Below are positions 1-64,000 of a stretch of DNA of 64,000 bases, in pieces; positions within the stretch are counted from its first letter, which is position 1, and each line of letters starts with the position of its first letter. The position numbers and the translations under genes are program-made. Under the pieces are notes generated by a model. That model ran no database searches and was not told where the DNA came from. It worked only from the letters and a program-made list of their open reading frames with translations. The stretch is from Armatimonadota bacterium. GTDB lineage: Bacteria; Armatimonadota; UBA5829; DTJY01. The stretch is taken from NCBI GenBank assembly GCA_017993055.1, contig JAGONM010000005.1, forward strand, positions 62,001 to 126,000. The letters run 5' to 3'.

Positions 1-661
1 CGTCCGTGGGATTCGCGTTGTGCTCCCCTACCCTTCTCAGTAGCGACTTCTTCGCCAGGATCGCCGCCTTCTCCATCGTGCCGCCGATGCCGACTCCGAC
101 GATGATCGGCGGGCACGGGTTCGATCCGGCGGCCTTGACCGTCTCGACGACGAACCGCTTCACGCCCTCGACGCCGTCGGACGGCTTGAGCATCCGGACG
201 CCGCTCATGTTCTCGCTGCCGCCGCCCTTAGGCGCGACCGTGATCTTGAGCTTGTCACCCGGCACGATCTCCGTGTGGATGACGGCGGGCGTGTTGTCGC
301 CGGTGTTCTTCCGGTCGAGCGGGTGGCCGACGATTGACTTGCGCAGGTAGCCCTCGGTGTAGCCCTTCGCGACCCCGGCGTTGATCGCGTCGGTCAGCAG
401 GCCGCCGGTGATGTGGACCTCCTGCCCGAGTTCGACGAAAACGACCGCGAAGCCTGTGTCCTGGCACATCGGGACCTGCTTCTCGCGGGCGATATCGGCA
501 TTCTCGACGAGCTGTGCCAGTACCTCCCGGCCGACGGGCGACTCCTCGTTCGCGGCGCCGTCCTTCAGGGCCTGGAACACGTCGTCGCCGAGCGCATAGT
601 TGGCAGTCATGCACAACTCGGCGACGGCGTCGGTGATCGTGGAAGCGTGTATGTCTCTCAT
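1..661 (-). CDS. Fumarate hydratase class I, N-terminal (alpha) subunit, partial
   Basis: The reading frame starts at an ATG at 661 and runs off the left edge with no stop, so the C-terminus is missing. The visible ~220 residues match the alpha half of class I [4Fe-4S] fumarases and tartrate dehydratases, which interconvert fumarate and malate (or dehydrate tartrate). Two cysteine motifs that ligate the cluster in this family are present: CQDTG near residue 69 and NPCPP near residue 185. Conserved stretches GHPLDRKNTGDNTPA and GGGSENMS also fit. It lies downstream of malate dehydrogenase and an MBL-fold protein on the same strand. The MDH neighbour favours fumarase over tartrate dehydratase, but sequence alone does not separate them. 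The beta subunit should lie just outside the window. Confidence 0.85.
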   Translation of the reverse strand, partial: MRDIHASTITDAVAELCMTANYALGDDVFQALKDGAANEESPVGREVLAQLVENADIAREKQVPMCQDTGFAVVFVELGQEVHITGGLLTDAINAGVAKGYTEGYLRKSIVGHPLDRKNTGDNTPAVIHTEIVPGDKLKITVAPKGGGSENMSGVRMLKPSDGVEGVKRFVVETVKAAGSNPCPPIIVGVGIGGTMEKAAILAKKSLLRRVGEHNANPTD

Positions 662-726
662 GGCAGGCTGGCGGTCGGACGCGTCGGTCGCGTCGGACAG
701 ATCGGACCCCGGACCTTGCCGGACTT

Positions 727-1383
727 TCACAGAGCAGGCTTCAGGACGACTATCTCCGTCTCGGCGGGGAGCGTGTCCTTGGTCACCTCGATCTCGGAGA
801 CGCCCGGTACCCTGACATTCGGCTTTCCTCTCAGGAAATCATCCACGGGGCCGATGGTGAGGTTGACCTTCTCGTTCTTGAAGTGCATCGGGATGGCGAC
901 CCTCGGCTTCAGCATCTCGATAACCCGTGACGCCTGCTCCGGGCCGATGGTATAGTATCCGCCGACAGGGATCAGCAGCACGTCAACCTGCCCAATCTGC
1001 TCAACCTCCTGGGCCCTCAACTCATGTCCGAGGTCGCCGAGATGAGCGACCCTCACACCATCAACAGCGACCGTAAACATCATGTTCGGGCCGCGGATCG
1101 CACCCTTGTCCGGATCGTGAAAGGCGCTCACGCCGCTGATCGCGATACCCGCGATGGTCCTGTCGCCCGGAGTATTCACCACCTCGAATCTGCCCGGAAC
1201 TCCCTCGACGTAGCCATGATCGGAATGGTCGTGGGAGACCGTCACGATGTCCGGTTCGACATCGATGGAACGATGCATGATTCCTCCGCCGTACGCGCCG
1301 GACTGATACGGATCGGTGATGACCTTCGTCCCATCAGCCGCCTGCAGAAGAAAACTCGCGTGGCCAAGCCACTTGATCAGCAC
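727..1383 (-). CDS. UPF0173-type metallo-beta-lactamase-fold hydrolase
   Basis: A 218-residue cytoplasmic protein of about the usual family length, with the zinc-binding HDHSDH motif of the MBL fold near residue 51, an HLGDLGH metal-ligand stretch in mid-protein and a late PMHFKNEK motif typical of the UPF0173/YtkL group. These are predicted metal-dependent hydrolases with no agreed physiological substrate. The start is a GTG at 1383 with only a weak ribosome-binding site. It sits between malate dehydrogenase (64-nt gap) and the fumarase subunit (65-nt gap), all on the same strand, so it may be co-transcribed with them. The substrate cannot be inferred. Confidence 0.8.
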   Translation of the reverse strand: MLIKWLGHASFLLQAADGTKVITDPYQSGAYGGGIMHRSIDVEPDIVTVSHDHSDHGYVEGVPGRFEVVNTPGDRTIAGIAISGVSAFHDPDKGAIRGPNMMFTVAVDGVRVAHLGDLGHELRAQEVEQIGQVDVLLIPVGGYYTIGPEQASRVIEMLKPRVAIPMHFKNEKVNLTIGPVDDFLRGKPNVRVPGVSEIEVTKDTLPAETEIVVLKPAL

Positions 1384-1405
1384 TGTGCACCTACTCGATG
1401 AGACC

Positions 1406-1427
1406 TATGGGACGCATAGGAAGTATG
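1406..1427. repeat. Short intergenic repeat containing ATGGGAC
   Basis: The gap between the MDH and MBL genes holds a stretch with ATGGGAC, ATAGG and AAGTATG in order. The same three words in the same order, with small length changes, recur at 34241-34260. It looks like a copy of a degenerate dispersed repeat. Confidence 0.4.
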
Positions 1428-1447
1428 CGCGGCCCTGCCGCAACCGA

Positions 1448-2371
1448 TCACTGCACTTGAGCAATCGTCTGCTTCAGGACGCCGGCGGAGTTGATGAGCG
1501 CCGCCTTCTCGTCGTCCGAGAGGGCGATCTCGATCAGCTTCTCGACTCCGCGGCGCCCGACCACCGTCGGCACGCTGAAGCACACATCTGTTATACCCAT
1601 GTAGCCCTGTATCAAAGAAGAGACCGGAAGAACCGCCTTCTTGTCGAGGATGATGGCGTCGACAACCACCTTGATCGCCAGGCCGACTGCATATCCCGCG
1701 CCGCCCTTGAGGCGGATGACCTCGGCGCCACTCTTCCTGGTGAAATCGAAGATGCCCTTGACGGTCGCCTCGTCGTAGTTCGGGAAACTGCGGAGCGGCA
1801 CACCGTTGATCGCGGCACAGCTCCAGATCGGGACCATGCTGTCGCCGTGCTCGCCGAGGATCAGGGCGTCCACATCGGTGGGATCGACAGCGAAGTGCTC
1901 TCCGAGGAGCGATCGGAAGCGCGTTGTGTCGAGGACCGTGCCGAGGCCGATGACCTGCTTGGCCGGGACGACGCCTGACTGGACGGCGAGGTGCGTCAGG
2001 ATGTCTACCGGGTTGGAGACCACCAGCATAATCGCTCCATCAGCCAGCCTGACCTTCCTCACCTCGTCGAGGAGCGTCCTAAAGAGCGCGACGTTGCGGT
2101 TGATCAGGTCGAGGCGGCTCTCATCGGGCTTGCGTCGAAGGCCGGCTGTGATCACAACGACATCCGAGCCCTCGCAGGCCTCGTAGCCGCCGGAGTAGAT
2201 CTTCTGGGACGCTGCGACCGACGCGCCGTGCCTGAGATCGAGCGCCTCGCCTTCCGCCATGTCGCGGGCGACATCCACGATCGCCAGTTCCCTCGCCAGC
2301 CCCCCGATCTGCAGGGCATACGCCGCGTTCGATCCGACTCGCCCGCCGCCACCGATGATGCTGACCTTCAT
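1448..2371 (-). CDS. mdh: Malate dehydrogenase (LDH-like type)
   Basis: A 307-residue NAD-dependent 2-hydroxyacid dehydrogenase of the LDH/MDH superfamily. The N-terminal Rossmann motif is GGGGRVGSNAA. The substrate loop reads AGLRRKPDESR, with arginine at the position that is Arg102 in malate dehydrogenases and Gln in lactate dehydrogenases, so malate/oxaloacetate is the expected pair. The catalytic His lies in LGEHGDSMVP and the substrate Arg in DTTRFR. The start at 2371 has a GGGGAGG site 8 nt upstream. Co-orientation with the fumarase subunit supports a fumarate-malate-oxaloacetate segment of the TCA cycle. The rest of the loop resembles LDH, so a minor lactate activity is not excluded. 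Confidence 0.88.
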   Translation of the reverse strand: MKVSIIGGGGRVGSNAAYALQIGGLARELAIVDVARDMAEGEALDLRHGASVAASQKIYSGGYEACEGSDVVVITAGLRRKPDESRLDLINRNVALFRTLLDEVRKVRLADGAIMLVVSNPVDILTHLAVQSGVVPAKQVIGLGTVLDTTRFRSLLGEHFAVDPTDVDALILGEHGDSMVPIWSCAAINGVPLRSFPNYDEATVKGIFDFTRKSGAEVIRLKGGAGYAVGLAIKVVVDAIILDKKAVLPVSSLIQGYMGITDVCFSVPTVVGRRGVEKLIEIALSDDEKAALINSAGVLKQTIAQVQ

Positions 2372-2460
2372 ATCTCAAACCTCCCCGTGAACCGCCGTCC
2401 GCCGTAACGTACGCTATCCTTTTGATTCGGTTTCGAGCAGGCAAACTCCTCCGCGACCGA

Positions 2461-2489
2461 TTGACACAAGACGGGGGCGGGACTATGAT
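2461..2489 (+). promoter_or_regulatory. Sigma-70-type promoter for the FAH/M20 genes
   Basis: TTGACA at 2461-2466, a 17-nt spacer and TATGAT at 2484-2489. It lies between the divergent MDH gene and the FAH-family gene. It also settles the FAH start: an upstream in-frame ATG at 2422 precedes the promoter and so is not the translation start. Confidence 0.85.
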
Positions 2490-2520
2490 TGGGAGGATAT
2501 CATGCGACAAGGAGAGACAC

Positions 2521-3420
2521 ATGAAAGTCGTCCGCTACATCACCCCGGATTCACCGCAGGAGAGCATCGGCATCCTGCTCAACGAAAAGGTATTCGATTT
2601 CACTTCCGCCTACCAGGCCCTCGGAATGCTCGAGCGAGGAGTATGCGAGTGCCCGATGCACTCCACCATGGAACTGCTCGAGAAGGGTCTCTTCACGGTC
2701 GAGACCTTCGTAAGCGCGCTCGATTTCGCCCGCAAGCACGGCTTGGAGGACAGGTACACCGTCGCCAACTACAAGCTTCTCGCCCCGGTGAGGCGACCTT
2801 CGAAGATAATGGCGCTCGGGCGCAACTACATGGCGCATGCGCTGGAGAGCGGCTATCACATTCCGACCGAGCCGGTGTTTTTCAGCAAGGCGAACTCTTC
2901 CGTAATCGGCCCGGATGAACCGGTAGTCTACAAGAAGCTCCTCACACGCGTGGACCCCGAGGGCGAGTTGGCGGTCGTCATCGGCAGGGAAGGTGCGAAC
3001 ATCGCCGAGGAGGAAGCGCCGTCGTACGTCGCCGGCTACACAATAATGAATGACGTGACCGCGCGGGACATGCAGCGGGACGACCTGAAGCTATCGAGCC
3101 CGTGGGTGCGCTCGAAGGGCATCGACACGTTCGGGCCGATGGGCCCGTGGATCGTGCTGCCGGACGAGATCCGGGAGCCGATCGAACTCGACATCGAGAC
3201 GCGCGTGAACGGCGAGGTCCGTCAGAAGGACAACACCAGAAGCCTGATGTTCAAGGTCCCAAAGCTGATATCATACATCTCGAGCTTCCACACGCTCTTT
3301 CCCGGCGACGTGATCTCGACCGGGACACCGGAGGGCATGAACCCGGTACAGGTCGGCGACATCATGGAGGTCGAGATCGAGGGGATCGGGGTGCTCAGAA
3401 ACCCGGTGGTCGCGGAATAG
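2521..3420 (+). CDS. Fumarylacetoacetate hydrolase (FAH)-family protein
   Basis: A 299-residue cytoplasmic protein of the FAH superfamily, whose members hydrolyse or decarboxylate 2-keto or acylpyruvate-type acids in aromatic and sugar-acid catabolism. Family motifs seen: GRNYMAHALE (residues ~100), the acidic metal-binding EGELAVVIG (~145), NDVTARDMQ (~178) and STGTPEGMNPVQVGD near the C-terminus. The start at 2521 has AAGGAG 6 nt upstream and lies about 25 nt after the predicted transcription start. The next gene, an M20 peptidase, begins at the base after this stop codon, so the two are probably translationally coupled. The exact substrate is unknown. Confidence 0.87.
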   Translation: MKVVRYITPDSPQESIGILLNEKVFDFTSAYQALGMLERGVCECPMHSTMELLEKGLFTVETFVSALDFARKHGLEDRYTVANYKLLAPVRRPSKIMALGRNYMAHALESGYHIPTEPVFFSKANSSVIGPDEPVVYKKLLTRVDPEGELAVVIGREGANIAEEEAPSYVAGYTIMNDVTARDMQRDDLKLSSPWVRSKGIDTFGPMGPWIVLPDEIREPIELDIETRVNGEVRQKDNTRSLMFKVPKLISYISSFHTLFPGDVISTGTPEGMNPVQVGDIMEVEIEGIGVLRNPVVAE

Positions 3421-4536
3421 ATGCACGTTCCAATCGACAACTGCTATCTAACCAACCTGCTGACAAGGCTGGTGGACATACCGAGCGTGTACCCGCACGA
3501 GAAGGAAATCCTGCTCTTTCTGGAGGAGGAGTTGGCGCGGCTCGGTTTCGCGACGAAACGATATCCTGTGACGGAGGGCCGATGGAACATCCTCGCGAGC
3601 ATCGGCGACGGCAGCCCGATCCTCTGCCTGAACGCGCACTGCGACACCGTTCAGCCGACCGGTGACTCGATCCCGAAGGCGCGGATCGAGGGCGACACGC
3701 TGTACGGGCTCGGATCGATGGACGACAAGGCGTCGGTCACGGCGATGATCGGAGCGATGAAGGCGATCGCCGACTCGGGCACCAAGCTCGGCGGCACGCT
3801 CGACCTGCTGATCTCCGTTGACGAGGAGGGCGATGCGACGGGCGTCCGGACCGCGATCCCCCAGGGCTATCGGTGCGACATGGCGATAGTCGGCGAGGGA
3901 ACGGACCTGCGGATCGTCCCGACGCACTGCGGACTGGTGTTCCTCGAGGTCGTCACACACGGAAAGGCGACGCACGGTGCGCTTCCAATGGAGGGAATCA
4001 ACGCCATCGAGCAGATGTTCCGGCTCGTGACCGAACTCCGAGAGGCCGTGACCGACCATCAACCCCACCCCAAGGTGGGGCCGCCGACGCTCAACCTCGG
4101 CATACTCCGAGGCGGCGACCGGCCGAACCGCGTGCCGGACCGGTGCGAAGCGTCGTTGGACATCCGGCTCGTTCCGCCGATGACGGTCGAGTGGGTGCTG
4201 GGCCGTGTGCGGGAGGTTTTCGACCGGTGGGGCGACAAGGCTGAGTACAAGATCATCAAGCGGGGCGGAGCGCTCGATACACCACTCGATTCGCCCCTCA
4301 TACAGTCTATCCGCTCGGTGCTGGACCGCGTCGTCGGCAGGTCCGATGAAGAGACCGTCGGTTGGCGGGGATGGACCGAGGCCGAGGCGTTCCAGTCGGG
4401 CCTTGGGATCGACGCGGTGGTCTTCGGGCCGGGGGAACTGATACGCGCGCACTCGGCGAATGAATACGTCTCGCTGGAGAAGGTTCATCTGGCGGCGAGA
4501 TTGTATGCGGAAATTGCGCTGGAGTTGTTTCGATAG
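3421..4536 (+). CDS. M20-family metallopeptidase (ArgE/DapE/ACY1-like)
   Basis: A 371-residue di-zinc hydrolase of the M20 family, which remove N-acyl or C-terminal amino acids. Metal-binding and catalytic landmarks are visible: LNAHCDT (His ligand and nearby Asp), GSMDDKAS (bridging Asp), DEEG (catalytic Glu and ligand Glu), GEGTD and a late HSANEYV (His ligand). A dimerisation lid domain lies between GKATHGA and the C-terminus. The ATG follows the FAH stop with zero spacing. With alanine racemase next, a role in amino-acid or cell-wall peptide turnover is possible, but this is context inference. ArgE, DapE and generic carboxypeptidase activities cannot be separated here. Confidence 0.85.
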   Translation: MHVPIDNCYLTNLLTRLVDIPSVYPHEKEILLFLEEELARLGFATKRYPVTEGRWNILASIGDGSPILCLNAHCDTVQPTGDSIPKARIEGDTLYGLGSMDDKASVTAMIGAMKAIADSGTKLGGTLDLLISVDEEGDATGVRTAIPQGYRCDMAIVGEGTDLRIVPTHCGLVFLEVVTHGKATHGALPMEGINAIEQMFRLVTELREAVTDHQPHPKVGPPTLNLGILRGGDRPNRVPDRCEASLDIRLVPPMTVEWVLGRVREVFDRWGDKAEYKIIKRGGALDTPLDSPLIQSIRSVLDRVVGRSDEETVGWRGWTEAEAFQSGLGIDAVVFGPGELIRAHSANEYVSLEKVHLAARLYAEIALELFR

Positions 4537-4542
4537 GAAATC

Positions 4543-4566
4543 GAGTACGAGTAGGAGTAGGAGTGG
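4543..4566 (+). repeat. Tandem hexamer repeat over the alr translation start
   Basis: Four head-to-tail hexamers, GAGTAC, GAGTAG, GAGTAG and GAGTGG, fill the gap between the M20 stop and the alr gene. The last unit contains the GTG start and the middle units supply the GGAG-like ribosome-binding sequence, so a change in copy number would shift the Shine-Dalgarno spacing. Two GAGTAT units occur at 46103-46114. Confidence 0.7.
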
Positions 4567-5678
4567 TCAGGCCGACACACGCTGAGATCAACCTTAGTGC
4601 GATAGAGTTCAACCTCGCTCAGGTACGAGAGATCGTCGAGCCGGGCGTACGGATATGCCCGGCGGTGAAAGCCGACGCCTACGGGCACGGCGCGGTCCAA
4701 GTAAGCCGCCTCCTGGTCGAGGCCGGCGTCGAGATGCTCGGAGTCGCGTTCGTGGAAGAGGCGGTCGAACTCCGGGACGCGGGCATCGGCGTCCCGATCC
4801 TGCTCCTCCAGCCGGCATTCGCCGAGCAGATCCCGGAGATCGTGCGGCACGACCTGGCCCCTACGGTATGCGACATAGAGTTCGCCCGAGAACTCTCGCG
4901 ACGGGCCTCCGGGAAGCCGGTCAAGGTTCACCTCAAGGTAGACACCGGCATGGGACGGGTAGGTATTCAGCCGGAAGACACACCAGCGTTCGCCGCCGAA
5001 CTCGCAGGACTTCCCGGGGTCGAACTGGAGGGCATCTTCACGCATTTCCCGACCGCCGACGAGGAGGACCTCAGCTTCACGCATCAGCAGATATGGGAGT
5101 TCGCCAGGATCATCGAGGCGGTCCAGGCTGAAGGCGTCCACATACCGCTCAGACACGCTGCGAACAGCGCGGGGCTGCTGAACTGCCCGAACTCCTGCTT
5201 CAACATGGTCCGGCCGGGGATCATGCTCTACGGCCTCTACGACTCACCGTTCGTGTCGCGGGAGGTCGAGCTCCGGCAGGCCCTGACCCTCAAGTCGAGG
5301 ATCGCGTTCCTGAAGGAACTTCCGCCGGGCCGAACCGTCGGCTACGGGCGCACATATACCACCACCAGACGGACGATCGTGGCGACGATCCCGATCGGAT
5401 ACGCTGACGGGTACAACCGGCGACTCTCGAACCGGGGCCATGCACTGGTAAGAGGTGCACGAGTGCCGATCATCGGGCGAGTGTGCATGGACCAGATCAT
5501 GCTCGACGTTACCGACGTGCCGGGCGCATCGGTCGGCGATGAGGTCGTGCTCTACGGCAGGCAGGGCGACCAGGAGATCAGCATGGAGGAGACCGAGGAG
5601 ATCGTCGGGACTATCTCCTACGAGATCGTCTGCGCGATCAGCAGGCGGGTGCCGAGGGTATATGTCAGGACCGGATAG
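4563..5678 (+). CDS. alr: Alanine racemase
   Basis: A 371-residue PLP-dependent alanine racemase that supplies D-alanine for peptidoglycan. The PLP lysine lies in AVKADAYGHG (~residue 38). VDTGMGRVG is present. The catalytic tyrosine region is TVGYGRTY, followed by IGYADGYNR and GRVCMDQIMLDVT. Length is typical. The start is a GTG embedded in a tandem GAGTAG repeat that also provides the ribosome-binding site. It is the last gene of a FAH - M20 - alr series and converges on the Clp1-like gene, with only 3 nt between the stops and no terminator hairpin between them. Confidence 0.95.
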   Translation: MVRPTHAEINLSAIEFNLAQVREIVEPGVRICPAVKADAYGHGAVQVSRLLVEAGVEMLGVAFVEEAVELRDAGIGVPILLLQPAFAEQIPEIVRHDLAPTVCDIEFARELSRRASGKPVKVHLKVDTGMGRVGIQPEDTPAFAAELAGLPGVELEGIFTHFPTADEEDLSFTHQQIWEFARIIEAVQAEGVHIPLRHAANSAGLLNCPNSCFNMVRPGIMLYGLYDSPFVSREVELRQALTLKSRIAFLKELPPGRTVGYGRTYTTTRRTIVATIPIGYADGYNRRLSNRGHALVRGARVPIIGRVCMDQIMLDVTDVPGASVGDEVVLYGRQGDQEISMEETEEIVGTISYEIVCAISRRVPRVYVRTG

Positions 5679-5681
5679 CCG

Positions 5682-6842
5682 TTACACCTCGCCCGGTCGA
5701 AGGCGCGCGATCTCAGTCCCATCCGGCCGTAGTTTGAGCACCCCAAACCGGATTGCCTTCGCCAGATGCACCGACCTGAGCGGCGTCAGGATCGAAGCGA
5801 CACGCGTGCGGAAGTCGAGTTTCCGGATCACCCCGACAGCCAGCGTCTGCAGCCTGTCGTCAATCAGGCCGACCGCCAGGTTGACGTACCTGATCGCCGG
5901 TATGACGACAATCGCCGAAGTCGCGAAGTGCTGTTTCAGGTCCTCTAGTCCCCGCGCGTCGTAGCCGGAAGAGGCAACGAGGTAGACGCCGATCGGCCTC
6001 TCCGATGTGCCGCCTATGAACTCGCCGTGGGGTACCTCGGCTCGCAGGACGGTTGACGCGAACTTGAGGAACTTCGGCTCCATGGGGATGCCGGTCCGTA
6101 GGTACGTGCCGCTCGTAGCCACCGCATCGAGCGAAAACTCGACCGTGCGCGCCTCTCTGAAGTACTCCGCGAGCCTGACAGCGCGCCTCTGAGCCCTCAG
6201 CATCTGAGACTTAGGGTGCGCGTCCGAAGAGACATCGAGGCGGTGGACTTCGCAACCCGCCATCACGTCGAACAGGCGCAGGAAATGCTCGCACTCACTT
6301 GACCTCTGCAGGGCGACGACGTGCCTCGGGTGTAGGATCTCCAGCTTGTGCGTCTTGAGCTGACGAGCGACTAGACCCTTCACCAGGCCGGTAGTGTCCA
6401 CGATGACCTGGTCCGCCCCCAGTTCTCTCGCTCGGTCGGCCAGCATTCGAACTCCGGCGACAGCGGCGGTGACGTGCCCAACGGGCGAGGTTGAACCGAC
6501 GAAGTAGAGGCCTCGGGGACGCAGATCGCCCGGGCTGTGGACCGGGGACTCGAGCACGCTCACACCTATCGTGGTCGGCGGGCCGATCTCGGACTGACCC
6601 GTATCGGCATCCACTATAGCGGTCGAAATCCCGGCTTCGAATGAGGCGTTGGCGAGCACGGTGCAGAACGACGTCTTCCCGACGTCCACCGCCCCGACGA
6701 TGACGATCGTACCGGGCGACGCGAGCATCTCCTCGATATGCGGCGTCCATGCAACCGCCGGCTGCAGGGGCATGAGCGGAGCACCTCCACGAGCGTCCAG
6801 CAGGTATTTACCCACACGCGACTCGTATTCCTGCCGGTGCAC
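5682..6842 (-). CDS. Clp1/Grc3-like P-loop protein (putative polynucleotide 5'-hydroxyl kinase)
   Basis: A 386-residue protein with a Walker A GAVDVGKT at residues 50-57 and a following VDADTGQSEIGPPTTIG stretch. That stretch is diagnostic of the Clp1/Grc3/NOL9 family of RNA/DNA 5'-OH kinases, best known in eukaryotes and archaea. IVDTTGLVKG is a plausible Walker B/switch segment. The C-terminal half has no domain I can name but fits the family's C-terminal beta region. Possible roles are RNA end repair or rRNA processing; neither is shown. The start at 6842 is uncertain, since Met24 (6773) also fits before the conserved part. It is divergent from the 6908 gene and convergent with alr. Confidence 0.7.
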   Translation of the reverse strand: MHRQEYESRVGKYLLDARGGAPLMPLQPAVAWTPHIEEMLASPGTIVIVGAVDVGKTSFCTVLANASFEAGISTAIVDADTGQSEIGPPTTIGVSVLESPVHSPGDLRPRGLYFVGSTSPVGHVTAAVAGVRMLADRARELGADQVIVDTTGLVKGLVARQLKTHKLEILHPRHVVALQRSSECEHFLRLFDVMAGCEVHRLDVSSDAHPKSQMLRAQRRAVRLAEYFREARTVEFSLDAVATSGTYLRTGIPMEPKFLKFASTVLRAEVPHGEFIGGTSERPIGVYLVASSGYDARGLEDLKQHFATSAIVVIPAIRYVNLAVGLIDDRLQTLAVGVIRKLDFRTRVASILTPLRSVHLAKAIRFGVLKLRPDGTEIARLRPGEV

Positions 6843-6907
6843 GAACTGGAACCCGGCTAGGATCGTCCAAAGAGTGGGTCGAGCTATGGCAGTTGGAGGT
6901 GCACCGG

Positions 6908-7390
6908 ATGAAACGATCCTGGTGGTTGATTCTAAGCGTAGTCGCGGCGCTGGCAGGGACGTTCCTATACGTCAACTCATCCGATCAGCCGCAGTCCGAC
7001 GAAGAACAGATCAGAGCGCTGCTGGCGGTGGGCGAGTCCTCGATCGAACGGCGAAGCGTGAGGGATGCAATGGCGTGTGTGTCAGAGGACTACTCCGACG
7101 AGTCGGGGTTCAACCGGGATGCCCTGCGCCTGCAGTTGATCCAGGCGCTCCGCACGGCGGAGAGATACGATGTCTCGCTGCAGACGGAATCGTTGGCGGT
7201 ATCGGGGGATTCGGCGGAGGTAGAGACGGTGGTCGCGTTGCACGCGTATCAGGAAGGCAGGATGAGCATGGTATTCCACGGGCCTGTCCGAATCATGCTG
7301 AAGAAGGAGCCTGCCAGAAGATACCTGGTTCTCGCCTCGTCGGCGTGGAAGGTGGTTCGCATAACAGGGCTGCCGATGGGCCCCGAGTAG
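6908..7390 (+). CDS. Small membrane-anchored or secreted protein of unknown function
   Basis: A 160-residue protein beginning with a Lys/Arg-Trp-Trp start and one hydrophobic helix (residues ~4-21), which is a signal anchor or uncleaved signal peptide. The rest is soluble. The outer part (DEEQIRALL..., then alternating beta-like segments ending in WKVVRITG) resembles the SnoaL/NTF2-like pattern of a helical start followed by a curved sheet ending in WKV. That is a resemblance, not an assignment. The start at 6908 is chosen because GGAGGT lies 7 nt upstream. A strong hairpin follows the stop. It is divergent from the Clp1-like gene, with a shared 65-nt gap. Confidence 0.7.
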   Translation: MKRSWWLILSVVAALAGTFLYVNSSDQPQSDEEQIRALLAVGESSIERRSVRDAMACVSEDYSDESGFNRDALRLQLIQALRTAERYDVSLQTESLAVSGDSAEVETVVALHAYQEGRMSMVFHGPVRIMLKKEPARRYLVLASSAWKVVRITGLPMGPE

Positions 7391-7408
7391 TGACGGGCAG
7401 GAACAGAA

Positions 7409-7439
7409 GTTGGGGCGGGAGACGCACTCCCGCCCCAAC
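7409..7439. terminator. Bidirectional terminator-like hairpin
   Basis: A perfect 13-bp stem (7409-7421 with 7427-7439) around the 5-nt loop ACGCA, between the 3' ends of two convergent genes. No strong U tract follows on either strand, so termination strength is uncertain. Confidence 0.7.
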
Positions 7440-7473
7440 CGGACCTCAAACTCTCAGCGTTCAACTTCACGTT

Positions 7474-10400
7474 TCAGTTCGCAGGCACGATCAGCGCCAA
7501 GTCGTCCACGTTGGACTGCACCCAGTAGCCGTGCCACGGGGCCAGTGCGGTCTGAGCCACCCAGTCTTCGGGCAGGCCGAAATCGTAGAGTCCCTGCGAC
7601 CCGCTGTCCCACCAGTAACCGAGCGAGTTCATCCAGCCTTCAAGGTGCGAGGCATCGGACATTCCGAGCACATAGATACCGTTCGCGACCTTGACGTTCT
7701 CCCATTCACGGCTCTGAGTGAACGGATGCCCGATAAGCGTCCATCCAGCGGTCGGGAGGGTGATCCACTGATCATCGGTCTGATAGCGGCCCTGGTAGGA
7801 AATGGTCTTCGCGGACGGTGACTGCATCCAGTAACCGTCACCGAGCAGTATCCCTCCGAAGATGTCGGGGGTCCACGTGTCATAGGTATACAGCCCACCG
7901 ACGGAGGCTTCCCAGCGATACAGGGCGCCGTCAATCGGGATGCCGGACAGCACCACATCCGGCGACGGGTCGGACGGAATCGCAGGTACCGCGATCAGGT
8001 TCCATCCGGCCGTCACCGTCCCGCCAGGACTGGAAACGGCGCTAAGCGCAGGATTACGAACGATGTCGTTCACATCCCTCGGCATGATCGTCGGGATATT
8101 CCGACCGGGCACATTCCACGTGTCCGTCGTCGAGACGCCCGTCACCTCCAGACGCTCCCCGACATTCACGACAGTGTTGCTCGTGATACGCACACCGTAG
8201 TGGCCGGAGCCGTCATCCAGGGGGGCGTCCGACCGGTTCGATCCGTCATGGATATAGAAATACCCGGTGTTGGTGTAGTTGACCTTCCCGGTCGTCTTCA
8301 CGAGTAGTCCGACGTTCAGCGGCCCGCGGCCGTCGGTCACGCCGGGGTTCTCCGGACTCGGAGAGTTCCCTCCGAGGTCGCGGTTTCTCACGCCCAGAGG
8401 CACCGGAGGAGTAACCGTCTCGTGCACGACGGGAGGCATCGTCGGGGCGATCGAGCGCTCACCGTCGGTGACACCCAGGATGCCCTGGACCTGCGCCACG
8501 TCACCTCGCTTGACATAGTACCCGGCATCCATATTGACCCTGATGCCGCCGCTTCGGTCGGAGGACTGGATATAGAAGCACGTCGCCCAGACGCCAGAGA
8601 CTATGCCCTCCACATTCACGTAGCTGCCGTCCGGCATCTCGCGCACCGACGATATCGCCGCGCCGCGAGGCCCGGCGGCCTCCGAGAGCATGATGTCGGA
8701 GGCGGTCCGAACCCTGATACACCCGTTGCCGTAACGCGCGCGACGGCCGATCGGCCCCCGGAACATGTAGACCGCCCCGGGCTCGGGCCAAGCCGTCACG
8801 CCGGTCGTCAGAGGAGTCTCGATAACCAGCTCGGCCATGTTGCCGGACATGTCGGCAATGACGGAATAGGGCACCGGATCGCCGTAAGACGTCCCGGAGG
8901 GCTCTCCGTTTGGAACGTTCTTCAGCACGACCGCGCCCATCAATATCGCATACTTGCCCCAGGAGGGATGCTGCGAGATACTCGCATGCGCGAACTCGGG
9001 AATAGTGATACCCGCCGGCATCGCGGGGAGGCCGCCGATGTTGCCGTAGTTGCAGTACACGTCGGATGCGTAGGTTAGAGCGGTGTCAAGCCGAATCCGG
9101 CGCTCGTGACCGCTGGGAGTTGCGAGCATTCCCGTCACCCTGACCGTATCTCCCACCTTCGGCCTCGGCCCAACGTAAGTTGTGGGGTCTCCGGGATCAT
9201 CCATCTGATAGCTGAACGGGTCCTCGGGGATTGGGAACACCATGAGTATGCCGTTGTTCGGGTTGTTCGCGTCGCAGACGTACCATTGATAGCAGTAGCT
9301 CGTCAAGTCCTTGCGCTCGGCAAGCCCCTTCACCGCCGGAGGATTCGGCGATGTATAAGGGCCGGACGTCGCAGCAAAGACCACACCCTTGACGTTACAC
9401 TGCGTCGAATCCGCCAGCGCGCGCGCCTCGGCCACGGTGCAGGCACGAAGATAGAGCGTGGAGGACGACGGGCTGCCTCCCACGACAACCTCAACTGCGG
9501 GCAGGCTTCCGTAGCCAGATTTCACTGCCTGCACCTGGTAGGTGCCCTGGCTGAGCTCGAGCACGGCCACCCCGCTCGAGTTCGTCAGCGCGGATGTGTA
9601 TTCGAACGGATAGCCCGGCAGTCCCGGAGTTCCGCCGGTGGCTCGTACGACGGCGTTTGCGATCGGCCGGTTGGTCTCGTTGTGCTTGACGGTGAAGGTC
9701 ACGTTCGTGCCCGTCACGCGCAGCTGCACGCTGTCACTAACCGAGCCGGAACTGTCGGTGATGACAACGGGCAGGTTGTGAACGGCAACCCTAGCGCCGA
9801 CGGCCGCCTTGAGGCCGGGGACGGTGAAGATCGCCGTCCTTCCGGTGGGATCAGACGGAGCGCTCACTCGAGTGGTACTGATGACGTCCTCGGTGATGCC
9901 CACGGCATCGAGGTCTACTCGAATCTGCTGCGCGTCGGCCCAACCCGCGCCGTCGTACACCCATCCGGTCATGGTGGCCGTGGTGCTGTTGTCGCCGGGG
10001 ACCGACGCAGGCTCCATGGTGTAGAACGTCATCACCGGCAGGTGATCCCCGGTGGTGTTGAAGGTGTTGGTCCTGGTGTTGTAGGACGAAGTTCCCGGTT
10101 CCGTGAACATCGCCCAGTAGTACTGGCCCCACGTAGGCGTAGACTTACCGTAGGTGAACGCGACGTTGCCCACCGCATCGGTCTTGACCATGTGCCCCCA
10201 AGTGACCGTGCCGTATGTGACCGTGGTCACCGCACCGGTCGTCGGGTTGACCTGGTATATCGGGTAGCTTGCAGTAGGGCTATATGCCCTGTTCGCGGAG
10301 ACCCAGAGTTTCGACCCGTCGTGAGCCATGTCAACATCGAAACACGAAGGAATCGAGACCGGCCAGGGCGAACCGGCGGCAACCCAGACGTTGCCGGACT

Positions 10401-11328
10401 TCACCAACTTGTGGAGTTTGCCGTCGTAGCACACATACATCGTATTGCCGGCCGAATTGACCCACAGACCACCGATCTTGAAGTTGTCGTCACTGAGACC
10501 ACCGAGAGAGGCGATGATCACCGGCGTTCCCCACGTCTGGTGGTTCGCCTGGAGCGTCACCTGGTAGACGTCGCCGTATCCGCCCGTGACGTACACATAG
10601 GTCACGCCGCTCACGTCCGTCCTGGCGAACAGAGCCCTGGAGTAGGTCACCGGCGGCGACACCGACTCGATCCCGCTTCCGTCGGGCTTGCAGCAGTATA
10701 CGAGCCGGCTGCTGCGGTCGCCGACGTAGAAGTAGTCATCACCCGCGACACAGACATCCCACGGTGCACTCGCGCCCCAATAGACGCCAGTGTCGTTCAT
10801 CGTGCGGAAGAACGAGCCGTCGCCGCGGTAGACATAGATATCCTGATAGCTCTTGTGCGGGGAGTAGACGTAGCCGAAGTACGGGCTCGCGGCCCTCGTG
10901 TTGACGCCGATCCCATACCATCCCTCGATATCCGGGACGGTGGGGTTCGGCGGGCTGTACTCGACGGTCGGCTGGTCAATCTTGTAGATGCCGGCCTGAG
11001 GACGCCAAGCCGCTTCGTTGACACCCCCCGCCTCAATGACAGCTACATAGCGGTTGGTCGTAAGTCCGTAGTAGAAATGCTCTCGATAGCCCCGGGGCTC
11101 GTTGTAATAGGTTTCGGACTGGACGGGAGGGCCGGTAGGGTTGCCGTTGGCGTCGGAAGGATATATGGTAACGATTACATAAGCGGTATTCGTGTTGAGG
11201 CGATACGACACTTTGGCGAGGCTGCTCTGCGCCCACCCGGTTGGCTCATATACTGCAATCTTTGCTTCGGCGGATGCGGCAATCACCAGCATCAACGCCG
11301 ACACGATGCATAACCGCAGGAGCTTCAT
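7474..11328 (-). CDS. Large secreted multidomain protein with propeller-like, OB-like and GW/GYW C-terminal modules
   Basis: A 1284-residue exported protein. A classical signal peptide ends at AEA (residues 1-22). Residues ~100-430 contain repeated Tyr/Asp/Gly beta strands (for example YFYVGDRSSRLVYC and NTMYVCYDGKLHKL) that suggest a beta-propeller. A CarboxypepD_reg/CnaB-like Ig segment follows (~570-650), then several OB-like units with VGDTVRVTG, RGDVAQVQG and VGERLEVTG motifs (~660-1080). The last ~180 residues carry the GW...GYW module shared with the four plus-strand proteins from 11955 to 24694. No catalytic domain is recognised. The start has GAGGAGG 5 nt upstream. Function is probably extracellular binding or scaffolding (inference). 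Confidence 0.8.
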   Translation of the reverse strand: MKLLRLCIVSALMLVIAASAEAKIAVYEPTGWAQSSLAKVSYRLNTNTAYVIVTIYPSDANGNPTGPPVQSETYYNEPRGYREHFYYGLTTNRYVAVIEAGGVNEAAWRPQAGIYKIDQPTVEYSPPNPTVPDIEGWYGIGVNTRAASPYFGYVYSPHKSYQDIYVYRGDGSFFRTMNDTGVYWGASAPWDVCVAGDDYFYVGDRSSRLVYCCKPDGSGIESVSPPVTYSRALFARTDVSGVTYVYVTGGYGDVYQVTLQANHQTWGTPVIIASLGGLSDDNFKIGGLWVNSAGNTMYVCYDGKLHKLVKSGNVWVAAGSPWPVSIPSCFDVDMAHDGSKLWVSANRAYSPTASYPIYQVNPTTGAVTTVTYGTVTWGHMVKTDAVGNVAFTYGKSTPTWGQYYWAMFTEPGTSSYNTRTNTFNTTGDHLPVMTFYTMEPASVPGDNSTTATMTGWVYDGAGWADAQQIRVDLDAVGITEDVISTTRVSAPSDPTGRTAIFTVPGLKAAVGARVAVHNLPVVITDSSGSVSDSVQLRVTGTNVTFTVKHNETNRPIANAVVRATGGTPGLPGYPFEYTSALTNSSGVAVLELSQGTYQVQAVKSGYGSLPAVEVVVGGSPSSSTLYLRACTVAEARALADSTQCNVKGVVFAATSGPYTSPNPPAVKGLAERKDLTSYCYQWYVCDANNPNNGILMVFPIPEDPFSYQMDDPGDPTTYVGPRPKVGDTVRVTGMLATPSGHERRIRLDTALTYASDVYCNYGNIGGLPAMPAGITIPEFAHASISQHPSWGKYAILMGAVVLKNVPNGEPSGTSYGDPVPYSVIADMSGNMAELVIETPLTTGVTAWPEPGAVYMFRGPIGRRARYGNGCIRVRTASDIMLSEAAGPRGAAISSVREMPDGSYVNVEGIVSGVWATCFYIQSSDRSGGIRVNMDAGYYVKRGDVAQVQGILGVTDGERSIAPTMPPVVHETVTPPVPLGVRNRDLGGNSPSPENPGVTDGRGPLNVGLLVKTTGKVNYTNTGYFYIHDGSNRSDAPLDDGSGHYGVRITSNTVVNVGERLEVTGVSTTDTWNVPGRNIPTIMPRDVNDIVRNPALSAVSSPGGTVTAGWNLIAVPAIPSDPSPDVVLSGIPIDGALYRWEASVGGLYTYDTWTPDIFGGILLGDGYWMQSPSAKTISYQGRYQTDDQWITLPTAGWTLIGHPFTQSREWENVKVANGIYVLGMSDASHLEGWMNSLGYWWDSGSQGLYDFGLPEDWVAQTALAPWHGYWVQSNVDDLALIVPAN

Positions 11329-11489
11329 CCGATCCTCCTCATCAATCCTGGCTGTTCGTAGTCGACCTGCCCGGCAACTGATCGGATACGCTCAGACTCC
11401 TACTCCCGGAAGACCCAGGGAAGGGAAAGGCGTCCTTTGGGAGCGCGGGGCGAACGACAACCCGCGCCGGAACGCATCTGTCCGGCAGA

Positions 11490-11630
11490 TTGTTCCAGCG
11501 TATATCGCTATTATACTACAACTCGGCTCAAATGCGTCCGTGCGGGCCGAAAAACCAGTATTATTACCTGCAGGCGCTGTTTCGGAGTCGCGAAGGCCCC
11601 CGTATCGGCCGGTACTAGTACGGGGTTTTT
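11490..11630 (+). ncRNA. Candidate small RNA unit (promoter plus terminator, no ORF)
   Basis: In the 626-nt gap between divergent secreted-protein genes, TTGTTC (11490-11495), a 16-nt spacer and TATACT (11512-11517) are followed about 80 nt later by a stem-loop with five Ts ending at 11630. A transcript of roughly 105 nt from about 11524 is implied. No convincing ORF lies inside and I recognise no known RNA family, so it is a hypothesis based only on signal spacing. The rest of the gap (11331-11489) shows nothing I can name except a minus-strand TATAAT at 11510-11515, possibly the -10 box of the 7474-11328 gene. Confidence 0.3.
11598..11630 (+). terminator. Intrinsic terminator upstream of the glycosidase cluster
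   Basis: CCCCGTA (11598-11604) pairs with TACGGGG (11619-11625), followed directly by TTTTT (11626-11630). It lies 10 nt before the next promoter and has no recognised gene upstream on the same strand. Confidence 0.65.
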
Positions 11631-11640
11631 GGCATTTCTG

Positions 11641-11669
11641 TTGACAAGGAGCGGGTTTGAGGATATACT
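11641..11669 (+). promoter_or_regulatory. Consensus-like promoter of the GHL10 gene cluster
   Basis: TTGACA (11641-11646), a 17-nt spacer and TATACT (11664-11669). The predicted start near 11676 gives a ~280-nt untranslated leader before the ATG at 11955. I see no known riboswitch pattern in that leader. Confidence 0.85.
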
Positions 11670-11954
11670 TATTGTGCGCGGTTTTACTGGAGGCTGGTCG
11701 CCATCCGGTGGTATCCATACGTTGCGTGTGCCGCCTGAGACGTGGGAATCGTGATCTCGCCGATGGGCCTGTTGTCCTCCGATCGCTAGGAACAGCAAGT
11801 GTGCGTGGTCTGTCCCCCCATGTCTGCCAACGGCCTGCGCGTGCGTCTGGTATCTCCAGGTCGGTTTGCGACCATCCCGGCCAAGTGAAGACCTGCCTGT
11901 CAGATGAGACGGCGATTCCATCATCGGCAGGCGCGGCAGTACAGGTCGAGAAAT

Positions 11955-14585
11955 ATGGGAACGAGAGAGTCTCTCAGAGCCGCGCTCATACGGCTGATCC
12001 CGCTGGCGCTAGTGCTGGCATCCGCGGTGCCGTGCGTCTCGCAGACCGCGGAGGACCGCACGCTGTGGGTCTCCGCCTGGGGACCCGGGATCAAGAACGG
12101 GGCTGAGGTCACCGCCCTCGTCAACAGGGCGAAGAGCGGGAACTTCAACGCCATCGCCGCGCAGGTGCGCAAGACAGGCGACGCGTACTACTTCCCCACC
12201 CGCCCCAACCGCGACGTCCGGGCAGGCGACATCGCCGCCGATTACGATCCGCTCCTCGACCTCTGCACTCAGGCTCACGCACAGGGAATCCGGGTCTACG
12301 CCTGGGTGGTGGCTCAGCGCATTGCCTCGGTCGCGCCGCCCGATCCGGACCACCTCATGAACAGGCATCCCGACTGGCTCACGCAGACCATCACGGGCGG
12401 AACGCTATTCAGCGGCGAGGGCTACTACGCAGACCCGGGGAATCCCGGCGCCGCCGAGTGGAACTATAACACGGCCATGGACCTGATCCTACACTACCCG
12501 ATAGACGGCCTGCTGTTCGACTACATTCGATATCCCAACCAGAACTCCGGCTACAACGCCGCCGCTCTCGACAGGTTCCGCGTGCGGTACGGGCTGGGCA
12601 GCGCGTACGTCCCGAACTACACCGATTCGCTCTGGTCGGCATGGCGGCGCGAGCAGGTTACACACTTCATGCGGAGGGTCTACGCAAACGCGCTCGAGAC
12701 GCGGCCGGAAATCGTCATCGGCGCGTCCACATACGGCGATCGAAACGACGCATACACGTATCGTTTCCAGGACTGGCGGTCCTGGATGATGAGCGGGATC
12801 ATGGACTGCAACTACCCGATGATCTACACGACCAGCAACACGACCTTCAACACGCGCATCGGCGACTGCGTGGCGAACGGTGGAGCGCGTTGGACCTGCG
12901 TGCTGCAGGGATCATACCTGAATACAATCGCCAACACGATGTCACAGATCGGGCTGGCCAGATCGGCCGGAGCGAAGGGCGCAGGCATATATCGGTACTG
13001 CTACACGCACAGCGGAGACACCAACTCATCAGCGGATGACGAGCCGACGTTCTACTCTACCCTGACCTCTCAGGCATTCACGCAGCCGGTGAGCCCACCG
13101 GCTATGCCGTGGAAGACCTCGCCGACCGTCGGTCACGTCAAAGGGACGATCGTAGATTCAGTGCAGGGAAAGGGCGTTGACGCCGCCTGGGTAATGATAG
13201 AGCCCATAGGAGGAGGCGGATACGGCACCTATTCCGACGGCAACGGTTTCTACGCATACATGAACCTGGCTCCCGGCGACTACAACATCAGCGTCAGCAA
13301 GGACGGCTTCTACGCTACCAAACCGGTGACCATCAGCGCAGGGAGCGTCAGCACTGTGGACTTCGTCGCGTCGGGCGTGGAGGCCGCAGGCGCGGGATTT
13401 GCCAAGCTGCTTCCAGACGGCTCCGGTGTCGCCCTGCCGCCGATGACAGTGACAGCCGGAAACACTCAGCTCCGAAACAGATTCTACATCGAAGACGCCA
13501 ATCACGCCTCGGGGATCGCCGTCGAACTCCCCTCGCAGACGGACGTGCTCGTCTGCCCGGGCGACCTGGTGAGGGTCTTTGGAACGGTCATGACGACGGC
13601 CGACGGCGAGCGGGTGATCGCCAATCCGCTCGTGCATACCGTGGAGGCCGACCACGGTGCCGCGACGCCCGTCGGCGTCAGGGGGAAGGATCTGGCCGGC
13701 ACCTCGGCGGCATCGGCGCAGGCGGGCGCGGATGCGGGGAAGGCAGGAATCTTCGTCGAGGCCGTCGGCAAGGTCACGGCGGTGGACGCCGCGTCGAAGA
13801 TTTTCTACATTGAAGACGGCAGCCTCATCAGCGACGGCTCGGGGGCGACAGGACTGAGAGTGCGGTATTCCGGCCTAGCTGACGGCAACCCGTTCTCGCC
13901 GCCGCCGCTCAATGCCCGAGTTCGAGTGACGGGCATCGTCGGCATCGAGAGCATTATCGGCGCGCCTCACTGCACGCTGATCCCCAGGGAGCAGAACGAC
14001 GTCTCGATCGAGCCGGGCACCGCCGTGCAGTCGCCGGTCGGAGCGGTGTCCGACGGGTGGAACCTCGTCTCGATCCCCGGTACGCCCTGGGAGCCGTCAC
14101 CATCGAGCGTTTTCGGAGGCATGACGATTGACGCGGCGCTCTATCAGTGGGACAACCGCACACAGAGCCTGATAGGCTATGACGATTGGACGCCCGAGTC
14201 GTTCGGGCGGGTCTTCAGAGGAGACGGATACTGGCTCGTTGCGGACTCGGCGCATCAGCTCGATGTGACGGTGTACGGCAATGCATCGAGCAACTTCCTG
14301 ATAGCTCTCCCAAAGGCCGGATGGACCCTGTTCGGCAACCCATTCGACTCCGAGAGGCCGTGGGGCAGTTTCCTTGTGACCGACGGGCTGGAGGCGAAGA
14401 CCTTGGCATCGGCCGCCCAGGCCGGCGCCTGGCTCAACTCTATCGGATATTGGTGGGATTCGAGCGTGCAGAGCCTGTACGACATAGGGCTGCCAGAGGA
14501 TTTCCCGAGCACTGAGATCATGCGACCGTGGCATGGGTACTGGCTGCAGACGCATGTGGATGACTTGTCGCTGATTGCGAGATAG
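11955..14585 (+). CDS. Secreted GHL10-type glycoside-hydrolase-like protein with OB-like and GW/GYW modules
   Basis: An 876-residue exported protein. A signal peptide covers residues ~1-30. A GHL10 (DUF187/YddW-like) TIM-barrel domain follows at ~35-379, with the family hallmarks QVRKTGDAYY, AHAQGIRVYAWVV and DGLLFDYIRYP; the Asp in FDYIRYP is a likely active-site or sugar-contact residue. A CnaB/CarboxypepD_reg-like domain (~393-475), two OB-like units with FYIED and GDLVRVFG motifs (~480-690) and the shared C-terminal GW/GYW module (701-876) complete it. It lacks the golvesin-like and FN3 parts of its three downstream relatives. ATG 11955 is chosen because a signal peptide follows directly. 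The substrate is probably a surface or environmental glycan, not determinable. Confidence 0.85.
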   Translation: MGTRESLRAALIRLIPLALVLASAVPCVSQTAEDRTLWVSAWGPGIKNGAEVTALVNRAKSGNFNAIAAQVRKTGDAYYFPTRPNRDVRAGDIAADYDPLLDLCTQAHAQGIRVYAWVVAQRIASVAPPDPDHLMNRHPDWLTQTITGGTLFSGEGYYADPGNPGAAEWNYNTAMDLILHYPIDGLLFDYIRYPNQNSGYNAAALDRFRVRYGLGSAYVPNYTDSLWSAWRREQVTHFMRRVYANALETRPEIVIGASTYGDRNDAYTYRFQDWRSWMMSGIMDCNYPMIYTTSNTTFNTRIGDCVANGGARWTCVLQGSYLNTIANTMSQIGLARSAGAKGAGIYRYCYTHSGDTNSSADDEPTFYSTLTSQAFTQPVSPPAMPWKTSPTVGHVKGTIVDSVQGKGVDAAWVMIEPIGGGGYGTYSDGNGFYAYMNLAPGDYNISVSKDGFYATKPVTISAGSVSTVDFVASGVEAAGAGFAKLLPDGSGVALPPMTVTAGNTQLRNRFYIEDANHASGIAVELPSQTDVLVCPGDLVRVFGTVMTTADGERVIANPLVHTVEADHGAATPVGVRGKDLAGTSAASAQAGADAGKAGIFVEAVGKVTAVDAASKIFYIEDGSLISDGSGATGLRVRYSGLADGNPFSPPPLNARVRVTGIVGIESIIGAPHCTLIPREQNDVSIEPGTAVQSPVGAVSDGWNLVSIPGTPWEPSPSSVFGGMTIDAALYQWDNRTQSLIGYDDWTPESFGRVFRGDGYWLVADSAHQLDVTVYGNASSNFLIALPKAGWTLFGNPFDSERPWGSFLVTDGLEAKTLASAAQAGAWLNSIGYWWDSSVQSLYDIGLPEDFPSTEIMRPWHGYWLQTHVDDLSLIAR

Positions 14586-14660
14586 CTTAGTTTATGCCGA
14601 GCACCCTGGCGGCCCGCGCAGCCGAGATGGGCGAACTCGAGACCGAGAGAAAGGCGTTTG

Positions 14661-17375
14661 ATGGCTAGATACCTAATCGCGGCACTGATGATGGCCGTCA
14701 TGGCGGCTCAGGGATATGCAGCGCCGATCGAGATAATCCTCGACAACCCGAGCGCGACGCTGGTCGGCACCTGGGCAACCGGAACGACCGCATCCGGGAG
14801 ATACGGGAGCGACTACTACTGGTGCGCTCAGTCCACGTCGGGCGGCAGGACAGCCACGTACACGCCAAGCATCCCCGTGACCGCAAGCGACTGGGAGGTC
14901 TACTCCTGGTATCCCGCCGGCACGAACCGCCCTACGCAGGCCGAGTACCTGATACACTCGGCAGGCGGAGACTACTACGTCTACGTGAACCAACAGATCA
15001 ACGGCGGCCAGTGGGTGCAGGTCGGAACATACTCGTTCCTAGCCGGTACAAGCGGATACGCCCGGATCACGAACCGGGGTGACGAGGGCAAGAACGTGAT
15101 GGCGGACGCATTCAGATTCTACTGCCCGTCAGGCGGCGTAGACACCATTCCCCCGACGATATTCAGCGTGGCGGCCGAGCCCGACTACAAGTCGGCGACG
15201 ATCCGCTGGAGCACGAACGAGGCCGCTACATCGCAAGTGGAGTACGGCCTTACAGCCGCCTACGGAAGCCAGACCGCGAAGAAGCCGGGGCCGGCGATGC
15301 AGCACATCGCATACGTGACGGGCCTCTCACCGGCGACGACCTACCACTATCGGGTCAAGTCCGAGGACAGCGCGGGCAACCTCGGCGTATCGGGCGACTT
15401 TACTTTCGCTACGACAAGCGCGCCGAAGCCGGAGTACAGGGCAATGTGGGTGGACACATGGGGCGAAGGCATACTGAACCCGTCTCAGGTCACGACGCTG
15501 GTGAACACCGCCAAGACCCACAACTACAACGTGATCATCCCTGAGATCAGGAAGGCAGGCGACGCTTACTATGACTCGGCCTACGAGCCGAGGGCCACCA
15601 ACATCACCCAGCCGCTGCCCTGGGACCCGCTTCAGGACCTGATCACCAAGGCGCACGCCGAGGGAATCGAAGTGCATGCGTGGATAGTGACCTACAGGAT
15701 ATGGCGGGTGGCATGGGGGGCGGCGCCTCCCTATCACATGTGGACGCTGCACCCTGAGTGGGTGATGCTGAGCAAGACGGGAGAAGACAACGACGGCTCC
15801 AGCTATTTCTTCGACCCCGGAGTGCCGCAGGTCCAGCGCTACGTGTGCGAGGTCGTCAAGGATATCGTAGGCAAGTACGAGATTGACGGGTTCAACTTCG
15901 ACTACATACGCTACATGGGCGCGGAGTGGGGCTACAATCCCATCGCAAGACAGCGCTTCTACAATGAATACGGTTACTACCCACCCACCAGTGACAACGG
16001 CGCGCAGTGGGACAACTGGTGCGACTACAGGCGCACTCAGGTAACGGACCTGGTCAGAAAGTGCTATCTCGAGGCCACGAAGATCAGGCCTCAGATCAAG
16101 ATGTCCGCCTGTCTCACCGGCGGAGGCGGACTGTATCCCACGTATGATTTCACCAACACATCAACATACTACGACGTCTTCCAGAACTGGCCGGCCTGGG
16201 CCGAGGAAGGAATCCTGGACCTCCTGACCCCGATGGGCTACAAGGACGAGGACATTCCCACATCGGCACGCGACTATCGCGACTGGACGGACTTCTTCGT
16301 GGACCACCGCTACGGCAGGCACATGGCCAAGGGCCAGGGCGCATACATGAACTCGATCGAGAACAGCATCATCCAGATGCAGTATGCGCGGGATGCGGGA
16401 GCGGACGGGATGGTGACCTACAGCTACCGATCCACGAACGACGAAGGCAGGCCGAACTCGGAGTTCTACAACGCAGTGAGTTCGACCGTATTCGCTTCCC
16501 CGGCGGCGATTCCCGAAATGCCTTGGAAGACGAACCCGACCGGAGGTATCATCTTCGGCACGGTGACGAAAGCGTCAGGCGCTCCGGACCCGATATACTG
16601 GCAGTGGCTGTACAAGGCCACCGTGAGCATAAGCGGCCCGGTCACGCTGAACACAGTCACGGACGCGACCGGCACGTACGGGTTCATTGACCTTCCGCCG
16701 GGGACTTACACTGTCACATACTCCAAGACAGGCTACCCCAACCGGGTGATAAGCGGCCTGGAACTGTCCGCCGGACAGGTGATCCGCAGGGACGTGGCGC
16801 TCGGAACGGTAACGGTGACGTCGCCCGCGGGCGTGGTCGTGAACGGGTGGAGCCTGTTCAGCCTTCCGGTGGACCCGGTGAATCCCGATCCGGCCTCGGT
16901 GATGAACGGCATAGACATAGACGGCCGGCTCTACGGGTGGAACAATGCGACGCAGAGCCTGACGGCCTACGACGTATGGTCGCCGGAAGCGTTCGGGAAC
17001 ATGAACGTGGAGAACGGTTACTGGCTGGATTCGAACTCCGCCGGAGCCATATCCTACGAGGGCTACCCGAGCAATGCCACGGCGCGCGACATACCGCTGT
17101 CCAAGTCCGGCTGGGCGATCATCGGATGCCCCTTCACCAGCAACAAGCAGTGGCCTGACACCGCTGCCACGCACGGAGGACAGACCGTGCCGCTTTCCAC
17201 GGCGGTATACACCAACAACTGGCTGACCTCGATCGGATACTGGTGGGATGCGACGGTTCAGAGCCTGAGCGACATCGGACTCCCCGAGGACTTCCCGTCC
17301 TCCGAGACGCTTCAGCCGTGGCACGGCTACTGGATTCAGACCAACGTGGACGACCTGACTCTCAGGTTGAGATGA
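14661..17375 (+). CDS. Secreted GHL10 protein with golvesin-like, FN3 and GW/GYW modules (copy A)
   Basis: A 904-residue exported protein. Signal peptide 1-21; golvesin/Xly-type carbohydrate-binding-like beta domain (~22-157); one fibronectin type III domain (~165-255) with the TSQVEYG strand; GHL10 barrel (~257-610) with EIRKAGDAYY, GIEVHAWIVTYR and GFNFDYIRY; a CnaB-like Ig domain (~620-720); and the GW/GYW module (729-904). ATG 14661 follows AAGG by 6 nt. It begins 75 nt after the previous gene in the same direction, so co-transcription is likely. Nucleotides 16524-17362 are repeated without visible change in the next gene, pointing to recent duplication or gene conversion. Probably a cell-surface or secreted glycan hydrolase. 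Confidence 0.88.
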   Translation: MARYLIAALMMAVMAAQGYAAPIEIILDNPSATLVGTWATGTTASGRYGSDYYWCAQSTSGGRTATYTPSIPVTASDWEVYSWYPAGTNRPTQAEYLIHSAGGDYYVYVNQQINGGQWVQVGTYSFLAGTSGYARITNRGDEGKNVMADAFRFYCPSGGVDTIPPTIFSVAAEPDYKSATIRWSTNEAATSQVEYGLTAAYGSQTAKKPGPAMQHIAYVTGLSPATTYHYRVKSEDSAGNLGVSGDFTFATTSAPKPEYRAMWVDTWGEGILNPSQVTTLVNTAKTHNYNVIIPEIRKAGDAYYDSAYEPRATNITQPLPWDPLQDLITKAHAEGIEVHAWIVTYRIWRVAWGAAPPYHMWTLHPEWVMLSKTGEDNDGSSYFFDPGVPQVQRYVCEVVKDIVGKYEIDGFNFDYIRYMGAEWGYNPIARQRFYNEYGYYPPTSDNGAQWDNWCDYRRTQVTDLVRKCYLEATKIRPQIKMSACLTGGGGLYPTYDFTNTSTYYDVFQNWPAWAEEGILDLLTPMGYKDEDIPTSARDYRDWTDFFVDHRYGRHMAKGQGAYMNSIENSIIQMQYARDAGADGMVTYSYRSTNDEGRPNSEFYNAVSSTVFASPAAIPEMPWKTNPTGGIIFGTVTKASGAPDPIYWQWLYKATVSISGPVTLNTVTDATGTYGFIDLPPGTYTVTYSKTGYPNRVISGLELSAGQVIRRDVALGTVTVTSPAGVVVNGWSLFSLPVDPVNPDPASVMNGIDIDGRLYGWNNATQSLTAYDVWSPEAFGNMNVENGYWLDSNSAGAISYEGYPSNATARDIPLSKSGWAIIGCPFTSNKQWPDTAATHGGQTVPLSTAVYTNNWLTSIGYWWDATVQSLSDIGLPEDFPSSETLQPWHGYWIQTNVDDLTLRLR
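16524..17362 (+). repeat. 839-bp direct repeat, copy 1
   Basis: Covers the CnaB-like domain and the whole GW/GYW module of the 14661 gene. It matches 19510-20348 at a constant 2986-nt offset. Reading frames on both strands inside the two copies give identical peptides, so silent sites are also conserved. Identity stops sharply on both sides. Confidence 0.9.
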
Positions 17376-17610
17376 GAATGGGAACCGCAGGGCGCGCCGA
17401 ACGTCTGTAGAATGGCGGTCTTGAACCTGAGAAATCTGCGGTATAGCGGGGAAAACGGGCGGATTGGCATTGATCTTGCAGTAGATGAGCTTGGCGGCGT
17501 TCAAGCGCACGCCTTGGACATACAAACTCTCAGGTAGGGAGGCGGGCAGTGGGGCCTCTCATGAGCATAGCACGGCAATCACCAACGCTGGAAATCGGAG
17601 GTAAAGCATC

Positions 17611-20361
17611 ATGAACAGAATATCGTGGATGGTCGCGGCAGTCCTGTTGACCTGCCTCGCCATCCCTGCAATGTGCGCACAGGAAGTCATCATTGACAAT
17701 CCCGGCGCGACGTTTGTCGGCACGTGGAGTACAGGCACGAGTGCGACTGACAAGTACGGGTCGGACTACCGGTACTGCAACCAGAGCACTGCGGGCACGA
17801 ACACGGCAACCTACACGCCGAACATACCAACGACGGCGAGCGACTGGCAGGTCTACACGTGGTTTCCCACTGTCACCACGTCCTCCACGGGCACGCAGTT
17901 CATCATCCACCACGCAGGGGGCGACGCGACAGTCACCATAAGCCAGAGCACGAACCGCGGCATGTGGGTACTGCTCGGCACATACACGATGAACGCGGGC
18001 ACCGGGAACTACGCGCGGATTACGAACTACTCGCCCAGCAGCACGAGAAGGGCGATCGCTGACGCGATGCGCTTCTACTCGGCCACGGCCGCAGACACCA
18101 CCCCGCCGGTGATATCCGGTGTGTCGGCATCATTCGGCGCGACTTACGCCACCATCACCTGGCAGACAGACGAGGCTTCCACCTCGCAGGTCGAGTACGG
18201 GTTGACCCAGAGCTACGGCAGCCAAACGACGGAGGACACCGCTCTCGTCAAGAGCCACAGCGTCTCCATCACCGGCCTGACGCCCGGGACGACCTACAAC
18301 TACCGCGTCAAGTCGAAGGACGCAGACAACAACCTGGCGACTTCGGGGAACTTCACCTTCACAACCAACGAACTCACCCCCGAGTTCAGAGCGATATGGA
18401 TCAATACCTGGAACAACGGCTTCCTGAGCGCGGCGCAGAACACGGCGCTCGTCAATACTACCAAGGGAGCCAACTACAACGTGCTGATCCCTGAGGTTCG
18501 AAAGGCGGGAGACGCTTACTACAACGCCTCGCCTCTCTACTGCCATTTCTGCGGCGGCTACCACAGTGAGCCGAGGGCATCGAACATCCTCGATCCCGCG
18601 CCCTTCGATCCGCTTCAGGACCTGATAGACAAGGCACACGCCGAGAACATGGAAGTACACGCATGGGCGGTAGCCTACCGGATATGGAGAACCAACTGGA
18701 GTCCTCCGCCCGCAGACCACATCTGGTCGGTCCATCCGGAATGGGCCATGATGACCAACACCGGCAGCAACGTTGACGGCACCAGCTACAATCTGGATCC
18801 CGGCGTGCCGGCGGTGCAGGACTATCTGGCCAAGCTGGCCATGGATATCGTGACCAACTACGACGTGGACGGCATGAACTGGGACTACATACGGTATCCC
18901 GGGACCACCTGGGGCTATAACGACATCACGAAGCAGCGCTTCTACGACGAGTACGGCTACTATCCGCCGACCTCGTCCAGCGACCCGAACTGGGGAGTGT
19001 GGGGCGACTATCGTAGGCAGCAGGTCACCGACCTGGTGAAGAGGGTGTATCTCGAGATCATGTCCGTGAAACCGCACGTCAACCACAACGTTGACACGGT
19101 CGGCTGGTCCGGCGGCGACCCGAACGTAGACTTCACAACTACCCGCCAGTACACCGATGTCTTCCAGAACGCCAAGAGCTGGATGGAACAGCACATCATC
19201 GACACCAACATCCTGATGAACTACAAGCGTGAGTACGATGCGGCTCAGGCTCCGGACTACCGCTTGTGGACGAACTGGCTGGCGACCATGCAGGCGAACA
19301 CCGGCCGATGGAGCGTTGACGGCCAGGCCGCATACCTCAACTCGATCCCGGACAGTATCACGCAGATGCAGGTTGCCAGGAACGCCGGCATCGGCCTGAA
19401 CACCTATGACTTCAACACCACGAACAAGGACAGTCTGCCCGCGGCCGACTTCTTCGCCGCGGTCAAGGCCAGCGTATATCGCGATCCGGCGCCGGTGCCG
19501 GTCATGACCTGGAAGACGAACCCGACCGGAGGTATCATCTTCGGCACGGTGACGAAAGCGTCAGGCGCTCCGGACCCGATATACTGGCAGTGGCTGTACA
19601 AGGCCACCGTGAGCATAAGCGGCCCGGTCACGCTGAACACAGTCACGGACGCGACCGGCACGTACGGGTTCATTGACCTTCCGCCGGGGACTTACACTGT
19701 CACATACTCCAAGACAGGCTACCCCAACCGGGTGATAAGCGGCCTGGAACTGTCCGCCGGACAGGTGATCCGCAGGGACGTGGCGCTCGGAACGGTAACG
19801 GTGACGTCGCCCGCGGGCGTGGTCGTGAACGGGTGGAGCCTGTTCAGCCTTCCGGTGGACCCGGTGAATCCCGATCCGGCCTCGGTGATGAACGGCATAG
19901 ACATAGACGGCCGGCTCTACGGGTGGAACAATGCGACGCAGAGCCTGACGGCCTACGACGTATGGTCGCCGGAAGCGTTCGGGAACATGAACGTGGAGAA
20001 CGGTTACTGGCTGGATTCGAACTCCGCCGGAGCCATATCCTACGAGGGCTACCCGAGCAATGCCACGGCGCGCGACATACCGCTGTCCAAGTCCGGCTGG
20101 GCGATCATCGGATGCCCCTTCACCAGCAACAAGCAGTGGCCTGACACCGCTGCCACGCACGGAGGACAGACCGTGCCGCTTTCCACGGCGGTATACACCA
20201 ACAACTGGCTGACCTCGATCGGATACTGGTGGGATGCGACGGTTCAGAGCCTGAGCGACATCGGACTCCCCGAGGACTTCCCGTCCTCCGAGACGCTTCA
20301 GCCGTGGCACGGCTACTGGATTCAGACCAACGTGGACGACCTGACTCTGACCATTCAGTAG
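17611..20361 (+). CDS. Secreted GHL10 protein with golvesin-like, FN3 and GW/GYW modules (copy B)
   Basis: A 916-residue paralogue of the preceding protein: signal peptide (1-22), golvesin-like domain (~23-155), one FN3 (~164-252), GHL10 barrel (~257-625) with EVRKAGDAYY and GMNWDYIRYPG, CnaB-like domain (~644-730) and GW/GYW module (741-916). An insert with CHFCGG near residue 310 is unique among the four barrels. The first two thirds have diverged from copy A while the last 839 bp are identical, so the two halves have different histories. ATG 17611 has GGAGGT 8 nt upstream. The 235-nt gap before it shows no terminator or clear promoter. Confidence 0.88.
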   Translation: MNRISWMVAAVLLTCLAIPAMCAQEVIIDNPGATFVGTWSTGTSATDKYGSDYRYCNQSTAGTNTATYTPNIPTTASDWQVYTWFPTVTTSSTGTQFIIHHAGGDATVTISQSTNRGMWVLLGTYTMNAGTGNYARITNYSPSSTRRAIADAMRFYSATAADTTPPVISGVSASFGATYATITWQTDEASTSQVEYGLTQSYGSQTTEDTALVKSHSVSITGLTPGTTYNYRVKSKDADNNLATSGNFTFTTNELTPEFRAIWINTWNNGFLSAAQNTALVNTTKGANYNVLIPEVRKAGDAYYNASPLYCHFCGGYHSEPRASNILDPAPFDPLQDLIDKAHAENMEVHAWAVAYRIWRTNWSPPPADHIWSVHPEWAMMTNTGSNVDGTSYNLDPGVPAVQDYLAKLAMDIVTNYDVDGMNWDYIRYPGTTWGYNDITKQRFYDEYGYYPPTSSSDPNWGVWGDYRRQQVTDLVKRVYLEIMSVKPHVNHNVDTVGWSGGDPNVDFTTTRQYTDVFQNAKSWMEQHIIDTNILMNYKREYDAAQAPDYRLWTNWLATMQANTGRWSVDGQAAYLNSIPDSITQMQVARNAGIGLNTYDFNTTNKDSLPAADFFAAVKASVYRDPAPVPVMTWKTNPTGGIIFGTVTKASGAPDPIYWQWLYKATVSISGPVTLNTVTDATGTYGFIDLPPGTYTVTYSKTGYPNRVISGLELSAGQVIRRDVALGTVTVTSPAGVVVNGWSLFSLPVDPVNPDPASVMNGIDIDGRLYGWNNATQSLTAYDVWSPEAFGNMNVENGYWLDSNSAGAISYEGYPSNATARDIPLSKSGWAIIGCPFTSNKQWPDTAATHGGQTVPLSTAVYTNNWLTSIGYWWDATVQSLSDIGLPEDFPSSETLQPWHGYWIQTNVDDLTLTIQ
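19510..20348 (+). repeat. 839-bp direct repeat, copy 2
   Basis: Second copy of 16524-17362. The final residues after the repeat differ (LRLR in copy A, LTIQ in copy B), so the identity ends just inside the coding region. Confidence 0.9.
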
Positions 20362-20390
20362 GACATAGACGGGCGCAAGGCTGACTTCTT

Positions 20391-20433
20391 GCGAGTGGCC
20401 CGCGGCCACCCCCGGCCAGGGCGGGCCACTCGC
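20391..20433 (+). other. Strong intergenic hairpin between two GHL10 genes
   Basis: A perfect 13-bp stem (20391-20403 with 20421-20433) with an inner GGCC/GGCC pairing in the 17-nt loop region. No U tract follows, so it may be an mRNA-processing or stability element, or a factor-dependent stop, rather than an intrinsic terminator. Confidence 0.6.
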
Positions 20434-20527
20434 CAACGGCCTCACTGAGGCTGTTCACATGACTGTACTGCAACAGCGGGCGGATGCTGTCAAGGTCGCT
20501 CCCGCGGTTTCACGAGGAGGCATGCGT

Positions 20528-23500
20528 ATGAGAACTCCAATCCTGCGGTACCTGACGACGGCACTGGCAACGGTGCTGATCTCAGCGTGCGCCACCGCAA
20601 CCGAGATCAAGATTGACGACAGCATCAACTCGCAGTGGATCAGCACCTCGGGCTCCTGGACGACAGGCACATCTTCTGCCCAGAAATACGGAAGCAGTTA
20701 CTACTACGCAAACCAGGAGCCGGACGGCGCCAAGGCGGTGACCTTCACGCCGGTCATCCCGTTCGACGACGGGAGCTGGGAGGTCTACGTATGGTACTCC
20801 TCCGGCATGGACAGGGCTACTCAGGCTGAGTGCGTTATACACCACGCATCCGAAGAGTCGAGGGTACTGATAAACCAGCAGCAGAACGGCGGGATGTGGG
20901 TCTACCTCGGAACCTACCAGATGGACGGCGGGTCTTCGGACTTCATCCGCATCACCAATAACGGTCTGGAAACCGGCAAGGTGGTCGTCGCCGATGCGGT
21001 ACGCCTCTACTCGAGCCTGGGAGACAAGGTGCCGCCGATCATCTCGAACGTGGGAAGCACCCCGGGATCGAACTCCGCGGTCATCAAGTGGCAGACCGAC
21101 GAACCTGCAACATCTCAGGTTCACTACGGTCTGACCTCGAGCTACGGCAGTTCGAGCCAGTTCGACTCCGCGCTGGTCAAGGATCATGAGATGAGCATCA
21201 CTGGGCTCAGCCCGGAGACGACCTATCACTTTCGAGTGAAGTCGGAGGACGGCGCGGGCAATATCGGGCTCTCCGGCGACTACACGTTCACCACCGGTCC
21301 GCCGGACAACTTCCCGCCGATAATATCTGGAATCACGGTCGTGCCGGGGGCCAACTCGGCGGTGGTTTTGTGGACGACCGACGAGCCGGCGACCTCTCAG
21401 GTCGAGTACGGCGAGACCGGGGACTACGGACACAGCACTGTTCTGAAGACAGCCCTCGTAACGGAACATCGCGTCATCGTGCTGAACCTGACCCCGGATA
21501 CGGTCTATCATCTCAGAGTGAAGTCGTCAGACGGGGCGGGCAACGCGGCTGTTTCGGACGACGTGACATTCACGAGTACGTCCCCGGACACCGAAGGTCC
21601 GGTGATCAGCGACATGACGGCTTCTGCCGATGTTACCTCGGCGGTCGTCACATGGGTCACGAACGAGTACTCGACCTCGCGGGTTGAGTACGGCCTGACG
21701 CCGCTGTACGGAGTCGTGACGGCGCTGGACGCTGATCTGGTGGTCGAACACAGCGTCAGTCTAGCGAACCTCCAGCCGCAGACAACTTACTATTACCGCG
21801 TGATATCCGTGGACGGCTCGGGCAACCAGACGATCTCGCCGGGGTCGTCGTTCGAAACGAAGCCACCGGACACCATCCCGCCGGAGTTCAGCAACGTCCA
21901 GGCCGTGCCGGCGTCGAGGACGTGCCTGATCACATGGACGACCAACGAGGCCTCGACGTCGCAGGTGACGTACGGCCTCGCCGACCCGCCGGATGTCAGC
22001 AGCGCCAAGCAGACAGAACGGGTGACGAGCCACTCCGTGACTCTGTCCGAGCTCGAACCGGAAACAAAGTACTACTTCACCGTCCTGTCGTGCGACGCGC
22101 TCGACAACTGCGGGGCGTCCCAGGTCTTCTGGTTCACGACCAAGGCGTCGGACGTAACCCCGCCGGTGATAAGCGAGATACTGGCGGAGCCGGGCTCCGT
22201 GTCCGTCGTCATCACCTGGGCGACCAACGAGCCCGCCACATCGCAGGTGGAGTACGGGGAGACCGATGCGTACGGAAACCTGACAGCGATTGACCCGAAC
22301 TGGGTAACCGACCACCGCGTGGTGATAACGACTCTGGCATCAGGGACCGAGTACCACTTCCGGGTGCGTTCGATGGACTCGGACGGAAACGAAGCGGTCT
22401 CCGAGGACCACTCGTTCACGACCCAGGGACCGGACGAGACGGCGCCGGTGATATCCGAGGTGTCGGTTTCGCAGAACATGAACTCGGCGATCATCAGGTG
22501 GAGGACGGACGAGCCGGCGACGTCGCGCGTTGACTACGGAACGACGACCGCTTACGGCGAGTACCGGGAGAGCGGGGATCTCGTCAAGATTCACAGCGTG
22601 ACGCTGACCGACCTGCTGGCCGACACGCTGTACCATTTCCGGATCACGTGCAGTGACGACGCAGGGAATACAGCGATATCGGGAGACTACACGTTCCGCA
22701 CCTCACTCATGGAGCCGGAGTACCGGATGATCTGGGCGGACACATGGCACAACGGCTTCCTGAGCGAGGCCGAGACGGCGCAGTTCATAGATGCCGTCTC
22801 AGACGCGAACTACAACGCGGTGGTTGTCGAGGTGCGCAAGGCCGGCGACGCATACTACTTGTCCGGCTACGAGCCGTGGGCCACCAACATCAGCCCGCCG
22901 GGCGGGATCTACGATCCGCTCCAGGACTTGATCAACAAGGCGCACGCCAAGGGCATCGAAGTGCATGCCTGGATCGTGACCTTCAGGGCCTGGTACAACG
23001 GCTGGCCCACCCCCCCGGACGGTCATATCTGGAGAGAACACGGAGCCGGGACCGCGGAAGACTGGGCGATGCGCAACTCCTCCGGGGGCTACCTCGAAGG
23101 CAACAGCTTGAACGTTGACCCGGGTGTGCCGGCGGTACAGGACTACATGGCGAACATCGTGAAAGACATCGTCAGCAAGTATCCGCAGGTTGACGGGATC
23201 AACTTCGACTACATCCGCTACCCGGGGGCCTTGTGGGGATACAACCAGTACACGAAGGACCGCTTCTTCGCGGAGTACGGCTACTATCCGCCGACTTCGT
23301 CCGCGGACCCGAACTGGGGGGCCTGGTGCGACTACCGGCGACGGCAGGTCACGGACCTCGTCAGGAGATGCTACGTAGAGGCGATGCACATCAACCCGCG
23401 AATCAAGATGTCCGTGGACACCGTCGGTTGGGAGGGCCCGGACCCAAGCACGAACTACGAGGGAACATCACAGTACGCAGGCGTCTTTCAGGACGCGCGT

Positions 23501-24694
23501 GCGTGGATGCAGCAGCACATCGTGGACATCAACGTCCTGATGAACTACAAGCGGGAGTTCAATACCGTTCAGAAGGCGAGTTACCGCGTGTGGGCGGACT
23601 GGCTCCCCAGGGTAGCGAACTCGACCGGGAGACTGGCGGTTGACGGCCAGGGAGTCTATCTGAACTCAATCGCCGGAAGCGTCACCCAGATGAACTACTC
23701 GCGCGAGGCAGGAAGTGACGGGTTGTGCAGTTACAGTTACGCGGTAACGAACAAGGACGGTCAACCCGCGGGCGATTTCTTCACCGCCGTCAAGAGCAAC
23801 CTGTTTGGCGCGCCGGCGCCGATTCCGGACATGCCGTGGAAGGATCAGCCTACGACGGGCATCCTCTTCGGCACGGCGACCGACTCGGCCAACCCGAACG
23901 ACCCGATATACCGCAACTGGCTGTACAAGGCGGAGGTGAACCTGACGGGTCCGGTCAACAGAAGCACGCTCACAGACGCGACCGGCACCTATGCGTTCCT
24001 GGATCTCCCTGCAGGCACATACGCGGTCGAGTTCGCGAAGCCCGGGTACAAGGTCAAGTCATACGGCGGGCTGACGGTCGCGGCGGGCGACGTGCTGAGG
24101 CGCGACGCCTCGCTCGAGTCCGGGATGTTTACGTCTCCGCCGGGAGCCGTCGCGACGGGGTGGAACCTCATCAGCCTGCCGCTAGTGCCAGCCAACCCGG
24201 ATCCCGGGGCGGTCTTCAGCGGCCTAGACATAGAGGGCAGACTGTACCGATGGGACAAGGTGAACAAGAGCATCATCGCATTCACCGAATGGTCTCCGGA
24301 GGAGTTCGGAGAAATCAGCACTGACGAAGGCTACTGGCTGCAGTCCACCCGAAACGCCGCGATCAGCTACGAACCGGCCGAGGTCCAGCCCGAAGGCCCG
24401 AGGACCATCGTTCTCCCGAAGGCAGGCTGGAACATCATCGGCTGCCCGTTTACGACCCCGCGCGACTGGAACGACATGATCGTATCCTACGGATCCATCG
24501 AGCGACCTGCAAGCACCGCCCGGGACTACGGCTGGATTGACACGATCTGCTATTGGTGGGACAACAGCGTGCCGGGCGGAGCGATGCTGCAGCTCGGCCT
24601 GGACGACGACTGGGTGGACACGACATTCCTCCAGCCCTGGAGGGGTTACTGGTTCTTCACGAAGCGGGACGACATACGCATCAGGATCTACTAG
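20528..24694 (+). CDS. Putative lipoprotein: GHL10 enzyme with six FN3 domains and GW/GYW module
   Basis: At 1388 residues this is the largest of the barrel proteins. The N-terminus has a hydrophobic stretch ending LISAC, a good lipobox, so it may be lipid-anchored where its paralogues are released. A golvesin-like domain (~27-163) is followed by six FN3 domains starting near residues 168, 262, 356, 452, 545 and 639, each opening with a PP/GP-x-IS-type motif and containing a TSxVxYG strand. The GHL10 barrel (~730-1100) has EVRKAGDAYY and GINFDYIRYPG. A CnaB-like domain (~1114-1205) and a more diverged GW/GYW module (1211-1388) end the protein. ATG 20528 is preferred to 20522 because GAGGAGG then lies 7 nt upstream. 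Confidence 0.88.
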   Translation: MRTPILRYLTTALATVLISACATATEIKIDDSINSQWISTSGSWTTGTSSAQKYGSSYYYANQEPDGAKAVTFTPVIPFDDGSWEVYVWYSSGMDRATQAECVIHHASEESRVLINQQQNGGMWVYLGTYQMDGGSSDFIRITNNGLETGKVVVADAVRLYSSLGDKVPPIISNVGSTPGSNSAVIKWQTDEPATSQVHYGLTSSYGSSSQFDSALVKDHEMSITGLSPETTYHFRVKSEDGAGNIGLSGDYTFTTGPPDNFPPIISGITVVPGANSAVVLWTTDEPATSQVEYGETGDYGHSTVLKTALVTEHRVIVLNLTPDTVYHLRVKSSDGAGNAAVSDDVTFTSTSPDTEGPVISDMTASADVTSAVVTWVTNEYSTSRVEYGLTPLYGVVTALDADLVVEHSVSLANLQPQTTYYYRVISVDGSGNQTISPGSSFETKPPDTIPPEFSNVQAVPASRTCLITWTTNEASTSQVTYGLADPPDVSSAKQTERVTSHSVTLSELEPETKYYFTVLSCDALDNCGASQVFWFTTKASDVTPPVISEILAEPGSVSVVITWATNEPATSQVEYGETDAYGNLTAIDPNWVTDHRVVITTLASGTEYHFRVRSMDSDGNEAVSEDHSFTTQGPDETAPVISEVSVSQNMNSAIIRWRTDEPATSRVDYGTTTAYGEYRESGDLVKIHSVTLTDLLADTLYHFRITCSDDAGNTAISGDYTFRTSLMEPEYRMIWADTWHNGFLSEAETAQFIDAVSDANYNAVVVEVRKAGDAYYLSGYEPWATNISPPGGIYDPLQDLINKAHAKGIEVHAWIVTFRAWYNGWPTPPDGHIWREHGAGTAEDWAMRNSSGGYLEGNSLNVDPGVPAVQDYMANIVKDIVSKYPQVDGINFDYIRYPGALWGYNQYTKDRFFAEYGYYPPTSSADPNWGAWCDYRRRQVTDLVRRCYVEAMHINPRIKMSVDTVGWEGPDPSTNYEGTSQYAGVFQDARAWMQQHIVDINVLMNYKREFNTVQKASYRVWADWLPRVANSTGRLAVDGQGVYLNSIAGSVTQMNYSREAGSDGLCSYSYAVTNKDGQPAGDFFTAVKSNLFGAPAPIPDMPWKDQPTTGILFGTATDSANPNDPIYRNWLYKAEVNLTGPVNRSTLTDATGTYAFLDLPAGTYAVEFAKPGYKVKSYGGLTVAAGDVLRRDASLESGMFTSPPGAVATGWNLISLPLVPANPDPGAVFSGLDIEGRLYRWDKVNKSIIAFTEWSPEEFGEISTDEGYWLQSTRNAAISYEPAEVQPEGPRTIVLPKAGWNIIGCPFTTPRDWNDMIVSYGSIERPASTARDYGWIDTICYWWDNSVPGGAMLQLGLDDDWVDTTFLQPWRGYWFFTKRDDIRIRIY

Positions 24695-24723
24695 ACCCGG
24701 TTAGACACGGGAAGGGGAAAGAG

Positions 24724-24764
24724 AGAGGGCCGGCACTTCCACGAGGAAGACCGGCCCTCTTTGT
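24724..24764 (+). terminator. Intrinsic terminator after the glycosidase cluster
   Basis: AGAGGGCCGG (24724-24733) pairs with CCGGCCCTCT (24751-24760) around an inner CTTCC-ACGA-GGAAG hairpin, followed by TTGTT. Confidence 0.85.
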
Positions 24765-24790
24765 TGAACATGCCAGGACGGAGGAAAACG

Positions 24791-25351
24791 ATGAGGATCG
24801 GGGTCATCAGCGACACTCACGGCGACGTTCAGGCGTGGCGGAGGGCGACGGAGCGCTTCGACGGCTCGGACCTGATACTTCACGCGGGCGACGTGCTCTA
24901 TCATCCGCCGAGGATACCCCCGGGAACGGGATACGATACCATGGGCCTCGCCGATCTGATCAACTCGAGCGAGATTCCCATCGTGATCGCAAGAGGCAAT
25001 GTGGATCCCGAGGTATATGAGGAACTCCTGCGGATACCGGCGATGTCGCCCTACGCCTTCGTCGAGTTCAGCGGCCTGAGAATAGTCGTGACTCACGGAC
25101 ACACGTTGACGGCCGATTCGCTGGGCGCTCTGGCCAAAAGGTACTGCGCGGACGTGCTCGTCACCGGACATACTCACATACCTGTAGTGGAGCGCATCGG
25201 CCGCGCGATCCACGTCAATCCCGGGAGTCCGGCTCATCCGAAGTTCGAGCACGGCGGGAAGGCCACCGCGAGCGTGGGACTGATCTCCGACGGCGCGGTT
25301 CGAGTGGTAGAGCTGGAGAGCGGCGAGGAGATTGCATCTCTTCGTCTGTAG
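24791..25351 (+). CDS. YfcE/MJ0936-type metallophosphoesterase
   Basis: A 186-residue calcineurin-like phosphoesterase. Di-metal motifs are in order: ISDTHGD (~7-13), HAGDVLY (~33), the ARGNVD variant of GNCD/GNHD (~71), THGHT (~101) and TGHTHIP (~123), ending NPGSP. This spacing fits the YfcE/MJ0936 subgroup of phosphodiesterases active on small diesters in vitro, with unclear physiological substrates. ATG 24791 has GGAGG 6 nt upstream. The last 137 nt overlap the 3' end of the opposing peptidase gene. It stands just after the terminator of the GHL10 cluster, so it is probably a separate unit. Confidence 0.88.
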   Translation: MRIGVISDTHGDVQAWRRATERFDGSDLILHAGDVLYHPPRIPPGTGYDTMGLADLINSSEIPIVIARGNVDPEVYEELLRIPAMSPYAFVEFSGLRIVVTHGHTLTADSLGALAKRYCADVLVTGHTHIPVVERIGRAIHVNPGSPAHPKFEHGGKATASVGLISDGAVRVVELESGEEIASLRL

Positions 25352-26264
25352 GAACGTATTCGAACCCGCGATCGGCCGCCCGCTCGAACTCGAGGGCCTT
25401 CCGCCGCTTCTGCCTAAGGCGTGACAGGAACGCGAGGACCGCGAAGGTCACCATGAACGCGGACACAACGGCGGTCCCGAGCTTGAACCAGCGCTGTGTG
25501 CCGTACTTGTGCCACAGGGACTCCCGCCACTCGCGCTCGACCTCGTCCATCTCCCTGCCAAGGCTGTAGAGAACGGCAATATCAAAGCGCCTGCCGCGCC
25601 TGACCTCACCGATGAGGTCCTGAAGGCTCTCGGGGCTGAACTGGCGGGCGATGTACTCCACTATCGAGTAGCTCTGTGCGTATGCAATCGCCCGGCCCCG
25701 CTGATCCGCGGGGAAGCGCGATTCGATCTCCTTCAGGGGAAACAGCGCGCCGTCGGGGACTGCGTCCTGGAGCAACGACAGGCTGTTCTGGTCCCAGTCG
25801 CCGCTGAAGAACTGCGCCATGCCCTCATGCATCCACAGGGGTATCCTGGGGGTGTTGCCGTATAGACGGCGCGCAATGAATACGTGCACCATCTCGTGCG
25901 CGAGCACCCTCTCGACATCGGCGAACGCGCCGCTCGCATCAACGCGGATCACCCGTGCTTGTGCCAGACCGACGATCGAGTCATCCCTGCGGACTCCCGC
26001 CGCCCGGGCGAAAGAAACGCGATCCGGATAGAGATAGACCGGAATGACCCCGCGAGGCTCGAACCCGAGCCTCGCGGTAAGGAGGCCATACCACTTCTCG
26101 GCCGCCTCGCCCATGGATCGCCCGGTCTCCTCCGAACGCGCGGCATGATAAACGAGGAAATGGCTGGTCCTCACCACCTGCCAGCTCACTTCTCCGGGAA
26201 GCGATGACGCAGGCCAAGAGAGGACAGCGAGCAGAACGAGAATGCCGATCAAGACTCGAGACAT
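25215..26264 (-). CDS. Peptidase MA-like membrane zinc metalloprotease
   Basis: A 349-residue protein with a signal peptide (~1-24), an extracytoplasmic gluzincin-like domain containing HEMVH (HExxH zinc motif, ~residue 123) and a downstream LWMHEGMAQFFSG, where the Glu in HEGMA is the probable third ligand. This is the usual Peptidase_MA pattern. A transmembrane helix (~262-282) follows, then a basic cytoplasmic tail rich in Arg, Pro and Ser. It is predicted to face outward. The tail is encoded opposite the end of the phosphodiesterase gene (137-nt antisense overlap). The promoter at 26274-26302 leaves at most a few bases of leader, suggesting a leaderless mRNA. Confidence 0.8.
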   Translation of the reverse strand: MSRVLIGILVLLAVLSWPASSLPGEVSWQVVRTSHFLVYHAARSEETGRSMGEAAEKWYGLLTARLGFEPRGVIPVYLYPDRVSFARAAGVRRDDSIVGLAQARVIRVDASGAFADVERVLAHEMVHVFIARRLYGNTPRIPLWMHEGMAQFFSGDWDQNSLSLLQDAVPDGALFPLKEIESRFPADQRGRAIAYAQSYSIVEYIARQFSPESLQDLIGEVRRGRRFDIAVLYSLGREMDEVEREWRESLWHKYGTQRWFKLGTAVVSAFMVTFAVLAFLSRLRQKRRKALEFERAADRGFEYVPTDEEMQSPRRSPALPLEPRRRRSVPRSRWPSRRARTSDEPDSRD

Positions 26265-26273
26265 CTCGCGGGC

Positions 26274-26302
26274 AGTCTAACACGGCCGGAAGGAGGTGTC
26301 AA
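26274..26302 (-). promoter_or_regulatory. Promoter of the peptidase MA gene, apparently leaderless
   Basis: On the minus strand, TTGACA (plus 26297-26302), a 17-nt spacer and TAGACT (26274-26279). The ATG begins 9 nt after the -10 box, so transcription should start about 1-3 nt before it. Confidence 0.7.
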
Positions 26303-26326
26303 ACGGCGGCGGTACGATAGCTGAAC

Positions 26327-26356
26327 TTGACAGCGGACCTCCCGGGATGCTAGAAA
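26327..26356 (+). promoter_or_regulatory. Promoter of the S55 peptidase/propeller gene
   Basis: TTGACA (26327-26332), an 18-nt spacer ending in TGC (extended -10) and TAGAAA (26351-26356), divergent from the peptidase promoter. Confidence 0.65.
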
Positions 26357-26420
26357 TAGCCTGGTGAGCCGACGTCTCAACGGAGGCTCACACCGTCTTT
26401 CCGACCGAAAGGAACCGCAC

Positions 26421-29400
26421 ATGTTCAACCGGCGCTTCGCTCTTCTCCTGACGCTCGCCTGCGCGGTACTGGCCGCGAGCACATCCGTCTGCGCGCAATC
26501 GCTTCCGATAGAACCGGAGGACCTGCGGCAGATCATGCTCGTCAAGGACGTGAAGCCGGGCATGAGGGGCTACGGCAAGACCGTGTTCCGCGGCACCAAG
26601 ATAGAGACCTTCGAGGTCGAAGTCCTCGGCGTCATGGAGAAGATGAACTTCGGAAAGAGCCTGATTCTCGTAAGAATGAAGGGTGGGCCGATCACCGAAC
26701 GGGGCGCCAACCTGATCCAGGGCATGAGCGGAAGCCCCGTCTACGTGGGCGGCAAGCTGCTGGGGGCGTTCGCTTACGGCGAGGTCTTCATCAAGGAGCC
26801 GATCGGGATGGTGACTCCGATCGAGAATATGCTCGACGCGTGGGACCCGTCGCTCCCGACCGAGCCTTCCACTTTCTATCCGCTGGCCACCGACCTCAGC
26901 AAGCCGATTCCGCTCGGAGGAAAGCTCTTCGGTCGAGTAGCCATTGACGACGGCAGCGGGCGCGACTACGGCAGCGACACCCTGGTTTTCCGGCCACTCG
27001 CGATGCCGCTCATGGTCCGGGGCATGTCTCCCAGGATCATGTCTCAACTCGAGGAGAAGCTCAGGCCGATGAACGTCGTTCCGGTGGCGGGTCCGGCAAC
27101 CCCTGCGGACAAGACCGGCTTGAACGTCACCCTCGAACCCGGAGCCGCGGTCGGCGTCTCACTTGCGACCGGCGACCTGGACATCACGGGGATCGGCACA
27201 GTCACCTATCGGCGGGGAAACCGGATTCTGGCGTTCGGCCACCCGATGATCTCCGGCGGCTACATGAACGGGTTGGGGCCGATAGAAGCCGCCATGACGA
27301 CGGCCTGGGTGCACGAGGTATTCCCCAGTCTCCTGGTGTCCAGCAAGGTAGCATCACCGATCAAGACAGTCGGCACGGTGTTTCAGGACCGACCATGGAG
27401 CATTGGGGGCGAGATCGGCAAGATGCCCAAGATGATCCCCATCACGATCCACGTAGACGACAAGTCGCTGGGCCGCAAACGCGACTACAATGTTCAGGTA
27501 TTGAACCATCCCATGTTCGCCAGCAGCCTGATCGTCGGCTCAACCGCCGAGGCGGTTTTCGAGATGCGCGGGACCCCGGACGATGCGAGCGCGAAGGTGA
27601 GGACGGAGGTCGTCGCCGAGGAAGTCGGGAGCATCGTCAGGGAGAACGTCTACTTTGACCCGGTCGCGATAGACATGGCAGCCACCGGAGACCTTCAGAG
27701 CATCCTGACGCTGCTCGAGTACAACAGGTTCTACCCCGTGCGCGTGAGATCGGTGGATGTGCGGATAGAGATCGAGCGCGAGCACCCCACTGCTCAGATC
27801 GAGCGCCTCTTCCTGAAGGAGAGCAAGTTCAGGCCGGGCGACACGGTGGAAGTGGGCGTGGTGGTGAAGCCGTTCAAATCCGAGCCAGTGACCCGAACCG
27901 TGAGCATCGAACTGCCGAAGAACCTGCCGAACGGGCGACTGCCGCTGACCGTCAGGGGCGCGGCGGGAGGATCGCCGTCCATGATGGAAGGACCTTCCAT
28001 GCAGGACGAGGGGGGCGCGCCGCCGGGAGCGCCGGGGGCAACCGTCGAGAACATCCAGCAGCTGATCAAGAAGTTCCTCGAGCGCGAGAAGAACAATGAG
28101 ATGACGGCGAGGGTGATGCTGCCGAGATCGGCGGTCACCATCGCCGGTGAGAAACTGACGGGCCTTCCGCCGACGATTGCCGAAGCCATGAGATCGCCCA
28201 AGGCGACCGTGCTCGGATCTCAGCGCGAGGAGGTCAAGGTAGTAGTCTCGACGGAGTGGGTGATCACTGGCCAGCAACAGCTCATGATAACGGTGGAGAG
28301 CAGGAACTCGGCCGACAAGCCGCCCGCAGGGACTCCCAGCGAGACCGCGCCGCAGGAGGAGCCGTCCGGCGGTGAGCAGACGAGCGAAGAGTCAGGCGGG
28401 TCTGAGGAGATGATCGCCTACCCGTCGCAGACGTCTCCTCTGATCTCTTACGCGGCTGCAGAACTGCTGTCGCCCCTCGGAGTCCCAATGAATGGGGCTG
28501 CAGCCTCTGTGCAGGAGACCACCGTATCCGCCTCGGCAGAAGAGACTCCGGACGAGAGTCAGCCGACCGAGGACGGCAAGACCGAGGCCAAGCCGAAGCC
28601 CGATGAGAAGGCAGTGATAAGGGCGCCGGGAGTGTGGAAGCAGACCTCGCGAGCGGATTTCCTGCTGGGCACTATGACGAATACGGCCGCGACGACGAAG
28701 GATTCCCTGGTTCTGGGCGGAACGCTCGAACCGATGTACGAGTCCACGGAGACGTATTTCTGGTGCATGATCCCAGACGGCTCCGGGGGTATCTATGCCG
28801 GGACAGGCAACCGGGGCATCGTTTACAGGATCGCGGCCGACGGCAAGGCATCGGTCTTCTGCGATATTGCAGAGTTACAGGTGCACAGCCTGGCCAGGGA
28901 TTCACTGGGCAACGTATACGCGGGCACCTCACCGAACGGCATCGTCTACCGAATCAATCCGGGCGGCGTCCCCAGGATACTCCTCGACGCGGATGAGAAG
29001 TATGTGGTGGCACTCTGCATGGACACGAAGGGCAACCTGTACTCCGCTGTTGGCGACCGGTGCAAGGTCTACAAAACCGCGCCCGATGGGGGAACCGAAG
29101 TCGTACTTGACTCCTCAGAGGCGCATGCGCTCTCGCTCGCGGCGGACAAGAATGACAACATCTATGTGGGTACCGGCCTGAACGGCATCATATACCGGAT
29201 CTCAACGGATGGCAGCACGTCGGTCGTGTACGACGCGGCTGAGCCCTCGGTATCGGCACTCACCGTGGGCGCGGACGGTTATCTGTACGCCGGCACCTCT
29301 CCCAAGGGTGTCTTGTACAGGCTCTCGAGCGATTCTGCTCCCAAGGCGGTGTTCGACAAGGCAGGTCAAGGGGTCATTAGCATGACGGCATCGGGGGACG

Positions 29401-30776
29401 GAAGCATCTACGCGGCAAACGCCAAGACGGTGTACAGGCTGATCGGCGAGGACACGGTTGCGGCGGTGTCGAACGACCGCGACCTGCAGTTCATGTCCCT
29501 TGCGTCCGACGAGAGCAGGCTTTACGCCGGGACAGGCAATGTCGGCTCGGTCTATACGACCTCAGTGAACGCGCTTGAGGGAGCCTATGAGTCGCCCGTT
29601 CACGATTGCCGAGCGATATCCAGGTGGGGTCGGATCGGCTGGACGGCCGACCTCCCGAGCGGCGCATCGCTCTCTGTCAGGACCCGCACCGGCGACGTGG
29701 CGGAACCGGACTCGTCCTGGAGCCGGTGGTCATCCAACTACACCTCCCCGGACATGATGATCGAGAGTCCGCGCGGACGGTACATCCAGTATCAGGTCGC
29801 GATGAAGGCGCAGAGTTCCGATGCGATACCTGTGCTGAAGGACGTGAGCATAGCCTTCGTAACGATGAATCAGCAGCCAAAGGTCACTCTGGCGAGCCCA
29901 AAGGGCGGAGAGAAGTGGGCGCGCACGAAGACCATCAAGTGGATCGGCTCCGATCCTGACAAGGACGTACTAACGTACGAGGTCTTCTGCTCGAACGACG
30001 GGGGAAGTACCTGGTTGCCGTTGAGCGAATCCGTCAAACCTGCGGAAGAGGAGACACCGGAGGAGACCGGCGGGGGAGAGGATGGGACTCCAGCCGAGGA
30101 GGAAGTCCCGGCGCAAGACGAGGCGGTCAAAGTTGACCTGACGAATCCGGAGGAGGTCATGGCTCAGATGGCGGCCGAGTTGGAGAAACATCCCGAGATA
30201 CCCAAGGACGTGAAGGAGAAGATCATGGCCGAGGCGCCGGAGATGATCGAGAAAGCCAAGCAGGAGAAGGACGAGGCTGAGAAGGCCAAGACACCAGCGG
30301 CCGATGCCAAGCCCGCCGAGAAGTCGGCCGGCGGACCTACACGATCAACAAGCTACAACTGGGACACCGCAAAACATCCCGACGGAGTCTACAGGGTGAA
30401 GGTCGTCGCCTCCGACCGTACGAGCAGCCCGACGGACGCAATGACGGCGGAGGCGATATCCGAGCCGATCATCGTGTGCAACAAGCTCCCACGCGTAACC
30501 GCGTTCAAGAAGACGATGACGGTGCTCTCCGACAGCAGTGCGAGGATCGAGGGCGCGGCGTATCACGATCTCGTCGGAATCGCGGGCGTGCAGTACAAGG
30601 TGGATACCGGCGATTGGGCCGCGGCCGCCCCGGACGACGGTATCTTCGACTCGACGTTCGAGTCGTTCGCCGTTACGACGCAGGTACTCGTCAAGGGCGC
30701 GCACACCGTCGAGATAAAGGCGGTGGACCAGGCCGGAAATGCGACAACGACGAAGGTTACCGTGAACGTGCAATGA
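26421..30776 (+). CDS. Secreted SpoIVB-like (S55) peptidase domain fused to a beta-propeller and Ig-like region
   Basis: A 1451-residue exported protein; ATG 26421 with GAAAGGA upstream and a signal peptide ending SVCAQ. Residues ~25-450 match SpoIVB/S55 serine peptidases: GMSGSP at 101-106 with likely nucleophile Ser103, and GIGTVTYRRGNRILAFGHP with likely catalytic His274. In SpoIVB the His segment precedes GMSGSP, so the order here is permuted. A Pro/Glu-rich linker (~640-750) leads to a propeller (~780-1065) of repeated NVYAGTSPNGIVYR-type blades, a beta region, an acidic Glu/Lys helical insert (~1215-1300) and a final Ig/CARDB-like segment. The substrate is unknown; the propeller may bind protein or glycan. 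Confidence 0.82.
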   Translation: MFNRRFALLLTLACAVLAASTSVCAQSLPIEPEDLRQIMLVKDVKPGMRGYGKTVFRGTKIETFEVEVLGVMEKMNFGKSLILVRMKGGPITERGANLIQGMSGSPVYVGGKLLGAFAYGEVFIKEPIGMVTPIENMLDAWDPSLPTEPSTFYPLATDLSKPIPLGGKLFGRVAIDDGSGRDYGSDTLVFRPLAMPLMVRGMSPRIMSQLEEKLRPMNVVPVAGPATPADKTGLNVTLEPGAAVGVSLATGDLDITGIGTVTYRRGNRILAFGHPMISGGYMNGLGPIEAAMTTAWVHEVFPSLLVSSKVASPIKTVGTVFQDRPWSIGGEIGKMPKMIPITIHVDDKSLGRKRDYNVQVLNHPMFASSLIVGSTAEAVFEMRGTPDDASAKVRTEVVAEEVGSIVRENVYFDPVAIDMAATGDLQSILTLLEYNRFYPVRVRSVDVRIEIEREHPTAQIERLFLKESKFRPGDTVEVGVVVKPFKSEPVTRTVSIELPKNLPNGRLPLTVRGAAGGSPSMMEGPSMQDEGGAPPGAPGATVENIQQLIKKFLEREKNNEMTARVMLPRSAVTIAGEKLTGLPPTIAEAMRSPKATVLGSQREEVKVVVSTEWVITGQQQLMITVESRNSADKPPAGTPSETAPQEEPSGGEQTSEESGGSEEMIAYPSQTSPLISYAAAELLSPLGVPMNGAAASVQETTVSASAEETPDESQPTEDGKTEAKPKPDEKAVIRAPGVWKQTSRADFLLGTMTNTAATTKDSLVLGGTLEPMYESTETYFWCMIPDGSGGIYAGTGNRGIVYRIAADGKASVFCDIAELQVHSLARDSLGNVYAGTSPNGIVYRINPGGVPRILLDADEKYVVALCMDTKGNLYSAVGDRCKVYKTAPDGGTEVVLDSSEAHALSLAADKNDNIYVGTGLNGIIYRISTDGSTSVVYDAAEPSVSALTVGADGYLYAGTSPKGVLYRLSSDSAPKAVFDKAGQGVISMTASGDGSIYAANAKTVYRLIGEDTVAAVSNDRDLQFMSLASDESRLYAGTGNVGSVYTTSVNALEGAYESPVHDCRAISRWGRIGWTADLPSGASLSVRTRTGDVAEPDSSWSRWSSNYTSPDMMIESPRGRYIQYQVAMKAQSSDAIPVLKDVSIAFVTMNQQPKVTLASPKGGEKWARTKTIKWIGSDPDKDVLTYEVFCSNDGGSTWLPLSESVKPAEEETPEETGGGEDGTPAEEEVPAQDEAVKVDLTNPEEVMAQMAAELEKHPEIPKDVKEKIMAEAPEMIEKAKQEKDEAEKAKTPAADAKPAEKSAGGPTRSTSYNWDTAKHPDGVYRVKVVASDRTSSPTDAMTAEAISEPIIVCNKLPRVTAFKKTMTVLSDSSARIEGAAYHDLVGIAGVQYKVDTGDWAAAAPDDGIFDSTFESFAVTTQVLVKGAHTVEIKAVDQAGNATTTKVTVNVQ

Positions 30777-30809
30777 TCGCGTCGGATTGAGCGGAACGAA
30801 TGAAGTGGA

Positions 30810-30833
30810 ACGGGCGTCCGCCTGGACGCCCGT
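30810..30833. terminator. Bidirectional terminator hairpin
   Basis: ACGGGCGTCC (30810-30819) pairs with GGACGCCCGT (30824-30833) around a GCCT loop, followed on the plus strand by CTCTCTC. It separates convergent genes. Confidence 0.7.
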
Positions 30834-30838
30834 CTCTC

Positions 30839-33178
30839 TCACTGCTCTTTCGACGGCGCAGGAGCCGGGTTCTCCATGTCTCGGTACTGTATCCGCACGA
30901 TCGCCGAGAAGGGTTTGATCTCGGGGAGTACTATCCGGCAGTTGCCGGAAGGTTTCACCTCCAGGGCGAGGTCCTCGACCTTCCCGCCCATCATGATCTG
31001 CGCGGACACGGGATACTGCCCATTCCCGCGAACTACGACGCTAGCGCCCTTCTCTCCGTCGAGCGTAAAGACATGCATGTATCGCGCCATGCCGTCAGCG
31101 GACTTGAAGAGGTTCACGCTCGACGTCTTGCTGAAGTCGCGAGCCTGCAAGTCCGAGCCTTTCGTCGCGGTAATGACGACCATGTTGGCAAGGGTGTACA
31201 TCATCTCGCCGGAGAACGCGAGACAATCCGAAGAGTTGATGTAGCCGATATACGCCGGCCGTATCTGGCCCGGCACCCGAATCTGCTTCGTCAGAAGCGC
31301 CGGACGCCGGCCCTTCTCGGTGACCTCGTCGGCCAGTACCTCCCAACCGTCTCCGCGCCTGGTCTCATAACTGAGCGCGGCGTTCTTGTCACTGGATATT
31401 CGGTACGTTCCGAGCATTCCGGAAGGGGTGAACCCCGCGAAGACCGGATGCTTCGACATCGGCCGTACGAAACCCGAAGGTGTCGGATCGCCGACGGTGG
31501 TGATGCCGAGGATCTCGTAGGCATCGTCACTGACGGACTCGCCGAGGAACTTGCCGTGACGACCGATGGCGCCGAGGATGAGCAGGTGGCCGCCGGTGTT
31601 CACATAGTCCCTCAGCGTCTCCATATCCTCCCTGGAAACGTAGTCCAGGCCTGGAGCGATGATCACATCGTACTTGCGCAGGGCATCAACCGTCAGCTTG
31701 TAGCCGGTGTCCGCGAAACCGGGGATGCGAGGCTCGCTGGTTGACAGCAGGTCCACCTGCGTCTTACGCCAGTACTGCAGAAGCGCATAGAGGCCGCCGA
31801 CCGTCCGGAACTGCTCCCAGTAGTCCCTGTTCCAGAAGGACGCATCGCGGTCGTACAGAATGGCGGCGTTGGACGCAGGCTGCATATCGGCGAGCCACTT
31901 GGCCTGCTCTCCGGAGGTTATGCCTTTGAGATACTGAATCAGCTTCGGATCGTCCCATGCGGTGCCGGCGGTCTCGCCTCTCTCAATCGCAGTACCAAGG
32001 TAGCCGAAGAAGCAGTAGCCCTTCGCACCTCCCGCCAGCGCGGCCTCGATCTGCGCGATCTCGAGGTCAACCGGCCCCGTGTAGCCGCTCTCCTTGCTGG
32101 TGAACCACTCGCGGGCGAACGGGACGACAGGCTTGCCGTCGGATTCGCCGCGCATGGTCTTGACCAGGAACTCGAGGTAGCCGAATCTGGTCATGTAGTA
32201 CGCGATCTCTTCCCTGGCGAGCGCCATCTCGTCGGCAGCCGGCTGGCCGGCCTGCCTGAGGGCCTTGTTGCGGCTGACGGCGTACATCCGGGGGGTATTT
32301 ACCGGCTCCGGGGTCACGTATGTCACGTACTTCGCGGCGTGCCGGGTCATCAGGCCGTCGGCGAACGAGTTGTACCCGCCGCTGACGTTGAGGATCGAGG
32401 CGGCGCCCGGCTTCGCCGCCTGAACGGCCTTGCCGTACTTCTCCCAGAAGCCGTTCAGCCACTCAACGCGCTTGATCGCGTGCTCCTTGACGACAGGATC
32501 GCGCCAGTTCGCGAGCGAGACCGATTTGAGGGGGAGTGCCTTGCCGGTTTCCTTCTCGAATCTGGCCCTGCATGCGGGACAGAAACAGGCGTCGTCGTTC
32601 GGATACGCGACCTGGCACGTGTCCAGGTAGAAACCGTCAACATCGTAGTTCGAGCCGATATCCTTCATCATGGGGAAGAAGCACCGGTCCCAGTAAGGAG
32701 CATTGACACAGAAGTTCTTGAGCGTGCCTCCCCACAGGACTTCCTTCCCCTTGCTGTCCACCATGCGCCAGTCGGGATTCTGATCCCACAAAGCGTGATT
32801 GCTGCCGTGGAACTTGACCATGACGTTCATGCCTCGGCTTCGGGCCTCTGAGATTACGAAACTCAGGAAGTCATCATCCGACCACTGCCCGGTCCTGAAC
32901 TTCTCGGCAGTGGGCAACGCGCTGAAAGTAGTCTTCTTGTAGTTGACAGTGCCATCGGCGTACATCTCGACCTGCACCCAGACGCCGTTGATCCCTCGAG
33001 CACTCAGGTTGTCGAGGTAGCCGGTGATCTTCGACTTGTCGGCGATTCCTCCGAGGGTCGTGTCGGCCGTCCAGAGAAACGGTGGGGCCGGCGCCACGGC
33101 ATGAGCGACCGCAGACAGCATGAGCGCAAACGCTATGACAGCGGTGGTGAGCACACACGAACGTCCTATCTTCACCAA
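30839..33178 (-). CDS. Secreted GHL6-like glycoside hydrolase with C-terminal glutaminase-amidotransferase-like fold
   Basis: A 779-residue exported protein. Signal peptide (~1-27, AHA/VA), then a TIM-barrel-like domain (~33-420) resembling hypothetical glycosyl hydrolase 6 and the alpha-fucosidase-like superfamily: SRGMNVMVKFHG, VDGFYLDTCQ and CFCPACRARF, a Cys pair common in GHL6 barrels. A mid-protein alpha/beta domain (~500-600, YDVIIAPGLDYVSREDMETL and GGHLLILG) resembles the GH42 trimerisation/class I GATase-like fold, and a beta domain ends the chain. The start is GTG 33178 with AGGAGG 6 nt upstream. It is last in a UroD-like - DapA-like - GHL6 operon. The substrate is unknown. Confidence 0.78.
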   Translation of the reverse strand: MVKIGRSCVLTTAVIAFALMLSAVAHAVAPAPPFLWTADTTLGGIADKSKITGYLDNLSARGINGVWVQVEMYADGTVNYKKTTFSALPTAEKFRTGQWSDDDFLSFVISEARSRGMNVMVKFHGSNHALWDQNPDWRMVDSKGKEVLWGGTLKNFCVNAPYWDRCFFPMMKDIGSNYDVDGFYLDTCQVAYPNDDACFCPACRARFEKETGKALPLKSVSLANWRDPVVKEHAIKRVEWLNGFWEKYGKAVQAAKPGAASILNVSGGYNSFADGLMTRHAAKYVTYVTPEPVNTPRMYAVSRNKALRQAGQPAADEMALAREEIAYYMTRFGYLEFLVKTMRGESDGKPVVPFAREWFTSKESGYTGPVDLEIAQIEAALAGGAKGYCFFGYLGTAIERGETAGTAWDDPKLIQYLKGITSGEQAKWLADMQPASNAAILYDRDASFWNRDYWEQFRTVGGLYALLQYWRKTQVDLLSTSEPRIPGFADTGYKLTVDALRKYDVIIAPGLDYVSREDMETLRDYVNTGGHLLILGAIGRHGKFLGESVSDDAYEILGITTVGDPTPSGFVRPMSKHPVFAGFTPSGMLGTYRISSDKNAALSYETRRGDGWEVLADEVTEKGRRPALLTKQIRVPGQIRPAYIGYINSSDCLAFSGEMMYTLANMVVITATKGSDLQARDFSKTSSVNLFKSADGMARYMHVFTLDGEKGASVVVRGNGQYPVSAQIMMGGKVEDLALEVKPSGNCRIVLPEIKPFSAIVRIQYRDMENPAPAPSKEQ

Positions 33179-33322
33179 GGGCCTCCTGTATCGGGTATGT
33201 CGTCCGGGCTTGAGCCGGAGTTGTCTCCACTAGGCATATTCGGGAGAACGAGAGCGTGACAGTAGACTCCGTGCCTCCGCAACCGCGGGCAACCCGCATC
33301 GGCAGGCACTGATACACGGCCG

Positions 33323-34228
33323 CTAGACGATCACTCGGCAGTGCCGTAGAATCTCTCGGATCTTGTCACGCGAACCTTCGGATATCACCGGCATCGGCAG
33401 CATCATCGCCGGCCCGCAGAGGCCGAGCATCGAGGCTGCCGTCTTGAGACTCGAGAGGGTCCCCTCCCCCGCCCAGAACACCTGAGCGACTGCCGTCACC
33501 CGGCGCTGGAGTTCGCGCGCCTGCTCGACGTCCCCGCGCGCCGCGGCGTCATATAGTTGTACGCACAAACCGGGGATTATGTTCGAGATTCCCAGCACTC
33601 CCCCGTGCGCCCCGATGAGCATGCTTGCTGCCATCTGGAACTCGCTGCCCTGGAGGATGCGGAACTCCGGCATGCCCGACATGCGGATCACCAGCTTCTG
33701 GAAATGATTGAAATCGGTCGAGCTGTCCTTGATAGCGCTGATAGTGCCCTCTTCCGCGAGCTGGGCGATCGCATCCACGCCGATCATCGTCTTCGCCGTC
33801 TGCGGAATGTTGTACATGACGAGCGGCCGGCTCACGGCACCGGCGACGTGCCGATAGTGCGTAAAGACGTCCTCGTCGCGCCCGAGCCGGAAGTAATAGG
33901 GCATGGTAAGCACAACGGCATCGGCCCCGGCGGAAACGGCGTCCTGCGCGTTCCGGACGGCCAGTTCGGTGCCGGCGTCGCTGATTCCCGCGAAGACGGG
34001 CACCCGGTCACCAATCGCGTCCGCGACGATCTCGATCGCCCGACGCCGGTCATCCCGGTCGAAGCACGGGAATTCGCCGCTCGAACCCATGACGAAAACG
34101 CCGTGGACGCCGCCTTCGAGCACGTGGCGAACGAGCCGGCGGAGGGCGGGTTCGTCAATCCTGCGATCATCGGTCAGCGGCGTCAGCAGAGGGGGTATGA
34201 CGCCGGATACTTTGCTGAGACTCGCCAT
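33323..34228 (-). CDS. DapA/NAL-family aldolase
   Basis: A 301-residue class I aldolase of the dihydrodipicolinate synthase/N-acetylneuraminate lyase family. The Schiff-base lysine lies in ISAIKDSS and the catalytic Tyr in VMYNIPQ. The 2-keto-acid loop reads GSSGEF where true DHDPS has GTTGE and NAL has GSTGE, so lysine biosynthesis is unlikely and a sugar-acid or keto-acid lyase or dehydratase is more probable. ATG 34228 is chosen over an upstream in-frame Met because AGGAG lies 6 nt before it. It sits between the UroD-like gene and a GHL6-like glycosidase, supporting a catabolic role (inference). Confidence 0.83.
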   Translation of the reverse strand: MASLSKVSGVIPPLLTPLTDDRRIDEPALRRLVRHVLEGGVHGVFVMGSSGEFPCFDRDDRRRAIEIVADAIGDRVPVFAGISDAGTELAVRNAQDAVSAGADAVVLTMPYYFRLGRDEDVFTHYRHVAGAVSRPLVMYNIPQTAKTMIGVDAIAQLAEEGTISAIKDSSTDFNHFQKLVIRMSGMPEFRILQGSEFQMAASMLIGAHGGVLGISNIIPGLCVQLYDAAARGDVEQARELQRRVTAVAQVFWAGEGTLSSLKTAASMLGLCGPAMMLPMPVISEGSRDKIREILRHCRVIV

Positions 34229-34240
34229 AGGGTACTCCTG

Positions 34241-34275
34241 ATGGGACATAGGGGAAGTATGGGACTAATGGGAAT
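34241..34275. repeat. Degenerate ATGGGAC tandem repeat
   Basis: ATGGGACAT, AGGGGAAGT, ATGGGACTA and ATGGGAATA follow one another as ~9-nt units across the dapA-like/UroD-like junction and into the UroD-like stop region. The first two units match the intergenic stretch at 1407-1427. Confidence 0.5.
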
Positions 34276-35359
34276 ACTTGCCGGCTTCCTTGGCATAGGC
34301 CACGGCTCTCACGAGCGTGTCGGGGTTGACGCCGACGTAGGTCTCGCCGCCGACCGCCAGCGTGAAGCCGCCGCCGGGGGCTCCGATGCGGAGCGCGCGG
34401 TCAATGACCGGCTTCGCGGTCTCCAGGTCGTAGTAGAGGTCCCGGCAGTTCAAGCCGCCGGAGAACCTCGTCTTGCCGTGAAGCGCAGGCTTGGCGTTGG
34501 CTATATCGCTGAAGCCGCCGATATCCATGCTCGTCAGCTTCATATCGTTCGCGTACATCTCGAAATGGTGGTCGTTCGGACCGTCGGCATGGAGCGATCG
34601 CCCGTTCCGGCCGTATCGCTCATAGATCGCCATGTTGTACGGCATGACCATCTCCCGGTACATCGCATTGGAGACGAACGCCGAATGGTCGTCCGCGAGG
34701 CCGATGGATTCCGTCTTGCGCCCGGAGATGCCGTCGCGCCAGTCCACCAACCGACAGAAGGCGTCGAGCAGCTTGGCGAAGAAGCGGTGGATCAGATCGG
34801 GCTCCTCGGCCATGAGTGTGTAGATGAGTTCCGGCTCAGCGAGGGCGCACGCACAGCTCAGCGGCGGGTGGATTCCGACTCCGCCCCCGACGGGCAGGTT
34901 GAGCCCGCGCCGTTTCGCCAACTCGCTGAACCCCTCGATACGGCAAGATGCGATCTCCAGTCCCCGGCTCCGGGCGGGATCGGGAACCTCGAAGGCTTCG
35001 ATATCCTCGGCGGTCTCCAGCATTCTCAGCGACCACGGCGAGGTGTCGTCGGGGTACTCGAGCGGGAGGTCGAAGTACAGTCCCTCTCCTATCGGCCCGA
35101 AGTCAACGTGTATGCCGAAGCCGGTACGGTCATCCTGAAGCTCCTCATAAGCCCACTCCAGCCCCTTCAGTTGGACCTCCATGCAGGTCTCGGGGTCGGT
35201 GTAGTAGTCGCGAATGTTGTAGCCGAAGAGCTTGGAGTAGAAGCTCCCGCCGGTGCTGATGGTGATCGGCACGCGGTCGGCTTCCCGGAAGGACGCGGCG
35301 ATCTGGTGGCGCTTCCTGTTCTCCTCGATGCGGTCGCGGTACTTCTCGGGATCGAACAT
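34265..35359 (-). CDS. Uroporphyrinogen-decarboxylase-like protein (URO-D superfamily)
   Basis: A 364-residue alpha/beta-barrel protein of the URO-D/MtaA superfamily. Recognisable are the N-terminal HQIAASFREADRVP, the mid-protein GGGVGIHPPLS and HADGPNDHHFEMY. In corrinoid/CoM methyltransferases of this superfamily the last motif carries a zinc-binding HxCG; here the Cys is Asp (HADG), so a classical zinc methyltransferase is doubtful. A haem-pathway role is unlikely given the operon. Such proteins are often next to sugar-catabolism genes with unknown roles. ATG 35359 has GAGGAAG 6 nt upstream and follows a strong promoter. It is first of the UroD-like - DapA-like - GHL6 operon. Confidence 0.75.
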   Translation of the reverse strand: MFDPEKYRDRIEENRKRHQIAASFREADRVPITISTGGSFYSKLFGYNIRDYYTDPETCMEVQLKGLEWAYEELQDDRTGFGIHVDFGPIGEGLYFDLPLEYPDDTSPWSLRMLETAEDIEAFEVPDPARSRGLEIASCRIEGFSELAKRRGLNLPVGGGVGIHPPLSCACALAEPELIYTLMAEEPDLIHRFFAKLLDAFCRLVDWRDGISGRKTESIGLADDHSAFVSNAMYREMVMPYNMAIYERYGRNGRSLHADGPNDHHFEMYANDMKLTSMDIGGFSDIANAKPALHGKTRFSGGLNCRDLYYDLETAKPVIDRALRIGAPGGGFTLAVGGETYVGVNPDTLVRAVAYAKEAGKYSH

Positions 35360-35396
35360 GATCGGCTTCCTCGCAACTGACGGCCCGGACAGGGCC

Positions 35397-35425
35397 ATTA
35401 TAGTCGCCGGCGTGTTCCCGGTCAA
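35397..35425 (-). promoter_or_regulatory. Promoter of the UroD-like operon
   Basis: On the minus strand, TTGACC (plus 35420-35425), a 17-nt spacer and TATAAT (35397-35402). The predicted leader is about 30 nt. Confidence 0.85.
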
Positions 35426-35433
35426 CGCGAATC

Positions 35434-35442
35434 TGTTATAAT
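35434..35442 (+). promoter_or_regulatory. Extended -10 promoter of the 35449 gene, apparently leaderless
   Basis: TGT-TATAAT at 35434-35442 with no good -35. The ATG starts 7 nt after the -10 box, where transcription itself is expected to begin. Confidence 0.6.
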
Positions 35443-35448
35443 GAGGGC

Positions 35449-36207
35449 ATGCTCTACATGGTCGCGGTAGACATTATCATCCTGCTCGCGGTCGGCATTC
35501 CGATCGCCGTCCTGCATCGGAAATGGCGCGCGTGGGTTGACCGGCAGTCGGCTAACCTGCGGCCGTTCCGCGAGAAGAGACGTTTCGGGCTTCGCTCGTG
35601 GGCCGCGCGGAGCTTCGTGCTCGAAAAGCCGGTCGAGCACGTCAAAGAGATGATAGACGATCTGCCCGAGATGTCCTATGCGGAGGCCGCCGCCATGGTT
35701 CAAGTGCGCGGGCGACCAAGCAACTTCATGGCGCTCGCGCCCCTGACCGGGAAACAGGTTTTCGAAACAGGGATCGAGATCGAGTGGCTCTCTCACGACA
35801 CGGTGGAGATCCGCTCTCACTCGTACGCGGACTGGCCGCTGAACGCGACCGACGAAGGCATGCTCCCCGCAAAACAGCACCAGATGGTCTTCGAGCACGC
35901 CTTCCTGCTCGTCGAGCCGCGCGATGAGGGGCGGACACAAGTCAGCTACGAACTGGAGACTCCTGCGTGGGTCTACCTGCTCTACGGCGCGATCGTACTG
36001 CTTGTCGGCTGGGTGACATGGCTGGTCGGGCGCGCGCTGGACCCGGTCGAGCAACTGCAGAGGACCAACCTGGCGCTGATGGCCTTGCTGACGACTTGCG
36101 GGCTTGCGCGGATGGCTTCGGTCCTACGGCTGCAGAGCATCGCGCTGATGGACGCCGTGATCGGCACATTCGGGTCGCCCGTGCCGCCTGACGAATCAGA
36201 GTCCTAG
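35449..36207 (+). CDS. Membrane protein of unknown function
   Basis: A 252-residue protein with an N-terminal transmembrane helix (~3-22), a soluble region (~25-165) and a second hydrophobic segment (~173-198, VYLLYGAIVLLVGWVTWLVG), then a helical tail. The soluble part (FVLEKPVEHVKEMIDDL, then GKQVFETGIEIEWLSHDTVEI) has a helix-sheet pattern faintly like SRPBCC/START-type domains, but no family is assigned. It appears to be transcribed leaderlessly from an extended -10. Its stop overlaps the stop of the convergent corA by 3-4 nt. Confidence 0.65.
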   Translation: MLYMVAVDIIILLAVGIPIAVLHRKWRAWVDRQSANLRPFREKRRFGLRSWAARSFVLEKPVEHVKEMIDDLPEMSYAEAAAMVQVRGRPSNFMALAPLTGKQVFETGIEIEWLSHDTVEIRSHSYADWPLNATDEGMLPAKQHQMVFEHAFLLVEPRDEGRTQVSYELETPAWVYLLYGAIVLLVGWVTWLVGRALDPVEQLQRTNLALMALLTTCGLARMASVLRLQSIALMDAVIGTFGSPVPPDESES

Positions 36208-37172
36208 ATCCACTTGATCCTGCGGAAGTAGTAGAGAAGCCCGAGCGAGGTGACACCCATCAGGCCTAGCGCAAACGGGTATCCGTACAGCCACCTCAGT
36301 TCCGGCATGAAGCGGAAGTTCATCCCGTATATCCCCGCGATAACCGTGTCGGTCGCCAGCACGATGGCACCGACGGTGACGGTCTTCATGATGGAGTTGA
36401 GCTGGTTCGAGACCACCGAGAGATAGGCATCGAGCACGCCCGTCAGGATGTCACGGGATGTGTCAATGGTGTCCACGATGCGGAGCGTGTGATCGTAGAC
36501 ATCGCGCAGGTAGGTGATGTTGTTCTCAGAGAGAAGCGGCTGGTTTCGTCTCGAGAGGGTGTTGAGCACATCCCTAAGCGGGGTCGCGCTTCGGCGAATC
36601 ACCAGCAGAGCGCGCTTCAGCCTGAAGATGTGTTCGACCGATGACTTCCGAGGACTGTCGAGCACCTCGTCCTCCAGCGCATCCAGCTGATCGTCTATAT
36701 CGTCGAGCATGGGGAAATATCCGTCCACGAGTCCGTCGAGGATCTCATACAGCAGCATGCCGATGCCGCCGTCCGGACCGGCCGGTCCTTCCTTGAAAGA
36801 CTCCGCCACACGAGAGAGCACATCCATCGGCTCCCGGTGCAGCGTCACGACGTAGTTTCGGCCGATGAAGAGGTCGAGTTCGCACGCGGCCACGTCATGC
36901 GTGTCACGCGTGTATTGCATGGCGTGGGTGACGATGAAGTAGTAGCCGGGGTATTCGTCCACCTTGGGGCGCTCGTGCGCCGTGTGGTAGTCCTCTATCG
37001 CCAAGGGATGGAATCCGAACTCATCGGCGAGAAAGTCGAGATCGGAGTCGGTCGGATCGAGCCCGTCGAGCCAGATGATGTTCTCGGACCGGGAAACCAG
37101 ATCGCTGATCGTGCTCAGATCCTCGATGGTGCGCGTACCAGTGTCCGGCTCGTATGCGATGAGTTTGAGCAT
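36204..37172 (-). CDS. corA: CorA-type Mg2+/Co2+ transporter
   Basis: A 322-residue CorA-family channel for Mg2+ or other divalent cations: a large cytoplasmic N-terminal funnel domain and two C-terminal transmembrane helices, with the signature YGMN (GMN selectivity filter) at the end of TM1 and a basic KWI C-terminus. The long helix before TM1 (DHTLRIVDTIDTSRDILTG) is the stalk. It begins 26 nt after grpE on the same strand, so it may be read through from the heat-shock operon. There is no clear own promoter or strong Shine-Dalgarno. Confidence 0.92.
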   Translation of the reverse strand: MLKLIAYEPDTGTRTIEDLSTISDLVSRSENIIWLDGLDPTDSDLDFLADEFGFHPLAIEDYHTAHERPKVDEYPGYYFIVTHAMQYTRDTHDVAACELDLFIGRNYVVTLHREPMDVLSRVAESFKEGPAGPDGGIGMLLYEILDGLVDGYFPMLDDIDDQLDALEDEVLDSPRKSSVEHIFRLKRALLVIRRSATPLRDVLNTLSRRNQPLLSENNITYLRDVYDHTLRIVDTIDTSRDILTGVLDAYLSVVSNQLNSIMKTVTVGAIVLATDTVIAGIYGMNFRFMPELRWLYGYPFALGLMGVTSLGLLYYFRRIKWI

Positions 37173-37198
37173 GGGTTCAGACGGCGTGCTGCGGTCTC

Positions 37199-37765
37199 CT
37201 ACGGGTTTCGCGCGACCTTGACCATGCTCGGCCTTATGACCTTGTCGCCCATGACATAGCCTTTCTGGAACTCCTCGATGACGGTGTTGTCCGGGTGGTC
37301 ATCGGTGTCTTCGCGCATGACCGCTTCGTGGATGCTAGGGTCGAACTCCTGACCAACGGCCTCGATCGGCTCGACGCCCTCCTTCTGCACCAGGTCCTGG
37401 AGTTGGCGCAGGATGAGGATCACCCCGCCGTGAAGGGCATCGAAGTCACCGGCTTCCTCAGCGGCTTTGATCGCGCGGTCGAAGTTATCCATTATCGGCA
37501 GGAGTCGGATGACAAAGTCCTCCGTGCCGAACTTGCGCGCCTGATGAAGCTCCTCCTTGGACCGGCGGCGGAAGTTGGCGTATTCGGCAAGCGTGCGCAG
37601 CAGCCTCTCGTGCTCCTCTTCGGCCCGCTTTTCGGCGTCGTCGCACCGCTGCCTCAGCGCCTGGACGTCTTCCTCGTCGGCAAGATCGTCTGAGGGAATG
37701 TCCTCGATCAGTTCGTCGCGCGGTTCTTCGTCATCGTGTATGTGGATCTTTCGCTTGTCTGCCAT
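37199..37765 (-). CDS. grpE: Nucleotide exchange factor GrpE
   Basis: A 188-residue GrpE, the exchange factor for DnaK. The acidic N-terminus (~1-35) leads to a long coiled-coil helix (ALRQRCDDAEKRAEEEHERL), the conserved YANFRRRSKEE and LLPIMDNFDRA, and the C-terminal beta wing ending VIRPSMVKV. Length is typical. The start has GAGG 7 nt upstream and is 9 nt after the chaperonin stop, so the two are tightly coupled. dnaK and dnaJ, usually next in such operons, are absent; corA follows instead. Confidence 0.95.
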   Translation of the reverse strand: MADKRKIHIHDDEEPRDELIEDIPSDDLADEEDVQALRQRCDDAEKRAEEEHERLLRTLAEYANFRRRSKEELHQARKFGTEDFVIRLLPIMDNFDRAIKAAEEAGDFDALHGGVILILRQLQDLVQKEGVEPIEAVGQEFDPSIHEAVMREDTDDHPDNTVIEEFQKGYVMGDKVIRPSMVKVARNP

Positions 37766-37774
37766 CCGGAAACC

Positions 37775-39334
37775 TCACTGCTCACTCGTCTGCGTTTCAT
37801 CATTGCGGCACTTGATGATCGTGCTGATTCGAAGTATCGCCTCGGCGACCTCGACGGCGGCCCTGAGCGCATAGAGCTTGACTCTCGCCGGGTCCACGAT
37901 GCCGTACTCGACCATGTCGGCAGTCTCGCCGGTATCGCAATCAGTCGCCAGACTGACCTTGCCCTCAGCCGCCTGAGCCGCGATCACGTCCTCAACCTTC
38001 TCGAGCGGGTTGAAACCGGCGTTGGCCACGATCTGGCCCAACGGACGCTTGAGAGCTTCCGCGACACAGTCCACGCCGTACGCCGCCATACCTCTCACGG
38101 CGTCACGCATCGCCGAGACCTCGCGCGAAGCCGCGATCTCGATCGCCCCACCTCCGGGCACCACGCCGCCGACGATCACCGCCTGCGCGGCCGACGCGGC
38201 GTCCTCGGCGATGCGCTCTCGTTCGTCCTTGACTTCTCTCGTGGCGGCGCCGACAAGCATCGTGGCGGCAGGCCTGCCTGATCCGCCGACTACGCGTATG
38301 TGCTCCAGCCGCTCATCTTCGTATACCCGATCGCACTTGCCCAGAAACTTCTCCAGTTCATCGGCAGACTTCTTGAGGCCGGCGCGCTTGATCGTCCTTG
38401 CGCCGGTATGCTCGACGATCCGAGCGATGTCCTTCGAGGAGACGCGCCGAATGACCAGCACCCCGGCATCAGTGAGGATATCCTCGGCCGCATCCGCAAC
38501 CGCCTTGTGAGCGACGACCAGCCGTATGCCCATCTCGACCAGCCTGGCTACATCCTCGCGGAACTCGTTCTGAAGCTGAACGTATCGCGCGAAGCCCGAC
38601 TCCGTGCCTAGCGCATCGTCCTCTATCTGCTCGGGCTCGAGCGCATCATCCACGACCAGCACGCGGGCATTCTCGACCGAGCGAGGCATCTGGCGGTTCA
38701 TTCGCTCCTTCTCGACAATCAGCCCGGCGAACACCTCGTTCCGCGCACCCTCGCGCGCCACGACGCAGTCCGCGAGCCGAAACGCCGGATCCCTGAGCTT
38801 CTCCTCGCCGACCAGACGGGCAGCTTCCACGACCAGATCGGCTATATCGCCGCTCTGCCGTCCCGAAACATAGGCCGCCTGACGGAGCAGCGGATCGTCT
38901 AGTCCGGAGACCGGCTCTGCGGCCGATTCGATCACCTCGATCGCCTTCCCAGTGCCGACGCGGACGCCCTCAATGACCTTGGTGACGGGAACTCCCCGCG
39001 CGACCCTGCCGACGCCTTCGGCAAGGAGCGCTCCGGCGAGCACGGCGGCCGTCGTCGTGCCGTCGCCGACCTCGGCGTCCTGCGCCTTGGCGGTCCGGAT
39101 CAGCATTCGGGCGGCGGGATGGGTCGTCTCGATCTTATCCAGGATCGTACTGCCGTCGTTAGTAACAGTGACGTCCCCGAACTTGTCTACGAGCATGCAG
39201 TCGAGACCCTTCGGCCCGAGCGTGCCCTCAACGGAGGATGCCACCGCGCGGACGGCGCCCGCGTTCGAGAGAAGCGCCGCCATCCGCTCGTCAACGTCGG
39301 AGGGCTTCCCGACCTGCTTGGCATTTGAACTCAT
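37775..39334 (-). CDS. Group III (archaeal thermosome-like) chaperonin
   Basis: A 519-residue chaperonin that resembles group II (thermosome/CCT) rather than GroEL. Family motifs include [19 protein letters not shown] and the ATPase signature GDGTTT near residue 90, then VVPGGGAIE and [10 protein letters not shown] near the C-terminus. It lacks the GroEL Gly-Met tail and no groES lies nearby; group II-like chaperonins close with a built-in lid. Such proteins are known in a minority of bacteria (group III, first studied in Carboxydothermus), there inside dnaK operons. Here it lies between hrcA and grpE. ATG 39334 is preferred because GGAG lies 9 nt upstream; 39349 also remains possible. Confidence 0.9.
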
Positions 39335-39467
39335 TGTCGCGCACTCCATAACAACCGCAAAGGCCGAGGGTTCTCACTCTCGACCTGAAAGACGGATGGA
39401 AGGGTATAGCGGCCATACGCGCACTCCTGATCCTACCCGCCGCATCGTCCCTTCTGATTACCGGCTG

Positions 39468-40490
39468 CTAACCCACGCTCAGATGCATCAACATCTCGCC
39501 GAGATTCGCGGCCATGAATCTCACGGCGGCGACCGCACGCCGGTAGTCCATGCGCGTCGGGCCGATCACCCCGATGCTCCCGACCACCCTGTCTCCGACC
39601 GAGTACCGGGCGGTTACGAAACTGCACTCCCGCATCTCGGCGACCTGGTTCTCGCTGCCGATGATCACCGTCACATCCGGCCCGAGAAGCGCCTTGCTGA
39701 GCACCTGGTAGAGCGCCTTCCGCTGTTCGAGGGCAGTGAGCAGAGCGGATATCCGCTCGCCTTGATGGAACTCCGGCTGCCGCAGGATGTTTCCCGTGCC
39801 ATCCATATACACCTCGTCCTCGCTGCCGGAAGCGACGGCCTGCTGGACGGTCTGTGCTACCTTGGCATAAACATCTTTCAGCCCCGCAATCTCCCTCGGA
39901 AGCGGTGCGGTCCGACCAGGACCTGACGCGCGCAGCCGTTCATTGGCGATGTTCGTGATCGCCAGTACGTCGGTCGGTGAGAGAGCGCCGTCGTATTCCA
40001 CGAAGCGGTGATCCACGTGGCCGGTATTGAGGACGGTTACCACGAGAAGCCGTCCCGGACCGAGTATCGAAACCATGACGTGCTGAGCGCAGACCTCATC
40101 TGTCTTCGGCGGTGTCGCAAGGGACGTGCACATCGTGAGCGAGGAGAGTATTCGGCAGGTTTGCTGGATAAGCTCCTCGACCTCGGTATCGCACTGCTCG
40201 AAGCCGCCTCGGGCGCGGAGCGTTTCCCTCGATCCGAGCCTCAGCATCGGCATCAGGCGGTCAACGTAGTATCTGTAGCCGAGATCCGAGGGCACACGGC
40301 CCGCCGATGTGTGAGGCTGGCGAAGGTATCCGAGTTCGGACATCGCAGCCATTTCGTTGCGGATGGTGGCGGGCCTGACGCCCAGATTGTACTTCTGCGC
40401 GAGAGACTCCGAGCCGACCGGTTCTGCCGTGGCGACGTAGTCGTGAACCACGGCTCCGAGGATCTTGCGTTTCCGTTCGCCCAGTTCCAT
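39468..40490 (-). CDS. hrcA: Heat-inducible transcription repressor HrcA
   Basis: A 340-residue HrcA. The N-terminal winged-helix DNA-binding domain (~1-75) contains [31 protein letters not shown] and [15 protein letters not shown], and the C-terminal GAF-like part ends in [17 protein letters not shown]. Met at 40490 is the family start; a longer frame upstream encodes low-complexity sequence over the promoter and is not credible. In other bacteria HrcA represses dnaK and groE operons by binding CIRCE; I see no recognisable CIRCE here. Its own leader carries a different inverted repeat (40506-40558). First gene of the hrcA - chaperonin - grpE operon. Confidence 0.94.
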
Positions 40491-40505
40491 AGGTCGCGCC
40501 TCGCG

Positions 40506-40558
40506 GCCGAACGATCCGGGGTTTCGAGCAGGCAGGCCCAAGGATGGATCCGTTCGGC
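40506..40558 (-). promoter_or_regulatory. Inverted repeat in the hrcA leader (possible operator or thermosensor hairpin)
   Basis: GCCGAACGATCC at 40506-40517 pairs with GGATCCGTTCGGC at 40546-40558, 12 bp with a single-base bulge and a 28-nt loop. It lies between the predicted transcription start (~40563) and the hrcA ATG. Confidence 0.55.
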
Positions 40559-40569
40559 ACCGCATCTGA

Positions 40570-40598
40570 AGTATAACACCGGGCAGGTGCACTGTCAA
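40570..40598 (-). promoter_or_regulatory. Consensus promoter of the hrcA operon
   Basis: On the minus strand, TTGACA (plus 40593-40598), a 17-nt spacer and TATACT (40570-40575), a near-perfect housekeeping promoter about 75 nt before hrcA. Confidence 0.88.
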
Positions 40599-40796
40599 CG
40601 TGTCGGGCGGTGTGTCAGGCGTGGAGGGCAGGCCAGGGTGGAATCGGATTTGTGCATACGGTTTTGCAGAATAATGCCGATAATACGAGATAGCGGGATG
40701 CCGCAAATGTACCAGGAATGACGGGACGACCCCCAGGCGCGGAGGGATATGCGCGGGCGCTCGTCGGCATCGCGTTTCACAAGGAGTGTGCGCGCA

Positions 40797-41261
40797 ATGA
40801 GGATTGACACCACCCGATTCGGGGCCATGGATGTCGCCGAGGAGTCAATCGTGCAGATGCCCGAAGGCATGCCGGGCTTCGCGGAGGCGAAGCGATTCGT
40901 TCTGCTGCAGGACGGACAGACCGCAGCGTTCAGTTGGCTGCAAGCGGTGGACGACCCAGACCTGGCGTTCATCGTCATCAATACGAGGCAGTTCTTCCCG
41001 GACTACAGGTTCGTATTCCCTGAGGAACAGACCGCCTCGCTCGGCCTGAACAGCCCAAGCGAGGCGGCAATTCTGACAACCGTGACCATCGGAAAGGATG
41101 GCGCGATCACTACTGACATGCTGGGGCCGATAGTGATGAACCCCCGCACTCTGCTGGCAAGGCAGATCGTGCTGGAGGACAGCCGCTACAGCTCGAAGCA
41201 TTCGATTCGCGAGCTGCCTGGCACGGATGCAGCACGGCCTGAATGGGCCAGGGCAGCCTGA
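40797..41261 (+). CDS. fliW: Flagellar assembly factor FliW
   Basis: A 154-residue FliW. In Bacillus-type systems FliW binds flagellin and, when free, the RNA-binding protein CsrA. Family features include the ESIVQMPEGMPGFAEAKRFVLL start, the DPDLAFIVINTRQFFPDY core and GPIVMNPRTLLARQIVLED near the end. Length is typical. ATG 40797 is preferred to an upstream in-frame ATG because AAGGAG lies 10 nt before it. csrA starts 14 nt after the stop, the classical pairing. No flagellin or other flagellar gene is in the window. Confidence 0.93.
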   Translation: MRIDTTRFGAMDVAEESIVQMPEGMPGFAEAKRFVLLQDGQTAAFSWLQAVDDPDLAFIVINTRQFFPDYRFVFPEEQTASLGLNSPSEAAILTTVTIGKDGAITTDMLGPIVMNPRTLLARQIVLEDSRYSSKHSIRELPGTDAARPEWARAA

Positions 41262-41275
41262 TTGGGGGAAGCGCA

Positions 41276-41515
41276 ATGCTGATTCTATCGCGCAAGATAG
41301 GTCAACGCATCGTGATCGGAGACGATGTGGAGATCACGGTCGTTGACGTGCGTGGAGAACAGGTTCGCCTGGGCATAACCGCGCCGCGAAGCATCGCCGT
41401 TCACAGGAAGGAACTGCTGGAGCAGGTAGCCGCCGAGAATGTCGAGGCAGCCGCGTCCACGCCTGAGAGCAGCGATGCTCTGGAACAGGTTTCACCCGGC
41501 CGAGCAGCCAAATAG
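41276..41515 (+). CDS. csrA: Carbon storage/translation regulator CsrA
   Basis: A 79-residue CsrA. The first ~50 residues are the conserved RNA-binding core (MLILSRKIGQRIVIGDDV, then GEQVRLGITAP and the VHRKEL motif with the RNA-contacting Arg). The tail beyond ~55 is Ala/Ser/Glu-rich and variable. CsrA dimers bind GGA motifs in mRNA leaders to control translation; together with FliW they form a flagellin-sensing feedback switch in other bacteria. ATG 41276 has GGGGGAA upstream. Convergent with the HEAT-repeat gene 71 nt away. Confidence 0.95.
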   Translation: MLILSRKIGQRIVIGDDVEITVVDVRGEQVRLGITAPRSIAVHRKELLEQVAAENVEAAASTPESSDALEQVSPGRAAK

Positions 41516-41586
41516 CAGACCGATCCACACCGCAGGAGCGTCTGACCCGACACGGAAGTTGGCGATCCATCGCCCCGTCCGACCAC

Positions 41587-43017
41587 TCAGAGCCTCTGAA
41601 GGGCCCTTTCGGCCGTCCATTTCATCTCGACATCTCCCCTGGATGCCAGTTGCCGGATGAGATCGCGCGCCGAGCTGTCTCGCGCCTGCCCGAGAGCATA
41701 GACCGCCCACACGGACCCCTCGCCCCGCGAACCGGCCAACGCCATGAGGCTGGAAGACGCCGTGGGCCCGATCTTCGCGAGCGCATTCGCCGCCCTGTAT
41801 TTCGCGGTGTCGGACTGCCCGGAACTCCGAAGCACTGCGACAAGCGGAGAAACTGCAACGGACTGCAGATTCGCGAGCGACTGGACCGCAGAGTCCGCCA
41901 CGCGTCCGTCGGAATCGGCCAGAAGGCCCATGAGCGCGCCGATCTGGGGGTTCGAGCGCTGTTGGCCGAGCCCTCGCGCCCCTGAGAGCCTGACAACCGG
42001 ATCGGGAGAGGCAGCTAGCCGGAGGAGCGCCGAGGCGGCCGACGCCGACTCGATCTTCTCCATTACCGCGGCGCCGGCGTGCCGCACATCCGCTGAACCG
42101 CCCCCTATCGCCGTCATTACCGGCCCGACCGCGGGATCGCCGATCCTCTGGAGACCCGTGATGACCGACGTGCGAACCTTCAGGTCGAGGTCACCGAGCG
42201 CACCGACGAGCGCGGACATTGCCTTTCCGCCGCCTATGACGCTGAGAGCGCGCGCCGCACGAGCGCGCACCTCGCCGTCATCGTCGGTGCGACCGAGAAC
42301 ATCCACTAGAAGATCTGTTGACCTCGGATCCGTGATGGTGCAGAGAGAACTGATCGCGATCCTGCGCACTGCCGCGACATCGCGAGCGGCCTCGAGGAGT
42401 GCGGGCGTCGCCTTCTTGCTGCCGATTTTACCGAGCGCGTCGGCGGCAGCCATGCGGAGATCCTGGTCGCTCTCGGAAAGGAGCTCGACCACGGCCGGCA
42501 CGCTCGGCTCGCCGATCCTAACGAGCACCCCTATGGCTTGTCCACGGAGAGTGCTGTCCTTCGCGGCAGCCTGCACGTCCGGGATCACACTCGGGCCGAT
42601 GCCAACAAGCGCATTCGCCGCGCCGGTGTTGACGTTTGTATCAGAATCCTTAAGGGCCGGAACGAGAAGATCAATGTGCGGGCCCCCGATCTCGATGAGG
42701 TGCGCGGTGACGCTCTCCTTCACCTTGGCATCGGCATCCTTCAACAGGACGAGAAGCTGTTTGACGGCCATCTCGCCGCCTATCGCCTTCACTGCTCCGG
42801 CAGCCGCAATCCGCTCCTCAGGCTTCATCTGCTGCACCTTGTCATACAGCCTGTCGCGTTTCATCAGCTTGCCCGCCGCCGCGATCCGCTGCTCCGGCGA
42901 ACCCACGCGCAACTGCTGTGCAAGACGACCGACCTGAACCTGTCGGGCGATGCCCATGCCGATCGCGTAGAGAATTGCAAGACCGATGATTCCCCGAACG
43001 AGATACTTGCTCTTCAA
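41587..43017 (-). CDS. Membrane-anchored HEAT-repeat protein
   Basis: A 476-residue protein with one N-terminal transmembrane helix (~8-25) followed by about a dozen HEAT/PBS-lyase-type repeats of ~33 residues, each with an A-x-x-AL-x-x-IG-like core (for example AAADALGKIGS, GAANALVGIGP and YRAANALAKIGP). No enzyme motif is present, so it is a predicted protein-binding solenoid. Given the orientation of the anchor it is probably outside the membrane, though the side is not certain. It is last of the SEDS-PBP - FhaA - phosphatase - kinase operon, 57 nt after the kinase, and may be a partner or target of that signalling system (inference). Confidence 0.82.
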   Translation of the reverse strand: MKSKYLVRGIIGLAILYAIGMGIARQVQVGRLAQQLRVGSPEQRIAAAGKLMKRDRLYDKVQQMKPEERIAAAGAVKAIGGEMAVKQLLVLLKDADAKVKESVTAHLIEIGGPHIDLLVPALKDSDTNVNTGAANALVGIGPSVIPDVQAAAKDSTLRGQAIGVLVRIGEPSVPAVVELLSESDQDLRMAAADALGKIGSKKATPALLEAARDVAAVRRIAISSLCTITDPRSTDLLVDVLGRTDDDGEVRARAARALSVIGGGKAMSALVGALGDLDLKVRTSVITGLQRIGDPAVGPVMTAIGGGSADVRHAGAAVMEKIESASAASALLRLAASPDPVVRLSGARGLGQQRSNPQIGALMGLLADSDGRVADSAVQSLANLQSVAVSPLVAVLRSSGQSDTAKYRAANALAKIGPTASSSLMALAGSRGEGSVWAVYALGQARDSSARDLIRQLASRGDVEMKWTAERALQRL

Positions 43018-43074
43018 GTGTTCTACACTCCTGATCTGAGTATTGGTCCCGAACTGCGATTAGAGACCCCTGAC

Positions 43075-44694
43075 CTAACGTGCAACCGCCCAGGACGCGG
43101 CGACTGACGCGAACGCCAGTATCACCGCCCAGCAGCGCCACTTCGATATCGTCATGAACTGCAGGCCGATCAGCAGGCACAGCGGCACCACCAGCAACGA
43201 CATCAGCATCGCCTGCTCCGTGTCCACCGATCCGCCCGGGCTCAGGGCGGCGTCAAGCCATCCCTTCACGGCGCCAAACATCGCGCCGAATCCGACTGCC
43301 GCCATCAGGCCCGGGAGCAGTTTCTCCGGGACGCCCAAATCCGCCACGATGCTGATGATGAACAGCATGACCGCCAGCAGACCCGTCGCCACCAAGGCCG
43401 GAGCGCTGACCGGCTTGCCAGCGAGCGCCTCGGCGACCACGGGCATCGCACTGCCCGCGAGTAGCGGCAGATACCACCACCCAACCTCATGGAACTGACG
43501 CCTGGGCGGGAGCACCTCGACCGCGGCCGGAACGCTGAACCGCCGGCCCTCGACCTCGAGAACCAGTTCCTCCTCGTAGATGGCCGGGCGGTAGACGCCG
43601 TCGGTCTGCGCAGTAACCGTTACCGTCTGCTTCCGTCGGCTGAACGACTGCGGCGAAACCGTCAGCCATCCGGGCTGTGAGGCCACGCGCCCCCTTGTCT
43701 TCCCCCGCCCGGGTATTCTGAGCGTCAAACTGCGGTCGCGCCACTCCCCTTGCCGCATCCTGCCGAAATCGAGATACTCAGGCGAGAACGAGACATCCGG
43801 ACCTTTCTCGTCCGGAGTTCCCTCGGAGAGCACACGAGGATCCGAATCGGAAGTGGCAGCCGGAGTGCTGACAGGCGCCGCAACTCCGACGCGAGCCGCG
43901 ACTGCCCTGAGATCGTCCGCCATCTCACCCGCCGACTGGTAACGGTCATGCTTGTCTTTCGCCAAAGACCTCAAGATAACCTGCTCGATACCGGCGGGAA
44001 GCGCCGGGGCAATGTCGGCCAGCGGCGCGGGCGTGTCTTCGTCCACCGCCCGCTTCCAGGAGAACGGATCCTTCGACTTAGACGCCTGAAACGGCCGCCT
44101 GCCGGTGAGCATCTCGTACAGCGTCACACCTGCGGACCAGATGTCCGACCGGTGATCCGAGCGCTCCTCCTCCTCGAAGTCCTCCGGCGCCATGTAGGCG
44201 TATGTACCCGCGCCGCCTGCATACGAGCCGCTACCCAGGATCTCCGCGAGGCCGAAATCCACGATCTTGGCCTGACCCTCTTTCGAGATGAGGATGTTTC
44301 CCGGCTTCACATCACGGTGGACGATGTGGTTCCGGTGGGCGAAGTGGAGGGCGTCGCAGAGCTGGATGCCGATGTTCAGCGCCTGGTCGAGAGGCAATCT
44401 ACCCCGTCCGCGCATAAACTCCTGCAGGTTCGGCCCCTTGACGTACTCCATGTCAATGACAACATGCCCGTCTATACGGTCAACGCCGTTGACCCGCACG
44501 ATGTTGGGATGGCGCAGGCGGTCGAGGACGCGCGCTTCCTCAAGGAATCGCCCCTCGTCGCCCGCCATCAGGTTGATCTCCTTGAGCGCAACCTGCCTGC
44601 GGAGCATGGTGTCCCATGCAAGATACACGATCCCCGAGGCGCCGTGCCCCAATACGTCGAGCTTCTCGTATTTTCCGATAGTGCCTAGAGCCAT
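43075..44694 (-). CDS. Membrane Ser/Thr protein kinase (PknB-related, without PASTA domains)
   Basis: A 539-residue Hanks-type kinase. The catalytic domain (~8-270) is complete: GHGASGIVYLA glycine loop, VALKEI lysine, HRDVKPGN, DFGLA and MAPEDF. After a linker comes an Ig/ASPM-SPD-2-Hydin-like beta domain (~300-395) starting FSPEYLDFGRM, with no membrane segment before it, so it should be cytoplasmic. Residues ~405-539 are several transmembrane helices with short loops; no extracellular sensor or PASTA repeat follows, unlike PknB/PrkC. It starts 8 nt after the PP2C gene. It probably phosphorylates FHA-bound or cell-wall proteins encoded in the operon (inference). Confidence 0.9.
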   Translation of the reverse strand: MALGTIGKYEKLDVLGHGASGIVYLAWDTMLRRQVALKEINLMAGDEGRFLEEARVLDRLRHPNIVRVNGVDRIDGHVVIDMEYVKGPNLQEFMRGRGRLPLDQALNIGIQLCDALHFAHRNHIVHRDVKPGNILISKEGQAKIVDFGLAEILGSGSYAGGAGTYAYMAPEDFEEEERSDHRSDIWSAGVTLYEMLTGRRPFQASKSKDPFSWKRAVDEDTPAPLADIAPALPAGIEQVILRSLAKDKHDRYQSAGEMADDLRAVAARVGVAAPVSTPAATSDSDPRVLSEGTPDEKGPDVSFSPEYLDFGRMRQGEWRDRSLTLRIPGRGKTRGRVASQPGWLTVSPQSFSRRKQTVTVTAQTDGVYRPAIYEEELVLEVEGRRFSVPAAVEVLPPRRQFHEVGWWYLPLLAGSAMPVVAEALAGKPVSAPALVATGLLAVMLFIISIVADLGVPEKLLPGLMAAVGFGAMFGAVKGWLDAALSPGGSVDTEQAMLMSLLVVPLCLLIGLQFMTISKWRCWAVILAFASVAASWAVAR

Positions 44695-44702
44695 TGTGGG
44701 GC

Positions 44703-46064
44703 CTATGAGACCGGCTTGGGATGAATGACCTTCAGCCGACCGCCGTCAATCAGATATATGCCGCCGTCGTCACCCACGACCAAGGCTTCGGGTCCGATGA
44801 GCTGGCCTTCTCCGATGGCAGTCAGGAACATACCGTCTGACGAATACTTCATGATGCGCTTTTTCGCCGGATCGGAGACGTAGAGGTTGCCCTGGCGATC
44901 AAGCGCTCGCGGCGCGGAGAGCAGCTTCACCCTTGTCTCGAACTCGACATCCGCACTGAAGCCACCGACGACGCGGCCGGTGGTGTCCAGTTTCAGCAAA
45001 CGGCTCTTCACGTCCATGACGTAGAGATAACCGCCCTGCAAGGCGAGTACGCTACCCTGGACGGGGGTATAGGCCAACGAAGAGGGTATGCCATACTCCA
45101 CAGAGCGCAGGTCCGGACCGGCCGCCACTACGGGGGCGGGCTTCTCCCTCGGAGAGATGAGCTTCAGGAGCGGGATGCTCTCGGCATGGAGGCCGAGCAG
45201 GAGTCCGATAGCGATTCCGAGGACCGCCGTCACAATCAGCACCCCGGGCCGACGTCCCGATGCCCGGGCCGGCGCCCGGCGCCTACGCGCATCTTCCGGC
45301 TGATATGCGGCGACGGCGACAGTCACATTATCAGATCCACCGCTTCTGAGTGCGGCTCTGACGAGCCTGTCACAGGCTTCCTCGGGATCGACCGAGGAAC
45401 CGACTATATCGGCGATCTCGGACTCGCGCAGGGGGCCGGTCAGGCCGTCCGAGCAGAGCATGACGACGTCGCCAACCTTCAGTTCGATGCTGTTGACCTC
45501 CGGGGCAATGCTCTGTTCGAGGCCGACCGCCCTGGTGATCACGTTCCGGAAGCGACTCCCACGCGCCTGCTCCTCGGTCATCTCGCCGGACCGGACCTTC
45601 TCTGCGACGATCGAATGATCCTCAGTGAGGCGGAGCGGCCTGCCGTTCCTCAAGAGGTAGGCCCGGCTGTCTCCGACGTGCGCGACATCGAGTCGGTCGT
45701 CTCTGATGGCGGCGGCCACACAGGTGGCGCCCATACCCTGCAGTTCCGGACGAGCCGTCGCGGCCTGAATGACGGCGGCGTTTGCGGCCTGGATGCCCTT
45801 CGAAAGCAGGCCGCCCAAGTCGTCGGCTGTTTCGACCCTGGCGGCGGACGCAAATGCGCGCGCCACCGCCTCCACCGCGATCCCGCTGGCGGTCGCTCCG
45901 GATGCCCTACCGCCCATGCCGTCGGCGACGACGAGAAGGGCATCCGCCCCACCGTTCAAGTCATCGTGAGTCATGACGACGCATGAATCCTCGTTCGCAG
46001 GACGGGGGCCCTTGTCGGTCTTCCAGGCTGTCGAGATACTGGTCAATAGTCCACCTTCGCACAC
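44703..46064 (-). CDS. PP2C-type Ser/Thr phosphatase with membrane segment and NHL-like outer domain
   Basis: A 453-residue protein. Residues ~10-255 form a complete PP2C/Stp1 domain: ANEDS, VVADGMGG, AHVGDSRAYLL, LTEDHS, LCSDGLTG and GGSDNVTV, the metal-binding Asp set. A basic linker and one transmembrane helix (~272-295) are followed by an outer region (~310-453) with NHL/propeller-like repeats (GNLYVSDPAKKRIMKYSSDG and GGIYLIDGGRLKVI). PstP-type phosphatases usually have only a short outer tail, so this looks like an added sensor. The start is GTG 46064, or possibly TTG 46046, which has GGTGG just upstream. The kinase begins 8 nt downstream. Confidence 0.88.
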   Translation of the reverse strand: MCEGGLLTSISTAWKTDKGPRPANEDSCVVMTHDDLNGGADALLVVADGMGGRASGATASGIAVEAVARAFASAARVETADDLGGLLSKGIQAANAAVIQAATARPELQGMGATCVAAAIRDDRLDVAHVGDSRAYLLRNGRPLRLTEDHSIVAEKVRSGEMTEEQARGSRFRNVITRAVGLEQSIAPEVNSIELKVGDVVMLCSDGLTGPLRESEIADIVGSSVDPEEACDRLVRAALRSGGSDNVTVAVAAYQPEDARRRRAPARASGRRPGVLIVTAVLGIAIGLLLGLHAESIPLLKLISPREKPAPVVAAGPDLRSVEYGIPSSLAYTPVQGSVLALQGGYLYVMDVKSRLLKLDTTGRVVGGFSADVEFETRVKLLSAPRALDRQGNLYVSDPAKKRIMKYSSDGMFLTAIGEGQLIGPEALVVGDDGGIYLIDGGRLKVIHPKPVS

Positions 46065-46118
46065 CCACTCGCACTCCGAACTTCGGCGACAAGAGTGATA
46101 ACGAGTATGAGTATGCGT

Positions 46119-46235
46119 TCAGTCGGCGCTCCTCTTCAGGAGACCGATCAGATAGAGCATAAACAGCGCCAGGGCGGCCAGAAACACGTACTTCAGCCCC
46201 ACCAGCAGCCATCCGAGTATGTCAGTCGCGTTCAA
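46119..46235 (-). CDS. 38-residue membrane peptide, possible FhaB remnant
   Basis: A short frame from a TTG at 46235, overlapping the end of the FhaA-like gene by 14 nt, to a TGA at 46119. It encodes 38 residues: a short N-terminus, a single hydrophobic helix (~6-32, ILGWLLVGLKYVFLAALALF) and a basic KR tail. In mycobacterial-type operons fhaB lies between fhaA and the phosphatase gene, and FhaB begins with one such helix before its FHA domain. Position and shape fit a truncated FhaB reduced to its anchor, or an independent small membrane protein. There is no clear ribosome-binding site; coupling to FhaA translation is plausible. Confidence 0.5.
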   Translation of the reverse strand: MNATDILGWLLVGLKYVFLAALALFMLYLIGLLKRSAD

Positions 46236-47352
46236 AGCGCAGCACCGCCTCGCCGAGTTTGACCTGGTCGCCGGGGTTCAGCCTGACCGCCGAGCCGCCC
46301 ATGACCTCGACTTCGTTCACCAGGGTGCCAGTCCGGCTGCCCAGATCCTCGATATAGTATTCCTTCCCATCGCCGGAGAAGACCTTTGCGTGAGCGGCGG
46401 ATAACGAGGGGTCACTCAGCCTGATGTCGCTCGTCAGTCCGCAGCCGATGACCATCTCGGACGCGAGCAGATACTCGTCTCCCGCTGGTGTCATCAGCCG
46501 CGGTCGAGTGTTTGCCACCGCAGAAGAGACACGACGCTTGATAGCCGACCGAGCCGACTCGCGGAAGACCAACTCCGTCGCCCCCAGCTTGATGAGATCT
46601 CCGTCGCGGAGCAGTCCGCCCGCGACCTGTTCGCCGTTCACCCATACGCCGTTGGTGCTGTCCGTGTCCTCGATCGTGAAGCCTTCCGCGCCCAGGGTTA
46701 TCCGCGCGTGACGCTTCGACACCATGCCATCCTTCTCGATGACCAGATCGTTTCCCGCTCGTTTCGAGCGACCGATAGTGAAGTTCGGCCTTGCTAGGGC
46801 GACCTGCTCGGACGAGCCGTCCACATGGTTGATCTCGAGGACCGGCGGCGCCACGGTACCCGGCTCGTACATATCGGTCGCGGCGACAGTGAACTCCTCA
46901 TCGTCTGCCAGCGGCACGACATGACGCGGCTGCTCCTCCCACCGGATCGGCACGGGTTCGGCCTCGACGACCGGCCGACTGGTGTCCCACCGGCACTTGA
47001 CGCGAAGCTTGTCCGCACCTTCTTCCCGCACGATCTCCTCGACGGTGAAATCGAGCTGGCCGCGGAGGTAGTACTTGTTCTGCGACATATACTTGCGGAG
47101 GGCCGTCTCAAGTTCTTCCTTGTCGAGGAAAGCGAGCAGATACTCCCGCTCCTCGTCGGAATCGAAGGCGATCTCGAGCACGTACTTGTTCGGCACGTAG
47201 ACCTTGTTATCGAGGCCCTCCTTGCGATTGTCCTCCATCGCGCCGATGATCCGGCGGAGGATGTCCTTAGGCCGCAGGTCGCTCGCGGCATCGCCGAAGA
47301 GATTCTCGTACCACCCGGCGAAGGTCTTATTCAGTTTCTCGAAGATATCCAT
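46222..47352 (-). CDS. FhaA-like protein (DUF3662 domain plus two FHA domains)
   Basis: A 376-residue cytoplasmic protein. Residues ~1-120 match the DUF3662 domain of FhaA (DIFEKLNKTFAGWYENLFG and VPNKYVLEIA). Two FHA domains follow: ~180-265 with TIGRSKRAGND, SKRHARI and STNGVWVNG, and ~290-376 with the weaker GCGLTSDIRL, LSAAHAKV and SRTGTLVN. FHA domains bind phosphothreonine, so this is the expected reader of the neighbouring kinase. Mycobacterial FhaA has one FHA domain; the duplication is unusual. The start has GAGGAG 7 nt upstream, 57 nt after the SEDS-PBP gene. Confidence 0.88.
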   Translation of the reverse strand: MDIFEKLNKTFAGWYENLFGDAASDLRPKDILRRIIGAMEDNRKEGLDNKVYVPNKYVLEIAFDSDEEREYLLAFLDKEELETALRKYMSQNKYYLRGQLDFTVEEIVREEGADKLRVKCRWDTSRPVVEAEPVPIRWEEQPRHVVPLADDEEFTVAATDMYEPGTVAPPVLEINHVDGSSEQVALARPNFTIGRSKRAGNDLVIEKDGMVSKRHARITLGAEGFTIEDTDSTNGVWVNGEQVAGGLLRDGDLIKLGATELVFRESARSAIKRRVSSAVANTRPRLMTPAGDEYLLASEMVIGCGLTSDIRLSDPSLSAAHAKVFSGDGKEYYIEDLGSRTGTLVNEVEVMGGSAVRLNPGDQVKLGEAVLRFERD

Positions 47353-47409
47353 TGCACTACTCCTCGGGGTCAGGCATGCCGGACACGTCGGGCCGGTCAG
47401 AGGCAGAGA

Positions 47410-50391
47410 TCAGAGGGCCGCCTTGACGATCTCTCTACACACCGGGCCGGCTGCATCCCTGCCCCAGCCGCCGTTCTCCACGACGACCGCAAAGGCGATG
47501 CGCGGATCATCAACGGGCGCGAAGCCGACGAACCAAGAGTGCGGCATCCTGTCGGCATGATCGTTCTCCGCGCTGCCGGTCTTGCCCCCAACCGACACAC
47601 TCAATCCGGTGAACATCCCCCTTCCCGTCCCGGAGGAAGTCACGTCCGCCATCATGCGGCGAAGCGCTCGGGCCGTCTCCGGGGTGATCGGGCGACCCAT
47701 CTCGACCGGCTCGGACTGCTCTACGATCTCGCCGTCAAGCCGAATGTCACTGACGAACCTCGGCCGCATCATGACGCCGTCGTTCGCAATCGCCGCAGCC
47801 ACACGCGCCATCTCTATCGGCGTCACAAGGATCTCTCCCTGCCCGTACGCGCTGTCGGGCAGATCCTGACCGAGCCGCTTCGGCGAGGGAATGCTCGAAA
47901 GCCTGAACTTCTCGGCCGCCATCTCGTGAAGACGGTTCTCGCCCAGCCCGATCCCCAGATGCGCGAAATATACATTGCAGGAGACCCTGACCGCCTTTGA
48001 CAGGTCAGTAGGACCGTGTGGACGCATCTCCTCGAGATCGGTGATCCACCGCCTCGAGTACGACTGCCCACCTGACTGCCACCGGACGTTCTGCTCTCGA
48101 TGACGGCAGTTATACGTCGGCTCAACCCCATTTTCGAGGGCTGCCGCCGCAGTCACCAGCTTGAAAGTCGAGCCGGGAGGATAAAGGCCGTTCAGCGCGC
48201 GGTTGATCAGGACGTGCTCGCCACCTCCATCTTCATTATACGACTTCCAGCGTCTCGGTGTCAGGCCGTTCGGGTCGAATCCGGGAATGGATACGGCTGC
48301 CAGCACCTCGCCCGTATAGACATCGAGAACCACAGCCGCGCCCTTCGTCTTCGGCCGACCGGTCCGGCGGTCTCGGACCGCGTGCGCGTACTTCCTGAGC
48401 GCCTTCTCGACAGCCTCCTGCAACTCCGCGTCAATGGTCAGCCGAACGTCCTTGCCCCTCAGATGCGGCTGAAAAGGCGTTCGCCGCAGGCGGTAGACCG
48501 GCAGAAGCGCGGAGTAATCGTCGAAACCTCTCAGGTCGGCGTTTCGCCATTTCTCCATGCCCACCGGGCCGCCGCACATCGGATCAAGATAGCCGACAAG
48601 GTGCACCGCGCCGCTGCCGGACGGATAGCGACGCTTCCGGTCGCGAGTGACGGCCAGCGGCTTGCCGTTTCTGTCGTAGATCGTTCCCCTGGGGATCGCC
48701 GCCTCGATAGAGCGAAGGCGCGGATTGACGTGCGCGCGTCGGATGCCGTCGGCATCCGGGGTGACGATGCGTCTACCGGCTGTCCGATCGGCGGCGATGC
48801 CCTGCACCCACACCAACCGCCCGATGCCCGCGACCCCGATCAGCAGGACAAGGAATCCGAGCGCAAGGCCCTTGAAGGCGCGGGCCGTCTCGACCCTGAC
48901 ATCCGCCACCCGCCCGGCCTCCGACGACGCCGAGAGAAGCATCCCAAGAATCAGGAAGGATGCAACGAGCGACGACTTGCCGTAGCTGGCGAAGGGCAGC
49001 GTTACACCGGTGAGCGGAGTCAGGCCGAGGACTCCGAAGACGATCACAACGGTCTGTATGCTGAACAAGGATATCAGGCCCGCGCCCAGGAACCGTTCGA
49101 AATCCGTCCGCGCGCGGAGGGCCGCCCTCAGGCCGCGGACGATGATCAGCGAGTAGAGCGCGAGCACGACCGTCAGCCCGACGAGCCCGATTTCCTCGCC
49201 AAGGGAGGCGAAGATCAGGTCGGAGCCTCCGCGCGGTATGAAGCGGGCGCTCCCGAGTCCGAGGCCACTTCCCCAGATGCCGCCCGTCGCCAGACCCCAG
49301 AGCCCCTGACCGAGGTGCATGCCGTTCTGATGGGCGTTCGCCCATGGGTTAAGCCACATGTCCACCCGGATATCGAAGACGCCGAGCTTGAGGAGATGCG
49401 CGACCCAACCGGTAGCCCCTACAATGAGGAGTCCGACCGCCACGAAGGACGGCTTGCCCGTTGCCACGTACAGCATCGAGACGAAGATGCCGAACAGAAT
49501 CAGCATCGGGCCGAGGTCACGGACGAGCACGAAGGTAAGCAGTGAGACCAGATACATCACGAGCAGGGGGCCGATGTCGCGAAAGAGCGGCACGTCAAGA
49601 CGGCGGCGCGGGCCGGTTCTGTCAAGCAGAACATGCCAGCGGTCGGACAGATAGCTCGCCACGAAGAATACCAACGCGATCTTGATGATCTCCATCGGCT
49701 GGAAGCCGAGGAAACCGATCCTGGCACCCGCCGGGCCGTAACCGAAGAGCAGCATCAGCACGGTCAGGGCAATCGCCGCGAGTGCGAAGATGTATGTGTA
49801 ACGCCACGGGCGCCAGACGCGGTACTTCACGGTGAGAGGCAGGATAAAGGCAAGCGCTCCGAGGAGAACGCCCCTCACCTGCCGGGCAAATACGTCGGTA
49901 TCGCGGAGGGGATCCTTGATCGAGAAGAGCACGATCGCGGAGAGCCCGCAGATGACCATGACAGACGGAAGCATAAAGGGATCGGCGGCGGGCGCGCGCT
50001 TTCGAAGGAGGAAGTGCAGGAAGAAGAAGGCGGCGATCAAGAGCGCGGCGTGAATCCAGTAGGTCCTCGTCACCTGACCGGGATCCCGAACCCGGACGGC
50101 CGAATCGGCAAACGAGACATCGAGCCGCCCGAGCGACGCCGTATTCGGAAAGCGCCCGTGCCGGTCGCGATAGGCCACAATGCGGTCGGCAGTCTCGCGG
50201 TCTATAGCGGGGGCCGCCACCAGCTTCTCGGCCGGCGCCGAGTTGATGTTCACCGTGCCTGCGGCGTTCAGTTCCGGCATCCGCCCTATGAAAGCGAGGG
50301 CGAATCCAAGCAGAAGCACGGCGGCGGCAAACAGCAGCAAGACGCCTTCAGTGGTTCGACGGTTGCGATTCATCTGGATACTCATACGCAC
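47410..50391 (-). CDS. SEDS glycosyltransferase (RodA/FtsW) fused to class B penicillin-binding transpeptidase, with HhH domain
   Basis: A 993-residue single frame. One transmembrane helix (~18-37) precedes a ComEA-like helix-hairpin-helix segment (~43-90, VNINSAPAEKL and RIVAYRDRHGRF). Residues ~110-510 are a multi-pass SEDS peptidoglycan polymerase with GARIGFLGFQPMEIIKIALV, NPWANAHQNG, GSDLIFASLGEE and LPFASYGKSS. Another helix and residues ~550-993 form a class B PBP with SxxK at Ser741-Lys744 (PPGSTFK), S804-C-N and K937-T-G. Elsewhere RodA and PBP are separate partner proteins; here both are one polypeptide. First gene of the operon. The start is uncertain: GTG 50391, ATG 50385 or ATG 50373. 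Confidence 0.92.
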   Translation of the reverse strand: MRMSIQMNRNRRTTEGVLLLFAAAVLLLGFALAFIGRMPELNAAGTVNINSAPAEKLVAAPAIDRETADRIVAYRDRHGRFPNTASLGRLDVSFADSAVRVRDPGQVTRTYWIHAALLIAAFFFLHFLLRKRAPAADPFMLPSVMVICGLSAIVLFSIKDPLRDTDVFARQVRGVLLGALAFILPLTVKYRVWRPWRYTYIFALAAIALTVLMLLFGYGPAGARIGFLGFQPMEIIKIALVFFVASYLSDRWHVLLDRTGPRRRLDVPLFRDIGPLLVMYLVSLLTFVLVRDLGPMLILFGIFVSMLYVATGKPSFVAVGLLIVGATGWVAHLLKLGVFDIRVDMWLNPWANAHQNGMHLGQGLWGLATGGIWGSGLGLGSARFIPRGGSDLIFASLGEEIGLVGLTVVLALYSLIIVRGLRAALRARTDFERFLGAGLISLFSIQTVVIVFGVLGLTPLTGVTLPFASYGKSSLVASFLILGMLLSASSEAGRVADVRVETARAFKGLALGFLVLLIGVAGIGRLVWVQGIAADRTAGRRIVTPDADGIRRAHVNPRLRSIEAAIPRGTIYDRNGKPLAVTRDRKRRYPSGSGAVHLVGYLDPMCGGPVGMEKWRNADLRGFDDYSALLPVYRLRRTPFQPHLRGKDVRLTIDAELQEAVEKALRKYAHAVRDRRTGRPKTKGAAVVLDVYTGEVLAAVSIPGFDPNGLTPRRWKSYNEDGGGEHVLINRALNGLYPPGSTFKLVTAAAALENGVEPTYNCRHREQNVRWQSGGQSYSRRWITDLEEMRPHGPTDLSKAVRVSCNVYFAHLGIGLGENRLHEMAAEKFRLSSIPSPKRLGQDLPDSAYGQGEILVTPIEMARVAAAIANDGVMMRPRFVSDIRLDGEIVEQSEPVEMGRPITPETARALRRMMADVTSSGTGRGMFTGLSVSVGGKTGSAENDHADRMPHSWFVGFAPVDDPRIAFAVVVENGGWGRDAAGPVCREIVKAAL

Positions 50392-50542
50392 ACCGGCTCA
50401 AGATGGTTGCAGGCAGGCACACCACAGACTTCGATGGGAGTGTCATCAGTCCTGCTCTGGGAAAACCGCGACCGCGTTTTGTTGCCTAGTCTAATGGCGC
50501 CAGCATAGTCAGCGCAGGCTATGTGGGCGCAAGTATGTTCAC

Positions 50543-50563
50543 ATATACACTAAGCTAGTATAT
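50543..50563. promoter_or_regulatory. A/T-rich imperfect palindrome between divergent genes
   Basis: ATATAC (50543-50548) and GTATAT (50558-50563) flank ACTA/TAGT-like arms in an otherwise GC-rich region. TTCACA at 50538 and TATTTG at 50561, with a 17-nt spacer, overlap it and could be a promoter for the 50654 gene. It is a possible operator for the divergent SEDS-PBP and secreted-protein genes. Confidence 0.35.
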
Positions 50564-50653
50564 TTGTTGTTTAGAATTGTCGAAGAGCGGAAATAAACCT
50601 TGTGGTTTGTCCCTTGATGGGCAGACGACACTACCCGAGGGAGTGAGAGGAGA

Positions 50654-51544
50654 ATGAAACACAAGCTCTTTGCAGTGCCCGCGCTCGTGGTCGCACTCTC
50701 GCTGTTGGCGGGAGCATCATGGGCCGTTCCGCCCCCGATCACGATCAGCGTCCTGGGCAATCACTGGAACCCGAAGCCCGGCAGCACGACTCTATGCGCG
50801 CAGGTGAGTCCACCCATACCCGGTATCGCGCTGGAGTTCACGGGTGAGAGTCAGTTCGGCATCATCCTGGGTGCAAGATTCACTCGGACGAATGCACGAG
50901 GGATGGCGAGCATCAACACGGTCTGGCCGCAGGGGATCTACGGCGTGAGGGCGCGGATCGCGAAGCCGGGATTCTCGGTTAACAGCGAGACCGCGGTCAA
51001 CGGCGTCATCGAGTCACCGATGGTCGCGATCGCAGTCTTCAATCCGAAGGACTTCTGCGGCGCGCAGGGCGGCGGAGCGCTGCATCTGCGCTCCTATGGA
51101 GTTCCCCCGAATGTGAGGCAGACCCTGGCTCAGCGCGAGGCGACCTACGCGTTCATCTACAAGAGCAACGAACCGTGGAACTTCGGCGTCGGCTACCTGG
51201 ACAACGACAATCCCTGCGGCAGGATTACGTTCAAGGGGACCCAGTGGTTCGACGCCAAGTGCGACGAGGTGACGAGCCCTGAGGAGTTCTCTTCAATCGA
51301 GGTCATGGGCATGGGTTGGGCCGAAATGGGCGCATGGCAGGGACCCGTTCGATACAAGTTCAGCGCGGATGACTATCCTGGGGACAACTCGTTCCGACTC
51401 CAGTTGTGGAGCATAAGCGGCGCACTGCTCTACCAGTCGGCGCCGGACGAACAATCACCCGAGCAGAAAGTCTACGAGGGCAAGAACGTGCTCGCGCCCT
51501 GCGACGATGACGGCTGGCCCGGCACGGACGACGGCTGCAGATAG
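50654..51544 (+). CDS. Secreted protein of unknown function
   Basis: A 296-residue exported protein with a clear signal peptide (residues 1-24, GASWA/VPP). The mature part begins with an Ig/transthyretin-like pattern (ARFTRTNARGMASINTVWPQGIYGVRARIAKPGF), a fold used in carbohydrate or protein binding, and continues with a Trp/Phe-rich region. Seven or so cysteines are scattered, including a C-terminal CDDDGWPGTDDGC stretch with closely spaced Asp residues like a calcium-binding loop. No enzyme motif is seen. AGAGGAG lies directly before the ATG. A strong bidirectional terminator follows. I cannot name the family. Confidence 0.75.
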   Translation: MKHKLFAVPALVVALSLLAGASWAVPPPITISVLGNHWNPKPGSTTLCAQVSPPIPGIALEFTGESQFGIILGARFTRTNARGMASINTVWPQGIYGVRARIAKPGFSVNSETAVNGVIESPMVAIAVFNPKDFCGAQGGGALHLRSYGVPPNVRQTLAQREATYAFIYKSNEPWNFGVGYLDNDNPCGRITFKGTQWFDAKCDEVTSPEEFSSIEVMGMGWAEMGAWQGPVRYKFSADDYPGDNSFRLQLWSISGALLYQSAPDEQSPEQKVYEGKNVLAPCDDDGWPGTDDGCR

Positions 51545-51588
51545 GAAGCGATCCGCCGCATAAGCGGCATGCGATCGACGGACACCAA

Positions 51589-51622
51589 AGGCAGGGGCGG
51601 AGTGCACACTCCGCCCCTGCCT
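51589..51622. terminator. Long bidirectional terminator hairpin
   Basis: A 16-bp perfect stem, 51589-51604 with 51607-51622, between convergent genes, followed on the plus strand by ATTTC. Confidence 0.8.
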
Positions 51623-51683
51623 ATTTCGCAACCACCGCCGATTGTCGCCGGCGGAGACCAAACCCGGCCGCCCTGTACGGCGA

Positions 51684-52244
51684 CTACTTCCAGAACAACA
51701 CACGCGCGGCTTCGCGCTCGCGGTCAGGAGGCGGACCGTCGGGAATACCGACTATGATCGGTGCAATCGCAGAGTATTCGGCTGGAACGCCCAGCGAAAC
51801 CTTGACCTCCTGAGAGTCGAGCAGCTCAGTCGCGAACCCGATCCAGCACGTGCCAAGCCCCGCGTCCGCGGCGGCGAGCATGAGATTCTCCGCCGCGAGC
51901 GTGCAGTCCGTCCGCGCGATGGGGCTCTCCGTCAAGCCGTAGACCACTACCAGCGCGGGCGCATTGTAGAACACGCTGTAGTCCGGGTTGGCAAACAGAT
52001 CCCGATACCTTTCGAGCCAAGGCCACTCCTTCATCTTGCCAAGAAGCAGTTTCTTGACGCTGTCCGAGTAGCTCTTGAGCAGCGTCCGATCCGTGACGAC
52101 GCCGAACGCCCACGGCTGCTGGTTCATGCCGCTGGGAGCCAGGACCGCCGCCTCGAGCAACCGCTCGATCGTCTCGCGGGAGACCGGATCGGTCTTGTAC
52201 GCACGGAACGACCTCCGGGCGCGGATTGCATCCATCAGTTCCAT
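51684..52244 (-). CDS. Nitroreductase-family protein
   Basis: A 186-residue FMN-dependent oxidoreductase of the nitroreductase fold. The FMN-binding RARRSFRAY start, the APSGMNQQPWAFGVV motif and the AAENLMLAAADAGLGTCWIG helix are typical, and the length is normal for the short subgroup. Substrates may be nitro compounds, quinones or flavins; specificity is not readable. It begins 9 nt after the universal stress protein stop, so the two form a small operon driven by the promoter at 52746-52774. Confidence 0.88.
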   Translation of the reverse strand: MELMDAIRARRSFRAYKTDPVSRETIERLLEAAVLAPSGMNQQPWAFGVVTDRTLLKSYSDSVKKLLLGKMKEWPWLERYRDLFANPDYSVFYNAPALVVVYGLTESPIARTDCTLAAENLMLAAADAGLGTCWIGFATELLDSQEVKVSLGVPAEYSAIAPIIVGIPDGPPPDREREAARVLFWK

Positions 52245-52253
52245 CTGATCACA

Positions 52254-52709
52254 TCACCTCTCTACCTGCTTCTCCCTGACCAGAAGGACCGGGATGCGCA
52301 CTCTATGGACAACCTGCTCTGCGACACTGCCGAGCAGGAGGGCGCCTAGTTTCCCCCGACCGATCCCGATGCTGCCCATGATCACAATCCCGCAGCACGA
52401 TTCGTCAATCTGCTGCACGACGGCATCGGAGGGGGAGCCGTGCACGAGTTTGGTCTCCGTCTTCACTCCGGCTTCGGCGAGAGGCTTCTCGGCATCGGCG
52501 AGGACGGCCCCGGCTTCCTCGGCAAGCACCCGCAGGGCCTCCTCCCTCACGTCCTTCGGGAAGGCATAGCCAGGCATCGGCGGCTGCTCGATGGCATGCA
52601 GAAGCACCACATCCCAGCCCTGCTTCGGGGCCAACTCAGCGGCCAGCCGGACCGCCTCCATCGAGACTTCCGACCCATCCACGGGGACCAGAGCTTTGTC
52701 TATCGGCAT
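52254..52709 (-). CDS. Universal stress protein (UspA family)
   Basis: A 151-residue UspA-fold protein with the N-terminal KALVPVDGSEVS, a mid LLHAIEQPPMPGY and the ATP-binding G-x2-G-x9-G(S) motif (MGSIGIGRGKLGALLLGS). Members bind ATP or remain nucleotide-free and help survival under stress, often by unknown means. The start is taken as ATG 52709 (AAGGAG 9 nt upstream); ATG 52715 is also possible. Longer upstream frames run across the promoter and are not credible. Co-transcribed with the nitroreductase and divergent from the cation ATPase. Confidence 0.9.
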   Translation of the reverse strand: MPIDKALVPVDGSEVSMEAVRLAAELAPKQGWDVVLLHAIEQPPMPGYAFPKDVREEALRVLAEEAGAVLADAEKPLAEAGVKTETKLVHGSPSDAVVQQIDESCCGIVIMGSIGIGRGKLGALLLGSVAEQVVHRVRIPVLLVREKQVER

Positions 52710-52745
52710 CGGCATGATCTCCTTGACACGGCGTTTCCATTCACC

Positions 52746-52774
52746 AGTATACCACCTGCTTACACACTGGTAAA
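52746..52774 (-). promoter_or_regulatory. Promoter of the Usp-nitroreductase operon
   Basis: On the minus strand, TTTACC (plus 52769-52774), a 17-nt spacer and TATACT (52746-52751), with predicted transcription start near 52739. Confidence 0.72.
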
Positions 52775-52817
52775 CCATCACGGCAGGGTCCTGGACTCTG
52801 CACGCTCCGGATGAATC

Positions 52818-52846
52818 TTGACACACGAAGGAGCCTCTGCTATCAT
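52818..52846 (+). promoter_or_regulatory. Promoter of the P-type ATPase gene
   Basis: TTGACA (52818-52823), a 17-nt spacer ending TGC (extended -10) and TATCAT (52841-52846). The leader to the ATG is about 105 nt with no recognised structure. Confidence 0.82.
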
Positions 52847-52957
52847 CAGGCCCAGGCACGCAGGCGCGCACTCTCTCATGCGCGTTCCATCGAACATTTC
52901 CATCTCAAATCACTCCTTCTGACCGGCACGCGGCGCGACGTCTAACAGGAGGCACCA

Positions 52958-55699
52958 ATGGCTTCAATGGGCATGGACAGGCTCATCACCCTTGGCGGCA
53001 ATGCGGAACAAATCTTCAAACACGCCGGCGTCACGGCTTCAGGACTCTCATCGGAGGAAGCACGCGAGCGGCTGGAACGCATGGGCGGCAACGTCATTCC
53101 CGAGGACGAGAAGATCTCGGTCTGGGAACTGGTGCTCGACCAGTTGAAGAGTCCCTTGATCTATGTGCTGCTGATCGCCGCGCTGGTCACCCTGGCGCTG
53201 CGGGACTACAAGGACACGGCGGTGATTCTCGCCGTCGTCATCCTCAACGGCGTGATAGGTTTCATCCAGGAGTACAAGGCGAACGTGGCGATTCAGGCTC
53301 TCCAGCAGTTGACGAGTTCCACCAGCCGCGTCCGGCGCGACGGGAAGGTTCAGAGGATTGACAGCAGGGAGCTAGTTCCCGGAGACATCGTCCTGCTGCA
53401 ATCCGGCGACAAGGTGGATGCAGACTGCCGCCTGGTGAGCGCACGTGAACTGCGGACCGACGAGTCCATGCTGACCGGCGAATCGCTACCCGTCGAGAAG
53501 TCGGCAGCCGGTCTTGCCGATACCGATGCCACCATGGCCGACTGGGTGAACATCGGCTTCGCCGGCACCCTAGTTCTCGAGGGAAGCGGCGAAGCGGTCG
53601 TGGTCGCGACCGGCAGCGACATGGAACTCGGCAAGATAGCCGAACAGGTCAAGGGCGAGCATCGGATCAGCACTCCGCTTCAGGAGAACATCAAGAAGCT
53701 GAGCCACTACATTGCGCTCATCACTCTCGGCCTCTGCGCTGTCGTCATGGCGCTGGGGCTTGCGCGGGGCATGAAGCTTCTGGATTTGTTCCTGGTGGCG
53801 ATCGCTCTGGCGGTTTCGGCGATCCCGGAAGGACTCCCAGTAGTGGTGACTATCACGCTCGCGATCGGCGTAAGACGGATGGCGAAGCACAGCGTCATCA
53901 TCCGCAAGCTCGCGGCGGTCGAGACACTAGGCTCGACGGAGGTCATCGGATCGGACAAGACAGGCACGCTTACGCAGAACCGGATGACGGCGAACAGCCT
54001 GTACTTCGGCCCGTGGAAGCTCGAGCGAGCCGAGGGAGTCGCTCTGGATCAGGCCCCTCTGGAGGGCGGTGACGGTTCTACGGTGGCTGATTCTGCATCC
54101 GCGAGCCAGGCGCGGGAGAGAATGGCGCGGATTGGGGCCCTGTGCAATGCATCTCACCTTACGATCAGCAACGGCGAGGTCGTAGAGCGCGAAGGCAGCC
54201 CGACCGAACTCGCCATCCTGGAGATGGCGGTCGCGCTGAGCCCCGGGATGTACGAGCAGGCCGTCAACCGCTCTCCTGTGGACGAAGTGCCTTTCAATTC
54301 CGAGCGGAAGTTCATGGCCTCGGTCCACCAAACAAGCGACGGCGGACTCGAAATGCTCGCCAAAGGCAGCCCCGAGGCCATCATCTCGCGCTCCGCAAAC
54401 CACTGGACCGCCGACGGCGAAGCGCCACTGGACAAGGAACACTGGCTCAGGACCGCGGATGAGATGGCTGCCAGGGGCCAGCGAGTGCTTGCGCTCGCCC
54501 GCAGGGACTGGGACTCGCGGGGGGACGGGTTCGATGCGGAATCGGTGCAGGGGCTGACGTTGATGGGGCTCGTCGGGCTGATTGACCCTGCGAGACCGGA
54601 CGCGGCATCCGCTGTCGAAGGCTGTCGCGAATCCGGGATCCGCGTGATCATGATCACCGGGGACCACGCGGTGACGGCGCGCGCGATCGCCATTGACCTC
54701 GGCATCATCAAGCACGAGGGAGACCTCCCGCCGATTGAGGCGGACCCGAGAGTCATCACAGGCCGCGAGCTCGATAGTATGTCCGACGAGACGCTCATAG
54801 AGCGGCTGGAAGAAGTCCGGGTATTTGCCCGCGTGACGCCGCAGGACAAGCACCGGTTGGTCAGACTCGTTAGAGAGCAGGGGAAGGTCATCGCGGTCAC
54901 GGGCGACGGCGTGAACGACGCTCCCGCGCTGAAGACCGCCCATCTCGGTGTGGCGATGGGGAAATCCGGCACAGAGGTCGCCAAACAGGCATCCGACATG
55001 GTGCTGCTGAACGACAGCTTCGCCGCGATCTACGAAGCGGTAAAAGAAGGGCGATACGTATTCGAGAACATCAAGAAGGTCAGCTTTTTCCTGGTGAGCA
55101 GCGGCGTCGGCGAGGTACTGGCGATACTGACCGCACTGGCGATGGCGTGGCCCCTGCCGTATACCGCAGTCCAGATACTCTGGATCAACCTGGCGACCAA
55201 CGGTCTTCAGGACGTGGCACTGGCGTTCGAGCCCGGCGAGGAACGACTGGCATGCAGGAAGCCTCGCGGCCTGCGAGAAGGCATCTTCGACCGGACGGTG
55301 ATACAGCACACGATCGGGATCATGTTCCTGTTCGCGATCGGCACTCTCGCGCTGTTCAAGTGGGCGGGAGGCGGCGACAATCTGAAGGAGGCCCGGACAG
55401 TCGCGATGACGACCATGGTAATGTTCCAGATGTGGCACGTCTTCAACTGCCGCAGCATGGACACCTCCGTGTTCAGGATACCGCTCTTCAGCAACAGGTA
55501 CCTGATCGTGTCGGTGCTGGGGGCGCTCGCGGCCCAAATCACGGTGCTCTACTGGGGACCCGCACAGTCGGTGTTTGGAACCACGGCGCTCAACTTCGAG
55601 CATTGGACGGTGATACTGGCTGTTACGGCACCTGTGATCCTGCTAATGGAAGCGTCGAAGTGGCTGGCGCGCCGTCGGTCCGGGCCTTGCTCGGCGTGA
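52958..55699 (+). CDS. P2-type (Ca2+-ATPase-like) cation-transporting ATPase
   Basis: A 913-residue P-type ATPase with the usual order: cation N-domain, TM1-2, actuator (DESMLTGESLPVEK), TM4 with the AIPEGLPVVV cation-site motif of P2A pumps, phosphorylation DKTGTLTQNRM, nucleotide-binding region, VTGDGVNDAPALK hinge and TM5-10. The TM6 motif reads NLATNG, where SERCA has NLVTDG, so one canonical Ca2+ ligand (Asp800 in SERCA) is Asn. The transported ion therefore cannot be assigned with confidence; Ca2+, Na+/K+ or H+ are options. AGGAGG lies 5 nt before the ATG. It is divergent from the stress-protein operon and convergent with the sulfatase. Confidence 0.9.
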   Translation: MASMGMDRLITLGGNAEQIFKHAGVTASGLSSEEARERLERMGGNVIPEDEKISVWELVLDQLKSPLIYVLLIAALVTLALRDYKDTAVILAVVILNGVIGFIQEYKANVAIQALQQLTSSTSRVRRDGKVQRIDSRELVPGDIVLLQSGDKVDADCRLVSARELRTDESMLTGESLPVEKSAAGLADTDATMADWVNIGFAGTLVLEGSGEAVVVATGSDMELGKIAEQVKGEHRISTPLQENIKKLSHYIALITLGLCAVVMALGLARGMKLLDLFLVAIALAVSAIPEGLPVVVTITLAIGVRRMAKHSVIIRKLAAVETLGSTEVIGSDKTGTLTQNRMTANSLYFGPWKLERAEGVALDQAPLEGGDGSTVADSASASQARERMARIGALCNASHLTISNGEVVEREGSPTELAILEMAVALSPGMYEQAVNRSPVDEVPFNSERKFMASVHQTSDGGLEMLAKGSPEAIISRSANHWTADGEAPLDKEHWLRTADEMAARGQRVLALARRDWDSRGDGFDAESVQGLTLMGLVGLIDPARPDAASAVEGCRESGIRVIMITGDHAVTARAIAIDLGIIKHEGDLPPIEADPRVITGRELDSMSDETLIERLEEVRVFARVTPQDKHRLVRLVREQGKVIAVTGDGVNDAPALKTAHLGVAMGKSGTEVAKQASDMVLLNDSFAAIYEAVKEGRYVFENIKKVSFFLVSSGVGEVLAILTALAMAWPLPYTAVQILWINLATNGLQDVALAFEPGEERLACRKPRGLREGIFDRTVIQHTIGIMFLFAIGTLALFKWAGGGDNLKEARTVAMTTMVMFQMWHVFNCRSMDTSVFRIPLFSNRYLIVSVLGALAAQITVLYWGPAQSVFGTTALNFEHWTVILAVTAPVILLMEASKWLARRRSGPCSA

Positions 55700-55720
55700 C
55701 GATGCCGGGGATGCCGGGTT

Positions 55721-57220
55721 CTACCTTTCCGTCCAGAATCCGCAGGGTGGGCGCTTCATGGCGTAGCGAGTCCTCGGGAGGGGCAGCGGGTCCTCGACCC
55801 TGAGCAGCCACTCGAGCAGACCCTCCAGGAGTTCCATCTGTCTATCGGCGTATTCGGGCCTCCCGTAGAGGTTCGTCACCTCACCGGGATACCGCTCGAG
55901 GTCGTAGAGCTGACCCGCGCCCTGCATATCGTACACCAGCTTCCAGTCTCCCTTGCGAACCATCCGCATCTGCCCGCTCTGAGTCCAGCTATTGAGGCAG
56001 TCATACCCGCCCCACTTACCATCCTTGCTGATGGTCAGCCCATCCTTCGCCGGATCAATCTCCTCGTGCTCGGTGTAGTACAAGCCCCCGAAGCCGTGCT
56101 CGACGTACGCGCCGGCGAACTCCGAGGCGGGGTAGTCAGCGCCGGTCAGTATCGGCCAGAGGCTCCGGCCCTGGACTCCATCCGGCGTCGGGAGCCCGAC
56201 CGCCTCGCAGAGCGTCGGCATGATGTCACAGATCGAGACGTGGGCGTCATGAGGCTTGACTGCCTTTCGGATACCCGGCCCCATGATCTGCATCGGAATC
56301 CTTACGAGCGGCTCGGGAAGCTCCGGGCCCTTGCGCATCAGGCCGTACTCGCCGACGAAATCGCCGTGGTCGGAGAGGATGATGACGATCGTGTTCTCCC
56401 GCAGGCGCTTCTCGTCGAGGAACTGCACAAACCGCTTTACCTGGTCGTCAATCATCCGCAGCATGCCGAGGTAGTTGGCGCGCATCCGCGGGATCTGCTC
56501 GACGAAGTCCGGGAACGCCTTGACGAACGACTGCCGGCACCACTGGTACGGGAATCCCTTGATGTCGAGCGCTTCCTCACCGGCGGCCGGCTTCGGGAGC
56601 GACTCCGGCGCGAACATCGAGTAGTACGGCTCCGGGACCTGATACGGGTTGTGCGGCTGAGGGAAGCTCAGCCACAGGAGGAACGGGTTCTCGTCCTGCG
56701 ACTCGATCCACTTCTCCGCGGACGAGACAAGCCGGTAGGGGATCTGGCACTCCGCCGGGAACGGCGTGGGCTCCTTCGACATGTGGAAGTGCGTCGTCTT
56801 CAGCCAGTCGTCGAACGCCTTCTCATCCGAGGTCCGGTCCTTGTCTCCATCGACGCCGAGGTGGCCGCACTCGTACCAGAAGTCGGCCTTCTCCGGCGTG
56901 AGGTGAGAGTGGTTCTTGCCGACCAGCGCCGCCCTGTACCCGTTTGCGCGGACGAGGTCGAAGAGGTCCTCGGAGTAGTATGCATCCCGGATGTTGTGGT
57001 TCGTCCTCGTCCGGTGGGCGCTGGGATATCGTCCGGTCAGCATGCTCACCCTTGCCGGGGCGCAGACCGGCATGGAGGTGTACGCGCGGTCGAACCACGT
57101 GCCCTGCGCGGCGAGCGCATCCATGCCGGGCGTGGTGTCGAGCGGGAAGCCCTCCCGCCGCGACTGGTCGGCCCGCTGCTGATCGGTCATGATGATAACG
57201 ATGTTCGGTCTGTTCGGCAT
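55721..57220 (-). CDS. Arylsulfatase-type sulfatase (Cys-type)
   Basis: A 499-residue sulfatase. The N-terminal NIVIIMTDQQRAD holds the metal-binding Asp pair. The maturation motif CAPAR at residues 53-57 has Cys53, converted to formylglycine in this family. ILSDHGDFVGEYGLMRKG carries further metal ligands. No signal peptide precedes ATG 57220, so it may be cytoplasmic or exported unconventionally; a longer frame adds no signal. Substrates are probably sulfated sugars (inference from the GH-rich surroundings). The activating enzyme (FGE or anSME) is not in the window. Confidence 0.9.
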   Translation of the reverse strand: MPNRPNIVIIMTDQQRADQSRREGFPLDTTPGMDALAAQGTWFDRAYTSMPVCAPARVSMLTGRYPSAHRTRTNHNIRDAYYSEDLFDLVRANGYRAALVGKNHSHLTPEKADFWYECGHLGVDGDKDRTSDEKAFDDWLKTTHFHMSKEPTPFPAECQIPYRLVSSAEKWIESQDENPFLLWLSFPQPHNPYQVPEPYYSMFAPESLPKPAAGEEALDIKGFPYQWCRQSFVKAFPDFVEQIPRMRANYLGMLRMIDDQVKRFVQFLDEKRLRENTIVIILSDHGDFVGEYGLMRKGPELPEPLVRIPMQIMGPGIRKAVKPHDAHVSICDIMPTLCEAVGLPTPDGVQGRSLWPILTGADYPASEFAGAYVEHGFGGLYYTEHEEIDPAKDGLTISKDGKWGGYDCLNSWTQSGQMRMVRKGDWKLVYDMQGAGQLYDLERYPGEVTNLYGRPEYADRQMELLEGLLEWLLRVEDPLPLPRTRYAMKRPPCGFWTER

Positions 57221-57273
57221 ATCTGCATATTCTACGGCATCCTTCCACGGCCCTGCACAACGAAGCCCCGCGC

Positions 57274-57302
57274 TTGACGTCTCCACCTGTGGCGACTACG
57301 AT
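57274..57302 (+). promoter_or_regulatory. Promoter in front of a broken gene
   Basis: TTGACG (57274-57279), a 17-nt spacer and TACGAT (57297-57302), 30 nt before an ATG with AGGAG. It is intact although the gene behind it is not. Confidence 0.6.
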
Positions 57303-57331
57303 GAGCGCAGTCATCCACAGGAGAATGGTTC

Positions 57332-57690
57332 ATGTTGAAGAAGCGCTCGTTCATGATCCTCGCAATACTCGTCATCATCGGGGCTAAGTGCTATGCCGTC
57401 GAGTTCAAGCCGGAAACCATGCCGCGGTTCACCTACTTCAGCGCGCCGGACAGCTCATTCTCCCGGAGCAAGAGGTCCGCGTATGGACTACCTCCTCCGA
57501 CACCAGGAACTTCCGCCAGGCAGAGTGTAGCTCCACCGATGTGAAGGGCAAGGCCAGCGTCTACACCTACACGCTCACCCGACCGGAAAAAGGCTTACCG
57601 ACGCTCTTCGGCGGAGCGGAGTACAAGGACGTGGTTCTTCCTCTTCCCCATATCCAGAACACGACCCCGAAGGTCTGGGCCGCGAAGTGA
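57332..57690 (+). pseudogene. Frameshifted, truncated exported-protein gene (possible PhoPQ-related remnant)
   Basis: An ATG with AGGAG 8 nt upstream opens a signal peptide (~1-22) and about 25 more residues, after which the sensible reading passes to another frame near 57455-57475. The second frame continues to the TGA at 57688-57690 with EVRVWTTSSDTRNFRQAECS and VYTYTLTRPEKG. That tail resembles the C-terminal region of PhoPQ-activated pathogenicity-related proteins (VRLWTAxxxxRDFR), which in full length carry a ~350-residue alpha/beta-hydrolase domain. Here that domain is absent, so an internal deletion plus a frameshift is the simplest reading. The family match is tentative. Confidence 0.45.
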
Positions 57691-57857
57691 TGCGCAGACT
57701 TCCCGTGACGATCCTCCTTGCACTTCTGGGGTAGAGCGAACGAGGCGCGGAGTGCTTCAAAGGAGTTCTTATCATTGCCGGGGGCGGCAACACCCAGGCT
57801 GAGATCAGCCGGATGAGTGACCTTACCCCCATGCTGAGAACCAATGGCGGCTTAGGG
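57690..57857 (+). pseudogene. Truncated signal-peptide ORF with in-frame stop
   Basis: An ATG overlapping the previous stop (TGATG) encodes 14 residues typical of a signal-peptide start (MRRLPVTILLALLG) and then meets TAG at 57732-57734. The same frame stays open for 40 more codons to TAG at 57855. It looks like the broken 5' end of a second, once coupled exported-protein gene. I cannot identify the family. Confidence 0.35.
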
Positions 57858-57902
57858 CTAGGCCAGTTGTCCACGTCGACGGATACCAGGCTATGATAGG
57901 CG

Positions 57903-57931
57903 TTGCCAAAACTCGCAGTAGATGCTAGTAT
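57903..57931 (+). promoter_or_regulatory. Promoter of the DUF262/DUF1524 gene
   Basis: TTGCCA (57903-57908), a 17-nt spacer ending TGC (extended -10) and TAGTAT (57926-57931). ATG 57974 has GGAGG 6 nt upstream. Confidence 0.65.
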
Positions 57932-57973
57932 TGTTGAGTGGAAGTAACACCAATATGATCGCGGAGGCTAACA

Positions 57974-59638
57974 ATGCAGGCGACCCCCGTTTCTGTCACA
58001 CAATACTTCGATGGCGCTAAGCAGAACGTCGTCCCGCTTTTTCAGCGGACTTACAGTTGGCAGCGGAAGCACTGGAACGCGCTCTGGCAGGACATACTGG
58101 ATCTGTGTGATCGGGGCGCGAACGCTACACACTTCATGGGCGCGATCGTCTCCCTACCGGTACGCGCTGTGCCTGTCGGTGTGAACAAGCATCTGATTGT
58201 GGACGGGCAACAGCGCTTGACCACGCTTGCAGTCCTCCTCTGTGCGATCCGAGACAGCGTCGTTGATAACCAGATCCGTGAGAGGGTTCGAGCACTCATT
58301 GTGAACGAGCACTACGACGGAACAGATCGACTGAAACTTCTGCCGACTCAGGGCGACAGAGATGTCTTCTGCCGTCTGGCATTGGATGAACTCACCGTTG
58401 CCGAGGCGCACAATGTCCGAACTGCCTACCAGTTCTTCCGCGACTGCCTTGCTAGTCGTGACAACAATGGTGATCGAGTTGATCCTGAGAAGGTGTTCGA
58501 CATACTGCAGTGTTCCTTGCAGGTCGTGATGATCAGCCTTAACGATTCGGATGATCCCTACCTTATTTTTGAAAGCCTCAACTATAAAGGACAACCGCTC
58601 ACGCAAACAGATCTTATTCGCAACTACGTCCTAATGCGTTATAGGCACGGGCTGGGAGAAGGAGGTGAACACGATCGAATATACAATGATTATTGGCTAC
58701 CTATTGAACACCTGCTAAATTCAGACATCGAAGAGTTTCTGCGCCACTATGCCATGAAAGACGGCAGGAAGATCGGTCGTAGCGGGATTTATACTGCCAT
58801 TAAGCGGCGCTTCGAGGAACTCGGCGATGAAGCCGATATTGAGCCTGAACTGCAATCAATGCTAAATCATGCTGGGTACTACCGGCGATTCCTGAATGGG
58901 GATGATGAGCCCGATGGGGAACTAAGGGTGTCACTGGAAGCAGTCAGGGAACTGAGTCGAGGCGCTGCATATCCGCTTATGCTGCGGGCATTTGAATCTC
59001 ATGATAATGGGATGCTCTCCTCTGAGGATCTTCGGAGGGTGGTCGGCACTATTGAGTCATTCATGGTTCGGCGAGCGGTCTGTGACGTACCCACGAACAC
59101 TCTGAACCGCACCTTCGAGGGGTTGGCACGCGATTTCAGTTCAGTTGACACGGCTGAATGGCTGATCGCATCTCTGCTGAACGGCGATTGGCCACGTCGT
59201 TGGCCCGATGATGAGGAGTTCAGACGCGAACTGACGGAGTCCCCTCAGTATGGGCGGAATACGAAGCTTGTGGGGTTCGTTCTTAAGCGAATCGAGCACG
59301 AACTAGACAGACTTGAACCTATAAACCTTGAGCATACCACGATTGAGCATGTTATGCCGCAGACGCTGACACCGCATTGGACCGCCATGCTCGGCCAGCG
59401 CTATCAGGATGTGCACAGGAGGGCGCTACATACACTGGGCAATTTGACTCTTACTGGCTACAATGGCGAACTGGGGAATTTACCCTTCAATGACAAGAAA
59501 GAGAGGTTGAGCACTAGCCCACTCAGGCTGAACTCGTGGATCACTGAGCAAGAGACATGGACGGCTGACGTCATCGCCGAACGTGCACAGCACCTTGCTG
59601 AAATTGCACTGCGCCTATGGTCACGTCCACACGTCTGA
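57974..59638 (+). CDS. GmrSD-like DUF262/DUF1524 protein (putative type IV restriction nuclease)
   Basis: A 554-residue protein. The N-terminal DUF262 (ParB/sulfiredoxin-like NTPase) has VPLFQRTYSWQRKHW and the hallmark DGQQRLTTL. The C-terminal DUF1524 is an HNH-type nuclease with IEHVMPQTL and HTLGNLTLTGYNGELGN and a downstream Lys. This pair is the fused GmrSD architecture, which in E. coli CT596 cuts glucosyl-hydroxymethylcytosine phage DNA; relatives (including BrxU) are phage-defence enzymes. The gene is clearly richer in A/T than its neighbours (for example 21 G/C in the 60 nt from 58681), and it lies beside decayed genes, both signs of horizontal gain. No partner methylase is present, as expected for type IV. 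Confidence 0.87.
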   Translation: MQATPVSVTQYFDGAKQNVVPLFQRTYSWQRKHWNALWQDILDLCDRGANATHFMGAIVSLPVRAVPVGVNKHLIVDGQQRLTTLAVLLCAIRDSVVDNQIRERVRALIVNEHYDGTDRLKLLPTQGDRDVFCRLALDELTVAEAHNVRTAYQFFRDCLASRDNNGDRVDPEKVFDILQCSLQVVMISLNDSDDPYLIFESLNYKGQPLTQTDLIRNYVLMRYRHGLGEGGEHDRIYNDYWLPIEHLLNSDIEEFLRHYAMKDGRKIGRSGIYTAIKRRFEELGDEADIEPELQSMLNHAGYYRRFLNGDDEPDGELRVSLEAVRELSRGAAYPLMLRAFESHDNGMLSSEDLRRVVGTIESFMVRRAVCDVPTNTLNRTFEGLARDFSSVDTAEWLIASLLNGDWPRRWPDDEEFRRELTESPQYGRNTKLVGFVLKRIEHELDRLEPINLEHTTIEHVMPQTLTPHWTAMLGQRYQDVHRRALHTLGNLTLTGYNGELGNLPFNDKKERLSTSPLRLNSWITEQETWTADVIAERAQHLAEIALRLWSRPHV

Positions 59639-59843
59639 GCAGCAAACAGCGAGAGCGCGTAGTATGACGCATATCCACAACCTGCGACCTGCCTTCTGTG
59701 CGGTCTGGCGTGCGATGATATTCTTTGCGTCCGCGCGTCCATCGCGCCAGAATCTGGCATCCGTTTCTCCGGCCAACCTCTCGTGGCCCTCTCGTCTCTT
59801 CGCGTCTCGCTTATCCACGGTGGCACCCGCCAACCCCTCTGAT

Positions 59844-61409
59844 GTGCTACGATATCAACCGTTGGGAAACAAACAGTGGGGCAGGGCAGTACGCGTCGGT
59901 ACCATCGTTCTCATCATCGTTCTCCTGAGCGCCGCCGTTCTGACAGGCGAGGGGATTCCGCTCCCGAGGGCCGGGTCAAAGGAGATTTGGGTCATCGAGC
60001 ATGGGAAGATGACGAAACCGGAGCAGCTTCTCGCCCAGACTCTCCAGGGCCTCACCGCCGATAACAAGGACGCGCGGATCTGGCTGAAGTCGGACGGCGC
60101 ATACCGGGTGCTTCTCGATCAGATGGTCACTGAGGGAGTCCGCGAGCACGAGGTCGAGTCCGTCTGGACCCTGTACCGTCGGTTCAGGCCGCAGGTCCGC
60201 GGAATGATCGTCTGCACGATCGGGACCGACAGCCTGAACGTAGCCACATCACTCTGCGGGCCGAAGCAGTGCGTAGCCATTGATGAATCGCTCCTGGAAA
60301 AGGCGAAGAGCGAAGGGCTTGCCGTCATAGAGGATGTCCGCGGCATGGACGACCGGAGCGCCCTCGCCAGGTACAAGGACCTCTTCTCGCACGGCATCGC
60401 CGTCAGCCAGGAGAGGACTATTGCCAGCCACCTGCGCGACTTCGCAGTCGCCCGGCGCGCGTTCACCTGCGGGACGGATCCCGAGTTCGTCAAGGAGGCG
60501 GCGACTGCATTCGGCCCGAACGCGCTGGTCTACGGCTGGGGCAGGGAGCGCGAGTGGGTGACGGGCATTAGTCAAGCCAATGCGACCGCCGTTCCCGCCG
60601 ACTGGGCGCTGAACCTCTCCGTGGTGTCGAAACTCCCCGCCGGGAAGCTCCGTCGCCCTGCGGACCTGCGTATCAAGACCGAGGACGGCGTGCGGTACAT
60701 CGCCTTTGTGATGAGCGACGGCGACAACCTGCAGTGGTTCTGCGGAGGGTTCTTCGCCAGCACCAGATGGTGGCCGAGTCCCCTCCGAGGTACGTTCCCG
60801 ATGACGTGGGAGGTCCCGGTCGCCGCCGCCGAGGTGATCCCGCGTGCGCTCGAGTATGTCTATTCGACCGCCACCCCGAACGACGGCTTCGTCACCGGTG
60901 CGGGTCTGCCCGGCTACACGTATGCTCACTGGCAGCCCGACAGGGTCTCCCTCGCAGAGCAGTCGTCGCACTACCTCCGCCTTGCCGACTTGAACGTCGT
61001 TGGGGTCATCAATAACAATGTCGGGAGCATGGAGGAGATCATCCCACTGCTCGAGCGGCCCGAGATCGAAGGCATTCTCTACAAGGACTACAGCCCATAC
61101 GACGGCCGGCATGGGGCAATCATGTGGCACAAGGGGAAGCCGTGCATCTCGTTCAAGTTCGACCTTCGCCCTGACCGTCAGGGCCCTGAGAAGATCGCCG
61201 AGGAGGTCTCGAAGCTGCCGGCGTCACCGCGAACCGACGAGGGAAGCTACACACTCGTCACGGTCTTGGCATGGGGATACCAGGACATCGGAGGCCCGAT
61301 GGAGGCCGTCCGCCGAACGATCGAGCTTCTACCGGAGAACACACGGGTGGTCACCGCTAACCAACTCGTAGCGCTGATGAAAGCGAACTTCAGGGAGAAA
61401 CATCGCTAG
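59844..61409 (+). CDS. Membrane-anchored or secreted GxGYxYP-family putative glycosidase-like protein
   Basis: About 520 residues from the GTG at 59844. An N-terminal hydrophobic helix (TIVLIIVLLSAAVL) acts as signal or anchor. The main domain has GVRYIAFVMSDGDNLQWFCGGFF and GAGLPGYTYAHWQ, resembling the GxGYxYP family, thought to be carbohydrate-active but uncharacterised; RPEIEGILYKDYSPYDG and the late GYQDIGGP add support. The frame is open further upstream to 59583, overlapping the DUF262 gene, but that part is low-complexity and unlikely to be coding. TTG 59862 is another start option. The stretch 59639-59843 shows no other gene. Convergent with ruvB. Confidence 0.7.
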   Translation: MLRYQPLGNKQWGRAVRVGTIVLIIVLLSAAVLTGEGIPLPRAGSKEIWVIEHGKMTKPEQLLAQTLQGLTADNKDARIWLKSDGAYRVLLDQMVTEGVREHEVESVWTLYRRFRPQVRGMIVCTIGTDSLNVATSLCGPKQCVAIDESLLEKAKSEGLAVIEDVRGMDDRSALARYKDLFSHGIAVSQERTIASHLRDFAVARRAFTCGTDPEFVKEAATAFGPNALVYGWGREREWVTGISQANATAVPADWALNLSVVSKLPAGKLRRPADLRIKTEDGVRYIAFVMSDGDNLQWFCGGFFASTRWWPSPLRGTFPMTWEVPVAAAEVIPRALEYVYSTATPNDGFVTGAGLPGYTYAHWQPDRVSLAEQSSHYLRLADLNVVGVINNNVGSMEEIIPLLERPEIEGILYKDYSPYDGRHGAIMWHKGKPCISFKFDLRPDRQGPEKIAEEVSKLPASPRTDEGSYTLVTVLAWGYQDIGGPMEAVRRTIELLPENTRVVTANQLVALMKANFREKHR

Positions 61410-61425
61410 CGGAGACGGCATCCTC

Positions 61426-62493
61426 CTAGAGCAACTTCCCCTGACCGTCGGCGGGATGGGGGCAGGCGACCCCGATATGCTCGCAGGCGGCTCGGGTGGC
61501 TTTTCGGCCGCTGGGCGTGCGGTTGAGGAAGCCTATCTTGAGCAGGTACGGCTCGACCATGTCCACCAGTGTGTCGGTCTCCTCGTTCAGGGTCGCGGAG
61601 AGCGCCTCGATGCCGACCGGACCGCCGCCGTAGAACTCGATGATCGTCCTCAGGAACGCACGGTCGAGCTTGTCGAGGCCCATCTCGTCTACCATCTCGC
61701 GCTTCAGGGCGATATCCGCGATCTCGCGCGTGATGACTCCGTCGGCCTCGACCTCGGCGTAGTCCCTCACGCGCCGGAGCAGGCGGTTGGCGATCCTGGG
61801 GGTGCCGCGCGACCTTCGCGCGATCTCGACCGCGCCGTTCGGATCGACCTTCACATTCAGGATTCCGGACGACCGCTCCACGACCTTGGTCAGTTCCTCG
61901 GTCGAGTAGTAGTCCATGTGAGCGAAGATGCCGAACCGGTCGCGCATGGGGGCGGATAGCATCCCGGCGCGGGTGGTCGCTCCCACGAGGGTGAACCGCT
62001 TGAGCGGAATCTTGACGGTCTTGGCGTATGCGCCCCGGTCGAGCACGAAATCAACCTGGAAGTCCTCCATTGCCGAGTACAGGAACTCCTCGACGACCCG
62101 TGAGAGCCGGTGGATCTCGTCTATGAAGAGGACGTCGCCGACCTCAAGGTTCGAGAGGATGCCCATGACGTCCTTGGGCTTCTCCATCGCGGGGCCGGAG
62201 GTCGCCATGATGCTGGCGCCCATCTCGGAAGCAATGATGTGAGCCAGCGTGGTCTTTCCGAGACCCGGCGAGCCGTGCAGCAACACGTGATCGAGCGGCT
62301 CGCGCCGGTTGCGGGCGGCGGTGATGGCGATCTGCATGCTGTCGACTACGCCGGTCTGACCGATGTACTCGTCGAGCGTCCGGGGGCGGAGGTTCCATGA
62401 CTGGCGATCTTCGTCGTCGAGCGCTGCGGGGCGGACAGAACCGGGCTGGGTCTTTTCCTGGTCTTCGGTTGTGACTATCTTCTCTCTGGGCAT
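61426..62493 (-). CDS. ruvB: Holliday junction branch migration helicase RuvB
   Basis: A 355-residue AAA+ ATPase. [12 protein letters not shown] opens the domain; Walker A is [11 protein letters not shown]; Walker B is LFIDEIHRL; sensor 1 is GATTRAG with the following [25 protein letters not shown] is sensor 2; and the C-terminal winged helix ends in [12 protein letters not shown]. With RuvA it drives branch migration at Holliday junctions. ATG 62493 is chosen because GAGG lies upstream and the extra N-terminal residues of a longer frame are not conserved. ruvA and ruvC are not adjacent. It lies 47 nt after the oxidoreductase stop on the same strand. Confidence 0.96.
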
Positions 62494-62540
62494 GATCGTC
62501 CTCGTTTCCAGCGTGTCGGATCGGTCTGACGCGGCTGACA

Positions 62541-64000
62541 CTAACGCAGTCTGTCGTACAGCATATCGAGCAGTTCACCGCGAGTGGTGACATCCGGCTT
62601 GTATGCTGCCGGAGCGCCGACTCCGGACATGGCGACCCATCCGGCGGCAGTCTGCTCGTCGATCTTCTCGTTCAATTTCGCAGTCCAGTCCTCGGAGAAG
62701 AGTCCTCGAACCGCGAGCATCTGCAGGGAAACGTAATGCTTATCACCAGGCGATGCGTCGCGGAAGAAGACGAGAACGGCGCCATGGTCGAGCAGGTTCT
62801 CCTGGAGCTTACGGATATCGACCTTCCTCGGCGATACGGAATCCCTGACGCTGATGGCGGCAGCGGTACCGGCGGCCTCTCCGAGGGCCATCCAGCACGG
62901 CTCCATGCGCAGGGTGCTGAAACCGACATGAGTGCCGGAGACCGGCACCGGCGTGAGCAGGTTTTCGACCTTCCTGGGAACGATCACCCCGTAGGGCACC
63001 GTATACGGCGCGCTCGGCTTGCTGAAGAACCCATCGAGATGCGCCCTACCCGGCTCGCGCTTCAGCACCGCATGCGAGTCGAGCGCATAGTGGCTCGCGG
63101 TGATGCTGTCGGCGTACACCGGAGGCCGAGCGCCCGGACTGATCGGCAGGGCATCGTACGCGGTGAACAGGTGCTCCCCGACGATCCGCCTGCCCTCGCG
63201 GACATATACCTGGCGCGGGAAGCCGCCGTTGTCGGTATACTCGTCCTTCGCAAGGCCCCACTCCCGGCAGCGGGCGCGGAAGTCCTCCGGCAGGTCGGGG
63301 TCGTTCTGCGCGAACCAGAGCAGTCCGAGCGTGTAGTTCCTCAGGCGATCGGCGAACCGGTCGCGCCAATCCCAGCCGGCAGTCGGCCAGGGCCAGTTCT
63401 CCTCGGGCAGGTCGGTCGAGAGGAATGCCACGTGCTGGTTGTTGGCGTCGGTCTTCGCGTTGGGCAGGGCGACCATGTTGGTCACGCGGCCGATGCCGTC
63501 CCACGCGATCGCGGGCCTTGGATCGCCGGTCGGAGCGGGAATCCGATTCAGCTTGACATCGTCTACCAGCGAAATGTACTCGTCGCGGTTGTAAGCCGCG
63601 GGCTTTTCAATCGGCAGGAGGTTCTCAGGGTCGCGAGTCAGGCAGAGGCGGTAGTTGTAGGCCTGCACGGCATTGTCGCCGAGCCCCGTCGAGCCGGGAC
63701 CGATGGGCCCGGCCCACTGCTTGTAGAGCTTTCCGGCCATCGGCTCATCGAACTCGGTCTGCGCCTCGCGCCCGATCCGGAACTCCGCGCCGGCGGCGGC
63801 TGCCAGGTCACCCTCATAGGTGGCGTCTATGAAGACCCTGCCGGAATAGGCTTCCGGTTGCCTCGAATCAAGGTTCGTGACGGTGATCTGAGTAAGCCCG
63901 CCATCCTGAAGCTTCACCATCTGAGGGTCGGCGTCGAACTGGCGGCGGCGCAGGACGGTGATGCGGTCCTTATGCTCCGCCAGCATCTGATCGAAGACCA
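62541..64000 (-). CDS. FAD-dependent oxidoreductase (FAD_oxidored family), partial
   Basis: The frame continues through the right window edge, so the N-terminal FAD-binding GxGxxG part is missing; at least 486 residues are visible. [22 protein letters not shown] is the signature of the FAD_oxidored (PF12831-like) family, common in polysaccharide-using bacteria and often secreted. [24 protein letters not shown] and [21 protein letters not shown] form the second FAD-contact region. The C-terminal ~100 residues add a peptidoglycan-binding-like or S-layer-like helical part ([22 protein letters not shown]) repeated loosely. The substrate is unknown. Confidence 0.82.

Follow-up and report, generated by a model that had tools for sequence, protein, structure and literature searches.

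What could be the task of a protein tail that recurs at the end of five neighbouring exported proteins with different N-terminal parts? The question is raised by positions 7474-24694 of the stretch of DNA analysed here (the window, 64,000 nucleotides from an Armatimonadota bacterium), where the original prediction saw five consecutive exported proteins sharing a C-terminal module. All five ORFs were confirmed and each encodes a C-terminal module of 185-187 aa, with approximately 50 invariant columns in the alignment of the five tails and 37-49% identity to its first row.

Gene cluster and domain composition

The five genes and their parts are located as follows.

7474..11328 (-): P0001, exported protein with propeller-like and OB-like parts and the terminal module; based on the ORF
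7477..8034 (-): module of P0001, residues 1099-1284; alignment and own-genome profile match with an E of 6.6e-89
7780..8013, limits approximate (-): first half-repeat of the P0001 module; half-vs-half profile comparison
7483..7773, limits approximate (-): second half-repeat of the P0001 module; half-vs-half profile comparison
8053..8547 (-): OB-like domain of P0001; HMM E 1.6e-15, and BLAST to locus L079, 5717-6262
11904..14585 (+): P0002, with GHL10, CarboxypepD_reg, OB-like domain and module
12108..12860 (+): GHL10 of P0002; PF02638
13551..14015 (+): OB-like domain of P0002; HMM E 3.7e-21
14028..14582 (+): module of P0002; alignment and own-genome profile
14658..17375 (+): P0003, with Golvesin_C, fn3-like, GHL10, CarboxypepD_reg and module; the ATG start is probably at 14661
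15438..16283 (+): GHL10 of P0003; PF02638
16524..17362 (+): first copy of an 839-bp repeat (CarboxypepD_reg and most of the module), in P0003
16818..17372 (+): module of P0003; alignment and own-genome profile
17611..20361 (+): P0004, with the same layout as P0003
18382..19332 (+): GHL10 of P0004; PF02638
19510..20348 (+): second copy of the 839-bp repeat, in P0004, identical to 16524-17362
19804..20358 (+): module of P0004; alignment and own-genome profile
20459..24694 (+): P0005, with Golvesin_C, six fn3-like repeats, GHL10, CarboxypepD_reg and module
22724..23605 (+): GHL10 of P0005; PF02638
24131..24691 (+): module of P0005, the most diverged of the five; alignment and own-genome profile

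P0001 gave no Pfam match and has a signal-peptide-like N-terminus according to a heuristic. Its OB-like domain, so labelled from a reading of the sequence pattern without Pfam support, is homologous to a separate gene that adjoins stand-alone module genes in other genomes. Fusion of the module to varied N-terminal parts had been correctly predicted, although the OB-like part, thought to be limited to one protein, is present in P0002 as well. GHL10 (PF02638) was recognized in P0002-P0005 with 115.8-127.1 bits against a curated cut-off of 27.9, and inspection by eye found HAW..V..R and DG...DYIRY in all four of these parts. DigH is among the known GHL10 proteins. DigH reportedly cleaves denuded peptidoglycan glycans (PMC12288456), lytic transglycosylase activity is reported for the GHL10 protein Cwp19 (PMC6016235), whose putative active-site residues are Asp196 and Arg132 (PMC5765458), and a Deinococcus enzyme, in a paper naming GHL10, is reported on starch (PMC9967864). 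Across the whole 3.7-Mb genome G000 there are 32 GHL10 matches, and just six such proteins were seen with the module.

The two 839-bp copies have sharp edges and cover CarboxypepD_reg and the module except for its last few codons, and the N-terminal parts of P0003 and P0004 differ. Because these 839 bp are identical, the modules of P0003 and P0004 are non-independent samples. Such a pattern would fit a gene conversion in which one gene recently took over the tail of its neighbour; an assembly artefact in this draft genome would also fit.

Sequence, internal repeat and predicted structure of the module

Both halves of the module open with GW followed by a hydrophobic-Pro motif and extend to a (G/C)YW or GYW segment, in agreement with the GW starts and YW closes first described. 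GYWWD and VDDL, however, are not universal: P0005 has CYWWD and RDDI in their place, and the five tails end in VDDLALIVPAN, VDDLSLIAR, VDDLTLRLR, VDDLTLTIQ and RDDIRIRIY. When profiles of the two halves, derived from 51 non-redundant modules, were compared with hhalign, they matched with a probability of 96.3 and a score of 48.8, whereas the score was no higher than 16.8 when columns were shuffled (60 controls) and 7.2 in the reversed control. Judging from these profiles the two halves are homologous and the apparent product of an ancient internal duplication, as had been suggested. Trp accounts for 6.1% and Tyr for 4.8% of the modules of this genome, with 11-13 Trp in each window tail.

A second, related subfamily with plainer repeats (GWNLVS...KDGxGxFYxP...GY) was found in the Calditrichaeota group; its profile matches that of the module with a probability of 97.8, and it has no Pfam assignment either. 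Two genomes of this group, G041 and G062, hold 57-63 module-profile matches each, mostly of the KDGxGxFYxP subfamily.

The view that the module lies outside characterised families was upheld, in that searches with the five proteins and 34 diverse modules returned no Pfam or NCBIfam match above the curated cut-offs but only single weak ones, comparison with PDB chains gave no sequence match, and no Pfam profile of known carbohydrate-binding families matched the module. Kinship to the SH3-like GW domains of the Listeria type, an idea prompted by the motif and by the 80-residue period, was dropped, as no Pfam match to these was seen at E up to 1 for the five proteins or 0.1 for the diverse modules, and GW here starts the repeat. 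Text searches of the literature on the motif, domain or phylum yielded nothing about the module domain, and homologues were found neither in viral contigs by our scans nor on plasmids by tblastn.

Two AlphaFold models, computed from seven sequences in a shallow alignment, reached moderate values (pLDDT 73.6 and 71.2; pTM 0.51 and 0.59). Both are beta-rich and, when strands and helices are compared, predict a broadly similar order of elements in the two halves: a strand on GWxLI, a short helix, strands around xYxW, another short helix and a strand on GYW. The second half has a hairpin and a helix in addition. A fold search of both models against the PDB and viral structures returned nothing at E<=0.001, with probabilities not exceeding 0.21. 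The module is an exported, beta-rich domain of two homologous halves that carries no family name.

Distribution and sorting signals

A profile search found 21 copies of the module in the window's genome, 17 of which end no more than 6 residues from the C-terminus and one within 29, the other three being internal. The claim that the module is always terminal holds for the window, but neither for the genome nor for the family, since distant relatives carry it mid-protein with 150-280 more residues after it. Most module proteins of the genome have signal-peptide-like N-termini, a few being undecided, according to a simple hydrophobicity heuristic rather than a trained predictor, and the N-terminal partners include GHL10, polysaccharide deacetylase, C39-like peptidase and subtilase. 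Two adjoining genes at L072 2765-7905 (G000, contig C37) have diverged modules, and one of them is a subtilase (PF00082) with an internal module. Lipobox-like signal-peptide ends (LISAC, LGAC) were noted at the N-terminus of P0005 (window ~20522-20600) and at L073 4075-8019 (-), which suggests a possible lipoprotein nature for part of the module proteins but not for others.

In L030 the module is followed by a Por_Secre_tail, in L049 by a weak FlgD_ig match and, in one genome (L042/L147), by a PEP-CTERM-like tail. Because the module is internal in distant relatives, where separate sorting signals come later, the proposal that it is itself a sorting tail had to be rejected. Por_Secre_tail matched neither the window proteins nor anything else in the window's genome, and the C-termini of the window tails show no PEP motif, membrane helix or basic end; the genome does encode an exosortase.

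The module was found in 40 of the 41 genomes searched among the bacterium's own and its relatives, in 27 of 39 genomes from the phylum to which a contig with Calditrichaeota in its title belongs (with up to 63 profile matches per genome), and in 18 of 38 from that of a contig titled Krumholzibacteriia. The window's cluster is kept in G002, another genus of the same family, as a divergent P0001-like gene followed by four GHL10-module genes (L073). Many genomes also encode a stand-alone form, small secreted proteins with no part other than a signal peptide and the module, whose genes are twice in tandem (L076, L078). At L148 1-4805 (G026, contig C178) a fusion of the OB-like domain and the module appears to be split over two frames, the start of the OB-like domain in one and its end with the module in the other, by a frameshift or a sequencing error. 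The genome comparisons show that the module is mobile, occurring as part of many exported proteins or as a gene of its own.

Linkage to the DIRSP domain

Internal modules usually precede a domain with the pattern W...DGYD...DIRSP...W (DIRSP), which has no Pfam match; one of the three internal copies in the window's genome precedes a C39-like peptidase instead. DIRSP also makes up the ectodomain of PEP-CTERM proteins whose genes lie immediately upstream of those for stand-alone modules: this ectodomain and the domain after internal modules matched in hhalign with a probability of 89.4 and a score of 44.1, shuffles reaching 13.2 at most. Same-strand clusters of a PEP-CTERM gene followed by a module gene were found in ten genomes (L078, L079, L080, L141-L146, L149), nine of family f3 and one of f5. 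An OB-like gene comes next in six of them (L079, L141, L143, L144, L146, L149), and its domain is the one found directly before the module in P0001, P0002 and several paralogues.

In 29 genomes, searched at approximately E<=1e-10, there were 39 DIRSP domains, 30 of which lie no more than 6 kb from a module against fewer than one expected, a figure inflated by a profile partly seeded with domains beside modules. The window's genome gives a cleaner test, as all three of its DIRSP domains are fused to or near a module, and one of these arrangements recurs in G002 and G004 with almost unchanged spacing (~4.02 kb). There is no DIRSP gene in the window's own gene cluster, and several genomes (G005, G007) have terminal modules with no detected DIRSP neighbour.

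These comparisons show a module that is repeatedly fused to DIRSP or encoded beside it, with the sorting signal on the DIRSP side: a T9SS tail where the two are fused, as in L030 with Por_Secre_tail behind both module and DIRSP, and PEP-CTERM where they are separate genes. The OB-like domain and the module, like the module and DIRSP, are fused in some proteins and neighbours in others, and by the usual comparative evidence such relations indicate that the parts work together. What fusion and neighbourhood show is joint function rather than contact.

Discussion

Based on this linkage we propose, with a probability of about 0.38, that the exported module is a docking domain whose partner is an anchored DIRSP domain, either in the same protein (in cis) or in another one (in trans). 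The module would be a plug and DIRSP its anchored socket, and terminal modules without a DIRSP domain would dock in trans. GHL10 and propeller-like proteins with the module tail, as found in the window's genome, would leave the cell with no anchor themselves and be held at the surface through PEP-CTERM-DIRSP proteins whose genes lie on contigs C10 and C11, possibly with a role in handling peptidoglycan or exopolysaccharide. Of the common anchor initially suggested, only a modified form would then survive, namely non-covalent docking to an anchored partner. The partner relation is well supported by gene arrangement, the binding mechanism being putative. Points against docking are the lack of a DIRSP gene in the window's cluster, the terminal modules of several genomes with no detected DIRSP nearby, and the three internal copies in the window's genome, one of them ahead of a C39-like peptidase. 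A wider generalization, in which several phyla would share a two-part attachment with plugs on many enzymes and a DIRSP socket anchored by T9SS or PEP-CTERM/exosortase, either fused or operon-split, is rather doubtful.

The proposed logic is that of cohesin-dockerin systems, in which many enzymes carry a terminal module for docking to a partner that is anchored; the module has, however, no sequence relation to these in Pfam, and docking in our case is something we infer. Another exported enzyme of the GHL10 type, Cwp19 (PMC5765458), has a C-terminal part that is non-catalytic and thought to hold it at the surface, but none of the cell-wall-binding families in Pfam matches the module of the window. 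The T9SS Por_Secre_tail (PF18962) resembles our module in being C-terminal on varied exported proteins, and differs in coming behind the module as a domain of its own in L030 and in being absent from the window's genome. With PEP-CTERM/exosortase systems (PMC1569441) the common ground lies in the PEP-CTERM tails of the proposed partner proteins and in the exosortase of the genome; unlike such short signals, though, the module is a folded domain, and the window tails lack the PEP motif, helix and basic end.

Direct glycan binding by the module is a serious rival to docking, even if itself on the improbable side. Fusion to GHL10, polysaccharide deacetylase and other exported parts would agree with it, as would the richness in Trp and Tyr and the reported association of PEP-CTERM systems with exopolysaccharide (PMC1569441). 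No Pfam family matches the module, however, carbohydrate-binding ones included; the aromatic residues are kept across unrelated fused parts and may be merely structural; subtilase and C39-like peptidases are fused to it too; and the recurrent DIRSP pairing would not be explained by glycan binding alone. Unlikely, in our opinion, is that the module serves as a ligand-free structural cap or folding unit for long chains of exported beta-domains: although it is often the last of several beta-rich domains and has many different fusion partners, this would not account for the many genomes in which a secreted protein has nothing but a signal peptide and the module, tandem genes included, nor for the fact that the unfused module still adjoins DIRSP. 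A C-terminal sorting or anchoring signal for a dedicated secretion or sortase-like machine, favoured by the 17 terminal copies out of 21 and by the conserved DDLALIVP-like end, is largely refuted and highly improbable, given the internal position in many relatives with Por_Secre_tail, FlgD-like domains or (L042/L147) a PEP-CTERM-like tail to follow, the lack of Por_Secre_tail in the window's genome, and a length of ~185 residues with two repeats that is, to our knowledge, unlike known sorting motifs.

Coming back to docking on DIRSP, exported enzymes that carry modules for attachment are familiar, and what is new here is the family and its pairing with a domain anchored by two sorting systems. 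An abundant, unnamed extracellular domain gains a family definition, an origin by internal duplication and a concrete partner. If the pairing is true, it would explain how secreted hydrolases that lack an anchor are retained at the surface of these little-studied bacteria, and one attachment unit would have been passed between T9SS and PEP-CTERM/exosortase anchoring.
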